A stretch of DNA of 64,000 nt from an uncultured Litoreibacter sp. (GTDB taxonomy: Bacteria > Pseudomonadota > Alphaproteobacteria > Rhodobacterales > Rhodobacteraceae). Under the pieces are notes generated by a model, which had not been told where the DNA came from, made no database searches, and was given only the letters and a program-made list of their open reading frames with translations. Where the stretch lies: positions 682,001 through 746,000 of the forward strand of contig CANLQL010000002.1 of the NCBI GenBank assembly GCA_947493265.1. Reading direction: 5' to 3'. A program made the translations under genes and the position numbers. Below are positions 1 to 64,000 of the stretch, piece after piece. Every line of letters begins with the position of its first letter. The stretch's first letter is position 1.

Positions 1-762
1 AACTGCTGCGGTTGATACGGCGGACAGGCGACCAAAGAACAGGCCTTCTGGCGCGCGGTTGCCTTCGATAAGTTTCGACAAGGTCGCGGCATCGACCGTG
101 GTCAGGCGAACCGTCCAATAAGCCTCATTCCAGCAGAAGATGAAGCACAGCAGCGCTGTGGAGGCGACACCGCCCCAAGCCAATGGGATCAAGATGTCTT
201 TGATTTCACCCCACGTGGTCACACCGTCCATTTTTGAGGCTTCAATGATCTCTTTCGGGATCTCTTTGAAATAGGTGAACAGCATCCAGATCACGATCGG
301 CAGGTTGATCAGGCAAAGCACAAGGATCACCAGAAAATGCGTGTCGAAAATCCCAAGGAAGTTCTTTGTCAGGAAGGTCATCGGGTACAGCACGGCTGCG
401 GCTGGAAGCATCTTTGTGGACAGCATCCACATCAAGATGTCCTTTGTGTGCCGGCTTGGATTGAACGCCATCGCATAGGCTGCGGGCACGCCGACAAACA
501 GGGCAAACAACGTCGCAAATGTAGACGTGATGACCGAGTTTGTCGCAAAGCGCCAATAGTCATAGTTCTGGGTCATGTTGGTGTAGTTTTCCAGTGTCGG
601 GGTAAAGGAAAATAGCATCTCCGGTTTGACCGCGTCTGCGTCGGTTTTGAAACTTGTGAAGACCAGCCAGAAGATCGGAAAGAAGAAAATCAGTGCGATC
701 GTCCAGGCCAAGACGGGCCAAAGAACAGTGCTGAGTTTTGAACGGTCTGTAACAGCTGCCAT
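1..762 (-). CDS. Carbohydrate/polyol ABC transporter permease, MalG type (C-terminal end outside window)
   Basis: Reverse-strand reading from ATG at 762 gives MAAVTDRSKLSTVLWPVLAWTIALIFFFPIFWLVFTSFKT...EAYWTVRLTT; hydrophobic permease with MalG-like EAA region; open to the window edge. Confidence 0.85.
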   Translation of the reverse strand, partial: MAAVTDRSKLSTVLWPVLAWTIALIFFFPIFWLVFTSFKTDADAVKPEMLFSFTPTLENYTNMTQNYDYWRFATNSVITSTFATLFALFVGVPAAYAMAFNPSRHTKDILMWMLSTKMLPAAAVLYPMTFLTKNFLGIFDTHFLVILVLCLINLPIVIWMLFTYFKEIPKEIIEASKMDGVTTWGEIKDILIPLAWGGVASTALLCFIFCWNEAYWTVRLTTVDAATLSKLIEGNRAPEGLFFGRLSAVSTAAV

Positions 763-773
763 TGTCTTTTCCC

Positions 774-1712
774 CTAATCCATCAAGCTCTTGCCGACCAT
801 GCGCAGCAAGAAGATTGCAATGATGTTGGCCAGAATGACCGCGAAAATTCCGGTGGCGCTGGCTGCACCAATATTGTTCGAAGCGAACTCGCCAATCAGA
901 TAGGGCAGGTTCTTGTTGCCGTTGCCGCGGCTGACGATCTCGATCTCGGCGTAAAGCGACAGGTGGAAGATCGACTGGATCATCACCACAATCGCGATGG
1001 GCCGGGCCAGATGTGGCACAGTCAGGTTGATGAATTGCGACCAGGGGCTTGCGCCATCCAGCGTCGCGGCCTCTTTCTGGGACTCGTCCTCAGATTGTAG
1101 CGACGTCATGAAGATCAGAACTGCAAACGGTGTCCATTGCCATGTCACCATCATGATAACCGCATAGGCCGAGGTTTGTGTGGCCCGGAACGAGATTGGC
1201 TCAATCTCTGGCCAGAGCGAGAAGAATGCGCCGAGAACTGGGAAATCCCGAAGACCGGCGACAAGACTGTTCATGCCGTCAACGGCGATCCCTTGCAGGC
1301 CAAGGACCGGGTCCAGGATCATGTTGATCCACAAAACGGCGTTCACCGCAGGCATCACGAAGAAGGGCGAAATTAGAAGCACGCGTACGATGCCGCGGCC
1401 AGGGAAGGATCGGTTGACCAGGACAGCGATGCCGAGGCCCAAAATAACCGTCAGGATCAGAATGCTGCTGACAATAAAAACGGAGTTCTGAATGGCGAAC
1501 CAGAAATCTTTGGCGTTCAGGACATATTCGTAGTTGCCGAACCCGCGCCAATTGCTTGGGCTTGGGGTTGTCCATTCAGGACGCCGCAGATTGTTCAGCA
1601 CATAGCGGATGAACGAAAAGTACAGCGTCATGCTGAGCGGGACGATCATCCAGATCAGCAGCAGGATTACTGCAGGCGTCTGGAGAAGGCGTGGTATCGA
1701 ACGATCAGACAT
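774..1712 (-). CDS. Carbohydrate/polyol ABC transporter permease, MalF type
   Basis: 312 aa, multi-TM, EAATLDGASPWSQFINLTVPHL (EAA loop); adjacent to permease and SBP. Confidence 0.9.
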   Translation of the reverse strand: MSDRSIPRLLQTPAVILLLIWMIVPLSMTLYFSFIRYVLNNLRRPEWTTPSPSNWRGFGNYEYVLNAKDFWFAIQNSVFIVSSILILTVILGLGIAVLVNRSFPGRGIVRVLLISPFFVMPAVNAVLWINMILDPVLGLQGIAVDGMNSLVAGLRDFPVLGAFFSLWPEIEPISFRATQTSAYAVIMMVTWQWTPFAVLIFMTSLQSEDESQKEAATLDGASPWSQFINLTVPHLARPIAIVVMIQSIFHLSLYAEIEIVSRGNGNKNLPYLIGEFASNNIGAASATGIFAVILANIIAIFLLRMVGKSLMD

Positions 1713-1861
1713 GTCTCGGGACCCCTTGCAAAGCAGTCAATGTGCCAACGGAAGTATCTGCGAATGGTTGATTGACCGAAGACCATAGTCAAGTTCTGCG
1801 GTCTGGCTGTGCCTTAAAACGGGGCCGCCATGCCGGGCAATCAGGTTCGTATGTTTGGGAC

Positions 1862-1885
1862 GGCCCGGCAGCGTACTGCCGGGCC
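1862..1885 (-). other. Strong intercistronic stem-loop between SBP gene and permease gene
   Basis: GGCCCGGCAG-CGTA-CTGCCGGGCC, perfect 10-bp stem with 4-nt loop, directly downstream of the SBP stop; no T-tract on the minus strand. Confidence 0.75.
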
Positions 1886-1907
1886 AGATTTGGTCGAAGG
1901 ACCTGAC

Positions 1908-3191
1908 TTAGTAGCCAGCCTCGTCCATGATCGCGACGGCTGCGGCTTGCGCGGCTGCCAGTGCGTCTTCTACGGATTTGGCACCGGAAAGGGCTGCTGC
2001 CATTTCCTGACCGAATGCGGAACCGATCTCTGGGAATTCAGGGATCGCAACAAACTGAACACCAACATATGGCTTCAGGTCTGTGGCTTCTGGTGCCGCA
2101 GATTCGATTGCTTTCATTTCAGCTTCAGCGAAGCCAGCAACCGCCTGGAACTCAGGAAGTGCATATGTGGATGCACGCTGACCAGTTGGAACTTTGTCCC
2201 AACCGAAGTCTGGGTGGTTACCAACAGCTTGGACGTAGTCTTTAGATGTCGCCCATTCGATGAACGCTTTTGCTTCTTCAGCATTTGGTGTTCCGGCTGG
2301 AACAGCCATTGCCCATGCCCACAGCCAGTTTGCACCAACTGGGTTACCAGCGTTTGGCGACTGAGCGTATGCAACGCCGTCTACTTCCAGGAAGGAAGCC
2401 GCGATTGTTGCATCGATCCACAGACCACATTTGCCTTCGTTATAGAGCGCCAGGATCTCGTTGAAGGAGTTACCTTCGGAGCCGGGAGGGCCGTATGTGC
2501 CCAGGAAGTCTACGTAGAAGTTCACGGCTGCGTTCCACTCTGGGGAATCAAGCTGTGGTTTGTAGTCTGCGTCGAACCATGCTGCGCCGAAGGAGTTGGC
2601 AACAGTTGTGATGAACGCACCGTTGTCGCCCCAACCTGGCTTACCGCGCAGGCAGGCACCATAGATGCCGTTCTCTGGATCGTGGATCGCAGCTGCTGCT
2701 GCTTTCACGTTTTCCCAGCTGTCATTGTCAGCGATGGATACGCCAGCAGCGTCCATCAGGTCCTTACGGTACATGACCATGGAGGACTCACCATAGAATG
2801 GTGCTGCATAGAGTGTGCCGTCATGGGACAGACCAGCGCGCATTGCTGGCAGGATGTCTTCGACGTCGTAGTCAGCACCGAATTCCAGTGGTTCGATCCA
2901 GCCTGCTGCACCCCAAATTGGAGCTTCCTGCATGCCGATGTTAATGATGTCGTACTGGCCGCCACCTGTTGCTGTGTCGGATGTGACCTGCTCGCGCAGA
3001 ACACCTTCTTCAAGGGAAACCCAGTTCAGCTTCACACCGGTCTCTTCGGTATAGGCTTCAGCAACTTTTTGCATGTTGATCATGTGGCCGTTGTTCACGA
3101 TCGCGATTGTCAGTTCTTTGGCATGGCCGTCTGCCATTGCACCGGTTGCGCAAAGCGTCAGACCCAGTGCGGAGTTGAGTAGAGATTTCAT
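1908..3191 (-). CDS. Extracellular solute-binding protein, sorbitol/mannitol-type sugar ABC transporter
   Basis: Signal peptide MKSLLNSALGLTLCATGAMADG; family 1 SBP; start trimmed from ORF 1908..3212 to the Met preceding the signal peptide. Confidence 0.85.
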   Translation of the reverse strand: MKSLLNSALGLTLCATGAMADGHAKELTIAIVNNGHMINMQKVAEAYTEETGVKLNWVSLEEGVLREQVTSDTATGGGQYDIINIGMQEAPIWGAAGWIEPLEFGADYDVEDILPAMRAGLSHDGTLYAAPFYGESSMVMYRKDLMDAAGVSIADNDSWENVKAAAAAIHDPENGIYGACLRGKPGWGDNGAFITTVANSFGAAWFDADYKPQLDSPEWNAAVNFYVDFLGTYGPPGSEGNSFNEILALYNEGKCGLWIDATIAASFLEVDGVAYAQSPNAGNPVGANWLWAWAMAVPAGTPNAEEAKAFIEWATSKDYVQAVGNHPDFGWDKVPTGQRASTYALPEFQAVAGFAEAEMKAIESAAPEATDLKPYVGVQFVAIPEFPEIGSAFGQEMAAALSGAKSVEDALAAAQAAAVAIMDEAGY

Positions 3192-3293
3192 GTTTTTCCT
3201 CCCAGAAATCACAGATCGGATTCCTCTCGAATCCTGTGCTGTTCATATTGCAGGTGAAAAAGTGATCGCTCTACTGATTAACAATCAATCAAC

Positions 3294-3311
3294 GATACAA
3301 AAGATACAAAA
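3294..3311. repeat. Tandem 9-bp direct repeat upstream of SBP operon
   Basis: GATACAAAA GATACAAAA head-to-tail in the 5' region of the operon. Confidence 0.5.
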
Positions 3312-3444
3312 TATACGTTTTCTAGCAGTCTCAACTGCAAAAACCGCTCATGTCTGCGGAAATGCTGTCGAAAACATAGCAGGATTCGGGCGCACGTTGG
3401 TGGCCCATTTCCAGCTGAAACGATCTGATGCCGCCCCCTAATGT

Positions 3445-4335
3445 TCAGGTCTTGCGGGCCTGTGGATGCAGAGAGGAGGTCAGTATGTGATCCGAATTGT
3501 GCACGATGCTTTCGGCCTGGTGCACGATTTTCGGATCATAGGGTTGGGCGACGCTTTCATCCTTGTCGGTATAGTCCAGCTGCGACAGGAAATGTTTCAT
3601 GCAATTCAGCCGCGCGCGCTTCTTGTCGTTGGAGCGGATCACGGTCCACGGCGCATCCGCCGTATCAGTATAGAAGAACATCGCCTCTTTCGCTTCCGTG
3701 TAGTCGTCCCATTTGCTGAGGCTTGCACGGTCAATCGGCGACAGTTTCCAGCGTTTCAGCGGGTCTGTTTCGCGCGCAGTGAAGCGGCGTTTTTGTTCGT
3801 CTTGCGTGACCGAGAACCAATATTTGAACAAACGGGTTCCGCTGCGCACCAACATCCGCTCAAATTCTGGAGTCTGACGCATGAATTCCAGATAGTCCTG
3901 CGGCTTGCAGAAATTCATCACCCGTTCGACACCGGCGCGGTTGTACCACGACCGGTCATAAAGAACGATTTCGCCCGCTGTTGGCAGATGCTTGACGTAG
4001 CGCTGGAAAAACCACTGGCCGCGTTCTTCATCCGTGGGTTTGTTCAGGGCAACAACACGTGCGGCGCGGGGGTTCAGATGTTCCATGAAGCGCTTAATCG
4101 TCCCGCCCTTGCCAGCGGCATCGCGCCCTTCAAACAGCATTACGAATTTCTGACCGGTCTCTTGCACCCAATGCTGCACCTTGAGCAGTTCCACCTGAAG
4201 CTTCGCCTTCTCTTCTTCATAGGCCGCACGGCTGATGCGTTCAGCGTAAGGATACTCTCCCTGCTCAAACCCCAGGATCGCTTCTTTGCGCGAGGCTTGG
4301 GTTTCAGGGGCGGTTGCATTTTTGGGTTGCGCCAT
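3445..4335 (-). CDS. ppk2: Polyphosphate kinase 2 family protein
   Basis: FEGRDAAGKGGTIKRF (Walker A) ... LYDRSWYNRAGVERVM ... RRFTARETDPLKRWKLSPID are PPK2 motifs. Confidence 0.93.
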   Translation of the reverse strand: MAQPKNATAPETQASRKEAILGFEQGEYPYAERISRAAYEEEKAKLQVELLKVQHWVQETGQKFVMLFEGRDAAGKGGTIKRFMEHLNPRAARVVALNKPTDEERGQWFFQRYVKHLPTAGEIVLYDRSWYNRAGVERVMNFCKPQDYLEFMRQTPEFERMLVRSGTRLFKYWFSVTQDEQKRRFTARETDPLKRWKLSPIDRASLSKWDDYTEAKEAMFFYTDTADAPWTVIRSNDKKRARLNCMKHFLSQLDYTDKDESVAQPYDPKIVHQAESIVHNSDHILTSSLHPQARKT

Positions 4336-4475
4336 CTCATCACTCCTTCTTTGACGGCAGAGGTTAGACGAACGGATCAGGCGGGACTTTGACCTAGATC
4401 AGAAAGCTAGCCCTTGACGTTCCTTAATTCGGATGGCCGATTGCAGGGAACGGGTAGGGGAGGCAGCAGCCAGCT

Positions 4476-5735
4476 ATGAGTGAAAGCAAAAAGGTTATCG
4501 TGGTGGGTGCCGGGATTGTTGGCGTATCCTGCGCGATCTGGCTTCAGCGCAATGGGCATGATGTCACGATTGTGGACCGCGCGGGCCCTGCGAAAGGAAC
4601 AAGTCACGGCAATGCCGGTGTGCTGGCGGCCAGTGCGATCATACCCGTGACAGTGCCGGGCTTGGTCAGGCGCGCACCGAAGATGCTGCTGAACCCGAAT
4701 GTGCCGCTGTTCCTGCGGTGGTCCTACTTGCCGAAACTGCTGCCCTTTCTTGCGCGCTATCTGTCATACGCGACCGATGCGCATGTCGACCACTACGGTC
4801 AGGCGATGGCCAGTTTGATGCATGACTGCCATGCCCAGCACCTTGCGTTGGCGGCTGGCACACCTGCCGAAAGGTTTGTTGGCGATGAAGATTATTGCTT
4901 CGGCTATGCCACACGGGCTGATTTTGATGCAGACCGATACGGGTGGGAAAAGCGCAAAGCCCAGGGGTTTGAGTTTGAGGTGCTCAGCGCGGAAGAATTT
5001 GCAAGTTACGACCCCAGTTTCGGGGACGGGTTCGACGTAGTGGTGCGGTGCAAAAATCATGGACGCATATCTGACCCGGGCCGGTATGTGGCGACCCTTG
5101 CCGATCACTTCGTGGCGCAGGGGGGCAAGCTGCAGATCACGGAAGTGACTGACGTCACGCTTCACAAGGGCGAAATCACAGCGTTGCAAACCACGGATGG
5201 ACAGATGACGGCAGACCACATCGTCTTTGCCCTTGGTGCGTGGTCGAAACCGATTGCCCATAAGTTGGGGGTAAACGTCCCGCTGGAAAGTGAGCGGGGG
5301 TATCATATCGAATTTATCAACCCGTCGGTGATGCCAAAGGCCCCGATGATGGTCGCTGCAGGCAAGTTCGTCATCACACCGATGGAAGGCAGGTTGCGGG
5401 CCGCGGGCGTTGTGGAGTTTGGCGGGTTGGAGCTTGAACCCAGCCGCGCGCCGTTTGCGTTGTTGCGCCGTCAGGTCTCACAACTCTTGCCGGATCTGAA
5501 ATGCGATGAGGAGGTGGAATGGATGGGCCACCGCCCGGCACCAGCAGACAGTTTGCCGTCAATTGGGGCCAATGATGCGACAGGAAAAAGCTACAGTGCC
5601 TTTGGTCACCAGCATCTTGGATTAACGGCCGGGCCGAAGACCGGACGGATCATTGCCGACCTGATCAGTGGCAAAACGCCGAATATTGATTTGGCGGCTT
5701 TTGATCCCATGAAACACAAATCGCGGGACATGTGA
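4476..5735 (+). CDS. FAD-dependent oxidoreductase, D-amino acid dehydrogenase (DadA) family
   Basis: N-terminal dinucleotide-binding VIVVGAGIVGVSCAIWLQRNGHDVTIVDR; DAO fold C-terminus GHQHLGLTAGPKTGRIIADLI. Confidence 0.88.
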   Translation: MSESKKVIVVGAGIVGVSCAIWLQRNGHDVTIVDRAGPAKGTSHGNAGVLAASAIIPVTVPGLVRRAPKMLLNPNVPLFLRWSYLPKLLPFLARYLSYATDAHVDHYGQAMASLMHDCHAQHLALAAGTPAERFVGDEDYCFGYATRADFDADRYGWEKRKAQGFEFEVLSAEEFASYDPSFGDGFDVVVRCKNHGRISDPGRYVATLADHFVAQGGKLQITEVTDVTLHKGEITALQTTDGQMTADHIVFALGAWSKPIAHKLGVNVPLESERGYHIEFINPSVMPKAPMMVAAGKFVITPMEGRLRAAGVVEFGGLELEPSRAPFALLRRQVSQLLPDLKCDEEVEWMGHRPAPADSLPSIGANDATGKSYSAFGHQHLGLTAGPKTGRIIADLISGKTPNIDLAAFDPMKHKSRDM

Positions 5736-5770
5736 TTCCGAGCGTGTGTTCGCGCCCCGACACGGTTTGA

Positions 5771-6379
5771 CTATTTCAGAACTAGATCAGCGATGCGGCT
5801 TTGGTCGTGAACGATACGGGCATTTGCCAGATCGTTGCCTTCCGCCCGTGCCGTAGCCGCCGCCAGATCATGGCCATGATCCAGCCAGCGCGTGATGAGC
5901 CGCGCTCGAAGGGTTTCAATCGGAACATCTAGATGAATTGAATAGTCCCATTCCGCCTCCAACGCGTTCCATGGCGGGGTGTCCAACAGCAGATAGTTGC
6001 CTTCGACCAGGATCGTTTGATTTTCTGCGGTGACTTTGCCACCGTCCTCCACTGCCCGGTCCGCGCTGCGGTCGAATGTCGGGTAGGCGACTTCAGGTGT
6101 GGTGCGACACGCTTGGATGATATCGATGAACCCAGCGACGTCGAAGGTTTCCGGTGCGCCCTTCTTGGGAAGCAAGCCAAGCGGTTCCAAAACAGTGTTG
6201 TCCAGATGAAACCCGTCCATCGGCACAACGCAGGATTTGGCAATCTGACGGTTCAACATCTTGGCAAAGGTGGACTTGCCGCTGGCGGGCGCTCCGGCAA
6301 TTGCAATTATTCTGCGACCGTTTCTCAACGGCACCGCTTTGATTGCTGCTGCGACTTGTTGCAGGGTGGGGTCGCTCAA
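5771..6379 (-). CDS. frcK: Uridine kinase/phosphoribulokinase-like P-loop kinase, FrcK-like
   Basis: IAIAGAPASGKSTFAKML P-loop; overlaps the 3' end of the fructose-type ABC ATPase gene; order matches the rhizobial frcBCAK arrangement. Confidence 0.75.
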   Translation of the reverse strand: MSDPTLQQVAAAIKAVPLRNGRRIIAIAGAPASGKSTFAKMLNRQIAKSCVVPMDGFHLDNTVLEPLGLLPKKGAPETFDVAGFIDIIQACRTTPEVAYPTFDRSADRAVEDGGKVTAENQTILVEGNYLLLDTPPWNALEAEWDYSIHLDVPIETLRARLITRWLDHGHDLAAATARAEGNDLANARIVHDQSRIADLVLK

Positions 6380-7152
6380 GCGTTTGCCATCTCGACAGGG
6401 GCTTCCTTAGCACCGGTCATGAAGGCCACGGCGTCCGACATGGTGTAGTCCTTCGGATTGATCACGCAAAGGCGTTTGCCGAGACGGTGCACATGGATGC
6501 GGTCTGCAACCTCAAAAACATGGGGCATGTTGTGGCTGATTAGGATGATCGGGATGCCGCGCGATTTTACGTCCTGGATCAGCTCCAGCACTTTGCGGGA
6601 CTCCTTGACGCCCAAAGCGGCCGTCGGCTCATCCAAGATGATCACCTTGGACCCGAAAGCTGCGGCACGGGCCACAGCGACGCCCTGACGTTGACCGCCC
6701 GACAGCGTTTCGACAGCCTGATTGATGTTCTGGATCGTCATCAGTCCCAGCTCGGTCAGCTTGTCGCGCGCCAGCTTTTCCATCGTCGCCCGGTCAAGCT
6801 GGCGAAACCATTTGCCCATGATGCCTTGCTTGCGAATTTCGCGACCCATGAACATGTTGTCGGCGATCGACAGGGCAGGGGACATGGCAAGCGTTTGGTA
6901 GACAGTTTCGATGCCAGCTTCCCGCGCTTGAATAGGGGATTTGAAGGAGATCGGTTTGCCTTCCAGAAAAACCTCGCCTTCATCGGGGATCACAGCCCCC
7001 GAGACGGCTTTGATCAAGGATGATTTGCCCGCACCGTTATCGCCAATGACGGCCAGAATTTCACCGGGCATCAGGTCGAAGTCGCAATGATCCAACGCGG
7101 TGACCTTGCCGTAGCGTTTCACCAGGCCGCGGCCTTTGAGAATAGGTTCCAT
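6376..7152 (-). CDS. frcA: Sugar ABC transporter ATP-binding protein (fructose-type)
   Basis: GDNGAGKSSLIKAVSG Walker A, LSGGQRQGVAVARA signature, VIILDEPTAALG Walker B. Confidence 0.85.
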   Translation of the reverse strand: MEPILKGRGLVKRYGKVTALDHCDFDLMPGEILAVIGDNGAGKSSLIKAVSGAVIPDEGEVFLEGKPISFKSPIQAREAGIETVYQTLAMSPALSIADNMFMGREIRKQGIMGKWFRQLDRATMEKLARDKLTELGLMTIQNINQAVETLSGGQRQGVAVARAAAFGSKVIILDEPTAALGVKESRKVLELIQDVKSRGIPIILISHNMPHVFEVADRIHVHRLGKRLCVINPKDYTMSDAVAFMTGAKEAPVEMANA

Positions 7153-8192
7153 TACGCTGCCACCTTTCTAATCCATTGATCGACGGCCACCGCTGCGATG
7201 ATCAACACACCGATCAGCAAATAGGTCCATTGGGCGTCTGCCCCCATCAGGCGCAGACCAAGTGTGAAGACACCCACAATCAGCGCACCAAAGAACGTAC
7301 CAAGGATCGATCCGCGCCCACCGAAGAGCGATATACCCCCGATCACAACCGCCGTAATGCTTTCGATATTCAACAACTGGCCAGATGTCGGCGAAACCGA
7401 TCCAATTCGGCCAATCAGGGCCCAACCGGCGATGCCACAGATCAAGCCTGCCACCGCATAGACCGAAATAATCGTGCCTTTGACGTTGACGCCGGAAAGC
7501 TCCGCGGCTTCGGGGTCATCGCCGACGGCATAGACATGGCGGCCCCAGGCCGTGTGGCGCAAGACGTAAGCCAGGATCAGGACCAGCAAGACCATGAACA
7601 AGACGCCCACGGTGAAAACGGCCCCGCCAACTTTGAATTTTGCCCCCAGCAGCTGCAACGCGGCGGCATTTTCCGCGATGTCCTGACTGCGGATCGTTTC
7701 ATTGGCGGAATAAAGGAAGTTCGCGGCCAGCACGATCTGCCACATGCCAAGCGTCACGATGAAGGGCGGCAGTTTCATCACCGCAACCAACCAGCCGTTT
7801 ACATAGCCGATCGCGGTTCCGAAGATCAGACCACAGGCGATGGAAACTTCAACCGGCAAGCCGTATCGGAAGGTGAACTGCCCCATGACCACGGATGAGA
7901 TGACGGCGATGGCTCCGACACTCAGGTCGATGCCTGCGGTCAGGATCACCAGCGATTGCGCTGCAGCGACGATGCCCACGATCTGCACCTGTTGCAGGAT
8001 CAAGGTCAGCGCGAAGGGGGAGAAGAACTTGGACCCGAGAAGGAGCCCGAATACCGCGATGGACGCGACAAGGACGATCAGCGGGACCAGTGCGGGATTG
8101 ACGTGCAGCCAATGTTGTACCGTCCCCAAGAAGCCGCGATGTGGGTCTTCGAATTTGGCAACGCCATCCTCGGCCGTATTCACATTCGCCAT
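7152..8192 (-). CDS. frcC: Sugar ABC transporter permease (RbsC/FrcC family)
   Basis: 346 aa, multi-TM, AGIDLSVGAIAVISSVVMG and GGISLFGGRGSILGTFFGALI motifs of the ribose-type permease family. Confidence 0.87.
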   Translation of the reverse strand: MANVNTAEDGVAKFEDPHRGFLGTVQHWLHVNPALVPLIVLVASIAVFGLLLGSKFFSPFALTLILQQVQIVGIVAAAQSLVILTAGIDLSVGAIAVISSVVMGQFTFRYGLPVEVSIACGLIFGTAIGYVNGWLVAVMKLPPFIVTLGMWQIVLAANFLYSANETIRSQDIAENAAALQLLGAKFKVGGAVFTVGVLFMVLLVLILAYVLRHTAWGRHVYAVGDDPEAAELSGVNVKGTIISVYAVAGLICGIAGWALIGRIGSVSPTSGQLLNIESITAVVIGGISLFGGRGSILGTFFGALIVGVFTLGLRLMGADAQWTYLLIGVLIIAAVAVDQWIRKVAA

Positions 8193-8215
8193 GATATCCC
8201 TCCCCGTTATAGCGA

Positions 8216-8237
8216 AGGGGCGGACAGTGCCGCCCCT
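8216..8237 (-). other. Intercistronic stem-loop between SBP (frcB-like) and permease (frcC-like) genes
   Basis: AGGGGCGG-ACAGTG-CCGCCCCT, 8-bp perfect stem, just downstream of the SBP stop codon. Confidence 0.65.
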
Positions 8238-8273
8238 CTTAACTTTCAGCTTAAGTCAGATTTTGCTTCGGTG

Positions 8274-9293
8274 TTAGCCCCAGCAGAGATTTGTGCCTTC
8301 GGTGGTGTCAATGCTTTCAACACCTTCGGCTGGCTGGTCTGTGACCAGTGCAACGCCGGTGTCAAAGAAGTCTTTGCCCGGTGTCAGCGCTGGCTTCGTG
8401 CCATCCTTGGCCCAAGCCGCAATCGCTTCGACCCCTTTGGAAGCCATCAGAAGCGGGTACTGCTGGGACGTTGCCCCGATAACACCGTCCTTGACGTTTT
8501 GTACGCCGGGGCAGCCGCCATCGACGGAGACGATCAACACATCATTTTCGCGACCGAACGCTTTGAGGGCCTCGTAGGCACCCGCTGCGGCAGGTTCGTT
8601 GATCGTGTAGACAACGTTGATGCCTGGGTCTTTGGCCAGAAGGTTTTCCATGGCTTTGCGGCCACCTTCTTCATTGCCGGCAGTGATGTCATTGCCAACG
8701 ATACGTGGATCGGTTTCATCACCCCATTTGTTTGGATCACCGATGTCGATGCCGAAACCGGTCAGGAAGCCCTGGTCGCGCAGAACGCCAACGGTTGGCT
8801 GGGATACGGCCAGATCAAGCATGCCGATCTTTGCATTCGCGGCCTCATCGCCGAGCGTTGCAGCCGCCCATTGGCCAATCAATTCACCGGCAAGAAAGTT
8901 ATCTGTCGCAAAAGTCGCGTCTGCGGCGTCAATTGGCGAAAGCGGTGTGTCCAGCGCGATCACGACCAGCCCCGCGTCGCGCGCTTGCTGTACGGACGAC
9001 ACGATGGAAGACGTGTCGGATGCAGTCAGCAGAATACCTTTCGCGCCGTCAGCGATACAGGTTTCGATCGCAGCCACTTGAGTTTCGTGATCCCCGTCAA
9101 CTTTACCCGCGAAGGATTTCAGCGTCATGCCAAGCTCTGCTGCTTTGGCCTCAGCACCTTCTTTCATCTTCACGAAGAAGGGGTTGGTGTCTGTTTTCGT
9201 GATCAGGCAGGCTGTGACGGCATGGCCATCGGCAAAGGCCGCACCGGACAGGGCGGTCAGTGCAACAGCGGATGAAGCAAGTAGTTTTTTCAT
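8274..9293 (-). CDS. frcB: Sugar ABC transporter substrate-binding protein (fructose-type)
   Basis: Signal peptide [23 protein letters not shown]; periplasmic binding protein type 1 domain; start trimmed from 9323. Confidence 0.85.
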
Positions 9294-9392
9294 AGTGTCC
9301 TCCCAGACAATTGGTCCGAACAATCGGAGCAGCCTCCCGCAGTTTTAGCGGAATTGACCTTAGGAAACGCGATTCTCTTGTGGAGGTCAATA

Positions 9393-9413
9393 AATAAATA
9401 AACTTGATTTATT
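9393..9413. promoter_or_regulatory. Candidate ROK-regulator operator in frcB/ROK divergent intergenic region
   Basis: AT-rich inverted repeat AATAAAT-AAACTTG-ATTTATT between divergently transcribed genes. Confidence 0.4.
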
Positions 9414-9421
9414 AATTAAAC

Positions 9422-10666
9422 ATGGCATCTTTAACGCGACATAAATTTGGGTATAAGGCCTCCGGTATGGATGGATCCAAAGTCAGATCGCTCAGTGGCG
9501 GCGTAAACCAAAGCGGTTTGCGCGACCATAACGAACGCCTTCTGCTGTCCATGCTGCAACGCAATGGTCCCATGCCCGGAAGTGATCTGGCGCGCCTTGC
9601 CAGACTGTCGCCGCAAACGATTTCGGTCATTCTTCGCAAACTGGAAAATGACGGGCTTTTAGAACGTCAGGCTCCGGTGCGGGGGAAGGTGGGCAAGCCG
9701 TCTGTTCCAATGGCGTTAGCCCCGGATGGGGTGTTTTCGCTTGGCGTCAATATCGGGCGGCGCAGTGCCAAGATCGTCTTGATGGATTTTGTCGGCAATG
9801 TCCGGGCAGAGACTTCAACCAGTTTTAGGTATCCTCTGCCCGCCGAGATATTTTCGTTTCTCAAACGCGGGTTTGAAGAATTGTCCAGTGTGCTGTCGCC
9901 GGATCTGCGGGAACGGATTTGTGGCGTCGGTGTCGCGGCCCCGTTTGAATTGTGGAACTGGCACGAGATGGTTGGGGCCTCGGCGGAGGAGTTTTCGCTT
10001 TGGAAAGGCGTCAGCTTCCAGGAGGAGATCGCCGAATTTTTCGACATGCCGGTTCATGTGGTCAATGACGCGACAGCGGCTTGTCGAGCGGAACATATTT
10101 ATGGGCGCGGCAAAGAGTTTCGCGATTACGCCTATTTCTTTGTTGCAGCCTTTGTCGGCGGCGGCATCGTCTTGAACCATTCGGTCTTTGAAGGCCATCA
10201 AGGCAATGCGGGATCACTGGGGTCTTTGCGGAGTGTCGGGCCGAACGGTGAAAGCAGGCAGTTGATCGATATCGCCTCTATCCATTTGCTGGAGGCGCGG
10301 TTGGTTGAGGTTGGCCTGGACCCCAAGGGCCTCTGGGCGAGCGATGATTGGAGCCCCTATGAGCGTTATGTGGAACCCTGGATTCGCCAAACCGCGCAGG
10401 AGCTTGCCAAAGCCGCGTTATCGACCTGCGCGGTGATCGACTTTGAAGCGATCATCATCGACGGCGGTCTTCCATCAGACGTGAAAAAGACGCTGGTGGA
10501 ACGGACGCGGCGCTATCTTCTGAACCAGGATATTCGCGGGTTGATCCCCCCACAGATCGAGGCGGGGGATATGGGGCGCAAGGCGCGTGAAATCGGGGCC
10601 GCCTGCGGTCCGATCTGGTCGCAATTTCTGCTCAAATCAAATGCGGGTCTGTCAGACCCAAGCTAG
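9422..10666 (+). CDS. ROK family transcriptional regulator
   Basis: N-terminal wHTH (LLSMLQRNGPMPGSDLARLARLSPQTISVILRKLENDGLL) plus ROK kinase-like domain; divergent from the sugar ABC operon. Confidence 0.88.
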   Translation: MASLTRHKFGYKASGMDGSKVRSLSGGVNQSGLRDHNERLLLSMLQRNGPMPGSDLARLARLSPQTISVILRKLENDGLLERQAPVRGKVGKPSVPMALAPDGVFSLGVNIGRRSAKIVLMDFVGNVRAETSTSFRYPLPAEIFSFLKRGFEELSSVLSPDLRERICGVGVAAPFELWNWHEMVGASAEEFSLWKGVSFQEEIAEFFDMPVHVVNDATAACRAEHIYGRGKEFRDYAYFFVAAFVGGGIVLNHSVFEGHQGNAGSLGSLRSVGPNGESRQLIDIASIHLLEARLVEVGLDPKGLWASDDWSPYERYVEPWIRQTAQELAKAALSTCAVIDFEAIIIDGGLPSDVKKTLVERTRRYLLNQDIRGLIPPQIEAGDMGRKAREIGAACGPIWSQFLLKSNAGLSDPS

Positions 10667-10736
10667 GGCTAAAACCGGACAGGCTTTACATTTCTGATCG
10701 CTCTGCGAGGGTTGCCCCAATGCAGTTTGCGGGGGC

Positions 10737-12608
10737 GTGACGATGACTGATTTTCTTCTCTTGGCATTTATCTTTCTGATTGCTGGCGTTCTGGCTGTAC
10801 CTATCGCGTCGCGGCTGGGGCTCGGGTCCGTGTTGGGTTACCTGATTGCGGGTATCGTGATCAGTCCGATCCTTGTGCTGCTGCATGTCGATGTTATCTC
10901 CATCCAACACTTCGCCGAGTTCGGCGTGGTCATGATGCTGTTTTTGGTCGGGCTGGAGCTGGAGCCGAAGCTGCTCTGGTCAATGCGCGCGCGCCTGTTG
11001 GGATTGGGCGGCGGTCAGGTCGGTATCACGACCCTTGTGGTGATGGCGGCAGCAATGCTGATGGGGCAGGTCTGGAGCGTGGCGCTTGCAATCGGCCTTG
11101 TGATGGCGCTGTCCTCAACGGCGATCGTTTTGCAGACTTTGGGCGAAAAGGGCCTGATGAAAAGCGACGGCGGGCAATCAAGCTTTTCGGTTTTGCTGTT
11201 TCAGGATATTGCCGTGATCCCGATGCTGGCGCTGGTGCCATTGCTCGCACTACCAGAACTCAGCGAGGCCTTGTCCCACGGGGCCCATGGAGATGAGGAC
11301 GGGCATGGCGCATCAATGAGCCTTGTTGACGGCTTGCCCGGATGGGGCGTGGCATTGGTGACCTTGGGTGCAATTGCAGCGGTCATTCTTCTTGGATCAT
11401 TTCTAACGGGCCCGATTTTCCGGTTTATTGCGGGGGCACAATTGCGTGAACTGTTCGTGGCCACAGCGTTAATGATGGTGATCGGGATCGCCTTGTTGAT
11501 GACGCTTGTGGGCCTGTCGCCGGCATTGGGAACGTTTCTTGCAGGCGTGGTTCTTGCAAATAGCGAATACCGGCACGAACTGGAAAGCGACATCGATCCA
11601 TTCAAAGGCCTGCTTTTGGGACTGTTCTTCATGACAGTTGGTGCAGGGATCAACTTCGGGCTGCTCTTTAATAATTTCGCGCAGATCATCGGTCTGACCT
11701 TGGGATTGATCGCGGTCAAGGCGCTGGTGCTTTATGGCCTTGCGGTCGCGTTCAAACTTGGAGGATCTGATCGGTGGCTGTTCGCGCTTGGCTTGGCGCA
11801 GGCGGGCGAATTCGGATTTGTTCTGCTGTCCTTTACCGTCGCCAATGCGGTGATCCCGACGGAGCTTGCTGACCGGCTGTTGCTGATTGTTGCAGTTTCC
11901 ATGCTGCTGACCCCGGCCTTGTTCATCTTATACGATAAGGTCATCGCGCCAAGGTTCGGCGTCGCGGACGAGCGGGAGATGGACGAGATTGAAGACCACA
12001 GCGACATCATCATCGCCGGTCATGGCCGGGTCGGTGGGATCGTCAGCCGTCTGTTGCGGGGCAGTGGGCTTTCCCCAACCGTGATTGATTTCAGTGCGCG
12101 GCAACTGGAGATGCTCAAAGCCTTCGACGTGCAGGCTTACTATGGCGATGCGACGCGCCCGGACCTTTTGGCGTCTGCTGGTGTCGCAGATGCCAAGCTT
12201 TTCGTCATTGCAATTGATGGCAAGGAACAGATCACCGAGCTGGTGAAATATTTGCGTCACACCTATCCCGATTTGCACATCGTGGCGCGGGCCGTTGATC
12301 GCAACCATGTCTATGATCTTTGGGCCGCCGGGTGTCGCGATATCATTCGGGAGACTTACGACAGCTCCCTCAGGATGGGACGGTCTACCATCGAAGCGCT
12401 GGGCTATTCACGAGATCAGGCCGACCGGATCGTCAAAGTGTTCAGCGATATCGACGCGGAGGGGATGTTGATGGCCGCCGAACATTACGATCCGGCGATC
12501 CCGCCTATGGAAAACGAAAAATACCTTGCGTCGATCCGGGAACGTCGCGGGGACTATGAGGCGCAGATGGCAGAAAATATTCGGGCAATCATGGCAGAGA
12601 AAATCTGA
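10737..12608 (+). CDS. Monovalent cation:proton antiporter-2 (CPA2/Kef-type) with TrkA-N domain
   Basis: 623 aa, many TM helices; MMLFLVGLELEPKLLW; C-terminal DIIIAGHGRVGGIVSRLLRGSG NAD-binding RCK domain. Confidence 0.9.
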   Translation: MTMTDFLLLAFIFLIAGVLAVPIASRLGLGSVLGYLIAGIVISPILVLLHVDVISIQHFAEFGVVMMLFLVGLELEPKLLWSMRARLLGLGGGQVGITTLVVMAAAMLMGQVWSVALAIGLVMALSSTAIVLQTLGEKGLMKSDGGQSSFSVLLFQDIAVIPMLALVPLLALPELSEALSHGAHGDEDGHGASMSLVDGLPGWGVALVTLGAIAAVILLGSFLTGPIFRFIAGAQLRELFVATALMMVIGIALLMTLVGLSPALGTFLAGVVLANSEYRHELESDIDPFKGLLLGLFFMTVGAGINFGLLFNNFAQIIGLTLGLIAVKALVLYGLAVAFKLGGSDRWLFALGLAQAGEFGFVLLSFTVANAVIPTELADRLLLIVAVSMLLTPALFILYDKVIAPRFGVADEREMDEIEDHSDIIIAGHGRVGGIVSRLLRGSGLSPTVIDFSARQLEMLKAFDVQAYYGDATRPDLLASAGVADAKLFVIAIDGKEQITELVKYLRHTYPDLHIVARAVDRNHVYDLWAAGCRDIIRETYDSSLRMGRSTIEALGYSRDQADRIVKVFSDIDAEGMLMAAEHYDPAIPPMENEKYLASIRERRGDYEAQMAENIRAIMAEKI

Positions 12609-12621
12609 TGGCGCAGCTGTC

Positions 12622-13056
12622 CTAGACGCCCGCGATTTTTGACAGGCAGTGGCGCAGAATGCGCCGTTCATCGGGGGTAAATTCTGCCATCATTTGTGCA
12701 TCAAAACTCCGCGCGGTGTCATAGAGGTCGGCAAAGACTGCATCCCCGCGTTTTGTCAGGCGCAGAGTTTCCTGACGGCGGTCCTCGTCGTCTTGCTGAC
12801 GCGCCAAAAACCGTTTGGCTTCGAGTGCAGCGACGGCACGGCTGACCTTGGTTTTGTGAACGCGGGCGCGGTCGCAGATTGTCTTGGCGCGCATCGGTCC
12901 GTACCGACCCAAGTGAAACAGCACCCGCCATTCGGTTCTCAGCATTCCGTATTTTGCCCGGTAGATTTTCTGGAAGGCAAGGCTGGACGTCTCAGCCGCG
13001 AGGTTCAGCAGATATGGGGTAAAATCGCGCAGATCATATTCGTCGGAGTGTTGCAT
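12622..13056 (-). CDS. MarR family transcriptional regulator
   Basis: MQHSDEYDLRDFTPYLLNLAAETSSLAFQKIYRAKYGMLRTEWRVLFHLGRYGPMRAKTICDRARVHKTKVSRAVAALEAKRFL; divergent from hmgA; start trimmed from 13251. Confidence 0.87.
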   Translation of the reverse strand: MQHSDEYDLRDFTPYLLNLAAETSSLAFQKIYRAKYGMLRTEWRVLFHLGRYGPMRAKTICDRARVHKTKVSRAVAALEAKRFLARQQDDEDRRQETLRLTKRGDAVFADLYDTARSFDAQMMAEFTPDERRILRHCLSKIAGV

Positions 13057-13072
13057 CGGCGAAGTTTGAGGC

Positions 13073-13094
13073 TTGTTAGTTACAAAAGCAACAA
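13073..13094. promoter_or_regulatory. Candidate MarR-family operator between the regulator and hmgA
   Basis: TTGTTAGTTACAAAAGCAACAA with TTGTT/AACAA inverted half-sites in the 71-bp divergent intergenic region. Confidence 0.4.
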
Positions 13095-13127
13095 ATACCG
13101 TTTTGAGGTCGCAACGAAGGAAACGCC

Positions 13128-14489
13128 ATGAAAACGCAAACGGACATATCGGGCCTGACACAGGCTGCCAGCCATCTGGGCTCAACACCGGGATATATGT
13201 CGGGGTTTGGCAATGATTTCGAAACGGAAGCGCTTCCGGATGCGTTGCCACAAGGTCGAAACAGCCCGCAGAAATGCAATTATGGCCTGTATGGCGAACA
13301 ATTGTCCGGCACGGCTTTCACGGCACCCAGTCATCAGAATGAACGCACGTGGTGTTACCGCATCCAACCTTCGGTCAAGCACACGCACCGGTTTGAGCGC
13401 ATTGATCTGCCGTATTGGAAATCGGCACCGCATGTCGTCGATGATGTGACTTCGCTCGGACAATACCGCTGGGATCCGGTGCCCCATGATGACGCGCCGC
13501 TGACATGGCTCACGGGTATGCGCACAATGACAACGGCAGGGGATGTGAACACACAAACCGGCATGGCCAGCCATATCTACCTGGTCACGCAAAGCATGTC
13601 AGACAGCTATTTCTATTCAGCCGATAGCGAGCTTTTGGTTGTGCCGCAGGAAGGTCAATTGCGGTTCTGCACAGAGCTTGGCGTGATCGATATCGGCCCG
13701 CAGGAAATTGCAATGCTTCCACGCGGGCTTGTCTACCGGGTGGAGGTTCTGGAAGGGCCATGCCGCGGGTTCGTCTGCGAAAACTACGGGCAGAAATTCG
13801 ATCTGCCGGGGCGGGGGCCAATTGGGGCAAACTGCATGGCCAATCGGCGCGATTTCAAAACTCCGGTTGCGGCCTTTGAAGACCGGGACGCGCCATCAAC
13901 CGTGACTGTGAAGTGGTGTGGGCAGTTTCACCAGACAACCATTGATCATTCCCCTCTGGATGTCGTGGCATGGCATGGCAATTATGCACCGTGGAAATAT
14001 GACTTGCGCACCTACTGCCCTGTGGGGGCGATCCTGTTTGATCATCCTGACCCGTCGATTTTTACGTTATTGACGGCTCCATCTGGTGTGGAGGGCACGG
14101 CGAATATCGATTTCGTCCTTTTCCGCGACCGCTGGATGGTGGCCGAAGATACATTCCGTCCGCCTTGGTATCATAAGAATGTCATGTCCGAGTTGATGGG
14201 AAATATCTACGGGGTCTATGATGCAAAACCGAAAGGCTTCGTGCCCGGTGGTATGTCGCTGCACAATATGATGTTGCCCCATGGCCCGGACAAAAATGCC
14301 TTCGACGGGGCGTCCAATGCCAAACTGGAACCGGAGTACCTAGCCAACACGATGAGCTTCATGTTTGAGACCCGGTTCCCGCAGCATCTGACAGAATTTG
14401 CAGCGAAAGAAGCGCCGCTGCAGGATGATTATATCGACTGCTGGACGTCGCTAGAGAAGAAGTTTGACGGTACGCCGGGTAAAAAGTGA
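13128..14489 (+). CDS. hmgA: Homogentisate 1,2-dioxygenase
   Basis: [46 protein letters not shown] and [15 protein letters not shown] are typical HGD motifs. Confidence 0.96.
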
Positions 14490-14581
14490 TGGGCATGCTG
14501 TCTGTGGAATAGCTTGCAAACAGGGGGCTGTCACCCTAGCCTGATGCCATCAGAAATGGAGATTTTATGACCCGTTAAAGT

Positions 14582-14601
14582 GGGGTGCAGCAACGCACCC
14601 C
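14582..14601. other. Hairpin in hmgA-rsgA intergenic region
   Basis: GGGGTGC-AGCAAC-GCACCCC perfect 7-bp stem; no clear U-tract. Confidence 0.5.
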
Positions 14602-14726
14602 GATGCATATTCCGAACGTCCAAACGCTCTGGAGAAGATATCTCTGGGCGGTGTTCGCATATGTGAAAATCTTTAATGATATCTCTGCCGAAGCACCCCT
14701 TCGGCACCACATGAAAGCTTCATAAA

Positions 14727-15803
14727 ATGACACGGGACTATTCCCAATTTCTTCCTTCTGCCGAGAAAAAGAGCCCTGAAAAATCCATTATTTCCCCATT
14801 GAATGCAATGGGTTGGCAAAGTTTCTTCGCACAACAAACCGATATAGATGCGTTGCAGTCCACACCGCCGGTGCGGGTGGTGGAGGTTCATCGCAACGGA
14901 CTGCATGTGCTTGGTGATGGCATCGACACCGTCGTTCCACCGGGGCCAGATGCGACGGTGGGCGACTGGATGCTTCTGGATACGGAACAACCGACCCAAA
15001 GCCGGGTGCTGGAGCGAAAAAGCCTGATCAAACGCCGTGCACCGGGGCATGATCGGCGCGTGCAATTGATCGCTGCCAATATCGACACCGCGTTTATCGT
15101 CACGTCCTGCAATCAGGACTTCAACGTCGCCCGGTTGGAGCGCTATATCGCGCTGGCGTTTGAAGCAGATGCCGACCCGGTAATTCTTCTGACAAAACTT
15201 GATCTGTGTGCAGAGCCAGGTGGCTATATTGAACAGGCGAAGGCGATCTCCGATCTGGTGCCTGTTGTGGCACTGGATGCGCGTGGCGAGGATCCAAAGA
15301 CGATGCTGTCAGACTGGTGCAAACCCGGAAAGACAGTCGCCTTCCTGGGCTCGTCCGGTGTCGGAAAATCGACTTTGACCAATGCTTTATCGGACGATCT
15401 TGAGATCGAAACCCAGGCCATTCGTGAGGATGATGCCCGTGGGCGGCACACGACCACAAGGCGGCAATTGCACTTTGTCCCAGGCGGCTGCGCCGTTCTG
15501 GACACGCCGGGAATGCGGGAGCTGCAATTGACCGATGCGGCGTCCGGTGTGGGCGACGTATTTGCCGATCTTGAAACGCTGTCGGCCGGGTGCAAATTTC
15601 GCGATTGCCAACATCTGAGCGAGCCGGGCTGCGCCGTCACAGCGGCACTTGCGGCGGGGGATATTGATCAGGCACGGTTTGAGCGGTGGCAAAAATTGAT
15701 TGCCGAAGACAAGTTCAATTCCGCCACATTGGCGGAGCGGAAATCCAAGGATAAATCACTTGGCAAGATCATTCGTCAGATCAACAAAATCAAGAAGAAA
15801 TAG
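14727..15803 (+). CDS. rsgA: Ribosome small subunit-dependent GTPase A
   Basis: Circularly permuted GTPase: LLTKLDLC (G4), FLGSSGVGKSTLTNAL (G1), DTPGMREL (G3), zinc-binding C-terminal CKFRDCQHLSEPGCAV. Confidence 0.93.
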   Translation: MTRDYSQFLPSAEKKSPEKSIISPLNAMGWQSFFAQQTDIDALQSTPPVRVVEVHRNGLHVLGDGIDTVVPPGPDATVGDWMLLDTEQPTQSRVLERKSLIKRRAPGHDRRVQLIAANIDTAFIVTSCNQDFNVARLERYIALAFEADADPVILLTKLDLCAEPGGYIEQAKAISDLVPVVALDARGEDPKTMLSDWCKPGKTVAFLGSSGVGKSTLTNALSDDLEIETQAIREDDARGRHTTTRRQLHFVPGGCAVLDTPGMRELQLTDAASGVGDVFADLETLSAGCKFRDCQHLSEPGCAVTAALAAGDIDQARFERWQKLIAEDKFNSATLAERKSKDKSLGKIIRQINKIKKK

Positions 15804-15927
15804 GCAACCTGCTGTGGCCTTTGCTCAACAAATGCGAAGGGCGCAGCCTCCAGACGGTGACAAACGATGGAATGTGGCCTGATTTGCTTTAAGTTACACA
15901 GAAGCGAACAGAATTGAGGGCAGGTAA

Positions 15928-16902
15928 ATGAGCGGACTTTTGGCGTTGCTGGACGATGTGGCCGCGATTGCAAAGCTGGCGGCGACGCAGCTGGATGATA
16001 TTGCGGCCTATGCGGGCAAAGCCGGGACGAAAGCGGCGGGCGTCGTTATTGATGATGCCGCCGTCACGCCAAAATACGTGACCGGATTGCCTGCCGCCCG
16101 CGAATTGCCGATTGTCTGGAAGATCGCGCGGGCCTCTATCTTCAACAAGCTGGTTATCTTGCTGCCTGCGGCTTTGCTTTTGAACGCGTTCTTTCCGTGG
16201 ATGTTGACGCCGCTTTTGATGCTTGGTGGGTGTTATTTGTGTTTCGAGGGGGCAGAGAAGGTCTGGCACCTGTTTGTGCCTCACAAGGAACACCACGAAA
16301 AACCTGCTGAAACCCTGGACGCGGCTCATCTGGAAGAAACCCGTGTCGCCGGTGCAATCAAAACAGATTTCATTTTGTCGGCAGAGATCATGACAATTTC
16401 GTTGTCGACCATCGACAATGACAGTGTGTGGATTCAAGGCGCGGCCTTGGCCATCGTGGCGATTGGGATCACCGCGCTTGTTTACGGGGCAGTTGCGCTT
16501 TTGGTGAAGGCCGATGATGCAGGTCTGAAATTGACCCAGATTGGTCGTTGGGCTGGTACACGCGCGCTTGGCCGCGGGATCGTGCGATCCATGCCGGCGG
16601 TGATGGCGATTATTGCAACGGTCGGGACGGCAGCAATGTTATGGGTTGGCGGGTCGATCATTGTGCATGGGATCAAAGACCTGGGCTGGCCGTTCCTTTA
16701 TGATGAGATTCACCACTTCGCAGAAATAGTCGCGCATTCAGCAGGCAGTGCGGAAGGCTTCGTGAAGTGGCTTGTAACGGCGACAGGTGACGGCATTATC
16801 GGACTGGCACTTGGCTTCGTGTTGATCCCGATTGTGACCAAAATCCTCAAGCCGATCTTCGTCATGTTTACCAAGTCAGACGCAAAAGCTGGCGGGCATT
16901 GA
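15928..16902 (+). CDS. DUF808 domain-containing membrane protein (YedI/MutK-like)
   Basis: MSGLLALLDDVAAIAKLAATQLDDIAAYAGKAGTKAAGVVIDDAAVTPKYVTG is the family N-terminus. Confidence 0.9.
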   Translation: MSGLLALLDDVAAIAKLAATQLDDIAAYAGKAGTKAAGVVIDDAAVTPKYVTGLPAARELPIVWKIARASIFNKLVILLPAALLLNAFFPWMLTPLLMLGGCYLCFEGAEKVWHLFVPHKEHHEKPAETLDAAHLEETRVAGAIKTDFILSAEIMTISLSTIDNDSVWIQGAALAIVAIGITALVYGAVALLVKADDAGLKLTQIGRWAGTRALGRGIVRSMPAVMAIIATVGTAAMLWVGGSIIVHGIKDLGWPFLYDEIHHFAEIVAHSAGSAEGFVKWLVTATGDGIIGLALGFVLIPIVTKILKPIFVMFTKSDAKAGGH

Positions 16903-16915
16903 TCAAGGCGTCCGG

Positions 16916-17947
16916 CTAGGCAAACGCGATTTGGGCTTTCACTGCTTTCGTGCGGTCTGACGCCAATTCGAACGCTTCGACCGCGTCTTTCATCGGCAGG
17001 GTATGGGTGATCAGCGGTTTGACGTCGATCAGGCCTTTCTGCATCAGCTCCACCCCGGTGAAGAATTCTGCGTGAAAGCGGAAGGAGCCTTTCAACTGCA
17101 ACTCTTTCGCGGTCATGGCTTGCACCGGCAACATCATATCGCCGCCCAGTCCCAGCTGCACAATGGTCGCACCGGGACGCAATGCGGGGATCGTGCTGGC
17201 CAACGCTGTGGCGACGCCAGAGCATTCAAACAACACGTCAAAATGCCCTTTGTCGCTGGCGAACTTGTCCAGCGCACCTTGGTCTTCGGCGACATTAATT
17301 GTGGCATCCGCGCCGATCTTGCGCGCCATATCAAGGGTGAAAGGGGTGATGTCAGTTGCGATGATCTCGGCGGCTCCGGCCCGGCGGGCGACCAGAATAC
17401 ACAACATGCCGATTGGGCCGCAGCCGGTGACCAGAACCCGCTTTCCGACCATATCACCTGCTTGTTTTGCGGCGTGCAGGCAGACGGCGAGTGGTTCACC
17501 CACAGCCGCTTCGCCAGCGCTCAGGCCATCAGCGACGGCGCATTGCGTCGCATCGGCTACAAGCGCTTCGCGGAACGCGCCCTGAATATGTGGGAACGGC
17601 ATGGCAGAGCCGTAAAAGCGCATATTCAGGCAATGGTTATGCGCACCGATATGGCAATATTTGCAGTCATGGCAGGGACGGGACGGCGACACCGCCACAA
17701 GCTGACCCACGGATAATCCCGTAACGCCGTCGCCCAAAGCGGTGATGTGACCCGCCACTTCATGACCCAAGATCATTGGCTCCTTCAAGCGCACCGTGCC
17801 AAACCCGCCGTGGTTGTAGTAGTGCAGGTCCGAACCGCAGATGCCGCCTGCAGCCATGCGGATCGACACTTGTCCGGGGCCGGGATCTTCTGAGGCGACG
17901 TCTTCAAGTCTCAGGTCTTTGGCCGCGTGGGCAACGATCGCTTTCAT
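16916..17947 (-). CDS. idnD: L-idonate 5-dehydrogenase-like zinc alcohol dehydrogenase
   Basis: MKAIVAHAAKDLRLED...GGICGSDLHYYNHGGFG...GHEVAGHI; CHDCKYCHIGAHNHC zinc motif; divergent from idnO-like SDR. Confidence 0.85.
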   Translation of the reverse strand: MKAIVAHAAKDLRLEDVASEDPGPGQVSIRMAAGGICGSDLHYYNHGGFGTVRLKEPMILGHEVAGHITALGDGVTGLSVGQLVAVSPSRPCHDCKYCHIGAHNHCLNMRFYGSAMPFPHIQGAFREALVADATQCAVADGLSAGEAAVGEPLAVCLHAAKQAGDMVGKRVLVTGCGPIGMLCILVARRAGAAEIIATDITPFTLDMARKIGADATINVAEDQGALDKFASDKGHFDVLFECSGVATALASTIPALRPGATIVQLGLGGDMMLPVQAMTAKELQLKGSFRFHAEFFTGVELMQKGLIDVKPLITHTLPMKDAVEAFELASDRTKAVKAQIAFA

Positions 17948-18022
17948 CTGTGTCCTCGGTATATTCTGGGGCGGATTGGTCGTGGTGACGGATGCACCGG
18001 TTGACGTGTTGGTTGACGGTAA

Positions 18023-18034
18023 GTTACCGGTAAC
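18023..18034. promoter_or_regulatory. GntR/IdnR-like operator in idnD/idnO divergent promoter
   Basis: Perfect 12-bp palindrome GTTACCGGTAAC in context AAGTTACCGGTAACAT, located between a TTGACG (18013) and ATAAAT (18035) promoter-like pair. Confidence 0.7.
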
Positions 18035-18082
18035 ATAAATCTGTTGCAACTCAGCGTCGAGCAGAAATTCCAGGGAGACTTC

Positions 18083-18856
18083 ATGACCAATTCAGCCGCT
18101 TTATTCGACCTCACGGGGACACGCGCCCTGATCACCGGATCCTCGCAAGGGATTGGCTTCGCCTTGGCGAAAGGGCTGGTGGGTGCGGGGGCCGAGATCG
18201 TGCTCAACGGTCGCAATACCGAGAAACTGGACGCGGCTGCCGAAAAGCTTCGTGAAGGAGGTGCAACGGTCCACAGCCTCGCTTTCGATGCCACAGATCA
18301 CGCGAAAGTTCGCGCGGCCGTTGATGGTTTTGAGGCGGACACCGGGCCGATAGATATTCTGGTCAACAATGCCGGGATGCAGCACCGGACACCGTTGGAG
18401 GATTTTCCTGCGGATGCGTTTGAAAAGCTGCTGCATACCAATATCACCAGCGTATTTAACGTGGGCCAAGCCGTGGCGCGGCATATGATCGGGCGTGGCA
18501 AAGGCAAGATCATAAACATTGCGTCTGTGCAGACGGCCTTGGCCCGTCCGGGGATCGCGCCATACACCGCCACAAAAGGGGCCGTTGGCAACCTGACCAA
18601 AGGCATGGCCACGGATTGGGCGCAGCACGGGTTGCAATGCAACGCAATCGCGCCGGGCTATTTCGACACGCCGTTGAATGCTGCGTTGGTTGCTGATCCG
18701 GAATTCACGACTTGGTTGGAAAAGCGGACGCCTGCTGGCCGCTGGGGCAATGTTGAAGAACTTGTCGGGGCCTGTATCTTCCTTGGATCAGCTGCATCAA
18801 GCTTTGTGAACGGCCACACACTTTATGTGGATGGTGGGATCACCAGCTCTCTCTAA
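18083..18856 (+). CDS. idnO: SDR family oxidoreductase, gluconate 5-dehydrogenase-like
   Basis: ALITGSSQGIGFALAKGL, NNAGMQHR, YTATKGAVGNLTKGMATDWA; start trimmed from 18044. Confidence 0.85.
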   Translation: MTNSAALFDLTGTRALITGSSQGIGFALAKGLVGAGAEIVLNGRNTEKLDAAAEKLREGGATVHSLAFDATDHAKVRAAVDGFEADTGPIDILVNNAGMQHRTPLEDFPADAFEKLLHTNITSVFNVGQAVARHMIGRGKGKIINIASVQTALARPGIAPYTATKGAVGNLTKGMATDWAQHGLQCNAIAPGYFDTPLNAALVADPEFTTWLEKRTPAGRWGNVEELVGACIFLGSAASSFVNGHTLYVDGGITSSL

Positions 18857-18955
18857 CTATTTGCTGAAAAAGCAATTTAGCGTATATCTTTAGGGATAGC
18901 TCACGTGCCAGCGGTGCGTGGTTTGATGGTGTGTGTCAGTTCGCGAGAGGGGAAC

Positions 18956-19981
18956 ATGGCAGGTAGGGATGCGCATTTCGATGCGCGGGAGAAAGTCTCG
19001 CTCTGTCGCTTTGAGATTTTTGTCTCAAAGGGGTTTTCCAGCTTTGAGGTCAGTTCCATCGTGCACACGCTCACCCTTGCCAACAAGGTGTGCGGTAGCG
19101 AGGTCTACACGTGGCGGATCGTGTCGGACGATCCCGGTTATGTCGCAAGCACGGATGAAATTATCCTGCGCGCTGAACCTTGCGTGCATGATCACGGGGT
19201 TCACGACGTTTTATGTGTTGTCGGTGGGGACAATGCCGCTGGCAAAACCTGGATGCAACGGACCCGGATGATGCAACGTATGGGCCGCGTCGCGGTGCTG
19301 TTGTCTGATGCAGCAACGGCCTACATCAGGTCGACGCGAAACCCGCCGGGGCAGGTGACGACCCATTGGCGTGATGCGGCCATCCTTGATGAGACGGGGT
19401 CGTTCCCGAACCTGACCGTAAATCTGTCGGAAAATTCCGCCGGGATCATCACGGCGGCGGGACATGGCGCCACGGCCGAGCTGATCATCGGCCTGATCTC
19501 AAAAGACCTGACAGCGCAACAAATCGCCGAATTGGGAAGCCTTTTACTGTTGCCCACGATCCGCAAAAGCAATGCGGAACAACCCAGATCACTGTCAGAC
19601 AATGAAGCGCTGTTCGATTGCCGCGTGACGGAGGCGATCCGATTGATGGAGGGCCAAATCTCGGAGCCTTACTCGATCGGGGAACTCACAGATCTTTTGG
19701 GCGTATCCCCACGGCATCTGGAACGGATCTTCCGCAATGCGTTCGATGAAACACCGGGCAAGTTTTACAAGCGGTTGCGTACGAAACGCGCGCGGGTGAT
19801 GATCGAAGAAACCATTTTGCCATTGCTGGATATCGCTGTGGCGACCGGGTTCGGATCAACAGGAACCTTGGCTTTGGCAGTGCGTGATGAATACGGGGCG
19901 ACACCAACACAGATGCGCGCGCGCAGTCAGGTCAAACTGCTTAGCTACGACACAGCGCGGCCAAACAGACACCCCAACTGA
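18956..19981 (+). CDS. GlxA-type AraC family transcriptional regulator (DJ-1/PfpI-like domain plus HTH)
   Basis: N-terminal class I GATase-like domain; C-terminal EPYSIGELTDLLGVSPRHLERIFRNAFDETPGKFYKRLRTKRAR AraC HTH. Confidence 0.88.
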   Translation: MAGRDAHFDAREKVSLCRFEIFVSKGFSSFEVSSIVHTLTLANKVCGSEVYTWRIVSDDPGYVASTDEIILRAEPCVHDHGVHDVLCVVGGDNAAGKTWMQRTRMMQRMGRVAVLLSDAATAYIRSTRNPPGQVTTHWRDAAILDETGSFPNLTVNLSENSAGIITAAGHGATAELIIGLISKDLTAQQIAELGSLLLLPTIRKSNAEQPRSLSDNEALFDCRVTEAIRLMEGQISEPYSIGELTDLLGVSPRHLERIFRNAFDETPGKFYKRLRTKRARVMIEETILPLLDIAVATGFGSTGTLALAVRDEYGATPTQMRARSQVKLLSYDTARPNRHPN

Positions 19982-19988
19982 ACAGGCT

Positions 19989-20555
19989 CTAAGCGACCGA
20001 TTTCATCGCCGCGATGATTGCGTGATGCAACGACCCGGCAGACGACCGTGGCCCAAGGATACGCACCCAATCAGACGGGTCACGGCGGATCACGAAACAG
20101 CCAAGATGGTGAATGGAGGTCCGTGTCGCGTCACCGGTTTTCATCGATTGGATGTTCAGCGGCCCAAGCAATGCCATTGCGTCTTCCATTGCGGCCCCGC
20201 GCAAATCGAAACACACCCAGGCATCTGATTGTTCTGTCACCGATGCGGCTGCGCCAAGCAATTTGGAAAGCTGATCAGCGAGGTCTTCATGCGTGTCATA
20301 GGGTGCCCCGACCATCCATTGATCGGGTCCGGTCCAAAATGCGGCTTCCGGGTCGCGCAAGCAGGCTTTGCCGGGGCCGGGGGCTGGTTTGCCCAGCAGT
20401 TGTTTTAGCGCCGCTTTGCATTTGCGTTCCTGGCCTTTGCGGGCCGCAACGCTGGCCAAAGCCAGCTCGGGATTTTCGGTCAGTGTCAGCGTGCCAATCG
20501 TGTCGTTGGCAGGCGCGTCACCAGCGAGCGCATTCAAGGGTGTCAGATCATGCAC
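19989..20555 (-). CDS. soxG: Sarcosine oxidase subunit gamma
   Basis: Small protein downstream of the alpha subunit, FWTGPDQWMVGAP; GTG start overlapping the soxA stop is likely; ORF extends to 20603. Confidence 0.85.
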   Translation of the reverse strand: MHDLTPLNALAGDAPANDTIGTLTLTENPELALASVAARKGQERKCKAALKQLLGKPAPGPGKACLRDPEAAFWTGPDQWMVGAPYDTHEDLADQLSKLLGAAASVTEQSDAWVCFDLRGAAMEDAMALLGPLNIQSMKTGDATRTSIHHLGCFVIRRDPSDWVRILGPRSSAGSLHHAIIAAMKSVA

Positions 20556-23511
20556 GGAGACGCTCCCCCTCTGGGTCAACAAAATGGGCAGAGACGATCT
20601 CAACCTCGACGGTCAGATTGGTCACCGGGGACACAAGGCGCATCTTTTCGCCCTTGCGGTTGCCGCCATCTTTCAAAAAGCCCAGCCCGATGGACCGCTC
20701 CAAAATCGGAGAATACGCGGCAGACGTGACATAGCCCTGATCATGGGCTGCATCGACGGGGCCATCTGCATTCATCAGATGCCCACCTGCGGTGATCTTT
20801 TGGGTCGGGTCCAATGGCTGGATGCCCACTTGCATCAACGCATCCGCTTCGTTCAAACCTTCGCGTTCTGACAGAACCGAGCCGATGCTGTCCTTGGCTT
20901 TGCTGACCATGCGGCCCATGCCAAGGTTCAGCGCTGTTGTGGTTCCGTTCAACTCGTTACCCGCGGCATGGCCTTTTTCGATCCGCATGACACCAAGCGC
21001 CTCGGTGCCATATGCGGTCACGTCGAATTCCGCGCCGGCGTCCATGATCTTGCGGATCAGTGCATCGCCGTAGCGGGTCGGCAGGGCGATTTCATAGGCA
21101 AGTTCGCCGCTGAATGAGATGCGGAAAAGCCGAGCGCGAAGCCCGCCACACACGGTGATATTGCCGCAGGCCATGAACGGAAAGCCGTCGTTTGAGATGT
21201 CAAACTCGGGATCGACGATCTTTTGCAGAAGTTTGCGCGAATTCGGTCCCGCGACTGCGTATTGCGCCCAGGCTTCAGTGGTGGAAATCAGTTGAACATC
21301 CAGATCCGGGAACAAGCATTGGCGGACAAATTCCATGTGCTGGTAGACTTTGACCGCATTGGCTGTGGTGGTGGTGACGACGAAGTGATCCTCAGCCATG
21401 CGGGCGGCGGTGCCGTCATCCATCGCAATCCCGTCTTCGCGCAGCATCAGCCCGTAGCGGGTCTTGCCGACGGCAAGTTTTGCAAAGCCGTTGCAGTAAA
21501 TCTTGTTCAGGAATGTTGCCGCGTCTGCGCCTTGCACATCCACCTTGCCCAGCGTTGTCACATCACACACACCGACGGAGTTTCGGGTCGCCAAGACCTC
21601 GCGGTCGACGGATTGCCGCCAATGGGTTTCGCCGGGTTGCGGGAACCACTGCGCGCGCATCCAATTGCCGACCTCGACAAAAACAGCGCCTTGTTCGCTG
21701 GCCCATTTGTGCGATGGGGTCAGGCGGGTCGGGTGAAATTCCTTGCCGCGCATCCGGCCTGCAAGCACACCGATTGCCGTGGGTGTGTAGGGCGGACGGA
21801 AAATCGTCGTGCCAACCTCCGGAATGGATTTTCCGGCAAGCTCTGCCATGATCGCAAGTCCGCCCATGTTGGAGGTTTTGCCCTGATCCGTGGCCATGCC
21901 CAGCGTGGTGTAGCGTTTGAGATGCTCGACAGACCGGAAACCTTCCTGATGGCTGAGCTTGACGTCCTTGACGGTGACATCGTTTTGCTGGTCCAGCCAG
22001 GCGCGGCTGGCCCCGTCCACGTACCAAAACGGTGTGATATTCAAAGGCGCGTCTTCGGCCTCCGGCAATTTGCGCCGGCTGGTTTTCAGGTCCAACGCGC
22101 GCAGAGCGGCATTCGCGGCTTTTTGGCCTGTTTCAAACGCGCCATGCGTTGACAGCGTGCCATTGGCAGCTCCTGCCACGGACATGCCGGGGGGCAGGGT
22201 ACCACCGGGCACAAAGGCGGCAAGGTCTTCATTCCATGTCGGGCGACCGCGTTGATGGCAGGTCAGGTGAACATTGGGGTTCCACCCGCCGGACACACCC
22301 AAAGCACCACATTCCAGCGTACGGCTGCTGCCATCGGCGAGCTTCAATTCGGCAAATGTCAGGCCAAGACGGCCCTTGGAGTTAATGACCTGCGCGCCTG
22401 AGATCACCTCATAGTCAAGATTGACGGGCTGATTTGGACGGGTGTCGACGACAGCAGCGATCTCAACCCCTTGCGCATGCATGTCTGCAGCGGTCCGGTG
22501 GCCGTCATCATTGTTGGTAAAGATCGCGATACGCTGCGCGGGTGTCGCGGCCCAGCGGTTGGCGTAGGCACGCATCGCACCTGCCAGCATGATCCCCGGA
22601 CGGTCGTTGTTTTCAAAGGCAATAGACCGCTCAGTAGCGCCAGCACACAGGATCGACTGCTTTGTGTAGATCCGCCACAGAACCTGGCGCGGTTTGTCGG
22701 GGGCAGGGGTTTTCAGGTGATCGCTGACCCGCTCCACCGCGCCATAGATCCCGTGATCGAAGGCACCGATGACTGTGGTTCGTTTCATCAGGCGCACATT
22801 CGGCAGGGACCGCAACTCATCCAGCGTTTCCGCGATCCAATCTTGCGCAGGGCCATCGTTAACGGCGAAGGTTTCCGCGTTGAGGCGACCGCCAAAGCGG
22901 AAATCCTCATCTGCAAGGATCACCCGCGCGCCTGCGCGTCCGGCAGTCAGGGCGGCAATCAGGCCGGAGGGTCCAGCGCCGATGATCAACAGATCGCAAT
23001 GCAGGAACCCTTTGTCATAGACGTCTGGGTCGGCTTTCATCGACAGGCTGCCAAGACCTGCGGCTTTGCGAATAATTGGCTCGTAGATTTTTTCCCAGAA
23101 GGATGCAGGCCACATGAAGGTTTTGTAGTAAAAACCCGCGGTCAGGAAATTTGAGAACCGATCATTGATCGCCATCGCGTCGAAGGCGAGGCTGGGAAAG
23201 CGGTTTTGAGAATTGGCGAACAGCCCGTCATAAAGTTCGGCGGTAGTGGCGCGGGTGTTGGGTTCCTGCCGGTTGCCGCCGCGCAGCTCCACCATTGCGT
23301 TGGGTTCTTCGGAACCTGACGTCAGCGGGCCGCGTGGGCGGTGGTATTTGAACGAACGGCCCATCAACCGCACGTTGTTGGCCAAAAGCGCGGAGGCCAA
23401 CGTATCGCCGGGATGGCCGAAATAGTCCTTGCCATCGAAGATGAATTTGAACTTCTCGGACCTGTCGATCAGCCCGCCTTGCAACCGGTTTTTCTGGGTT
23501 GGTTGGGTCAT
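20548..23511 (-). CDS. soxA: Sarcosine oxidase subunit alpha (heterotetrameric)
   Basis: MTQPTQKNRLQGGLIDRSEKFKFIFDGKDYFGHPGDTLASALLANNVRLMGRSFKYHRPRG; FAD domain and C-terminal GcvT domain; start trimmed from 23628. Confidence 0.95.
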   Translation of the reverse strand: MTQPTQKNRLQGGLIDRSEKFKFIFDGKDYFGHPGDTLASALLANNVRLMGRSFKYHRPRGPLTSGSEEPNAMVELRGGNRQEPNTRATTAELYDGLFANSQNRFPSLAFDAMAINDRFSNFLTAGFYYKTFMWPASFWEKIYEPIIRKAAGLGSLSMKADPDVYDKGFLHCDLLIIGAGPSGLIAALTAGRAGARVILADEDFRFGGRLNAETFAVNDGPAQDWIAETLDELRSLPNVRLMKRTTVIGAFDHGIYGAVERVSDHLKTPAPDKPRQVLWRIYTKQSILCAGATERSIAFENNDRPGIMLAGAMRAYANRWAATPAQRIAIFTNNDDGHRTAADMHAQGVEIAAVVDTRPNQPVNLDYEVISGAQVINSKGRLGLTFAELKLADGSSRTLECGALGVSGGWNPNVHLTCHQRGRPTWNEDLAAFVPGGTLPPGMSVAGAANGTLSTHGAFETGQKAANAALRALDLKTSRRKLPEAEDAPLNITPFWYVDGASRAWLDQQNDVTVKDVKLSHQEGFRSVEHLKRYTTLGMATDQGKTSNMGGLAIMAELAGKSIPEVGTTIFRPPYTPTAIGVLAGRMRGKEFHPTRLTPSHKWASEQGAVFVEVGNWMRAQWFPQPGETHWRQSVDREVLATRNSVGVCDVTTLGKVDVQGADAATFLNKIYCNGFAKLAVGKTRYGLMLREDGIAMDDGTAARMAEDHFVVTTTTANAVKVYQHMEFVRQCLFPDLDVQLISTTEAWAQYAVAGPNSRKLLQKIVDPEFDISNDGFPFMACGNITVCGGLRARLFRISFSGELAYEIALPTRYGDALIRKIMDAGAEFDVTAYGTEALGVMRIEKGHAAGNELNGTTTALNLGMGRMVSKAKDSIGSVLSEREGLNEADALMQVGIQPLDPTQKITAGGHLMNADGPVDAAHDQGYVTSAAYSPILERSIGLGFLKDGGNRKGEKMRLVSPVTNLTVEVEIVSAHFVDPEGERLRA

Positions 23512-23795
23512 ACGGAGCGCCCCTGTTTGCGCGCAACATCGCGGGCAAATTCTACCGCTGTTATTTCGTGGGTGGTGGTGTCGCGGGTGACAACCAGCCA
23601 GGAACGGTCGCCGCCTTCGTGAAACCACAACTCCCGGATCGGGCCCGCAGGATTGTCGCGCAAGTAAGCGTAGTCGTGAAAGTCCTGGGCTTTGGTCTCC
23701 GCGGTCGGATCGGGTCGATTGATCAGGGACGCGTCACCAAGGTAGACGAATTCAGCGCTGTCGCGGGGTCCAAGCGTGGGGTGGTGAATGATCAT
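23508..23795 (-). CDS. soxD: Sarcosine oxidase subunit delta
   Basis: 95 aa, EFVYLGDASLINRPD...YAYLRDNPAGPIRELWFHEGG; ATGA overlap with soxA. Confidence 0.92.
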   Translation of the reverse strand: MIIHHPTLGPRDSAEFVYLGDASLINRPDPTAETKAQDFHDYAYLRDNPAGPIRELWFHEGGDRSWLVVTRDTTTHEITAVEFARDVARKQGRSV

Positions 23796-23853
23796 GAGGC
23801 CGGACCTTTTGAAGTCGTCAGGAAAGGGGTGTTTTTGCCAAATAGAACCATGT

Positions 23854-25104
23854 TCAGTGCAGATTGGGCTGATTGCCCATCCCTTTCTCGTCGATCATGC
23901 GGCCCTTTTCGAACCGATCAAACCGGTAGGCCGTTGCGGTTGGGTGCGGTTCGTCCTTGGCCAGCAAATGCGCGTAGGTGTAGCCAGAGGCGGGGGTCGC
24001 CTTGAAACCGCCGTAACACCAGCCGCCGTTGAAATAGAGACCGTCAATATGGGTCCGGTCGATGATCGGCGAGCCATCCATCGACATGTCCATGATCCCG
24101 CCCCACATCCGCAACAGCCGCGCACGCCCGATCATTGGCATGATCGCCATGCCGCCCTCGCAGACATCTTCAACCACCGGAAGATTGCCGCGCTGGGCGT
24201 AGGAATTATAGCCGTCCAGATCGCCGCCGAAAACCAGCCCGCCTTTGTCGGATTGGCTGACATAGAAATGGCCCGCACCAAAGGTGATAACCCCGGGCAA
24301 AACAGGTTTGAGACCTTCGGACACGAAAGCTTGCAGCACATGGCTTTCAATCGGCAGGCGCATTCCGGCTTTGGCCATCAAGCGGCCGGACGATCCGGCG
24401 ACACAGGCCGCGACCTTGCCTGCGCCGATAAACCCTTTTGAGGTTTCAACGCCCAGGCATGTGCCGTTTTCGATGCGAAAGCCGGTCACCTCGCAATTTT
24501 GGATAATATCGACGCCGTTGCTGTCGGCCCCGCGGGCATAGCCCCAGGCCACGGCATCATGGCGCACGGTTCCGCCGCGCCGCTGGGCCAGGCCGCCTTT
24601 GATCGGGAAGCGCGCATCGTTGAAATTCAGAAACGGGTACTCTGCGCGGATCTGGTCTTCGTCGAGAAGTTCTGCATCCGCGCCGTTGAGGATCATCGCA
24701 TTGCCACGGCGGATGAAGGCATCTCGCTGCGCGTCGGAATGGATCAGGTTCATGATGCCGCGCTGACTGATCATTGCGTTGTAGTTGAAATCCTGCTCAA
24801 GCCCTTCCCAAAGCTTCAGCGAAAATTCGTAGAAAGGTTCATTGCCATCCAGCAGGTAGTTGGAGCGGATGATCGTGGTGTTGCGCCCGACATTACCACC
24901 GCCAATCCACCCTTTTTCGATCACCGCAACGCTGCGTTCGCCGTAGATTTTGGACAGGTAATAGGCGGTTGCAAGGCCGTGGCCGCCGCCGCCGATGATG
25001 ACAAAATCGTAGGATGGTTTTGGTTCCGGGTCGCGCCATGCAGGCGTCCAACCTTTGTGGCCGGTAAGTGCCTCTTTGATGACCTTCAATCCAGAATAAC
25101 GCAT
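23854..25104 (-). CDS. soxB: Sarcosine oxidase subunit beta
   Basis: MRYSGLKVIKEALTGHKGWTPAWRDPEPKPSYDFVIIGGGGHGLATAYYLSKIYG; start trimmed from 25170. Confidence 0.95.
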   Translation of the reverse strand: MRYSGLKVIKEALTGHKGWTPAWRDPEPKPSYDFVIIGGGGHGLATAYYLSKIYGERSVAVIEKGWIGGGNVGRNTTIIRSNYLLDGNEPFYEFSLKLWEGLEQDFNYNAMISQRGIMNLIHSDAQRDAFIRRGNAMILNGADAELLDEDQIRAEYPFLNFNDARFPIKGGLAQRRGGTVRHDAVAWGYARGADSNGVDIIQNCEVTGFRIENGTCLGVETSKGFIGAGKVAACVAGSSGRLMAKAGMRLPIESHVLQAFVSEGLKPVLPGVITFGAGHFYVSQSDKGGLVFGGDLDGYNSYAQRGNLPVVEDVCEGGMAIMPMIGRARLLRMWGGIMDMSMDGSPIIDRTHIDGLYFNGGWCYGGFKATPASGYTYAHLLAKDEPHPTATAYRFDRFEKGRMIDEKGMGNQPNLH

Positions 25105-25222
25105 CTGTCTTGCTCCCTTTGGGAGGAAACTAGCAGGATGTTGTTTGATGGCCAGTCGGGAAACGGACATCAGAGGTTCCGATTCCGACCCAAAGGGTCA
25201 TTTTGTCTGCATTTTTGACCGC

Positions 25223-25669
25223 CTAGTAGGCCCGATCCAGAAGCAGGCAGGTTTCGCTGTTGGACACGCCTGCGACCTCGCGGACGCGGCGCAGCGCGCG
25301 GTCAAATTCCGCAAGCGAGGTTGTCTCCAGTCGGGCGACCAGGTCCCAGGCACCATTGGTGCTGTGCAGGCTGGAAATCTCCGGCATTTTGCGCAGCTGG
25401 GAAATGACGCTGCGGGTCAGGCTGCCTTGGACTTCCACCAGCATGATCGCGTGGATCAGATCATCAGATCCGGGATCCTCCAGATCGATGGTGAAGCGCT
25501 TGATCGTGCCGGTTTCGCTTAGGCGTTCAAGGCGCTTTTTTACAGTGATCCTGGCCAGCCCAAGTTCTGCCGCGAGGGTGGTGACGGAGGCGCGTGAATT
25601 CATTTTCAGAGCGCCAATTAATGCTCTGTCTGTGTCATCTAGCATCAAATATGATCCTGTAGTTTTCAT
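25223..25669 (-). CDS. Lrp/AsnC family transcriptional regulator
   Basis: MLDDTDRALIGALKMNSRASVTTLAAELGLARITVKKRLERLSETG HTH plus RAM-like domain; divergent from arginase. Confidence 0.92.
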   Translation of the reverse strand: MKTTGSYLMLDDTDRALIGALKMNSRASVTTLAAELGLARITVKKRLERLSETGTIKRFTIDLEDPGSDDLIHAIMLVEVQGSLTRSVISQLRKMPEISSLHSTNGAWDLVARLETTSLAEFDRALRRVREVAGVSNSETCLLLDRAY

Positions 25670-25689
25670 TTTGATAAGCTAAAAGTGAT

Positions 25690-25713
25690 AATTGATCAAT
25701 TTGATCTCTCAAA
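25690..25713. promoter_or_regulatory. Candidate Lrp/AsnC binding region (two adjacent inverted repeats)
   Basis: Perfect 12-bp palindrome AATTGATCAATT (25690-25701), partly overlapped by TTTGA-TCTC-TCAAA (25700-25713), in the Lrp/arginase divergent promoter. Confidence 0.55.
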
Positions 25714-25768
25714 TTGTACTGTATTTCTTGCAAGATTGCCGCAAATCAGAGATTTCAGGAGGCAAGAC

Positions 25769-26704
25769 ATGCAACCCCTTTCATGCAGTTTAATTGGTGC
25801 GCCGGTGCAATCAGGTGCGGGTGTGCGCGGATGTTTGATGGGGCCGGATGCCTACCGGACAGCGGGCTTGCGGGAAACGCTGGTTGATCTGGGCCATAGC
25901 GTCGAAGATCGCGGCGATGTGGCCGCACGCGATATCGCGCCTTTGAACCATTCCAATGTGGCGATCCACAATCTGGCGGAAACAGCCGGGTGGGCTGAAG
26001 CGCTGCAGGAGGCCGCGTTTGAAGCCGCACGCTCAACAGATTTGCCGATCTTTCTTGGCGGTGACCATTCGCTGTCCATTGGGACGGTTGCAGGGATTGC
26101 GAAACATTCAGCGCAGCAGGACCGCCCGCAGTTTTTGCTTTGGCTTGATGCGCATCCTGACCTGCACACCTTGGCGTCAACCGACAGCGGTAATTTGCAT
26201 GGCACGCCCGTGGCCTACTTGATGGGGCAGGAGGGCTTTGAGGGCTATTACCCCAAGATGGACGCTCCGATCCCGGCAGAAAACATCTTCATGATGGGTC
26301 TTCGATCGGTCGATAGTTTTGAGCATGAACTGATCACTCAAACCCCGGTCGCGGTACACGACATGCGTGCTATGGACGAGGAGGGGGTCAAAGCCCCGCT
26401 GGTGAATTTCCTAAACAAGGTGAAGGCCGCAGGTGGTGCGCTGCATGTCAGCCTTGATGTCGATTTTCTGGATCCGGCGATTGCCCCTGCGGTGGGCACA
26501 ACGGTTCCGGGTGGTGCCACGTTCCGCGAGGCACATCTGATTATGGAACTGCTGTGCGACAGCGGGCTTGTCACATCACTTGATCTGGTGGAGCTGAACC
26601 CGTTTTTGGATGTCCGGGGCCGGACAGCTTCACTGATGGTTGATCTGTGTGCCAGCCTATTGGGGCGAAAAGTGCTCGACCGGCCGACGCGGCAATTTGC
26701 ATAA
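25769..26704 (+). CDS. rocF: Arginase
   Basis: FLGGDHSLSIGTVAGIA, WLDAHPDLHT, SLDVDFLDPAIAPAVGTTVPGG manganese-binding motifs; start trimmed from 25685. Confidence 0.93.
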   Translation: MQPLSCSLIGAPVQSGAGVRGCLMGPDAYRTAGLRETLVDLGHSVEDRGDVAARDIAPLNHSNVAIHNLAETAGWAEALQEAAFEAARSTDLPIFLGGDHSLSIGTVAGIAKHSAQQDRPQFLLWLDAHPDLHTLASTDSGNLHGTPVAYLMGQEGFEGYYPKMDAPIPAENIFMMGLRSVDSFEHELITQTPVAVHDMRAMDEEGVKAPLVNFLNKVKAAGGALHVSLDVDFLDPAIAPAVGTTVPGGATFREAHLIMELLCDSGLVTSLDLVELNPFLDVRGRTASLMVDLCASLLGRKVLDRPTRQFA

Positions 26705-26786
26705 TCCTTCAGAAATTCAAGACCTTGGGTGAACGTTGGGGGAAACAAGTTCACCTTCCACGTCACCCAGACATAGGAGAAATCTC

Positions 26787-27848
26787 ATGACAACATCTGT
26801 AAATCTTGCCCCGTCCCGCATGGCGATGGTGCCGTTTGTGTCTGTCGATAACATGATGAAACTGGTCAATGAGATCGGTCCGGCCAAGATGATGGCAGAG
26901 ATCGCAGGCTACATCGAAGAAGACTTCAAGCGCTGGCAATTGTTTGACAAGACCCCGCGGGTCGCTGCGCATTCGGAGGAGGGGGTGATCGAATTGATGC
27001 CCACTTCGGACGGGGAGACCTATGGCTTCAAATATGTGAATGGCCATCCCGCGAACATGGCGCGCGGCTTTCAGACCGTGACGGCGTTTGGCGTGCTGGC
27101 CCGGGTCGACAATGGCTATCCGATCCTGTTTTCCGAAATGACTGTTCTGACCGCCCTTCGAACAGCGGCAACCTCGGCGCTGGCGGCGAAATATCTGGCC
27201 CCGAAAGGTGCTACGACGATGGCGATGATCGGCAATGGGGCGCAATGCGAATTTCAGGCGCTGGCGTTTCAGGAAATTTTGGGCATCAAAACCGTGCGGC
27301 TCTATGATATTGATCCACAAGCGACTGATAAAGCTGCAGAAAACCTTGCAGAAACCGGGTTGGAGATTGTGAAATGCGCCAGCTCGGAAGAGGCCGTGGC
27401 TGGTGCGCAAGTCATCACCACCTGTACTGCCGACAAGCAATATGCGACGATCCTGACCGATAATATGGTCGGTGCGGGCGTGCATATCAACGCAATTGGG
27501 GGGGATTGTCCGGGCAAGACCGAATTGCACCGCGATATTCTCTTGCGCTCGAATATTTTCGTGGAATTCCCACCGCAAACTCGGATTGAAGGGGAAATTC
27601 AGCAGCTGGATCCGGACCATCCGGTGACAGAACTTTGGGAAGTCATGACGGGGGCTGCCAAAGGACGGGTTGCGCCGGAACAGATCACGTTGTTTGATTC
27701 CGTTGGCTTCGCGACCGAGGATTTTTCAGCGCTGCGCTATGTCCATGATCAGTTGCAAACCCGTAAGCATTTCGTTGATCTGGACCTTTTGGCCGATCCG
27801 GATGATCCGCGTGATCTGTTTGGCATGGTCAGACGTGCAAAAGGCTAG
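26787..27848 (+). CDS. Ornithine cyclodeaminase
   Basis: TALRTAATSALAAKYLAPKGATTMAMIGNGAQCEFQALAFQ; HINAIGGDCPGKTELHRDIL; directly downstream of arginase. Confidence 0.93.
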   Translation: MTTSVNLAPSRMAMVPFVSVDNMMKLVNEIGPAKMMAEIAGYIEEDFKRWQLFDKTPRVAAHSEEGVIELMPTSDGETYGFKYVNGHPANMARGFQTVTAFGVLARVDNGYPILFSEMTVLTALRTAATSALAAKYLAPKGATTMAMIGNGAQCEFQALAFQEILGIKTVRLYDIDPQATDKAAENLAETGLEIVKCASSEEAVAGAQVITTCTADKQYATILTDNMVGAGVHINAIGGDCPGKTELHRDILLRSNIFVEFPPQTRIEGEIQQLDPDHPVTELWEVMTGAAKGRVAPEQITLFDSVGFATEDFSALRYVHDQLQTRKHFVDLDLLADPDDPRDLFGMVRRAKG

Positions 27849-27954
27849 ATAAGCAAATCGTATTTGCACGCCCTGAAAAGACGTGAAAAGCTGCGCGAAC
27901 CTGGGCCGGTTTGCCTAGGCACCGGGAGCACGCGACAGGGGGTAACGCCACCAT

Positions 27955-28659
27955 ATGGGCGATATTTATGATGGCCTGCGGTCAGCTTTTTGGCTGATCG
28001 CGACGCTGGACAGCGATTTGGTCAACATCACCTTGCGGTCGTTGCAAGTCTCACTCAGCGCGTTGGTCATTGCTTGCGCAATTGCGGTGCCTTTGGGCAC
28101 GTGGCTGGCCATCCGCAGATTTCGGCACCGCCGCACGGTGATCGCGCTTCTAAATGCGTTGATGGGCCTGCCGCCGGTTGTGGTGGGGCTGATCGTCTAC
28201 ATCCTGTTGTCCCGGTCTGGCCCATTTGGTGTTTTGGGACTGCTATTCACACCGACGGCCATGATCATCGCGCAGGTGATCATTATCACGCCGTTGATCG
28301 CCTCCATCACGCATCAGGCGATGCGCGATCTTTGGGCGGAATATCACGACTTGCTAATATCGCTGAACACGACGCGCGGCCAGCGGATCAAAGCTTTGGT
28401 CTGGGACGGGCGTCGCACGCTTCTGACCGCCGCCTTGGCCGGGTTTGGACGGGCTATCGGGGAGGTCGGGGCGATAATGATCGTGGGTGGCAATATTGAT
28501 CAGGTGACCCGCGTTCTGACCACCGCGATTGCACTGGAAACCGGGAAAGGGGATTTTGGTCTGGCACTTGGTCTGGGCTTTGTTCTGATCGCCTTGGCCG
28601 TGGTGATCAATCTGGCGATCCATATGCTGTCCCGCACAGAACGGGAGGGGCGGTGGTGA
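27955..28659 (+). CDS. tupB: Tungstate-type ABC transporter permease
   Basis: 234 aa; ITLRSLQVSLSALVIACAIAVPLGTWLAIRRF; GFGRAIGEVGAIMIVGGNI; gene order with TupA-like SBP. Confidence 0.85.
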   Translation: MGDIYDGLRSAFWLIATLDSDLVNITLRSLQVSLSALVIACAIAVPLGTWLAIRRFRHRRTVIALLNALMGLPPVVVGLIVYILLSRSGPFGVLGLLFTPTAMIIAQVIIITPLIASITHQAMRDLWAEYHDLLISLNTTRGQRIKALVWDGRRTLLTAALAGFGRAIGEVGAIMIVGGNIDQVTRVLTTAIALETGKGDFGLALGLGFVLIALAVVINLAIHMLSRTEREGRW

Positions 28660-29372
28660 CGAAGTCCTTGCTTCCCGCAAACTTGTCAAACGCCGAAGTC
28701 CGGCGTCGCGGCAAGACCATTCTGGGTCCCGTTTCGCTTCAGCTTGGCGAAACTGGTGTGACGATGATCCTGGGCCCCAATGGGTCTGGCAAGACAACAC
28801 TATTGCGGGTTCTTCATGGGGTCGAGCGGCTAAGTGCGGGCCAGATGAAGTGGGCCGGTGATTTGAACGACGCGCAATCGCGGCAGGCCTACGTCTTTCA
28901 GACACCCGTCATGATGCGCCGAAGTGTTGCCGAAAACCTCGCCTATCCCTTGCAACTGATCGGCCGAACCAAGGCGGAGATTTCGGATCGCGTGAAGACA
29001 TGGGCCGCCCGAATTGATCTTGGCGACTCGCTTGATCAAAATGCGACCAGACTGTCAGGCGGCGAAAAACAGAAACTGGCGCTTGCCAGGGCATTGATCC
29101 GAGATCCGGAAGTTCTGTTTCTGGACGAGCCTTGCGCCAATCTGGATGGCAGATCCACCCGCGAGATTGAGGCGATCTTGAAAGACGCTTTGGCAGCGGG
29201 CACCCGGATTATCATGGCAACGCATGATTTGGGGCAGGTCCGGCGGTTGGCTGATGATGTCGTCTTCCTGCACAAGAGCACGGTATTGGAAACCGGCCCA
29301 GCAGAGGCGTTCTTGCAAAGTCCGCAATCCGATCAGGCACAGGCTTATTTAAGTGGAGATATCGTCGAATGA
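28653..29372 (+). CDS. tupC: Tungstate-type ABC transporter ATP-binding protein
   Basis: LGPNGSGKTTLLRVLHG Walker A, LSGGEKQKLALARALI signature, LFLDEPCANLD. Confidence 0.85.
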   Translation: MVTKSLLPANLSNAEVRRRGKTILGPVSLQLGETGVTMILGPNGSGKTTLLRVLHGVERLSAGQMKWAGDLNDAQSRQAYVFQTPVMMRRSVAENLAYPLQLIGRTKAEISDRVKTWAARIDLGDSLDQNATRLSGGEKQKLALARALIRDPEVLFLDEPCANLDGRSTREIEAILKDALAAGTRIIMATHDLGQVRRLADDVVFLHKSTVLETGPAEAFLQSPQSDQAQAYLSGDIVE

Positions 29373-30172
29373 TCAAGGTGTTGGCAGCTCTTTTCGTGTT
29401 TGTCCTAGGCACCGCAGCGCAGGCAGAGGTTTTGCGGTTGGCGGTCACGACCTCGTTCAATAATTCGGGCTTGTCCGACGTGTTGCTACCAGCGATCAAG
29501 GAAGACACGGGGCTGGATGTACAATTGCTGATTGTCGGGACAGGACAAGCCTTGCGACTGGGGGAGGCGGGGGATGTGGATGCGATCCTCGTGCATTCCA
29601 AATCCTCAGAAGAGGCGTTTGTGGCTGACGGCCACGGAACCCATAGACGGGAAATCATGTATAATGATTTTGTCCTGATCGGGCCGTCTGATGATCCGGC
29701 GGGGCTGCGTGATTTGGACACTGCCGCCGCTGCTTTCGGGGCGCTTGCGTCTCAGAAACCGCGCTTTGTCAGCCGAGGCGATGACAGCGGAACCCACAAG
29801 AAAGAGCGGGCGCTTTGGGCTGATGCTGGCGTTGATGCAGATGCATTTGGCGACTGGTACCGCGCGGTTGGGGCCGGCATGGGCGCAAGCCTGAATACTG
29901 CCACGGCCATGGGTGCCTATATCCTGTCAGACCGGGCAAGCTGGTTGAATTTTGGCAACAAGGATGGGATGGCAATCTTGTTTGCCGGTGATCCGATTTT
30001 GTTTAACCAATACAGCTTCTTGCCGGTCAATCCTGCGCGCCATTCGCATGTCAGAAATGACCTTGCCCAAACCTTGGAGGCTTGGCTGACCGGCCCACGG
30101 GCACAAGCGTTGATCGATGGCTACACGATCGACGGGGAAACCCTGTTCACCTTCAATGCGAATACGAACTAG
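29369..30172 (+). CDS. tupA: Tungstate-type ABC transporter substrate-binding protein
   Basis: Signal peptide; LRLAVTTSFNNSGLSDVLLPAIKEDTGLDVQLLIVGTGQALRLGEAGDVDAILVHSKSSEEAFVADGHG, TupA family pattern. Confidence 0.88.
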   Translation: MIKVLAALFVFVLGTAAQAEVLRLAVTTSFNNSGLSDVLLPAIKEDTGLDVQLLIVGTGQALRLGEAGDVDAILVHSKSSEEAFVADGHGTHRREIMYNDFVLIGPSDDPAGLRDLDTAAAAFGALASQKPRFVSRGDDSGTHKKERALWADAGVDADAFGDWYRAVGAGMGASLNTATAMGAYILSDRASWLNFGNKDGMAILFAGDPILFNQYSFLPVNPARHSHVRNDLAQTLEAWLTGPRAQALIDGYTIDGETLFTFNANTN

Positions 30173-30175
30173 CGC

Positions 30176-31243
30176 CTAGGCGTTGCCGCCATCGATCAGC
30201 TTTTTGGCCAGCGCACGGAACGCGCCCGCTTGCGGGGAGTTTGGCTTGGACACAACAATAGGTGCGCCGCTGTCGGATGCCGACCGGATATCCAGATGCA
30301 GTGGAATTTCGGCCAGAAGCGGCACGCCCAGTTTTTCCGCTTCTTTCGCAACACCGCCATGCCCGAAGATATGTTCCTCATGGCCGCAATTGGAGCAGAT
30401 ATGCGTGCTCATATTCTCAATCATGCCCAGAATTGGCGTGCCAAGCTGGTTGAACATGTCGATGCCTTTGCGCGCATCCAGAAGCGCCACATCCTGCGGG
30501 GTGGAGACGACCACGGCACCCGTCACTTCGGTCTTTTGGGCCAGCGTCATCTGCACATCACCCGTGCCGGGCGGCAGATCGACGATCAGCACGTCAAGCT
30601 CACCCCATTGTACTTGCATCAGCATTTGCTGAAGTGCGCCCATTAGCATGGGCCCGCGCCAGACAACGGCTTGATCTTCGTTCACCATCAGACCCATGGA
30701 CATCATCGTAACGCCATGATTGCGCAGCGGAATAATGATCTTTCCATCCGGCGAAGCAGGGCGACCGGACACACCCAACATACGTGGTTGCGATGGCCCG
30801 TAGACGTCTGCGTCCAGAAGACCGACCTTGCGGCCTTCCGCGGCCAGCGCACAGGCAAGATTGGCTGAAACCGTCGATTTCCCGACACCGCCCTTGCCCG
30901 AGGCAACCGCCAGAATACGCGCCACGCCAGGAACTTTTTCGGGGCCTTTCGGGGCAGGCTTGCGCGCGCCTTTCAGATCAGGGGGTGGGGCTTTTGTCGA
31001 ATGCGCGGTCAGCAACGCCGATACGCTGGAAACACCATCAAGCGCCGCAACCGTTTTTTCCGCAACTGCCCGCAAAGCTTCGTAGTTTTGCGCCTGTTCC
31101 GGGGCCACTTCGATAACGAAGCGCACGGCGTCGCCCTCAACTGTCAGGGCGCGCACCAGCCCGCCAGTGACGATGTCTTTTTCAGAGATCGGATCAACAA
31201 TGGTTTTCAGCGCTGTTTGGACGTCTTCGCGAGTTACTGCCAC
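30176..31243 (-). CDS. mrp: Mrp/NBP35 family Fe-S cluster carrier ATPase
   Basis: VASGKGGVGKSTVSANLACALA; CSNCGHEEHIFGHGG; GTG start at 31243 (MAVTREDVQTALKTIVDP) preferred over ORF start 31507. Confidence 0.92.
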   Translation of the reverse strand: MAVTREDVQTALKTIVDPISEKDIVTGGLVRALTVEGDAVRFVIEVAPEQAQNYEALRAVAEKTVAALDGVSSVSALLTAHSTKAPPPDLKGARKPAPKGPEKVPGVARILAVASGKGGVGKSTVSANLACALAAEGRKVGLLDADVYGPSQPRMLGVSGRPASPDGKIIIPLRNHGVTMMSMGLMVNEDQAVVWRGPMLMGALQQMLMQVQWGELDVLIVDLPPGTGDVQMTLAQKTEVTGAVVVSTPQDVALLDARKGIDMFNQLGTPILGMIENMSTHICSNCGHEEHIFGHGGVAKEAEKLGVPLLAEIPLHLDIRSASDSGAPIVVSKPNSPQAGAFRALAKKLIDGGNA

Positions 31244-31364
31244 GGGATTTCTGCCTTTTGAATAGAGAACGCGTGCGGCCTGCTTATCCAAACTCGACGG
31301 CGGCAGGAAGGGGGCGCACGCAATCGCGGGCATTCGTCGCAGGATTTTGTCTAGGCTGGCGGGT

Positions 31365-31922
31365 CTACGGCGCGACCCAAGTGCCCTTGAAGCCGTCCGC
31401 GCGTGAAAACGCCGCGCGCCGATGCAGGTCGGGACCCAAATAGACGGTATCAATAGATTGGATGGAACAGCTGAGGGTCGCAAAGCGCGATTTGTCTGCG
31501 CCGGCAATGTAGTCCTGCGCCGATTTCATCGGTGTTCCCGGTGTCGGCAATCCGCCGTAGTTTTGCATCGCAGGTTCGGGAAATTGCGCCCAGACCTCAG
31601 GTGGGCCTTCGGCAATTTCCACATCGACGCTTAGGCGGATTTGAAACAGGGCCTCCCGGTCCCAAGCCAACACAGCCGCTTTCGGTGTCTTTTCCAATTC
31701 GGCGATTTTGGTGGTCGCCGCGTCAGTGTAGATTTCAACGACAGCAAGATCCCGATTTGCGCCCCGCAAAACCAGCGTGCGGGCCTGCGGATAGCCATCC
31801 AAGCCCATTGTGGCAAACGAGACGTAGCGCGCAGGAGCGGTGGCGTTTTCGACACCTTTTTCCAGAATTTTCCAGGTTTGATCCAGCGTGCCTCTCAGGG
31901 TGTGAAATGCGTCGTCAGTCAT
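31365..31922 (-). CDS. Pyridoxamine 5'-phosphate oxidase family protein
   Basis: RYVSFATMGLDGYPQARTLVLRGANRDLAVVEIYTDAATTKIAEL FMN-binding split-barrel motif. Confidence 0.82.
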   Translation of the reverse strand: MTDDAFHTLRGTLDQTWKILEKGVENATAPARYVSFATMGLDGYPQARTLVLRGANRDLAVVEIYTDAATTKIAELEKTPKAAVLAWDREALFQIRLSVDVEIAEGPPEVWAQFPEPAMQNYGGLPTPGTPMKSAQDYIAGADKSRFATLSCSIQSIDTVYLGPDLHRRAAFSRADGFKGTWVAP

Positions 31923-32961
31923 ACCCTGTCATCTCCAGATATCCGCGTCCTTTGTGGCTTCCGCTGATCATAACCGGGCCTTCCCAATATGGAAATGCGG
32001 TGTCCATCCATGCGTTCGGGTTTAGCGCTTTGACAGCAACATCAAGTTCACGATCGGGCAGGGTCAGTCGCCATTCAACCGGAACATCCTTGTCTTTCAC
32101 GCGTGCAGTGCCTTGCGGGACCGCTTTGAAAACCCCGTCGCCAAAAGGGGATGGGGTGCCATCCGGGGCGATCCAGGTGCCAGATGTGTAATAGGCGCCA
32201 TCGGTCTGGCGCAGCCGGAACCCCATCATCTTTTCACCCGTCTCAAAACTGAGGGAGAACCAATCCCAACCAGTCTGATTGTCCGACAAGGGCTGGGACG
32301 ACCATTCGCGGTCCAACCATGCGGACCCTGTGACCTTGACCGGTCCTTCCGGTAGAAAAAGCGTGCCTTCGACACGGTAAAACGGTTGGGAATAGTAATA
32401 GCTGGCTTGCCCGGATGCCGATTTCACCGAATAGCCTTCATCACCCTGAAAAACCAAAGGTCCGTCGGCCGTCATGGACAATTCATAGGCAAAATCGGTG
32501 CCTTGCGCAGACATGTTTACAGACCCGATCTCAGGCCCTGCGAGTTGCCATTCGTCGATCCAAGCCGCGAAGGGTGTGGCGGTGACGCCCGCTTGACCAA
32601 CGCCGCCGCGCGCAAATCTTTCCGCCACGAAATGGCGCGTCGGGGTCGTCAAGGCCGCATGGCCCATCCAGATTTGTGGATCCTGCCAGCCGTCTTTGGT
32701 TTGGGGCTCCAATGCGGATCGAAACAGTGTCCATTGCACGCCGTAGTCCTTCCCATCCTCGCCTTTCAAATTTGCCGTCACGTACCACCACTCGATGCGG
32801 TAGTCGGGATGTGCCCCGTGATCTTCCGGAAAGGTCAATTCGGTCCCGCGCGTGGGCGTGCTGAACCCGTCAGCATCCGTTCCCAATCCTGCAAATCCTT
32901 GCGCAAACAATGGCCCGGCAAGGACACATAGAACCGCTATCAAGAAGTGCTTAACGTTCAT
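31915..32961 (-). CDS. Lipocalin-like/CrtC-like carotenoid 1,2-hydratase domain protein (AttH-like)
   Basis: FPEDHGAHPDYRIEWWYVTANLKGEDGKDYGVQWTLFRSAL; SAWLDREWSSQPLSDNQTGWDWFSL; N-terminal signal peptide; overlaps the FtsX permease gene. Confidence 0.85.
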   Translation of the reverse strand: MNVKHFLIAVLCVLAGPLFAQGFAGLGTDADGFSTPTRGTELTFPEDHGAHPDYRIEWWYVTANLKGEDGKDYGVQWTLFRSALEPQTKDGWQDPQIWMGHAALTTPTRHFVAERFARGGVGQAGVTATPFAAWIDEWQLAGPEIGSVNMSAQGTDFAYELSMTADGPLVFQGDEGYSVKSASGQASYYYSQPFYRVEGTLFLPEGPVKVTGSAWLDREWSSQPLSDNQTGWDWFSLSFETGEKMMGFRLRQTDGAYYTSGTWIAPDGTPSPFGDGVFKAVPQGTARVKDKDVPVEWRLTLPDRELDVAVKALNPNAWMDTAFPYWEGPVMISGSHKGRGYLEMTGYD

Positions 32962-35350
32962 TGACGAATACCTTCAGCAGATGCGCCGGTGGGGTTCTGT
33001 AAAGCCGCCAAGCAGGCCACAAGCTGGCTAGAACGGCAGCGCCAAGGGCAGCGACAGCCAGAATTAGCCATGCGGTCGGGAACAAGTACATCGGCAACCG
33101 CCAGCCGAACGCCTCCACATTGATGACGTTGAGCAAGACCCAAGCAAGCGCAAGCCCCAGAGGCACGGCGGCGATCAAGGTCATCGCGGCCAAAAGAACC
33201 GCGCGCAACAACTCCAACCGCGCCAATGTCGCATGGGTCATGCCCAAGGCCCAGACCGGGGCCAGTTGCGGCAAGCGCATGGCGGACAGGGTCAACAGGC
33301 TGGTCAGGATTGCAAAGCCTGCAACGCTGAGGGTCAGGATGTTCAATGCGGCCGAAACGGTGAAAGTGCGCTCGAATACCTCCAGAGAAAATGCTTTGAT
33401 TGAGGCTTGATCGATCACCGCGTCTGGTCCGAGGTCGAATTTCTCGTTCAACGCGTCCATAAGAGGCTGGGTTTGATCCGGCGGCACGCGCAGCGCGAAT
33501 TGCAACGCGGTCAGGTCTGGAAACCGTGCGTCCATCGCGTCGGTATTCAGCAATATTTGGATGCGCGGATTGCCGTAGTCGCTGTAGACGCCCGCGATTT
33601 CAGCTTGCCAATCAGGACCAAGGGTTAAGGTGTCACCGGTGCGAAGGCCCTCACGGATAGACAATTGTTCGTTGATCAAAATTGCCTGACCTGTGGCTAC
33701 GCGATCCCAAACATCGGGCAGGCGTTCCAGCAGTGGCCAATTGTCCCTGTAAGTTGGGTGGTCGGCGATGCCGAAAACCTCTGCCGGGCGGCCAAGGATT
33801 TCGATCTCTGTGTTGATCAACGGCAGGATCGCGTCCGTGCGGGGGGCAAGCCAGGTTTGCAACTCGGCAGCCTGTTCAGCGTCGCTTGCGCGCAGGTAAA
33901 GCTCTGAAGCTAATCGTTGATCAAGCCATCCGGTGAAGGTCAGCCGGAAGCTTGAAACCATCGTACCGACGCCAATATTTGTCGCCAGCGCAAGCAGCAG
34001 AGCCATCAAGGCCAGCGATAGTCCCGGAATTTGTTGCCGCGTATCTGCCCAGAACCATTGCGGTTTTACGTTTTTCGCAACCCGGGCAGCAAGACCGACG
34101 CAAAGCCGCAAGATCATGGGCAGGGCGAAAGCCGCACCAATCATTAGCGCCCCCAGCGTGGCAAATCCGGCGACCACGCCGCGTCCGAAAATCACGCCCA
34201 AGGCCGCAAGCGCGAGCAGCGCCAGTGCGAGACCAGCTTGCAAAAGCGCGGTCTTGTCGGACGCCATCACCCAGGCCCGGGGTTTGGCAGGGGCCAGCAC
34301 CGGAAGCCGCGCAAGTTTCTGCAGGCTGTTGGTGGACGCAACTGCCGTTCCAAGGATCGCGATGGCCATGCCCGTCAGCCACCAATTGGCCCGAAAGGTC
34401 AGTGATCCATCGACATTTGCGCCATAAAGCCCGGTCAAGGTGGCAGCGACGTCTGGCAGCAATGCGGCGGCAATTAAATACCCCAACCCGGTCCCAATCA
34501 GACCTGCCGTCACGGCAAAGATACCAAGCTCTGCGAGAAGAACCGTTACCAGCAGACGGGCAGGGACGCCCAAGGCGCGCAGGGTGCGAAACATCGCCCG
34601 ACGCTGCTCAAACGCGAGGCCGATCGTGGCGTGCACAATGAACAGCCCCACAGCAAAAGACAGAAGGCCAAACGCGGTCAGGTTTAGATGAAAGCTATCG
34701 GTCAGGCGGGCTAAATCGCCTTCGGTGCCACCTGTGCGCAGCTGCAGTTCCGGGGCAATTTCTGCCAGCTGTGGGCGATTTAGCGGTTGTTCATCGGCAA
34801 GCAAAAGGCGGTCAAATTCTCCGGGCCGCTTCAGCATTTCTTGCGCCACACCAATATCGGCAAACACCAATCCGGGGGCAAGTCCCTCAATAGCACGGAT
34901 ATTTTGCGCATCCGGCAGGCCAGCCGCGGTATTGGGCGCAGCAAACAGCGTGCCACCGCTTAGAAAACCGGTCCCATCTTCCTGCGATAGGGCGGCTTGT
35001 CCAGCGCGCGAGCCTTGCGGGGCGGTCAGGGGATCGATGCCGATCAAGCGGATCTGCGTGCCAGATATTCGCGTGCGCCCTTCGATCACGGGCGATACCA
35101 TCCAACCCGCCCGCCGAAGGGAAATAAATTGTGCCTGTTCTATCGGTGCGCCGTCTGCGCGTTCCAACACCGCACCGGGCCCAGACACCGCATCGGCCGC
35201 TTGTGCATAGGCTGACCGGGCCTCTGAATTGATCGCCTGAACGCCCGAAAACAGCGCCGTGGCCAATGCCAGCCCAAGGATCAGCGTCAAACATTGCAAG
35301 GGCTGCGCGCGCCAATGGGACATCAACGCTTGCAGGGTGGGGCGGATCAT
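32951..35350 (-). CDS. FtsX-like ABC transporter permease
   Basis: 799 aa, two FtsX-type permease blocks with TM clusters at both ends; adjacent LolD-like ATPase. Confidence 0.87.
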   Translation of the reverse strand: MIRPTLQALMSHWRAQPLQCLTLILGLALATALFSGVQAINSEARSAYAQAADAVSGPGAVLERADGAPIEQAQFISLRRAGWMVSPVIEGRTRISGTQIRLIGIDPLTAPQGSRAGQAALSQEDGTGFLSGGTLFAAPNTAAGLPDAQNIRAIEGLAPGLVFADIGVAQEMLKRPGEFDRLLLADEQPLNRPQLAEIAPELQLRTGGTEGDLARLTDSFHLNLTAFGLLSFAVGLFIVHATIGLAFEQRRAMFRTLRALGVPARLLVTVLLAELGIFAVTAGLIGTGLGYLIAAALLPDVAATLTGLYGANVDGSLTFRANWWLTGMAIAILGTAVASTNSLQKLARLPVLAPAKPRAWVMASDKTALLQAGLALALLALAALGVIFGRGVVAGFATLGALMIGAAFALPMILRLCVGLAARVAKNVKPQWFWADTRQQIPGLSLALMALLLALATNIGVGTMVSSFRLTFTGWLDQRLASELYLRASDAEQAAELQTWLAPRTDAILPLINTEIEILGRPAEVFGIADHPTYRDNWPLLERLPDVWDRVATGQAILINEQLSIREGLRTGDTLTLGPDWQAEIAGVYSDYGNPRIQILLNTDAMDARFPDLTALQFALRVPPDQTQPLMDALNEKFDLGPDAVIDQASIKAFSLEVFERTFTVSAALNILTLSVAGFAILTSLLTLSAMRLPQLAPVWALGMTHATLARLELLRAVLLAAMTLIAAVPLGLALAWVLLNVINVEAFGWRLPMYLFPTAWLILAVAALGAAVLASLWPAWRLYRTPPAHLLKVFVNER

Positions 35351-36006
35351 GGTGCCAACGCGCCCCGGCGCAGGTGCAGCCGACGATCCAGTCTTGCCGC
35401 CAACCGTTCAGAATGCGTGACCATCAGCAGGCCCGCATTGCTGCTGGCGACGAGGTCAAGCAAAAGGTCCATCACAGCGTCGCCAGTGGCCTCATCCAGA
35501 TTGCCGGTAGGTTCATCTGCCAGCACAAGTTTGGGGCGCGCTGCCAGCGCCCGGCCAATGGCCACGCGCTGTTGCTGGCCGCCGGACAATTGTTCCGGGT
35601 ACTGGCCTGCAAAATCCTGCAGGCCCAGCCTTTCGGTCAATGTGGCGATCCAGTCCGGGTCAACCCGACCTGCAAGGCGCGCTTGAAAGGCGATGTTGGC
35701 GGCAACGTTCAGCGATGGGATCAGGTTGAATTGCTGGAAAACAACACTCAGTATATCGCGTCTCAGCGCTGCGCGGGCGGGCTCGTTCATTTGCGCGAGG
35801 TCTGTTCCGCCTACCCGTACGGAGCCTGCATCAAACGCCTCCAGCCCGGCGGCGATGTGCAGTAACGTGCTTTTTCCGGACCCGCTTTCGCCCGTCAGTG
35901 CCAGTGTTTCACCGGCGTTCATCTGGAAGCTGACACCGTTCAGGATCGTTACCGGCCCCGACGCGCTGGCGTAAGTTTTTTGAACTTTTTCAACCTCTAA
36001 CAGCAT
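35347..36006 (-). CDS. ABC transporter ATP-binding protein (LolD/MacB type)
   Basis: GESGSGKSTLLHIAAGLE; LSGGQQQRVAIGRAL; LVLADEPTGNLDE; start trimmed from 36108. Confidence 0.9.
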   Translation of the reverse strand: MLLEVEKVQKTYASASGPVTILNGVSFQMNAGETLALTGESGSGKSTLLHIAAGLEAFDAGSVRVGGTDLAQMNEPARAALRRDILSVVFQQFNLIPSLNVAANIAFQARLAGRVDPDWIATLTERLGLQDFAGQYPEQLSGGQQQRVAIGRALAARPKLVLADEPTGNLDEATGDAVMDLLLDLVASSNAGLLMVTHSERLAARLDRRLHLRRGALAP

Positions 36007-36128
36007 AGAATTCCGATACTTTCCCGGCATTGCTTCGCGCCATACCGCAACATAGCGCGAAAGGGAATTCTGACAGGGTCGAAATTGCCACACCGAGGAT
36101 TGGGCCACATTTCATAAACCGCCTAAAA

Positions 36129-36144
36129 TTTACCATTTGATAAA
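36129..36144. promoter_or_regulatory. Weak RutR-like box upstream of preT
   Basis: TTTACCATTTGATAAA, imperfect palindrome resembling TTGACCANNTGGTCAA (11 of 14 specified positions), about 50 bp upstream of the preT ATG. Confidence 0.45.
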
Positions 36145-36194
36145 AAATGAACTTGTGGCAAGCTGATCGCAACACGACGCTAAGGAAAACCCAG

Positions 36195-37529
36195 ATGCCG
36201 AACACCCAGATGACGCCCGGAATAGTTGCGGGCAGATTAGACAGTGATCAACTGAGTGAGAATTTTGCAGACCTGCATCCTCCCTATGCGGGGCATGAAG
36301 CTGCCGTGGCCGCGGATCGGTGCTATTTCTGCCATGATGCACCCTGTATGACGGCGTGCCCCACCGACATCGATATCCCGCTGTTCATTCGCCAAATCCA
36401 GACCGGGACGCCCGATGCGGCGGCCAAGACGATCCTTGGTCAGAACATTCTGGGCGGTATGTGCGCGCGGGTCTGTCCAACTGAAACGCTGTGCGAAGAG
36501 GTTTGCGTGCGCGAGGTTGCAGAAGGCAAACCAGTGGAGATCGGCAGATTGCAAAGGTATGCCACAGATCACCTGATGGCCTCTGGGGAGCATCCGTTTG
36601 AACGCGCGGCAGCGACCGGAAAATCTGTGGCTGTTGTCGGGGCAGGGCCTGCGGGGCTCAGCTGTGCGCATCGTTTGGCGATGCATGGCCATGACGTGAC
36701 GCTTTACGATGCGAAGCCCAAGCCCGGCGGTCTGAACGAGTTTGGGATTGCGGCTTACAAAACCACCCACGACTTTGCCGCCCGCGAAGTCGATTGGCTT
36801 TTGCAAATCGGCGGCATTTCGACAGAGTTTGGCAAGGCGCTGGGGAGCGATCTTGACCTTGCCACTCTGTCGAAACAATTCGACGCGGTTTTTCTGAGTA
36901 TTGGGTTAGGCGGCGTGAACTCCCTGCGCGCCGCAGGCGAGGAGCGAGACGGCGTGGCCGACGCCGTCTCCTTCATCGCCAATCTCAGGCAGGCTGATGA
37001 TTTGTCAAAGCTGAAGGTCGGACGGAACGTCGTGGTTATTGGTGGTGGCATGACGGCGGTCGATGCGGCAGTGCAATCCAAGTTGCTGGGTGCTGAAAAC
37101 GTCACCATCGCGTATCGTCGTGGTCGTGATCAGATGGGGGCCAGCCGGTTTGAACAGGATCTTGCGGCCTCTCACGGGGTGCGCATTCTGCCCCACGCCC
37201 AACCTGTTGCGGTGCATGGCAACGGGGCTGCGGCGGAGGTTGAGTTTGAATATACGACCAGCGCAGATGGCAAGTTGACCGGCACGGGCGAAACCTTCCG
37301 TTTGGCTGCAGATCAGGTCTTCAAGGCAATCGGGCAGACATTGGACGGTGCGCCGGACGGGCTTGAGATTGAAGGTGGCAAGATAAAAGTCGGAGCCAAC
37401 GGGTCCACATCGATCACGGGCGTCTGGGCTGGTGGGGATTGCGCAACTGGCGGCGATGACTTGACCGTGACAGCGGTTGCTGAGGGTCGCGATGCGGCGG
37501 AAGACATCCACGCGAAGCTGATGGGTTAA
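36195..37529 (+). CDS. preT: NAD-dependent dihydropyrimidine dehydrogenase subunit PreT
   Basis: CYFCHDAPCMTACPTDIDIPLFIRQI, GGMCARVCPTETLCEEVCVRE, VAVVGAGPAGLSCAHRLA; start trimmed from 36147. Confidence 0.92.
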   Translation: MPNTQMTPGIVAGRLDSDQLSENFADLHPPYAGHEAAVAADRCYFCHDAPCMTACPTDIDIPLFIRQIQTGTPDAAAKTILGQNILGGMCARVCPTETLCEEVCVREVAEGKPVEIGRLQRYATDHLMASGEHPFERAAATGKSVAVVGAGPAGLSCAHRLAMHGHDVTLYDAKPKPGGLNEFGIAAYKTTHDFAAREVDWLLQIGGISTEFGKALGSDLDLATLSKQFDAVFLSIGLGGVNSLRAAGEERDGVADAVSFIANLRQADDLSKLKVGRNVVVIGGGMTAVDAAVQSKLLGAENVTIAYRRGRDQMGASRFEQDLAASHGVRILPHAQPVAVHGNGAAAEVEFEYTTSADGKLTGTGETFRLAADQVFKAIGQTLDGAPDGLEIEGGKIKVGANGSTSITGVWAGGDCATGGDDLTVTAVAEGRDAAEDIHAKLMG

Positions 37530-37531
37530 GC

Positions 37532-37921
37532 ATGGCGATCAAGCGGATCAACTTTCAATCCATTCCGATCGAAGATCAGGACCGCGCCATCGCGTTCTAC
37601 AAAGACCATCTTGGTTTTGAGGTGCAGGTCGACGCCCCATATATGGATGGATGGCGGTGGATTTTCATGACCCTGCCGAGGGCCGAAACCCGCCTTCATT
37701 TCGCGAAAACAAGCGAGATGAGTTTTACCGACACGCCCGCGCTTTGTCTGGTTTCAGACGATGTGGATGCAGACGCGGTGCGTTTCAAGAAAAGCGGTAT
37801 AGAGATCACCAACGGTCCCGATGATGCGCCTTGGGCACCTGGGACGCGTTGGTTGATGATCCGCGACAGTGAAAACAATTTGATATTGCTGGAATCCTTT
37901 AAGGAGGCCCCACATGGCTGA
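37532..37921 (+). CDS. VOC (glyoxalase/bleomycin resistance) family protein
   Basis: INFQSIPIEDQDRAIAFYKDHLGFEVQVDAPYMDGWRWIFMTLP; 129 aa, sandwiched between preT and preA. Confidence 0.88.
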   Translation: MAIKRINFQSIPIEDQDRAIAFYKDHLGFEVQVDAPYMDGWRWIFMTLPRAETRLHFAKTSEMSFTDTPALCLVSDDVDADAVRFKKSGIEITNGPDDAPWAPGTRWLMIRDSENNLILLESFKEAPHG

Positions 37922-39218
37922 TCTAACAAGCACATTTATTGGCATCAAAAGTCCCAACCCGTTCTGGCTGGCTTCGGCACCGCCTACAGACAAGGAATAC
38001 AACGTTCGCCGCGCCTTTGAGGCAGGTTGGGGCGGTGTGGTCTGGAAAACGCTTGGCGCAGAAGGCCCGCCGGTGGTCAATGTCAACGGACCGCGCTACG
38101 GCGCGATCTACGGCGCTGATCGGCGGTTGCTGGGACTGAATAATATTGAATTGATCACCGACCGGCCCTTGCAGACGAATTTACGGGAGATCAAAGCTGT
38201 CAAACGGGACTATCCGGATCGTGCGATGGTTGTCTCCCTGATGGTGCCTTGCGAGGAAGACGCATGGAAGGCGATCTTGCCTGTGGTTGAGGAAACCGGC
38301 GCAGACGGGATTGAGCTGAACTTTGGCTGCCCGCATGGCATGTCAGAACGCGGCATGGGCGCTGCGGTGGGCCAAGTGCCGGAATATATCGAAATGGTGA
38401 CCCGCTGGTGCAAACAGACCACGCGTATGCCAGTGATTGTGAAACTGACACCCAATATTACGGATGTACGCAAACCCGCAGAAGCGGCCAAACGCGGCGG
38501 GGCAGATGCCGTGTCGTTGATCAATACGATCAACTCGATCACGTCCGTTAACCTCGATACGATGTCGCCGGAACCATCGATTGACGGCAAGGGCTCGCAT
38601 GGGGGCTATTGTGGCCCGGCTGTGAAACCCATCGCAATGTCGATGGTTTCCGAGATCGCGCGCAACCCGGAAACACATGGCTTGCCCATCTCAGGCATTG
38701 GCGGCGTGACGACGTGGCGCGATGCGGCGGAGTTTATTTCACTGGGGTGCGGCAATGTGCAAGTTTGCACCGCCGTGATGACCTACGGTTTCAAGATCGT
38801 GTCTGAGATGGTCTCAGGGCTCTCAGATTGGATGGACGAAAAGGGATATAGTTCGGTCGACGAGGTCGTCGGACGCGCGATTCCAAATGTCACGGATTGG
38901 CAATATCTGAACCTCAACTATGTTGCCAAGGCGAAGATTTCACAGGCTGATTGCATCAAATGTGGGCGCTGCTATGCCGCTTGTGAGGATACATCGCATC
39001 AGGCAATTTCAATGTCAGAAGATCGCACGTTTGAAGTGATCGACGCGGAATGCGTGGCCTGCAATCTTTGTGTGAATGTCTGCCCCGTCGAGGGATGCAT
39101 CACGATGGAGCCGATGGCCACGGGTGAAACTGATCCGCGTACGGGCAAACCTGTCGAACCTGACTACGCAAACTGGACAACGCATCCCAACAATCCCGGT
39201 GCGGTTGCGGCCGAATGA
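37914..39218 (+). CDS. preA: NAD-dependent dihydropyrimidine dehydrogenase subunit PreA
   Basis: NPFWLASAPPTDKEYNVRRAFEAGWGGVVWKTLG; C-terminal 2x[4Fe-4S] CIKCGRCYAACE and CVACNLCVNVCPVEGC. Confidence 0.95.
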   Translation: MADLTSTFIGIKSPNPFWLASAPPTDKEYNVRRAFEAGWGGVVWKTLGAEGPPVVNVNGPRYGAIYGADRRLLGLNNIELITDRPLQTNLREIKAVKRDYPDRAMVVSLMVPCEEDAWKAILPVVEETGADGIELNFGCPHGMSERGMGAAVGQVPEYIEMVTRWCKQTTRMPVIVKLTPNITDVRKPAEAAKRGGADAVSLINTINSITSVNLDTMSPEPSIDGKGSHGGYCGPAVKPIAMSMVSEIARNPETHGLPISGIGGVTTWRDAAEFISLGCGNVQVCTAVMTYGFKIVSEMVSGLSDWMDEKGYSSVDEVVGRAIPNVTDWQYLNLNYVAKAKISQADCIKCGRCYAACEDTSHQAISMSEDRTFEVIDAECVACNLCVNVCPVEGCITMEPMATGETDPRTGKPVEPDYANWTTHPNNPGAVAAE

Positions 39219-39733
39219 AACTGGCACTTGCGCTGGGGCTTGCACTTTGCGGCCCGGTTCATGCCGCTGTTGACGGCTGTTTGCTTGGCACGTGGGAGTT
39301 GCCCAACCCGGACGTGACGCAAGTGCTGAAGAACAGGCTTGGATCGGTGGACCTGGAAAAAGCGCAGCTTTTCGCAGTGGCGACGGTTGGGCCTGATGGG
39401 GCGCTAACTGGAACCGTCAGCGACGGGCATGCGACGTTTCGTCAAAGCGGTGCAACCTTTGAGGCGTTCGTCTCCGGGCGGTTTGAACTGATCATTTCGA
39501 CCAAGAACGGCGAACTGACCTCCGAGATTATCGATGCGAAAACCAAAGGCCGTGTGCATCTGGTTATTCCAAACGCCGAAAACCCGGTATTGCAGGAAAT
39601 GAATGCGGGGATGGAGGCGATCACGGAACGTGTTCACGTGCATAAATATACCTGCACGCGTGACAAGGTTGTCCTGGAAAACCTGTCTGGGACAGCCTCG
39701 CCGTTTGACGTGTGGGTTCGTCAGAAGCCTTAA
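39215..39733 (+). CDS. Predicted secreted protein of unknown function
   Basis: 172 aa, signal peptide MKLALALGLALCGPVHAAVDGC; 4-bp overlap with preA. Confidence 0.75.
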   Translation: MKLALALGLALCGPVHAAVDGCLLGTWELPNPDVTQVLKNRLGSVDLEKAQLFAVATVGPDGALTGTVSDGHATFRQSGATFEAFVSGRFELIISTKNGELTSEIIDAKTKGRVHLVIPNAENPVLQEMNAGMEAITERVHVHKYTCTRDKVVLENLSGTASPFDVWVRQKP

Positions 39734-39826
39734 AATCCGGCGCAAATTTGCGAAGAATTAACCTCGTTGGTGTTTGGTCTTCTGAACGGGCAGCGTTACG
39801 GCGTTGCGAAAATTGAAGCCTTAGCG

Positions 39827-40579
39827 ATGCAACCCCAGTCAGATATCCATCAAACAACGCCGACTTATTATGAACCAGCGTCCCCGCAGGAAGCGTTGGA
39901 TCAGCACAAATTACGTGTTCTGATTGATGAACTTGCGCAGACGCGTGGCCTGACAATTCAGATGTCGCTGCGTGCTACGATGATTGTCGCGACAGAAGAC
40001 GAAGATGCGCGGAAAGCCGCGGCGGAAGAGTTTCTGGAAATGGCGGCGCAGTTTGATCGGATACTGGAAATGGTGTTCGGGTCATCGCCGATTGATGGCA
40101 TCCCGTTGGAACGGCTCAGCTGGCTTCGCCGGATCGCGGCCAAAAACAACAGTCGCGAAGCGCGAATGCGTGATGTTCAGGGGGCAGTGGGGTCACTGTC
40201 TCAACGCTTGTCGGGGGGCGAGTCGCCCAGTTATGACCAAGTTCGCCATTTCTACGTCGACAATTTTCCAGTCGTACGGGACGATATGACGGCGATTATC
40301 TGGGACCTTTGGGCCGATCTTGACGCGCAACGTGATGACGCGGTGCAGGGCATGAAAACCTTGTCTGAAACGCTGAGTTCGACATTGGGTGATATCAAGC
40401 GCATCTCGATGACCGTGCGGATGATTTCGTTGAACGCGGCTGTTTTGGCGTCGCGTGCCGGGGAAAAGGGTGCAGGCTTTAGTGTCATTGCAACCGAAGT
40501 GCGCAGCCTTGCGGAGAAAATACAATCCTCCGCCAATCGGGCCAATAACGTCCTGAAAGAAATGGATTTTCGTCGCTGA
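39827..40579 (+). CDS. Short soluble methyl-accepting chemotaxis-like signalling protein
   Basis: C-terminal MISLNAAVLASRAGEKGAGFSVIATEVRSLAEKI matches the MCP hairpin-tip consensus; no TM segment; start trimmed from 39767. Confidence 0.78.
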   Translation: MQPQSDIHQTTPTYYEPASPQEALDQHKLRVLIDELAQTRGLTIQMSLRATMIVATEDEDARKAAAEEFLEMAAQFDRILEMVFGSSPIDGIPLERLSWLRRIAAKNNSREARMRDVQGAVGSLSQRLSGGESPSYDQVRHFYVDNFPVVRDDMTAIIWDLWADLDAQRDDAVQGMKTLSETLSSTLGDIKRISMTVRMISLNAAVLASRAGEKGAGFSVIATEVRSLAEKIQSSANRANNVLKEMDFRR

Positions 40580-40586
40580 ATGGCGT

Positions 40587-41216
40587 TTATTCTGAGGGTG
40601 GCGTCAGGGTTCTGGTAAACAGCGTTTCAAGGTAGGCAGCCGCGTCGTCAAACGGGTCTTTGTCCCCGAGGACTGCCCGGATCTGCACATCGAAATCTGC
40701 GTAATGCTGGGTCAGCGACCAAATCGAAAAGATAAGATGGTGCGGATTGACCGGGGCAAGCTGCCCGCTGTCGCACCAAGCCTGAATGATCGCGGCTTTT
40801 TCGTCGACAAGGTCTTTCAACTCTCCCTGCAGGCCATCGATCATTCGCGGCGCGCCCTGCACGATTTCATTCGCGAACAAACGGCTTTCGCGGGGAAATT
40901 CACGGCTCATCTGAAGCTTGCGCTGCACATAGGCGAGGATTTCAGCCAGTGGGTTACCGTCCGCGTTCATTTCGCGCAGTGGATCAAGCCATGTGGTCAT
41001 AAGATCGGAGAGAAGATCGATATGGATCGCCTCTTTCGAGGAGAAATAATACAGCAGATTTGGCTTGGACAGCCCAGCCTCAGCGGCAATCTGGTCCAGC
41101 GTTGCACCGCGAAACCCGTGGTTTGAAAACACTTCCAACGCCGCTGTACGGATCAGATCGGTGTTCTTTTTCTGGATGCGCGTTTGGGGTTTCATCGGCG
41201 CGGGTGGTTGGTTCAT
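40587..41216 (-). CDS. rutR: TetR family regulator, RutR-like
   Basis: RTAALEVFSNHGFRGATLDQIAAEAGLSKPNLLYYFSSKEAIH; RutR-type C-terminal domain; located in the pyrimidine locus. Confidence 0.85.
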   Translation of the reverse strand: MNQPPAPMKPQTRIQKKNTDLIRTAALEVFSNHGFRGATLDQIAAEAGLSKPNLLYYFSSKEAIHIDLLSDLMTTWLDPLREMNADGNPLAEILAYVQRKLQMSREFPRESRLFANEIVQGAPRMIDGLQGELKDLVDEKAAIIQAWCDSGQLAPVNPHHLIFSIWSLTQHYADFDVQIRAVLGDKDPFDDAAAYLETLFTRTLTPPSE

Positions 41217-41320
41217 TTTCGTACGGTCCGGTGATTGCTCAATTTGTGTTCAATTGGCGTGTAAATATGCGGTTTGACGGTCGAATTCCTTGACTGGCTT
41301 ACCTGCTCTGCTAGCGTAGC

Positions 41321-41338
41321 TTTGACCAGCCGGTCAAA
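41321..41338. promoter_or_regulatory. RutR-like operator upstream of amidohydrolase gene
   Basis: TTTGACC-AGCC-GGTCAAA; core TTGACCAGCCGGTCAA matches TTGACCANNTGGTCAA with one mismatch; lies in the rutR/hydrolase divergent promoter. Confidence 0.72.
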
Positions 41339-41365
41339 AATCATCAGAGCGGAGATGGGGGTTTC

Positions 41366-42643
41366 ATGTCAAACCAAAATAGCAGTTCTGGAAAGAATGC
41401 ACCTGGTGAGAATCTGAAAATTGACGGAGCCCGGCTTTGGGACAGCCTGATGGAAATGGCCAAGATCGGACCGGGTATTGCAGGAGGCAACAACCGCCAG
41501 ACACTGACGGACGAAGACGGGGAAGGCCGGGCGCTGTTTGCAAGCTGGTGCAAGGCCGCTGGCTGCACGATGGGGCTTGATCAAATGGGTAATATGTTTG
41601 CCCATCGCCCCGGCACGGACCCCGACGCCCTGCCGGTCTATGTCGGCTCGCATCTGGATACCCAACCAACCGGCGGCAAGTATGATGGCGTGTTGGGCGT
41701 GCTTGGCGGGCTAGAGATTATTCGCAGCCTCAACGATCTGGGGATCAAGACAAAGCATCCGATCGTGGTGACGAATTTCACCAATGAGGAAGGGACGCGC
41801 TATGCCCCGGCGATGCTGTCATCGGGCGTGTTTGCGGGCATTCACACGCAAGACTGGGCCTATGGGCGCGAAGACGCAGATGGCAAAGCCTTCGGTGACG
41901 AATTGAAGCGAATTGGCTGGCGCGGGGACGAAGAAACCGGTGCCCGTAAGATGCATGCGTTTTTTGAGTTGCATATCGAACAAGGCCCTATCCTTGAGGC
42001 CGAAAATTGCGACATTGGCGTCGTGACGCATGGACAGGGGCTTAGCTGGACGCAGGTAACGATCACCGGCAAAGACAGTCACACAGGCTCCACACCGATG
42101 CCGATGCGTAAGGATGCGGGGCTTGGGATGGCACGGGTTCTTGAGCTGGTGAACGAGATTGCGCTGAGCCATGCACCGCATGCAGTTGGGGCTGCGGGCC
42201 ATATCGATGCGTATCCGAACTCGCGCAATGTGATTCCGGGCAAAACAGTTTTTACGATTGATTTCCGGTCCCCGGATCTCAGCGTCATTGAAGATATGGA
42301 AGCCCGGCTGAAGGCCGGGGCCAAGACGATTTGTGACGATATGGGGCTAGACGTTGAATTTGAAAAAGTCGGCGGGTTTGATCCGGTCACCTTTGACGAA
42401 GGCTGCGTCAGTGCCGTGCGCACGGCCGCGCAACGCTTGGGCTTGTCGCATATGGATTTGATCTCTGGTGCCGGTCATGACGCGTGCTGGATCAACCGGG
42501 TTGCCCCGACGGCGATGGTGATGTGTCCGTGCGTCGATGGGCTCAGCCATAATGAAGCCGAAGAAATTAGCCCGGCATGGGCCGAAGCAGGCGCAAATGT
42601 CCTGTTCCATGCCGTTGTCGAAACAGCGGAGATTGTGGCTTGA
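41366..42643 (+). CDS. Zn-dependent M20-type hydrolase, N-carbamoyl-beta-alanine amidohydrolase-like
   Basis: GSHLDTQPTGGKYDGVLGVLGGLEIIRSL; NEEGTRYAPAMLSSGVFAG; SGAGHDACWINRVAPTAMVMCPCVDGLSHNEAEE. Confidence 0.92.
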   Translation: MSNQNSSSGKNAPGENLKIDGARLWDSLMEMAKIGPGIAGGNNRQTLTDEDGEGRALFASWCKAAGCTMGLDQMGNMFAHRPGTDPDALPVYVGSHLDTQPTGGKYDGVLGVLGGLEIIRSLNDLGIKTKHPIVVTNFTNEEGTRYAPAMLSSGVFAGIHTQDWAYGREDADGKAFGDELKRIGWRGDEETGARKMHAFFELHIEQGPILEAENCDIGVVTHGQGLSWTQVTITGKDSHTGSTPMPMRKDAGLGMARVLELVNEIALSHAPHAVGAAGHIDAYPNSRNVIPGKTVFTIDFRSPDLSVIEDMEARLKAGAKTICDDMGLDVEFEKVGGFDPVTFDEGCVSAVRTAAQRLGLSHMDLISGAGHDACWINRVAPTAMVMCPCVDGLSHNEAEEISPAWAEAGANVLFHAVVETAEIVA

Positions 42644-42870
42644 GCGCCGAGAAAAACCTGAGCTTTGTCTATGCGATCCTTCTGGCCACGATCGGCGTCG
42701 GTGCGGCGTTCATCGCGGTTTTTCCAATGGGTCTAAATTTCGCCGGTGATGGGACGCTGTCCAGCTTGGGATCGAACATCTTCGCGGCGATCCTGACTTG
42801 CAGCGGGGCAGGTTTTGCGCTGGGCGTGGTGCTGGAGATTTTGCTGCGGCGCAACTCGGGCTCTGAATAG
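42640..42870 (+). CDS. Small two-TM membrane protein of unknown function
   Basis: TTG start overlapping the upstream TGA; LSAEKNLSFVYAILLATIGVGAAFIAVFPMGLNFAGDGTLSSLGSNIFAAILTCSGAGFALGVVLEILLRRN. Confidence 0.65.
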   Translation: MSAEKNLSFVYAILLATIGVGAAFIAVFPMGLNFAGDGTLSSLGSNIFAAILTCSGAGFALGVVLEILLRRNSGSE

Positions 42871-42903
42871 GTTCAAAAAGAATAATATGTGGGAGACATC
42901 TCA

Positions 42904-44367
42904 ATGACTAAAGTCATCAAGGGCGGCACGGTCGTCACGGCGGACCGGCAATATGCAGCGGATGTGCTGATCGAGGGTGAAAAGATCCTTGAGATCGGGC
43001 CTGACCTCAAAGGTGATGACGTTATTGATGCGGAAGGCGCCTATGTGATCCCCGGCGGGATTGATCCTCATACCCATCTTGAGATGCCATTTATGGGGAC
43101 CACCGCCGCGGAAACGTTTGAATCGGGGACGTTTGCAGCTGCGGCGGGTGGAACCACGATGCTGGTTGATTTTTGCCTGCCCGGCGAAGATGGAAGCCTG
43201 CTGAACGCGATTGACGCGTGGGACAAGAAATCGAAGGACCAGATTTGCTGCGATATCTCGTATCATATGGCGATCACCGGCTGGAATGAGAATATTTTCA
43301 ATGAGATGGCCGACGTTGTTAGCAAACGCGGGATCAACACATTCAAGCATTTTATGGCCTATAAAGGCGCGTTGATGATCGAAGATGACGAGATGTACGC
43401 GTCGTTCAAACGCTGTGCAGAACTTGGTGCCATGCCGTTGGTTCATGCTGAAAATGGCGACATCGTTCAGGAATTGCAGCAGAAATATTTCGCTGAAGGG
43501 ATCACTGGCCCGGAAGGGCATGCCTATTCGCGGCCACCTGAGGTGGAAGGCGAGGCCGCGAACCGGGCGATCATGATTGCGGACGCTGCTGGCACGCCGC
43601 TTTACATCGTGCATGTGTCTTGCGAGCAGGCGCATGAGGCTATTCGGCGCGCGCGGCAGAAAGGAATGCGGGTCTATGGAGAGCCGTTGATCCAGCACCT
43701 GACGTTGGACGAGTCCGAGTATTTCAACAAGGATTGGCAATATGCAGCGCGTCGTGTGATGAGCCCGCCTTTCCGTTCAAAAGATCATCAAGACGGGCTT
43801 TGGGCAGGGCTTGCAGCAGGGTCTTTGCAAGTGGTGGCCACAGATCATGCGGCGTTCACTGACAAGCAAAAACAGATGGGACTGGACAACTTCGCGATGA
43901 TCCCAAATGGGACCGGCGGCCTGGAAGAACGCATGGCGATGCTGTGGACGCGCGGGGTCGAAACCGGGCGTTTGACACCCGAGGAATTTGTCGCGGTTAC
44001 CTCCAGCAACATCGCCAGGATTTTGAACATCTACCCGCAAAAAGGCGCATTAGTGCCGGGGGCGGATGCGGATGTGGTTGTTTGGGATCCGAAAATTCAC
44101 CGCACTGTCACGGTTGCGTCGCAGAAATCTATCATTGATTACAATGTGTTCGAAGGGATGGAGCTGAAAGCGCAGGCACGATATACCTTGTCGCGAGGCG
44201 ATGTTGTGTGGGCGTATGGCCAAAACAGCCAGCCGCAACCCGGTCGCGGTAAGTTCGTGCGCAGACCTGCTTTCGCCAGTGCAAATACTGCGCTGAGCCG
44301 TTGGAAAGCGCTGACAACACCACGTAAGATCGAGCGTGATCCAATGAATATTCCGTCGGGCGTTTAG
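42904..44367 (+). CDS. hydA: Dihydropyrimidinase
   Basis: VIPGGIDPHTHLEMPFMGTTAAETFESGTFAAAAGGTTMLVDF; HFMAYKGALMIEDDEM carboxy-lysine motif; start trimmed from 42889. Confidence 0.95.
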   Translation: MTKVIKGGTVVTADRQYAADVLIEGEKILEIGPDLKGDDVIDAEGAYVIPGGIDPHTHLEMPFMGTTAAETFESGTFAAAAGGTTMLVDFCLPGEDGSLLNAIDAWDKKSKDQICCDISYHMAITGWNENIFNEMADVVSKRGINTFKHFMAYKGALMIEDDEMYASFKRCAELGAMPLVHAENGDIVQELQQKYFAEGITGPEGHAYSRPPEVEGEAANRAIMIADAAGTPLYIVHVSCEQAHEAIRRARQKGMRVYGEPLIQHLTLDESEYFNKDWQYAARRVMSPPFRSKDHQDGLWAGLAAGSLQVVATDHAAFTDKQKQMGLDNFAMIPNGTGGLEERMAMLWTRGVETGRLTPEEFVAVTSSNIARILNIYPQKGALVPGADADVVVWDPKIHRTVTVASQKSIIDYNVFEGMELKAQARYTLSRGDVVWAYGQNSQPQPGRGKFVRRPAFASANTALSRWKALTTPRKIERDPMNIPSGV

Positions 44368-44406
44368 ACGGGTCGGAATGCAAACAGGATCAAGGCTGGG
44401 GGCGAT

Positions 44407-44547
44407 ATGAAAGTAGTATTGATAGGTGCGCTCATCTTGTTGGCGATTGCCGCATGGGTGAACACCAATCCGTTGGCGGATGGCTTGTTCATTTTTGCGT
44501 CTTTCGTTTTGGGCGGTTTGTGGTCCAAGCAGGTGGCAAATGACTAG
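44407..44547 (+). CDS. 46-aa membrane protein
   Basis: ATG at 44407: MKVVLIGALILLAIAAWVNTNPLADGLFIFASFVLGGLWSKQVAND*; not in the supplied ORF track because it is short; intercistronic in the pyrimidine operon. Confidence 0.55.
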   Translation: MKVVLIGALILLAIAAWVNTNPLADGLFIFASFVLGGLWSKQVAND

Positions 44548-44580
44548 ATGGACGATGGCTGTCCCGATGGAGACAGCACA

Positions 44581-45354
44581 GTGAGCGTGATCTCGGCTCA
44601 GAATCTCGACCTCGTGTTTGAGACAGCGGACGGGCCCGTTCACGCCTTGAAAGACATCTCGCTGGAGATTGAAAAAGGCGATTTCGTCAGTTTCATCGGG
44701 CCATCGGGATGCGGCAAGACAACCTTGCTACGTGTAATCGCGGCGCTTGAGACGCCTACGGGTGGGGAAATTACCGTAAACGGGGTCAGTCCGGATGAGG
44801 CGCGCAAAAACCGCGCTTATGGCTATGTATTTCAGGCGGCGGGGCTCTACCCGTGGCGCACGATTTCAGGGAATATCCAGCTTCCTCTTGAAATCATGGG
44901 GTATTCCAAGGCGGAAAAACAAAAACGCGTCGAAAATGTCCTTGGTCTGGTGGAATTGTCTGAATTTGGCGGGAAATTTCCATGGCAGTTGTCTGGCGGG
45001 ATGCAGCAGCGTGCCTCTATTGCCCGTGCGCTGGCATTTGATGCGGATATTCTGTTGATGGACGAGCCATTTGGCGCGTTGGATGAGATCGTGCGCGACA
45101 ATCTGAACGAACAATTGCTCAAACTGTGGGACCGCACCGGCAAGACCATTGGATTTGTCACCCATTCGATCCCAGAAGCGGTTTATCTGTCCACCAAGAT
45201 CGTGGTCATGAGCCCGCGTCCCGGCCGGATATTTGAAGTGATCGACAGCCCTTTGCCGCGGGATCGCCCGCTGGATATTCGCGACACACCCGAATTTATC
45301 GAAGTTGCGCACCGGGTCCGCGAAGGATTGCGGGCAGGGCATATTGATGAGTAG
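44581..45354 (+). CDS. ABC transporter ATP-binding protein (SsuB/TauB/ThiZ type)
   Basis: GPSGCGKTTLLRVIAALE; LSGGMQQRASIARALAFDADILLMDEPFGALDE; GTG start at 44581 preferred over 44548. Confidence 0.9.
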   Translation: MSVISAQNLDLVFETADGPVHALKDISLEIEKGDFVSFIGPSGCGKTTLLRVIAALETPTGGEITVNGVSPDEARKNRAYGYVFQAAGLYPWRTISGNIQLPLEIMGYSKAEKQKRVENVLGLVELSEFGGKFPWQLSGGMQQRASIARALAFDADILLMDEPFGALDEIVRDNLNEQLLKLWDRTGKTIGFVTHSIPEAVYLSTKIVVMSPRPGRIFEVIDSPLPRDRPLDIRDTPEFIEVAHRVREGLRAGHIDE

Positions 45355-45781
45355 CGACCTTCCCATAAGGATGGCGGCCACGGCAGACGCGCCTGCTTGC
45401 GCGAAGATCATCAATGATTGGATCGATCAAACACCGTGGATGGGCCGCGCCGACACACCGGAAGCCATCACGACAGCAATTCGCGAGGGTATCCCGAAAC
45501 GCGATTTCTACGTTATCGGAGACCCGATTGAAGGCTATCTGTCGCTTGACCCAACGATCAATCTGATCGGCGGTTTCTACACATCCAAACCCGGACATGG
45601 TCTGGGCAAGGCGCTTTTGGATCGTGCGAAAGCGGGGCGCGACTATATCCAGCTTTGGACTCATGAGCCGAACACCGGCGCGCGGCGCTTTTATGCCCGC
45701 GAAGGATTTACAGAAGTGGACCGCGATCCAAACCGGTCCGGCGGCGGCATCCCGGAGCTGCGATTGGAATGGCACCGATGA
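45347..45781 (+). CDS. GNAT family N-acetyltransferase
   Basis: IRMAATADAPACAKIINDWIDQTPWM...GLGKALLDRAKAGRDYIQLWTHEPNTGARRFYAREGFTEVDRD; overlaps both neighbouring ABC genes. Confidence 0.88.
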   Translation: MSSDLPIRMAATADAPACAKIINDWIDQTPWMGRADTPEAITTAIREGIPKRDFYVIGDPIEGYLSLDPTINLIGGFYTSKPGHGLGKALLDRAKAGRDYIQLWTHEPNTGARRFYAREGFTEVDRDPNRSGGGIPELRLEWHR

Positions 45782-46692
45782 GAAGCCTGTTGCCTGTCCT
45801 CAGTGTTCTCGCCGTGATTGTTGCGGCCTGGTACCTGGCCTGTGTTCCGATGAATATCAAGGAAACACTAACAGGGCTCGAGCGCGCTGGGGCAGAGATT
45901 TCCGGCGGTACAGCCTCTGAGCGGCGCGACGCAAGTGGAGTCGCTTTGGTGGCGCAAAATACCTTTGCCATAGCAGACACCTGGGCGCAGGAGCGCCCGC
46001 GCTTGCCCGCGCCCCATCAGGTTCTGTCAGAGCTTTGGTCAACAACCGTAGACAAGAAAATCACCTCCAAACGCAGCTTGGTTTTTCACGGATGGATTAC
46101 CTTAAGCGCGACGATGCTGGGTTTTGCAATTGGGACGGGGCTTGGAATTATCCTCGCTGTTTCAATTGTTTACAGCCGTGTCATGGATATGAGCGTGATG
46201 CCTTGGGCGATTGTCAGTCAAACCATTCCGATCATTGCGCTGGCCCCGATGATCATTGTTGTGCTGTATTCGATCGGCATTCAGGGGATCATCCCGAAGG
46301 CGGTGATCTCGGCTTATCTCAGCTTTTTTCCGGTGGTTGTGGGTATGGTGAAAGGGTTGCGCAGCCCTGATCATATGCAGCTTGATTTGCTGCGCACTTA
46401 CAATGCCAACAAATCACAAGGGTTCTGGAAATTGCGGCTTCCGGCCTCAATGCCGTATCTGTTTGCCTCCCTCAAAATCGCAGTGGCCGCGTCTTTGGTG
46501 GGGGCCATTGTGGGTGAGCTTCCAACAGGGGCTGTGCGTGGTCTGGGCGCGCGGATGCTGACGGGCAGCTATTACGGACAGACAGTGCAAATCTGGTCTG
46601 CGCTTTTTGCAGCGGCTATCCTGGCCGCATGTCTCGTTGGTCTTATCGCGTTGATTGAACGGTTGGTCGTCAAACGGATGGGGTTGGGATGA
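45778..46692 (+). CDS. ABC transporter permease (SsuC/TauC type)
   Basis: LSATMLGFAIGTGLGIILAV; RTYNANKSQGFWKLRLPASMPYLFASLKIAVAASLVGAIVGEL EAA loop; start trimmed from 45769. Confidence 0.9.
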   Translation: MRSLLPVLSVLAVIVAAWYLACVPMNIKETLTGLERAGAEISGGTASERRDASGVALVAQNTFAIADTWAQERPRLPAPHQVLSELWSTTVDKKITSKRSLVFHGWITLSATMLGFAIGTGLGIILAVSIVYSRVMDMSVMPWAIVSQTIPIIALAPMIIVVLYSIGIQGIIPKAVISAYLSFFPVVVGMVKGLRSPDHMQLDLLRTYNANKSQGFWKLRLPASMPYLFASLKIAVAASLVGAIVGELPTGAVRGLGARMLTGSYYGQTVQIWSALFAAAILAACLVGLIALIERLVVKRMGLG

Positions 46693-47540
46693 GTTTCGTT
46701 CTCGCAGCCATTGGTATCTGGGTCGCGGGGTGGGCGCTGAATGTGCGCCTTGCCAACAGCGCATCGTCGCAAACGAAAGCAGTGTCCCTGGGCATCCCGC
46801 TGATTTTCGGGGCCACAATTCTGATCGTTTGGGAGCTTGTCGTGCGCGGGCTGGAGGTCCCTTTGGTGATCTTGCCGCCCCCAAGCCAGATCGCGGCGAC
46901 CTTTGCGCGCGAAACCGCGATCCTTTGGGCGGATTTCGTACAAACCTTCGTCAAAGGGGCCTTGTCTGGCTACGTGATTGGCTGTGTGGCCGCATTCGTC
47001 TTGGCCATTCTGGTCGACCGGTTCGACTTCCTGCGCCGCGGGTTGCTGCCGGTGGGCGCTTTCATGGCCGCTTTGCCCATCGTCGGCACGGCCCCCATTC
47101 TGGTGATGTGGTTTGGCTTTGACTGGCAGTCAAAGGCGGCCGTTGTCGTGGTGATGGTGTTCTTTCCGATGCTGGTCAATACTGTCGCTGGCCTGCGGGA
47201 GACGACGGCGATGCAAAACGATCTGATGCAGACATATGGGGCCAGCTATTGGCAAAGTTTCCTAAAACTTCGGTTGCCAGCCGCGATGCCCTTTGTCTTT
47301 AACGGGCTGAAGATTTCGACCACACTGGCTTTGATTGGGGCAATCGTCGCAGAATTTTTCGGATCACCAACGCTGGGTATGGGGTTCCGCATATCGACCT
47401 CGGTGGGTCAACTAGCGTTGGATATGGTCTGGGCAGAAATCGTGGTCGCGGCCCTTGCAGGATCCGCCTTCTACGGCGTGATCACATTATTGGAACGCGC
47501 GGTGACCTTCTGGCACCCGTCACAACGAAAACAAACTTAA
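46689..47540 (+). CDS. ABC transporter permease (SsuC/TauC type)
   Basis: QTYGASYWQSFLKLRLPAAMPFVFNGLKISTTLALIGAIVAEFFG; overlaps preceding permease. Confidence 0.9.
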   Translation: MSFVLAAIGIWVAGWALNVRLANSASSQTKAVSLGIPLIFGATILIVWELVVRGLEVPLVILPPPSQIAATFARETAILWADFVQTFVKGALSGYVIGCVAAFVLAILVDRFDFLRRGLLPVGAFMAALPIVGTAPILVMWFGFDWQSKAAVVVVMVFFPMLVNTVAGLRETTAMQNDLMQTYGASYWQSFLKLRLPAAMPFVFNGLKISTTLALIGAIVAEFFGSPTLGMGFRISTSVGQLALDMVWAEIVVAALAGSAFYGVITLLERAVTFWHPSQRKQT

Positions 47541-47561
47541 ATCAACCTGGAGGTAATGAAG

Positions 47562-48557
47562 ATGAAGAAACTACTGACAAGCGCAGCGCTCGCATTGGCG
47601 CTGGCGACAGGATCGGCGGTCGCTGATGGACATGCAAACAGTGTGAAGCTGCAGCTGCAATGGGTCACGCAAGCGCAATTTGCAGGCTACTACGTTGCGC
47701 TGGACAAAGGCTTTTATGAAGAAGAAGGGCTAGATGTGACGATCCTGCCGGGTGGTCCTGATATCGCACCGCCACAGGTTTTGGCAGGCGGCGGCGCTGA
47801 TGTCATGCTGAACTGGATGCCATCTGCTTTGGCTGCGCGCGAAAAGGGTCTGCCCGTGGTGAATATCGCGCAGCCGTTCAAAACCTCCGGTCTGATGCTG
47901 ACCTGCTGGAAAGACACTGGCATTCTCAGCCCGCAGGACTTCAAAGGCAAAACCATTGGGGTTTGGTTCTTCGGCAACGAATACCCGTTCCTCAGCTGGA
48001 TGTCTCAGGAAGGTATTTCGACCGATGGGGGCGAAGACGGTGTGACGGTTCTCAAGCAGGGCTTTAACGTTGATCCGCTTTTGCAGCGTCAGGCTGATTG
48101 TATCTCCACGATGACGTATAATGAATATGGTCAAGTGCTGGATGCGGGCGTGTCCGAGGACGAATTGGTGACGTTCAAATACGAAGACCAAGGCGTCGCA
48201 ACGCTGGAAGATGGCATCTATGCGCTGGAAGAAAACCTGGAAGATCCAGTGTTCAAAGACAAGATGGTGCGTTTCGTTCGGGCGTCGATGAAGGGCTGGA
48301 AATATGCCGAAGCCAATCCGGATGAGGCCGCTGGTATCGTGCTCGACAATGACGAAACAGGCGCCCAGTCAGAGGCGCATCAGGTTCGCATGATGGGCGA
48401 GATTGCCAAGCTGACAGCGGGTTCCGATGGATCGCTGGACGAAGCAGATTTCGACCGCACAGTGGCCACACTATTGGCGGGGGGGTCCGACCCAGTGATC
48501 ACCAAAACACCGGAAGGTGCATGGACATCTGAGATCACGGATGCCGCTTTGAAGTGA
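47562..48557 (+). CDS. ABC transporter substrate-binding protein, NMT1/THI5-like
   Basis: Signal peptide MKKLLTSAALALALATGSAVADG; VKLQLQWVTQAQFAGYYVALDKGFYEEEGLDVTILPGGPDIAPPQVLAGGGADV. Confidence 0.92.
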   Translation: MKKLLTSAALALALATGSAVADGHANSVKLQLQWVTQAQFAGYYVALDKGFYEEEGLDVTILPGGPDIAPPQVLAGGGADVMLNWMPSALAAREKGLPVVNIAQPFKTSGLMLTCWKDTGILSPQDFKGKTIGVWFFGNEYPFLSWMSQEGISTDGGEDGVTVLKQGFNVDPLLQRQADCISTMTYNEYGQVLDAGVSEDELVTFKYEDQGVATLEDGIYALEENLEDPVFKDKMVRFVRASMKGWKYAEANPDEAAGIVLDNDETGAQSEAHQVRMMGEIAKLTAGSDGSLDEADFDRTVATLLAGGSDPVITKTPEGAWTSEITDAALK

Positions 48558-48575
48558 TCCGAACCACATGAACGG

Positions 48576-48610
48576 AAATGGCACGTGTCGAACCCTGTCA
48601 CGTGCCATTT
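48576..48610 (+). terminator. Rho-independent-type terminator after the pyrimidine ABC operon
   Basis: AAATGGCACGTG-(11 nt)-CACGTGCCATTT perfect 12-bp stem followed by TTC, 19 bp after the SBP stop. Confidence 0.75.
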
Positions 48611-48846
48611 TCATATGTAATCCGGCGAAAAACGACAGTTTTGGGGCCAAAATGTTGGATTTATGCAATAAAAGCTTGCCCCGTTTGCCTGCCCGTGCGA
48701 TTCTTTCCTCAATAATAAACCCATGAGGCAGGGTTAGGTCCGCAAAAGGACCACGAGTAGTTTTATAAAAAAGTCCGTCCCGGATCGTGCGTTGTTGCGG
48801 CCGAGGTCGTGGCGCTCTGCCATCATGATATAGCGCGAGGCGGGCT

Positions 48847-50412
48847 ATGGTCACGGTGACAACGAATGCGTCGGCAACGGCGATGGCGGAGGAAATATTT
48901 GGTGCAGGCGTCACGATTGTGGACGCAGATTACACCGGATGGAGTCAATCTTCAGGGATTTATTCAAACGGCGACACTCTGTCGCCTGGCGTGGCACCCG
49001 GCGATACCGGCGTCATCCTGTCCACCGGGCGTGCGTCGCGGTTCCGAAATAATTCCGGCGAAGCAAACCAGCGCCCCAACACCTCCACCAATACACCTGG
49101 TCAAAACAATGACCCGCAGTTCAACGCCATTGCGGGAGGGTCAACATTCGACGCCAGTTATCTGGAGGTGGATTTCATTCCCACCGAAAGCACTTACTCG
49201 ATCCAGTTTGTCTATGCCTCAGAAGAGTTTCCGGAATTCGTTGGCTCAAACTTCAATGATATTGTCGCGGTTTGGATAAACGGGGTAGCGGTCAACCTCG
49301 CTGTTGGGTCCGGAACCGCCAATATCGGCAACATCAATGATAACGCGAACCAGAACCTCTACAACGACAACACGGGCGATCAGTTCAACACTGAAATGGA
49401 CGGGTTTACAGTGACGCTGACGCTAACCCTGAACGTGGTCCCGAACATGATCAATTCGATAAAGATTGGTGTCGCGGATGTCGGTGACAGCAACTACGAC
49501 ACGAGTCTTCTGATTGCTGGCGGTTCGATCCAAAGCGATGTTCTGGCGTCTGATGATGCCTATACGGTGGTCACGAACGGCACGCCTGAGCTGGACGTTT
49601 TGGCCAATGACACAGCTGCGTCCGGGGCAGCTTTGACCGTGACCCAGATTAATGGTGTCGATGTTTCTGTCGGAGATACGGTGACGCTGCCTTTGGGGCA
49701 AACTGTCACGCTGAACGCCGATGGCACGTTGAGCCTTGTGAACACGTCATCGCCTGATGATTTCAACTTCACCTACACGATCACGGACGGCTCTGGCGTT
49801 GAGGATGTGGCGTTTGTCCAAATCGACACGGTGCCGTGCTTTGTAGCGGGCACCAAGATACAGACACCGGACGGGGAAAGGGATGTCGAAACCCTGCAAC
49901 CGGGGGATCTGGTTGATACGCTCGACAATGGACCTTTGCCGCTGAAATGGATCGGGCGGCGGACGGTCCCTGCAACGGATGATTACGCGCCGATTGCTAT
50001 TGCGGCCGGGACGTTCGGCAAGCACGGCAAATTGCGCGTGTCGCCCAATCACCGCATTCTTGTGCGCAATCACATGTCGGAGCTTTTGTTCGGCGCGGGC
50101 GAGGTGTTGATCGCGGCTAAAGATCTGGTCACAGGCGGTCGCGTGCGCGTCGATCAAAGCGCGCCGGATGTCGAATATGTCCATATCCTGTTTGATGACC
50201 ACCAAGTCGTGTTCTCGGAAGGGCTGGCCACGGAAAGCTTTTTGCCGGGGCCGCAAGTGCTCAACAGTTTTGAGCATGAGGTTATGGAAGAGATTTGTAC
50301 GCTGTTCCCGGAGATCGATCCGGAAACAGGGGAAGGCTACGGTAAATCTGCCCGTCACAGCCTGAAATCCTACGAGGCCCGCGTTCTCGTGAAAGCAGGC
50401 CTCGCCGCGTAA
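48847..50412 (+). CDS. Choice-of-anchor-L domain protein with Ig/cadherin-like region and C-terminal Hint (hedgehog/intein-like) domain
   Basis: FIPTESTYSIQFVYASEEFPEFVGSNFNDIVAVWINGV anchor-L motif; CFVAGTKIQTPDGERDVETLQPGDLVDTLDNGPLPLKWIGRR Hint domain with N-terminal Cys. Confidence 0.85.
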   Translation: MVTVTTNASATAMAEEIFGAGVTIVDADYTGWSQSSGIYSNGDTLSPGVAPGDTGVILSTGRASRFRNNSGEANQRPNTSTNTPGQNNDPQFNAIAGGSTFDASYLEVDFIPTESTYSIQFVYASEEFPEFVGSNFNDIVAVWINGVAVNLAVGSGTANIGNINDNANQNLYNDNTGDQFNTEMDGFTVTLTLTLNVVPNMINSIKIGVADVGDSNYDTSLLIAGGSIQSDVLASDDAYTVVTNGTPELDVLANDTAASGAALTVTQINGVDVSVGDTVTLPLGQTVTLNADGTLSLVNTSSPDDFNFTYTITDGSGVEDVAFVQIDTVPCFVAGTKIQTPDGERDVETLQPGDLVDTLDNGPLPLKWIGRRTVPATDDYAPIAIAAGTFGKHGKLRVSPNHRILVRNHMSELLFGAGEVLIAAKDLVTGGRVRVDQSAPDVEYVHILFDDHQVVFSEGLATESFLPGPQVLNSFEHEVMEEICTLFPEIDPETGEGYGKSARHSLKSYEARVLVKAGLAA

Positions 50413-50433
50413 AACCACATCAAAGACCGGGGT

Positions 50434-51399
50434 TTAGCCCATCTGCGACGGACCAGCGGGATCATCTGTGGCCACGATGTGGTAAAGGCTCGCCTCACCA
50501 GACATTGCGGGAACAGCCGTGTGGCGTAGCCCCGCGGGCACCATTGCAGTGTCACCGGGGTTCAGGCTGGTTTCGCCCCCCTCCCAAACAAGTCGCCAAT
50601 GGCCTCGCATTGGCATCAGGACCGACGCGCGATCGTGGCTGTGCAGTTCCTCAGTGGCCGAACTTCTGGTCAGCAAGTCCACGTCAAAGCCGGGGCGGTC
50701 GCGGATGATGCCGTTTTCGCCGATCACCTTTACGGGCTTGTCCTTGGCCAGCGCCACCATATCCCAGTAGCGTCGCACACCCATGCCAACGACCTGCGCC
50801 GGCGTCATTTCCGGGTAAGTTTCCAGTTCAGCCTCGCTCAGCAGCGGCATTGGGGAAACACCTTCTGGAAGGGATTGGCCCTGCTTGGTGTCATAGAGCT
50901 TACCGTTCTCTCCCAGAACCAGCCCGTGATCTGTCGCATCCTCAATCACTTGCGGTGCCCAAGTGACACCGCCACCTGCATCATCGCCACCAAGTATGGC
51001 CATGATCATCCCGTAGTCGGTTCCAATGTTTTCAAACCCTCTGAAAATGCCTGTCGGAATATTGATGATATCACCTTCTTCCAACACGACCTCGCCCGCG
51101 GTGCCGTAGCGACCCCAGAAAAAGCGCCAGCGGCCTTTGAGGACAAAGAAAACCTCTGCAGTTGTGTGAGAATGCAGGGAGTTGCGGCATTTCGGTGGCT
51201 GGCCCGCCGCGCCAATATTGAACCCGATCGGTTCTGCAATATGGACATGCTGATCGGGGCTCTCGGAGACGCCACCGCCAATGATCGTAAAGTTCTCCTT
51301 TTGATCAGAACCCGGCGTATGTGCGTCGATAAACGCCGTTTTGCACGGTTGCAAATCGCCATAACGAACGATGTTTTCTGCCATTTTAGCGGGGGTCAT
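50434..51399 (-). CDS. Bicupin protein (two cupin domains)
   Basis: Two cupin-type motifs: NSLHSHTTAEVFFVLKGRWRFFWG...GEVVLEEGDIINIPTGIFRGFEN and EELHSHDRASVLMPMRGHWRLVWEGGETSLNPGDTAMVPAGLRHTA. Confidence 0.85.
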   Translation of the reverse strand: MTPAKMAENIVRYGDLQPCKTAFIDAHTPGSDQKENFTIIGGGVSESPDQHVHIAEPIGFNIGAAGQPPKCRNSLHSHTTAEVFFVLKGRWRFFWGRYGTAGEVVLEEGDIINIPTGIFRGFENIGTDYGMIMAILGGDDAGGGVTWAPQVIEDATDHGLVLGENGKLYDTKQGQSLPEGVSPMPLLSEAELETYPEMTPAQVVGMGVRRYWDMVALAKDKPVKVIGENGIIRDRPGFDVDLLTRSSATEELHSHDRASVLMPMRGHWRLVWEGGETSLNPGDTAMVPAGLRHTAVPAMSGEASLYHIVATDDPAGPSQMG

Positions 51400-52028
51400 T
51401 TCTGTTCCTTCCAGGTCGGGTCCACGGCTGTCAGCCGGGCTTCGAGCATAGTTATATGTTGGGTCATTTCGGCAAGCTTCGGGCCAAGAAGCGATTGCAT
51501 CTCGGTCTCGGTAAATCGGCGCTCGATGTATTTCGGGCAGTTCCAGTCGAAGCTGTGAACTTGCAAGGTCACAAGGCGTTCCGCCTCTGGCCCGCCCTCG
51601 ACATGCAGTTGGTGACGCAATTCCGGGTCGTCTGCGGCTGCCACGACTTTCGCCGTGGCCAGCATTTTCAGCCGCGCCCGGCGGGCGTAATCCATAAAAA
51701 ACAGTGAAACGCGGTCGTTTGTATCAAGGTTGCCTGCGCTGACGAACTGCTTGTTTCCAGCGTAATCTGCAAATCCCAGCGTCTTTGGTCCCAAGACCTT
51801 CATGAACTCAACCGGTCCGCCGCGATGTTGGATGTATGGCCAACCGCTTTCTGAAACCGTTGCGATATAGCAAGAAGACCGGCTTTCGATGAAGGCTTTT
51901 TCGTCGTTGCCCAAAGCGTCTGGGGCAGGGCGGTCGGTGACATGTTGGTACTTTTCGCGCGTACCGCTTGCGCTTTGGCGGTCCTGAACCGCTTGAGTGA
52001 AAAGGGTCTTGTAATATTGGTCTCTCAT
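51396..52028 (-). CDS. Pyridoxamine 5'-phosphate oxidase family FMN-binding protein
   Basis: ESRSSCYIATVSESGWPYIQHRGGPVEFMKVLGPKTLGFADYAGNKQFVSAGNLDTNDRVSLFFMDYARRARLKMLATAKV; ATGA overlaps on both sides. Confidence 0.87.
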   Translation of the reverse strand: MRDQYYKTLFTQAVQDRQSASGTREKYQHVTDRPAPDALGNDEKAFIESRSSCYIATVSESGWPYIQHRGGPVEFMKVLGPKTLGFADYAGNKQFVSAGNLDTNDRVSLFFMDYARRARLKMLATAKVVAAADDPELRHQLHVEGGPEAERLVTLQVHSFDWNCPKYIERRFTETEMQSLLGPKLAEMTQHITMLEARLTAVDPTWKEQK

Positions 52029-52999
52029 AGCGCGCCGCTGTGGATCAGTATCTGTTTCCAGATCGAGATCTCGTCGACCAGGGTGTATTCATGGCGAAGC
52101 CCCCAAGGACCAAACTCAGCATGGGTCATTCCCATAATGTAGACATCCGCACCTGTTGGCACGCCGTAGCTGCCATACCCATCATGTTTGCCGCTGAGCG
52201 ACCAGCGAACAGCTGCGCGCGGGCTCATCAACGGGTCTTCGCGCCCGATGACATGATCGATCTTGAAAGTGGCCGAGGGGAAGGAGGACCGGAACGGCAA
52301 CCAAAGCTGATCTGCCCCCGCCCAGCTGATGTCTGAGCGATCACCGGCATGGTGGACGTGGCAAGCACGGTCATATTCAGCCGGGATCACGGCAAAGTCC
52401 TTGTCCATGATCCGCGTCAGAATATCGGCCAGCTTCGCGCCCCATTCATTGTCGTTGCCGCGGGAATTATATCCCCCATCCACATCATCAGCGGCGGTGA
52501 AAGGTTTGATGCAAGCTTCTGGACCCCCTTCGCGCGCGATCAAATCCTGTGTGAAGCTTCGCGGCTCCATGCCCAGTTGGCGGACAATGCCACCGGTGTC
52601 GCGGATCAACCATTCATCATAGATGGCGTTGTCCTTGGCCGCACAATCCGCAATCGCCCGGATTTGAAACGATTTGCCTGTGGGCGGCCCAAAAAACCCG
52701 TGGCCTTTATGGGTGCCGGTGGTCAGCAAGCGGTGCGATGACAAAAACCCGGCCTCCGCATCGCCGGACCAGATCACATCTTCGCCCATCAATTGCCGGT
52801 CGGGAAATTCCGCCAAGGTGGCCATTGTGCCGTTGATTACTGCCTGGTTGCCCCGGACCAGTCCGGACGGGAACCGCATCGGCAAATCGGGGGCGTAATA
52901 ATCGTTCAACGTGGCCAGCCCGCGATCCTCCCAAATTTCCTTGGTGATCTTCAAAATATAGTCGGGCAGGTCCGCAAACTGGTTCGAAAAACCCTTCAT
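52025..52999 (-). CDS. Tandem SnoaL-like (polyketide cyclase/NTF2 fold) protein
   Basis: Two SnoaL-like halves: EIWEDRGLATLNDYYAPDLPMRFPSGLVRGNQAVINGTMATLAEFPD and DKDFAVIPAEYDRACHVHHAGDRSDISWAGADQLWLPFRSSFPSATFKIDHVIG; start trimmed from 53032. Confidence 0.8.
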   Translation of the reverse strand: MKGFSNQFADLPDYILKITKEIWEDRGLATLNDYYAPDLPMRFPSGLVRGNQAVINGTMATLAEFPDRQLMGEDVIWSGDAEAGFLSSHRLLTTGTHKGHGFFGPPTGKSFQIRAIADCAAKDNAIYDEWLIRDTGGIVRQLGMEPRSFTQDLIAREGGPEACIKPFTAADDVDGGYNSRGNDNEWGAKLADILTRIMDKDFAVIPAEYDRACHVHHAGDRSDISWAGADQLWLPFRSSFPSATFKIDHVIGREDPLMSPRAAVRWSLSGKHDGYGSYGVPTGADVYIMGMTHAEFGPWGLRHEYTLVDEISIWKQILIHSGAL

Positions 53000-53022
53000 C
53001 TCAATACTGTCCTTTTGGCATT

Positions 53023-54042
53023 CTATATCCATCCTTTTGGGATCCGGGCTGATTTCCGAACCATCAAAGGACCATCAATTTCGGTTTGAACCGGATGCGG
53101 GCTCTGTCCTGCAATTTGCGCAAGAAGTTGGGCCACCACAGCATCCACCATCCGGTTGGCAGGCTGACGCATTGTCGTCAGCTCAAAGCTCGGCCAGGAG
53201 GCCATGCCAACATCATCATATCCCACTATGGAGACATCGCCCGGAATGCTCAGCTCCAATTCGCGTTCGATCACTTCCATCACGGCAAAAGCCATATGAT
53301 CATTGCCGACAAAGATCGCATCGGGCGTCTGGCTATCGGCAAACAACCCGCGCACGGCAGCAGCGGCCGCATCGCGCGAAAACAATCCGTCGACAACGGC
53401 GAAAGGTGTCATGCCAGCATTGGCCAGCCCTGCGACAAATCCTGCCTGTCGGTCCCGCCCGGTTGAGGCGCCTTGCCAGCCGGAAATATGCGCAATACGG
53501 GAATGGCCGCCAGCAACCAGAAATTCTGCAACCTTCTGCCCACCGGCAAAATTCGTCGAGGTGACGCTGGACAGGCTGTTGTCACTATGACCGCGGTTAA
53601 ACAGGATCAGGGGCACGCCTTCTTCCGCCAAGCGTTCCGTCAGTTTCGACGACATGGAGACGGAGGCCAAGATGATCCCGTCCACTTGATGATCCAACAG
53701 ATCGTTGACAACTGCATCGACATCGGCAGCGTGGTTCGCGGCCATAAAAATCATGATGTTGTAGCCACGTTCTTTCAACGTACGGCTCAGCTTTTCAAGC
53801 GCTTCGGTGTAGAAAGGGTTGTCTAGGTAAGCCACGATCAGTCCGATCGTCATCGACTGGCCGGTTATCAAAGAGCGCGCCAACGTATTGGGCCGATACC
53901 CAAGTTCGCTCGCAGCCTGGCGCACACGTTTGTCGAGATCTTCTGACACTTTCACCCCCGGTGTGAAAACCCGGCTCACCGTCGGCTGACTGACGCCGGC
54001 GCGACGCGCTACGTCTTGTGATGTCGCTTTGGTAGTTGGCAT
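53023..54042 (-). CDS. LacI family transcriptional regulator
   Basis: TSQDVARRAGVSQPTVSRVFTPGVKVSEDLDKRVRQAASELGYRPNTLARSL; start trimmed from 54069. Confidence 0.93.
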   Translation of the reverse strand: MPTTKATSQDVARRAGVSQPTVSRVFTPGVKVSEDLDKRVRQAASELGYRPNTLARSLITGQSMTIGLIVAYLDNPFYTEALEKLSRTLKERGYNIMIFMAANHAADVDAVVNDLLDHQVDGIILASVSMSSKLTERLAEEGVPLILFNRGHSDNSLSSVTSTNFAGGQKVAEFLVAGGHSRIAHISGWQGASTGRDRQAGFVAGLANAGMTPFAVVDGLFSRDAAAAAVRGLFADSQTPDAIFVGNDHMAFAVMEVIERELELSIPGDVSIVGYDDVGMASWPSFELTTMRQPANRMVDAVVAQLLAQIAGQSPHPVQTEIDGPLMVRKSARIPKGWI

Positions 54043-54063
54043 GTCCGTTTCTCGCTTCCTCTT

Positions 54064-54094
54064 GCCCAAAATACCTCCGCCGGAGGCGTTGGGC
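54064..54094. repeat. Nested inverted repeat/REP-like hairpin
   Basis: GCCCAA-AATA-CCTCC-GCC-GGAGG-CG-TTGGGC in the hisD-like/lacI intercistronic gap. Confidence 0.55.
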
Positions 54095-54104
54095 GTTTTG
54101 TTCT

Positions 54105-55433
54105 CTATTCCGCCGCATCCTTATAGGGGGCAGGGCCGCCATAGGGAACATTGACCCCGCCATATCGTCTGACGCGCAGATTGGCTTGCTCGGCATGGCC
54201 GACAAACCCTTCCAGCAGGCACAGCCGCGAACAATAGGCCCCGATATCTGCCGCGGCTTCATCCGTGGTGACTTTCTGGTAGCTGTGAGTTTTGAGGAAT
54301 TTTCCAACCCAAAGACCACCGGTATAGCGGCCTGCTTTCTTGGTCGGAAGCGTGTGATTGGTCCCGATTACCTTGTCGCCATTGGCCACATTCGTCCGCG
54401 GACCCAGGAACAACGCGCCATAGCAGGTCATCTTCTCCAGAAACCAATCGTCCCGGTCAGTCATCACCTGAACATGTTCAGACGCGACGTCGTCGGCCAC
54501 CTCCAGCATTTCGTCATAAGTGTCGCACAAGATCACCTCGCCGTAGTCTTCCCAGGAGGTCTTCGCCGTCTCGGCTGTCGGAAGAATGGTCAGGATGCGG
54601 TCAATCTCAGACAGGGTATCTTCCGCAAGCTTGCGGGAGTTTGTCAGCAGGACCGCGGGGGAGTTGTAGCCATGTTCCGCCTGTCCAAGAAGGTCAGTTG
54701 CACACATTTCGCCGTCGACAGTGTCGTCTGCAATCACCATCGTCTCAGTTGGACCCGCAAACAAATCGATCCCGACGCGCCCGAACAATTGCCGTTTTGC
54801 TTCGGCGACAAACGCATTGCCTGGCCCGACCAACATGTGCACGGGGTCAATCGTTTCGGTGCCAAGCGCCATTGCGCCGATCCCTTGGATCCCACCAAGG
54901 ACGTAAATCTCATGTGCGCCACCCAAATGCATTGCAGCGATCACCGCCGGATTTGGCTTGCCCTGAAACGGCGGGGTGCAGGCGATGATGCGCGGCACAC
55001 CCGCGACCGAGGCCGTGGCAACCGACATATGGGCGGAGGCAACCATCGGGAATTTCCCGGCAGGCACGTAGCAGCCGACGCTTTGAACGGGGATGTTTTT
55101 GTGGCCCAGAATAACACCGGGCATCGGTTCCACCTCGATATCCAACATCGAGTCGCGTTGGGCTTGTGCAAAGGCGCGGACCTGCGCTTGCGCAAAATTC
55201 AGGTCTTCCATGTCACGCGGACTAACCTGCGCCATCAAATCATCGATCTCGGCCTGGGACAGTTTGAAGGATGGGGGGCTGTATTTATCAAATTTCTCCG
55301 ACAATTCGCGCACCGCCGCGTCGCCGCGTTTTTCGATATCGGCGAGCGTATCTTCAACAACCTGACGCACCTTCGCGTCGTCTTCTGCGCGCTCGGTTTC
55401 CGGTTTGCCCCGTTTCAAGTAAGTAATTGCCAT
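54105..55433 (-). CDS. Histidinol dehydrogenase family protein, possibly sulfopropanediol 3-dehydrogenase (HpsN)-like
   Basis: HisD fold: [80 protein letters not shown]; no his biosynthesis neighbours; start trimmed from 55496. Confidence 0.85.
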
Positions 55434-55467
55434 GGAAAAACCTCCCTTTGTCACATGTTTATCAGCG

Positions 55468-55483
55468 TTGAATACGTATTCAA
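55468..55483. promoter_or_regulatory. LacI-family operator upstream of the hisD-like operon
   Basis: Perfect 16-bp palindrome TTGAATACGTATTCAA with central CG, 35 bp upstream of the hisD-like ATG. Confidence 0.78.
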
Positions 55484-55635
55484 GAGGGATTTGCACGCAA
55501 TGAGATGACCGGCAATTCCCGGCGCGGCACTATGTCCGGGGTTTTGGGCGCAAATGGGCGTGATCTGGTCTGTCCCAGTCTTGACCTTCCGGGTCTTACG
55601 CCCCCAAGTAGTCACAGGAATTGGAGGCTGACCGG

Positions 55636-57618
55636 ATGATCCCAGAGCTTGGACAATTTGCCTTGGCGTTGGCGTTGGTTTCGGCCTGCGTGCAAAGCCT
55701 GTTGCCGATCATGGGGGCCGCGCGCGGACAGACGCTTTGGATGCGCAGCGCGACCGCATCGTCGGTCTTGCAATGCGTATTGCTGATCTTCGCGTTTGGC
55801 GCACTGATGTGGTCATACATTGTCAGTGATTTCACAGTTCTCAACGTCGTTCAGAACTCTCATTCGCTCAAGCCGATGATTTACAAAGTGGCGGGGACGT
55901 GGGGCAATCACGAAGGCTCGCTTCTGCTGTGGAGCTTGATCCTGGCGATATTCGGGGCAGCCGTTGCTGTCTTCGGCTCCAATATCCCGCTGACGTTGCG
56001 GGCACGGACATTGTCGGTGCAAGCGTGGATATCGGTGGGCTTTCTCAGCTTCATGATTTTCACATCAAACCCGTTTGAACGGATTTTTCCGGCACCGCTG
56101 AACGGCCAGGACCTGAACCCACTTCTGCAGGATATCGGTCTCGCGATCCATCCACCGCTTCTTTATATCGGCTATGTCGGCTTTTCGATCGTGTTCAGCT
56201 TTGCCGTTGCGGCGCTGATCGAAGGCCGTGTTGATCCCGCATGGGCGCGCTGGGTGCGGCCTTGGACATTGGCGGCCTGGGTGTCGCTGACCGGTGGGAT
56301 CGCCTTGGGCAGCTGGTGGGCGTATTACGAGCTTGGCTGGGGCGGCTGGTGGTTCTGGGACCCGGTCGAAAACGTCTCGTTCATGCCGTGGCTTTTGGGA
56401 ACAGCATTGCTGCATTCCGCGATTGTCACCGAAAAGCGTAACACGTTTAAAAGCTGGACGATCCTGCTGGCGATCTTGACGTTTTCACTGTCGCTTCTGG
56501 GAACCTTTATCGTCCGCTCGGGGCTGCTGACCTCCGTGCATGCGTTTGCGGTTGATCCGGAACGCGGTGTCTACATCCTTGGGCTGTTGGGCGTTTCCAT
56601 CGGTGGATCGCTGACCTTATTTGCGGCGCGTGCGCCTGCGATGGAAGGGGGCGGCTTGTTCGCGCCCGTCTCGCGTGAAGCGGGTCTGCTGATCAACAAC
56701 CTGCTATTGGCGACGGCCACCGGTACCGTCCTATTTGGGACCCTTTACCCCTTGTTTTTGGAAGCCATCACAGGCGACAAAATCTCCGTTGGGCCACCAT
56801 TCTTCAACGCAAGTTTCATACCGATCACGTTGGCCTTGGTGCTTGTGATGGCCGTTGGGCCATTCCTCAGCTGGAAACGCGCGGACCTCAAAGGCGTCTT
56901 GTCGCGGATGAAAGCCGTTATGGTCCTGAGTGCTGTTGGTGCGCTAGTAGTTTGGTATCTTGAAACAGGCGGCCCGGTTCTGGCTGTGCTGGCCATGGGC
57001 CTGGCTTTTTGGTTGCTGTGTGCCTCTGCGTTGGAATGGGCCCGCCGGGTCAAACTGTTCCAATCAGGTGCATGGGCGCGCATTCGCCGCCAGCCCCGCG
57101 CGTCCCACGGGATGAGCTTGGCCCATATCGGCGTCGCGGTACTGGTCATGGGGGCCACCGGAGCGTCAGCCTGGAAAGAGGAAGAAGTCGTCTTTGCCGA
57201 GCCTGGCACGCAAGTGTCAATCGCCGGGTTCGATCTGACCTTCGAAGGTGTGGAAAACGTCCGCGGGCCAAACTACCTCGCACAAGTGGGATCATTGGTT
57301 GTGACGCGGAATGGCGAACCGGTGACGGTTCTTTACCCAGAGCGGCGCAGCTATCCGGTCGCAGGAACCTCCACCACGGAAAGCGCGATCCGTCAGACGC
57401 TTGCAGGTGATCTGTACGTATCTATCGCGGAACCTGCCGCGACCAATGCAGCGGGCAAATGGACGTTGCGGGTGATCTACGAGCCGCTGATCAACTTCCT
57501 GTGGATCGGGTCGGCGATGCTGGTTCTGGGTGGGCTTTTGTCCCTGTCGGACCGTCGCCTTCGGATCGGAGCCCCGCGAAAAGCGCGCGCCCCAAAACTT
57601 GCAACCCCTGCGGAGTAA
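55636..57618 (+). CDS. ccmF: Cytochrome c-type biogenesis protein CcmF (heme lyase)
   Basis: WGNHEGSLLLWSLILAIFGA; WWFWDPVENVSFMPWLLGTALLHS (WWD motif); start trimmed from 55621. Confidence 0.96.
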   Translation: MIPELGQFALALALVSACVQSLLPIMGAARGQTLWMRSATASSVLQCVLLIFAFGALMWSYIVSDFTVLNVVQNSHSLKPMIYKVAGTWGNHEGSLLLWSLILAIFGAAVAVFGSNIPLTLRARTLSVQAWISVGFLSFMIFTSNPFERIFPAPLNGQDLNPLLQDIGLAIHPPLLYIGYVGFSIVFSFAVAALIEGRVDPAWARWVRPWTLAAWVSLTGGIALGSWWAYYELGWGGWWFWDPVENVSFMPWLLGTALLHSAIVTEKRNTFKSWTILLAILTFSLSLLGTFIVRSGLLTSVHAFAVDPERGVYILGLLGVSIGGSLTLFAARAPAMEGGGLFAPVSREAGLLINNLLLATATGTVLFGTLYPLFLEAITGDKISVGPPFFNASFIPITLALVLVMAVGPFLSWKRADLKGVLSRMKAVMVLSAVGALVVWYLETGGPVLAVLAMGLAFWLLCASALEWARRVKLFQSGAWARIRRQPRASHGMSLAHIGVAVLVMGATGASAWKEEEVVFAEPGTQVSIAGFDLTFEGVENVRGPNYLAQVGSLVVTRNGEPVTVLYPERRSYPVAGTSTTESAIRQTLAGDLYVSIAEPAATNAAGKWTLRVIYEPLINFLWIGSAMLVLGGLLSLSDRRLRIGAPRKARAPKLATPAE

Positions 57619-57621
57619 GCG

Positions 57622-58167
57622 ATGAAACGAGCCTTGGCTTATTTGCCCGTCCTGGTCGTCGTGATTATCGGCGCGTTTGCCTATTGGGGCCTGCAAGGCG
57701 GGCGCAACCCGGCAGAAATCCCGTCGGCTTTGATCTCCAAACCCGTGCCGGAATTTGCGTTGGAAGGGATTGAAGGCGTCGCCTCACCAGGTCTGGCGAC
57801 GGCTGATCTGAAAACCGGGGAGCTGACGTTGGTCAATGTCTTTGCCAGCTGGTGCGTGCCGTGCCGTGCCGAACATGCTGTGCTGACCCGGATGACGGCG
57901 ACACAAGACCTGCGGTTGGTCGGTATCAACTATAAAGACCGGGCCGATGACGCGCGTGCGTGGCTTGAAGAACTGGGCAATCCTTATCTTGCGATTGGTC
58001 ACGACTTTTCCGGTCGTGCCGGGATCGAATGGGGTGTTTCGGGCGTGCCGGAAACCTTCATTGTTGATGCGTCTGGCACCATCGTTCACCGCTTCACTGG
58101 TCCGATTGTCGGGGATGGCCAACGGCGTTTTCAAGAGGCGCTGGATAAGGTGATGGCAGGCTCATGA
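57622..58167 (+). CDS. ccmG: Thiol:disulfide interchange protein CcmG/DsbE
   Basis: TLVNVFASWCVPCRAEHAVLTRM thioredoxin-like CxxC; GVSGVPETFIVDASGTIVHRFTGPI. Confidence 0.93.
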   Translation: MKRALAYLPVLVVVIIGAFAYWGLQGGRNPAEIPSALISKPVPEFALEGIEGVASPGLATADLKTGELTLVNVFASWCVPCRAEHAVLTRMTATQDLRLVGINYKDRADDARAWLEELGNPYLAIGHDFSGRAGIEWGVSGVPETFIVDASGTIVHRFTGPIVGDGQRRFQEALDKVMAGS

Positions 58168-58634
58168 AGTGGATCGCGCTTGTTTTTATGCTGCTTGCCA
58201 GCCCGGTTTGGGCTGTGGAGCCGGATGAAATCCTCGATGATCCGGTGCTTGAAGAACGTGCGCGCGAAATCTCTGCCAATGTGCGCTGCGTTGTGTGCCA
58301 GAACGAACCTATTGATAGCTCAAACGCGGGCGTGGCCCGTGACCTGAGATTATTGGTGCGCGAACGGTTGGTCGCCGGTGACAGCAATGACGAGGTCTAT
58401 GATTTCTTGGTCGCGCGATATGGCGACTATGTGTTGTTCAAGCCGCCCTTTAAGCCGTCCACTTATGCATTGTGGCTGGCCCCGATCTTTATCATCGGTG
58501 TCGGTGGCTTGGCCGTGTTCATGATGCTGTTTCGGGCGCGCAGGACTGCGACGCGCGTCCCGTCTGATCTGACAGATGAAGAACAAAAAGCGCTGGATGC
58601 AATCCGGGCGGCACAGAAAAAGGACCTGCCATGA
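58164..58634 (+). CDS. ccmH: Cytochrome c-type biogenesis protein CcmH
   Basis: EERAREISANVRCVVCQNEPIDSSNAGVARDLRLLVRERLVAGDSNDEVYDFLVARYGDYVLFKPP. Confidence 0.95.
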   Translation: MKWIALVFMLLASPVWAVEPDEILDDPVLEERAREISANVRCVVCQNEPIDSSNAGVARDLRLLVRERLVAGDSNDEVYDFLVARYGDYVLFKPPFKPSTYALWLAPIFIIGVGGLAVFMMLFRARRTATRVPSDLTDEEQKALDAIRAAQKKDLP

Positions 58635-59791
58635 TGTTCTGGTTTGCGGTCCTGTGCCTGGCTGGCGTGGCAGGGTTCACGATGCTTGTGCCGGTGTTGC
58701 GGCGCGGGGAGAAGGCGCAAGCGCGCCATGAATACGCGCTCGAAATTTTTGAGGATCAGTTGGCAGAGGTTGACCGCGATGAACAGCGCGGCTTGATCTC
58801 TGGGCCTGAGGCGCAAGCGGCCCGAACGGAGATCAAGCGCCGGATGCTAAGCGCGGGCAAGACGCAAGCCGATGGGGGAAGTGCGCCGCAAAGTGCGGCC
58901 CTTCTGGTGATCGCTGCCATCGTTATCCCCTTGGCGGGAGCGGGGTTATATACGATCACAGGGACGCCGGGCATGCCCAGCATTCCGTTTGCCGAGCGCG
59001 GCGAAGAACAGAACGAAGCGCGTGAGATCAACACACTGACATCGCGTCTGCGGCAACGTTTGGATGAAGATCCAAATGGCGGTGAGGCCGAAGGTTGGGA
59101 GCTTCTCGCCGTGACTTATATGCGGATGAACCGCTATACCGATGCTGCCTACGCGTTTGAAAAGCTGACCCAGCGCGACGATGCGACGTCGGGTGATTTT
59201 TCTCGGTTGGCAGAAGCGTTGATAACGGCGGAAAACGGGATTGTGACACCGCGCGCGCAGGCAGCTGTTGATCGTGCACGTGCGCTGGATCCGCAAAACC
59301 CGGCGGGGACATATTATGCGGCGATAGCCTTGGATCAGGCAGGACAGACGTTGGACGGGCGGAAACTACTGCTCGACCGAATTGCGGCCGCGTCGCAGTT
59401 GGAACCCTGGATGGACGTGTTTTTGCAGCAGGCCAATAGAATGGGCGCGGGCTTCGGGTTGGACCCGGTCAGCCTTCCGCCTTTTGCATCGGCCGTCGGG
59501 GCAGCCCCGTCTGTGGGGCCAAGTGCCGAGGACGTCGAAGCCGCTGGTGAGTTGTCCGAGGAAGATCGTTCCGAATTTATCCGGTCCATGGTGACGCGGC
59601 TGTCGGACCGGCTGCAGGACAATCCCGACGATCTGGACGGGTGGTTGCAGTTGGCCCGCGCGCGGCTTGTTCTTGGCGAAACGGATTTGGCGCGTGACGC
59701 GTTGATTGCTGCCAAACGGCTCAGCGATGCGCTGCCTGAAGATGACCCGAAGCGGCAAATGGTCGAAAGCGGTCTGGAGCAATTGCAGTAG
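58631..59791 (+). CDS. ccmI: Cytochrome c-type biogenesis protein CcmI
   Basis: EYALEIFEDQLAEVDRDEQRGLISGPEAQAARTEIKRRML; TPR-like C-terminus; overlaps ccmH. Confidence 0.9.
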   Translation: MMFWFAVLCLAGVAGFTMLVPVLRRGEKAQARHEYALEIFEDQLAEVDRDEQRGLISGPEAQAARTEIKRRMLSAGKTQADGGSAPQSAALLVIAAIVIPLAGAGLYTITGTPGMPSIPFAERGEEQNEAREINTLTSRLRQRLDEDPNGGEAEGWELLAVTYMRMNRYTDAAYAFEKLTQRDDATSGDFSRLAEALITAENGIVTPRAQAAVDRARALDPQNPAGTYYAAIALDQAGQTLDGRKLLLDRIAAASQLEPWMDVFLQQANRMGAGFGLDPVSLPPFASAVGAAPSVGPSAEDVEAAGELSEEDRSEFIRSMVTRLSDRLQDNPDDLDGWLQLARARLVLGETDLARDALIAAKRLSDALPEDDPKRQMVESGLEQLQ

Positions 59792-59940
59792 CCATTCGAG
59801 TTTGAAAACGACACTGTCGGATCGTGCAAAATTTGTGCGGGTCAGACGAACAGAGCTTCATTTGACAATGCCCAAACATCCCCCCAAATTTCGCAGCAAG
59901 GCGTTCAGAAAGTTGAATGTTCTTGGTGAGGGTTGGTGAG

Positions 59941-60924
59941 ATGAGCCGAAAAATTGCCATCAATGGTTTGGGTCGGATCGGACGGTCTGTGTTGCGATTG
60001 CTGGCAAGCGCGCGCGCGGATGAAGGGTTCGAGGTCGTCGCCCTTAACGATATCGCGCGGCCAGAGCTTTGCGCCTATCTGCTGCAGCATGACACTGTGT
60101 TCGGTCCCTTTCCGGGCGAGGTCAGCTTTGATGCGGACAGCCTTACGATCAATGGCACGCGGTACCCGCTCACCGCGCAGTCTGACTTGTCGAAGGTCGA
60201 TCTGAGCGGCGTTGATCTGGTGATGGAATGCACCGGCAAAGCAAACACACGCGCGTTTGCGGAAGCTGGTTTGCGCGCTGGTGCGGCGCGCATTCTGGTC
60301 TCCGGTCCGTGCCCGGACGCCGATATCACCTGTGTTCTGGGGGCAAATGAGGCCGCGCTTGGCGATCAAAAGATCGTCTCAAACGCATCTTGTACAACGA
60401 ATGCGCTGGCCCCTTTGGCGCAGCTTTTGGATGCGGAACTGGGGTTGGTCACAGGTCATATGACCACGATCCATTGCTATACCGGTTCGCAACCTACAGT
60501 GGATGCGCCGCGCGGGGATTTGGCCCGGTCGCGGGCAGCAGCGATGTCGATGGTGCCTACAACCACGTCTGCCGGGCAGCTCAGCGATCTGGTTCTGCCG
60601 CATCTTGCAGGGCGGATCACCGCCACCAGTGTGCGGGTGCCAACGGCCAGTGTGTCGGCGATTGATTTGACCGTACAAACTGAAAAACCTGCCCGCGAAG
60701 AGGACGTGAACGAAATCTTCAAACAGGCAAACAAACAGTTAATTGGCTATACCGACCTGCCGTTGGTGTCGTCAGATTTGCGCGCACGCCCGGAAAGTAT
60801 CGTTATGGCAGGGGCCGAGACGCATGTGACAAGCGGCGGGCTCGTCCGTGTTTTTGGCTGGTACGACAACGAAATGGGCTTTTCCAACCGCATGTTGGAT
60901 ATGGCCGCCCGGATGTTGAACTAG
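59941..60924 (+). CDS. Glyceraldehyde-3-phosphate dehydrogenase family protein (divergent)
   Basis: KIAINGLGRIGRSVLRLL; catalytic SNASCTTNALAPLAQLL; FGWYDNEMGFSNRMLDM; start trimmed from 59917. Confidence 0.88.
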   Translation: MSRKIAINGLGRIGRSVLRLLASARADEGFEVVALNDIARPELCAYLLQHDTVFGPFPGEVSFDADSLTINGTRYPLTAQSDLSKVDLSGVDLVMECTGKANTRAFAEAGLRAGAARILVSGPCPDADITCVLGANEAALGDQKIVSNASCTTNALAPLAQLLDAELGLVTGHMTTIHCYTGSQPTVDAPRGDLARSRAAAMSMVPTTTSAGQLSDLVLPHLAGRITATSVRVPTASVSAIDLTVQTEKPAREEDVNEIFKQANKQLIGYTDLPLVSSDLRARPESIVMAGAETHVTSGGLVRVFGWYDNEMGFSNRMLDMAARMLN

Positions 60925-62291
60925 CCGGCGTTGATAATGAGGTCGGAGATTTCTTTGACCTTGGCGTCCAGCAGGGCCTGATCACCACGCGCTTCGACAT
61001 TCAGGCGCAAGACAGGTTCGGTGTTTGATTGCCGCAGGTTCACACGCCAATCGCCAAAATCAAGGCTGACACCGTCCAGCCGGTCCACATGATCCGCAGC
61101 TGAGACGTATTTCGCCTCGAACGCGTCGATGGCTGGTTGTTTGTCATCGAGCTTGAAATTGATCTCTCCAGAGGATGGAAAGCGGGTCTGCATGTCCAAA
61201 ACAAGCTCAGACAGTTTCTTGCCGGTGCGCGACATATGCTCAGCCACCAGAAGCCATGGGATCATGCCGCTGTCGCAATACATGAAATCACGGAAATAGT
61301 GATGGGCGGACATCTCGCCGCCATAGACCGCGTCTAGTTCGCGCATCTTGGCCTTGATAAAACTGTGCCCGGATTTTGAGGCCACGGCCTCGCCACCACC
61401 TGCCTCCACGGCGTCCAATGTCGCCCAGATCACGCGGGGATCATGGATGATCTTAGCGCCTTCATATTTCGGCAAAAAGGCCGAGGCCAATAGCGCCACG
61501 ACATATTCGCCATCGATGAAGCGCCCGGTTTCGTCAAAGAAGAAGCAGCGGTCAAAGTCACCGTCCCAAGCAACGCCTAAATCTGCGCCATGTTCGCGCA
61601 CAGGGGCAGCGGTGTTTTCGCGGTTTTCTTCCAGAAGCGGGTTCGGGATGCCGTTTGGAAAGGTTCCGTCCGGTTCGTGGTGGTGGCGTATGAAGTCAAA
61701 TGGAATGCCTGCCTCGGCGCATTTGTCGGCAATCGCGTCAAAGCTGGGCCCGGCGATGCCATTGCCCGCATTCACCAGGATCTTCAGCGGCTTGAGGACG
61801 CTGGGATCAACAAAGGACAGAATGCAGTCCGAATAGGCCGCGCGCGGGTCTTTCACGGTGCGTGTCCCACGGGGCTTTGCGGCCCCAAATTCATTGGCTG
61901 AGGCCAGTACGTTGATCTCTTCCAAACCGTCATCGCCAGAGATTGGCCGCGAGCCGGAACGGACCATCTTGATGCCGTTATAGTCAATCGGGTTGTGCGA
62001 TGCTGTGACCATCAAGCCGCCATCGGCGTCATAATGTGTCGTGGCAAAATAGACTTCTTCGGTCCCGCAATAGCCGATGTCATAAACATCAACGCCTTCA
62101 TCCAACAGCCCTTCGATCAGGGCGTTTTGCAACACGGGGGAGCTTTCGCGGATATCGCGACCGGTCACCACAAGCTTCGGGGAAATGGCAACGGCAAAGC
62201 CCCGTCCGATCTTGTAGGCAATCTCTTCATCAAGGTTCACGCCAAGCTGGCCGCGGACGTCGTAGCTTTTGAAACACGAAAAGAGGGTCAT
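60921..62291 (-). CDS. Phosphomannomutase/phosphoglucomutase
   Basis: SCFKSYDVRGQLGVNLDEEIAYKIGRGFA; TASHNPIDYNGIKMV; AWDGDFDRCFFFDETG; start trimmed from 62393. Confidence 0.93.
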   Translation of the reverse strand: MTLFSCFKSYDVRGQLGVNLDEEIAYKIGRGFAVAISPKLVVTGRDIRESSPVLQNALIEGLLDEGVDVYDIGYCGTEEVYFATTHYDADGGLMVTASHNPIDYNGIKMVRSGSRPISGDDGLEEINVLASANEFGAAKPRGTRTVKDPRAAYSDCILSFVDPSVLKPLKILVNAGNGIAGPSFDAIADKCAEAGIPFDFIRHHHEPDGTFPNGIPNPLLEENRENTAAPVREHGADLGVAWDGDFDRCFFFDETGRFIDGEYVVALLASAFLPKYEGAKIIHDPRVIWATLDAVEAGGGEAVASKSGHSFIKAKMRELDAVYGGEMSAHHYFRDFMYCDSGMIPWLLVAEHMSRTGKKLSELVLDMQTRFPSSGEINFKLDDKQPAIDAFEAKYVSAADHVDRLDGVSLDFGDWRVNLRQSNTEPVLRLNVEARGDQALLDAKVKEISDLIINAG

Positions 62292-62398
62292 GAAAGGCTC
62301 CTTGAAAGATTTACCATTGGCTACCCTTGTGATCGCAAAAAGTCCAAGGCGTTCTTGTTTTTTACCTGCAAAGCGCGGCAATTCTGCGACCAAATCAA

Positions 62399-62428
62399 AA
62401 AGGGCCCACGCAGATGCGCAGGCCCTTT
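62399..62428 (-). terminator. Rho-independent terminator downstream of NCS2 permease
   Basis: Minus strand AAAGGGCC-TG-CGCA-TC-TGCG-TG-GGCCCTTT followed by TT; G/C-rich stem plus T-run 24 bp after the stop codon. Confidence 0.82.
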
Positions 62429-62451
62429 GAGGGTGTTATTCGTGCGCCTTC

Positions 62452-63882
62452 CTAGTCGCCGAGGCTGCCTTTGCCTGCACCGGACAAGCCGCCAGAAACC
62501 TCTTCGGTGGCTTCTGGATCAAGGTCTTCAGGCAGAACCAAGTTCAGAACAATCGCGATCAAAGCCGCAGGCAACAGCCCGCTGGTCATCAGGATGCGCA
62601 GTGTATCCGGCAGGTATTGAACTGCTTTCGGGTCAAGCTGCAGACCCAGACCGATGGACAAGGAAATCGCGAAGATCACCATGTTGCGACGGTTCCAGTT
62701 CACGTCTGACAGCATCGAAACACCGGCCGCGACAACCATGCCGAACATGACAATCACGCCACCGCCCAGCACTTCGATCGGGATTGTGCGGATCACGGCA
62801 CCAACTTTTGGAACCAATCCACACAGGATCAAGAACAGCGCACCGATGGTCACAACATGGCGGCTCATCACGCCGGTCATCGCAATCAGGCCAACGTTCT
62901 GGCTGAAGGAGGTGTTTGGAAAGCCGCCAAAGATACCAGCGATGGCAGAGCCAGCACCGTCCGCGTAGGTGGCACCTTGGATCTCCACGTCTGTGGCTTC
63001 ACGACCGGCACCGCCTTTGGTGATGCCCGAGACGTCGCCGACGGTTTCAATCGCCGAGACAAAGGCCATCAGACAGAAGCCGATGATCGCCGCGAAGGAG
63101 AACTCAAACCCATATTTGAAAGGAATTGGTGCTGCGAACGTGGCCGCACGGCCCCAGCTTGTTCCGATGCCTTCAAAGGTCACCATGCCGACCATCAATG
63201 CGTACAAGTAGCCCACGATGATGCCGATGAAGACGGCAGACACAGACAGCATGCCGCGTGTGAAGAACTTCAGCCCCAGCGTGACGAAGACCACGACAAG
63301 TGCGGCGGACCAGTTCAGCAAGCTGCCATATTCGGGCTTGTCGATGGCGGGAATGCCGCCTGCCGAATACTGGATGCCGACCTTGACCAGCGCCAGACCG
63401 ATCATCGTGACGACAAGACCCGTGACCAAGGGTGGCAAGGCGAAGCGGATTTGCTTGATAAATGTCCCAAGTACCACGTGGAACAACCCCCCGATGAGAA
63501 CACCGCCAAACAGAGCAGGCAGGGCTTCGACACCTTTACCAGCCACCAGCGGGATCATGATCGGGATGAAGGCAAAGCTTGTGCCCTGCACAATTGGAAG
63601 GCGTGCGCCGACCGGGCCCATGCCAATGGTTTGGATCAAGGTCGCGACGCCGGCAAACAGCATCGACATCTGGATCAGGTAGGTCATGTCCGGAAAACCC
63701 TGCGCGCCTGCGTCAGAGCCAAATCCGAAACCGGCAGCACCCGAAATGATGATTGCCGGTGTCACATTGGATACGAACATTGCCAGCACATGCTGGATGC
63801 CCAATGGCACAGCTTTCGCCAATGCCGGTGTGTAGTTAGGATCGCGCAGCTGCGCTGCCGTCCCCAGTGAAGTATCAGCCAT
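62452..63882 (-). CDS. NCS2 family nucleobase:cation symporter (uracil/xanthine permease)
   Basis: VPLGIQHVLAMFVSNVTPAIIISGAAG; VPLVAGKGVEALPALFGGVLIGG; GGFPNTSFSQNVGLIAMTGVMSRHV; start trimmed from 63948. Confidence 0.93.
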   Translation of the reverse strand: MADTSLGTAAQLRDPNYTPALAKAVPLGIQHVLAMFVSNVTPAIIISGAAGFGFGSDAGAQGFPDMTYLIQMSMLFAGVATLIQTIGMGPVGARLPIVQGTSFAFIPIMIPLVAGKGVEALPALFGGVLIGGLFHVVLGTFIKQIRFALPPLVTGLVVTMIGLALVKVGIQYSAGGIPAIDKPEYGSLLNWSAALVVVFVTLGLKFFTRGMLSVSAVFIGIIVGYLYALMVGMVTFEGIGTSWGRAATFAAPIPFKYGFEFSFAAIIGFCLMAFVSAIETVGDVSGITKGGAGREATDVEIQGATYADGAGSAIAGIFGGFPNTSFSQNVGLIAMTGVMSRHVVTIGALFLILCGLVPKVGAVIRTIPIEVLGGGVIVMFGMVVAAGVSMLSDVNWNRRNMVIFAISLSIGLGLQLDPKAVQYLPDTLRILMTSGLLPAALIAIVLNLVLPEDLDPEATEEVSGGLSGAGKGSLGD

Positions 63883-63909
63883 TATAGTCTCCCCGTTTTC
63901 GTCGTTTTT

Positions 63910-64000
63910 TACGTGCCCTCTTGGATGAGGATCTTCGTGTCGAACCAATATTCTTCCAGATTTGCTGACGGGTCCGCGTCGTCCGCAATCCGATCTATCA
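63910..64000 (-). CDS. C-terminal fragment of an unidentified CDS running off the window
   Basis: Open minus-strand frame ...IDRIADDADPSANLEEYWFDTKILIQEGT* ending 28 bp upstream of the permease start. Confidence 0.5.

Follow-up and report, generated by a model that had tools for sequence, protein, structure and literature searches.

A predicted LacI operator at a hisD-like operon of Litoreibacter, with near-copies before an unlinked ABC transporter operon and a SnoaL-like gene

The palindrome TTGAATACGTATTCAA, at positions 55468-55483 of the window (the whole stretch of 64,000 nucleotides that was analysed, from an uncultured Litoreibacter sp.), is very probably the operator of the LacI-family protein encoded in the adjacent hisD-like operon (53023-54042). 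This protein is predicted to be a local repressor of its own operon and, at two unlinked places, of an ABC transporter operon and a SnoaL-like gene, which would be parts of an ancestral operon that was split. The sequence of the site, its conservation, the geometry of the promoter, the recurrence of the site at other promoters, and the correspondence between recognition helix and operator were all observed. The relevant features are the following.

55468-55483, no strand: predicted LacI operator TTGAATACGTATTCAA, a perfect palindrome by self-complementarity, kept in 11/11 Litoreibacter hisD promoters
55478-55483, minus strand: predicted -35 element TTGAAT, which is the left half of the operator, with a constant 16-bp spacing to the TA of the -10 element in 11/11 promoters
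55456-55464, minus strand: predicted extended -10 element TGATAAACA (TGn + TAAACA), with TGnTA at the same offset in 10/11 and TA in 11/11 aligned promoters
55441-55446, minus strand: ribosome-binding site GGGAGG of the hisD-like gene, from the sequence
54105-55433, minus strand: hisD-like dehydrogenase of 442 aa, encoded first in the operon (PF00815, E 2e-133)
53023-54042, minus strand: LacI-family regulator, 339 aa, recognition helix QPTVSRVF (PF00356 and Peripla_BP), predicted to bind the operator from the helix-operator match across loci
52025-53032, minus strand: SnoaL-like protein (PF07366), co-transcribed, overlapping lacI and adjoining it in nearly all loci
51396-52028, minus strand: PPOX-type flavoprotein (PF01243), co-transcribed
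50434-51399, minus strand: cupin-domain protein (PF07883), closing the operon; in three relatives its gene stands apart and has an operator of its own
C3:326034-330831, elsewhere in the genome: unlinked ABC transporter operon (solute-binding protein, two permeases, UgpC-type ATPase, SnoaL-like protein)

The site is self-complementary over all 16 bp, has CG at its centre and matches both strands, which agrees with its earlier description as a perfect palindrome of LacI type. The earlier note had placed it 35 bp upstream of the first gene, and the count here is 34 bp from its minus-strand 3' end to the ATG at 55433 that starts the hisD-like gene. According to the main text of one regulon survey, LacI-family operators are even palindromes of 16-22 bp with a central CG (PMC4052901), and TTGAATACGTATTCAA has this form exactly, at the length of 16 bp. 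It also carries G at NT-6, and the regulator helix QPTVSR supplies the corresponding Arg at AA-20. The 3.52-Mb genome holds a single exact copy. Palindromy over 16 bp is by itself not beyond chance, as two perfect palindromes of this length were observed in the window and 1.7 +/- 1.3 per 64 kb are expected under a first-order Markov model; the other one is GATCATGGCCATGATC at 5866-5881. The operator is judged real because it is conserved in 11/11 Litoreibacter hisD promoters and because further genes of this pathway carry it at their promoters.

By aligning the window with ten other Litoreibacter loci (L013-L022), a 14-bp core, TGAATACGTATTCA, was found with 0-1 mismatch in 11/11 hisD promoters, 34-55 bp ahead of the hisD start codon, and the flanks of the core diverge. 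These promoters have single operators. Most of them (L013-L021) carry an extra TGAATA/GAAT half-site, placed approximately 4-5 bp ahead of the operator; it is absent from the window, which reads GCAAAT there, and from L022. The earlier note was prepared to give up its proposal if the palindrome were not conserved before orthologous operons; the site is conserved before those that encode the regulator.

All five genes of the operon (hisD-like, lacI, SnoaL-like, PPOX flavoprotein, cupin) lie on the minus strand, and the last four overlap end to end. The regulator has the N-terminal helix-turn-helix domain PF00356 (54 bits) and the Peripla_BP_1/3 effector domain of a LacI-family transcription factor. 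Since lacI lies within the operon, its control by the hisD promoter is most likely, and the autoregulation of the cluster predicted earlier would follow from the same promoter. Between hisD and lacI there is a hairpin repeat, CCTCCGGCGGAGGTATTT, at 54069-54086, with 19 near-identical places in the genome vs. 0 for a reversed control pattern. This hairpin could modulate read-through from hisD to lacI and need not stop it.

The geometry of the hisD promoter was equally constant. TGnTA begins three bases past the palindrome in 10 of the 11 Litoreibacter promoters, and its TA is present in every one. The suggestion that TTGAAT doubles as a -35 element is borne out by this alignment, in which it stands exactly 16 bp from the extended -10 element (TGnTA). 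A generic sigma-70 scan did not report the hisD promoter, owing to the weak -10 element (TAAACA), and the promoter call rests on conservation. A longer ORF starting with GTG from 55496 was considered and is not a likely start; the ATG at 55433 is preceded by GGGAGG at 55446-55441. The operator overlies the -35 element and the spacer, a position from which a bound repressor would exclude RNA polymerase.

The genome-wide motif scan that had been proposed for finding the missing transporter was run. With the full 16-mer and up to 3 mismatches, second sites were only weak by mismatch count. The 14-bp core, chosen on the strength of the Litoreibacter alignment, gave six places in the window's genome at up to 2 mismatches vs. 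one for the reversed control pattern. The only place with 1 mismatch, TGAATGCGTATTCA at C3:330924-330937, is located 91 bp before the ABC transporter operon, so that the transporter was indeed found under a near-identical site, GTGAATACGCATTCAT. Compared with transporters that lie inside the hisD-lacI clusters read from other genera, its identity reaches 81% for the binding protein, 78% and 86% for the two permeases, and 80% for the ATPase. An orthologous transporter is present in 10/10 other Litoreibacter genomes and is preceded in each, at 71-93 bp, by a core site having 0-2 mismatches; in shuffled upstream regions such sites occur at a rate of 5.5e-4 per region. The transporter is of the sugar/glycerol-phosphate kind. 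The PDB relatives of its solute-binding protein are weak ones, among them general sugar binders and SmoF, which binds sulfoquinovosyl glycerol, and the substrate is therefore left unnamed.

A third site, AGAATACGAATTCA, was found 20 bp before the unlinked SnoaL-like gene (C3:553353-554381; L211:8353-9381). Orthologs of this gene in four other Litoreibacter genomes have sites with 1 mismatch at the same place, and the distance from the start codon is 9-20 bp. In three Litoreibacter genomes the cupin gene lies away from hisD and has its own site with 0-1 mismatch. A further core site with 1 mismatch, TGAATACATATTCA at L249:5371-5384, lacks the central CG; it was seen in a Litoreibacter genome at a place where no gene of the regulon was recognised close by. 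In most related genera, the transporter and SnoaL-like genes are joined to hisD and lacI in a single operon that has one operator or two. The simplest history, from these arrangements, would be that an ancestral single operon was split in Litoreibacter and that each piece kept or regained an operator.

The position of these sites bears on the sign of the regulation. The LacI protein may instead activate, or act both ways at different promoters, and the transporter sites would allow this, as they are 71-93 bp from the start codon and are followed by no recognisable fixed -10 element. Activation is nevertheless quite unlikely, because the hisD site covers the -35 element and spacer in 11/11 genomes, where a repressor would block, and the site of the SnoaL-like gene, 9-20 bp from its start codon, is likewise in a blocking position. 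With repression as the preferred reading, we infer binding, promoter occlusion, relief by an effector, and autoregulation through the shared promoter. A LacI dimer would sit on the palindrome with its recognition helices reading GAAT/ATTC and its hinge inserted at the central CG. Bound over the -35 hexamer and spacer, it would block RNA polymerase at the hisD promoter. Without inducer, the hisD-lacI-SnoaL-PPOX-cupin operon would be off and lacI self-repressed. The operator would be freed by an effector, which is probably the compound taken up or one of its early products. The same repressor would act through operator near-copies on the ABC transporter operon (C3:326034-330831) and the SnoaL-like gene (C3:553353-554381).

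Relatives of the LacI protein (E <= 1e-60) were found in 171/397 sampled genomes of the family, nearly all of different genera, and variants of the operator precede the orthologous operons elsewhere in Rhodobacteraceae and in Roseibium. In a permissive scan with the frame TTGnAnACGTnTnCAA over the clusters read, 208 sites lay upstream of lacI vs. 5 downstream. Their usual place is ahead of the gene that opens the cluster, often an ABC transporter gene. Many lineages have paired sites 54-55 bp apart, among them QSA-type loci such as L061 and L070, where the pair precedes the transporter. This spacing, approximately five helical turns, suggests cooperative binding or looping. No clear site was seen at L202 (helix QPTVGR) and at 24 QSA/RSA loci, for some of them because the sequence read stops short. 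Approximately 5.6 kb upstream of lacI in L153 there are two sites 22 bp apart, GAGAATACGTATTCAA and TTGAATACGTATTCTC.

The type of site follows the recognition helix of the linked LacI protein: QPT goes with TTGAATAC, QSA with TTGCATAC, and RSA with TTGCACAC. The QPT helix is accompanied by TTGAATAC in 14/16 best sites, and in a 15th locus, L153, TTGAATACGTATTCTC is present as well but scores below a spurious site. QSA sites read TTGCA(T/A)xC, and the RSA helix has TTGCACAC in 27/29 best sites. By comparing single positions, A at NT-5 on both sides was found in 14/16 QPT best sites vs. 0/116 for QSA/RSA, and C at NT-3 on both sides in 27/29 RSA best sites vs. 0/87 for QSA. These contrasts ignore kinship: QPT is one clade (support 99), so its correlation with A at NT-5 is one evolutionary change seen many times, and RSA represents about three changes on the tree. 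A control within one genome is provided by G001, which has two copies: the one with the QPT helix is accompanied by TTGAATACGTATTCTC, the one with QSA by TTGCATACGATTGCAA.

In the published code, AA-15 and AA-16 read NT-5 and NT-4, and Arg at AA-20 reads G at NT-6 (Camas 2010, PMC2978694). The regulators described here resemble that code in their TVSR-type helix, in the pairing of Arg AA-20 with the guanine at NT-6, and in the shift of NT-5 when AA-16 changes from P to S. They differ from it in that a change of AA-16 is accompanied by one of AA-17 (T to A), and in that the change of AA-15 from Q to R pairs with NT-3, outside the published pair. These comparisons suggest an extension of the LacI recognition code in which a change of AA-15 from Gln to Arg would go with NT-3 becoming C. 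Two of the scattered RSA cases (L165, L177) lack TTGCACAC, and we therefore offer the AA-15/NT-3 rule as a hypothesis. A change of the helix from QPT to QSA is predicted to switch the preference to TTGCATACGTATGCAA.

This correspondence also bears on which protein would bind. It could be supposed that another LacI-family protein of the genome occupies the operator and that the operon's own LacI acts elsewhere, since the genome has ten LacI-family genes. One genome, G118, has the exact TTGAATACGTATTCAA at L271:1722-1737 before a hisD-cupin pair, and the QPT helix was present in 0/13 LacI proteins detected in its assembly, which is 94% complete. We regard binding by another LacI-family protein as highly improbable, because the QPT helix occurs in 1/10 LacI-family proteins of the window's genome, the operon's own, and the other nine lack it, and because the site type changes with the linked LacI helix across genera. 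Moreover, the presence of the motif tracks that of the operon-type LacI: 26 of the 27 sampled genomes of the family with the exact degenerate motif have a lacI relative vs. 171/397 overall (Fisher p 1.6e-9). A second LacI protein of the window's genome, with the helix RSAVSR (G000:C2:482675-482812; L264), is predicted to read TTGCACACGTGTGCAA.

The operator also lies in the intergenic region between hisD and the divergent ccmF (55636 onward), 152 bp before the ccmF start codon, and it might control that gene; in the two relatives compared, ccmF is 79-80% identical and divergent from hisD. Control of ccmF is barely credible, however, as the promoter geometry points toward hisD and the site accompanies hisD-lacI or its transporter where hisD-lacI lies elsewhere. 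The chance that TTGAATACGTATTCAA is an accidental palindrome, or that RNA polymerase alone accounts for its conservation as a promoter element, is practically negligible. Some 1.7 perfect palindromes of 16 bp would be expected in 64 kb, and TTGAAT is -35-like, but both halves of the palindrome are conserved and not the -35 half alone, relatives of the site co-vary in other genera, and its recurrence in 11 genomes, at promoters of this pathway that are unlinked to hisD, already refutes the idea.

Regarding the enzyme, the best solved relatives of the HisD-like protein are the DHPS dehydrogenases, HpsN. HpsN is marked by G-R-Y-A/S-H with the sulfonate-binding His126, and histidinol dehydrogenase by G-S-A-P-L (PMC11382572). 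The protein of the window shares with HpsN, a sulfopropanediol 3-dehydrogenase (PDB 8v35; PMC11382572), the HisD fold, the catalytic Glu-His and the zinc ligands, the segments GQAEH, ASEH, GDK, and FVGH all being present. It differs in having GKFPM in place of GRY(A/S)H and in its transporter and neighbours, and P[AG]GK[FY]PM is found in 152/152 related loci. GKFPM likewise replaces G-S-A-P-L, though TIGR00069 scores above its cut-off. DHPS and histidinol were both rejected as substrates on these motifs. Judged by its motif, the protein of the window belongs with the 152 related ones to a third HisD-like type, neither HisD nor HpsN. Proteins with P[AG]GK[FY]PM are likely misnamed histidinol dehydrogenase, and annotation should be read with this in mind.

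As a local regulon of the LacI family, this one is of the ordinary kind. It shares with those in the main text of Ravcheev 2014 (PMC4052901) an even, CG-centred 16-bp palindrome, here 34 bp upstream, a linked and co-transcribed regulator, and, as predicted here, autoregulation. It differs in its pathway, as the combination of a GKFPM-type HisD-like enzyme, SnoaL-like proteins, cupin, and CUT1-like transporter is unmentioned in that main text. GapR, as presented there, is also a LacI-family regulator of Rhodobacteraceae, but a global one, with a 20-bp motif and a central-carbon regulon unlinked to it. The regulon is apparently undescribed in searchable papers, where searches by motif strings and gene combination returned no description of it; supplements and RegPrecise were outside the scope of these searches.

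We lean on balance toward an undescribed LacI regulon, present in about two fifths of the sampled genera of the family, that would control the uptake of a compound and its oxidation by a third-type HisD-like dehydrogenase, with the ancestral operon broken up in Litoreibacter into two to four units, each of which retained the operator or acquired it again. A guess about one site has become a testable regulon with a regulator, an operator, and three promoters, including that of the transporter missing from the operon. The helix-operator pairs form a natural series for testing LacI specificity, and the history of the regulon, with operon splitting and a change of specificity, is instructive. Furthermore, there is now a narrower field in which to look for the substrate of this widespread marine pathway, since the compound that is transported, or an early product, is likely to be the inducer.
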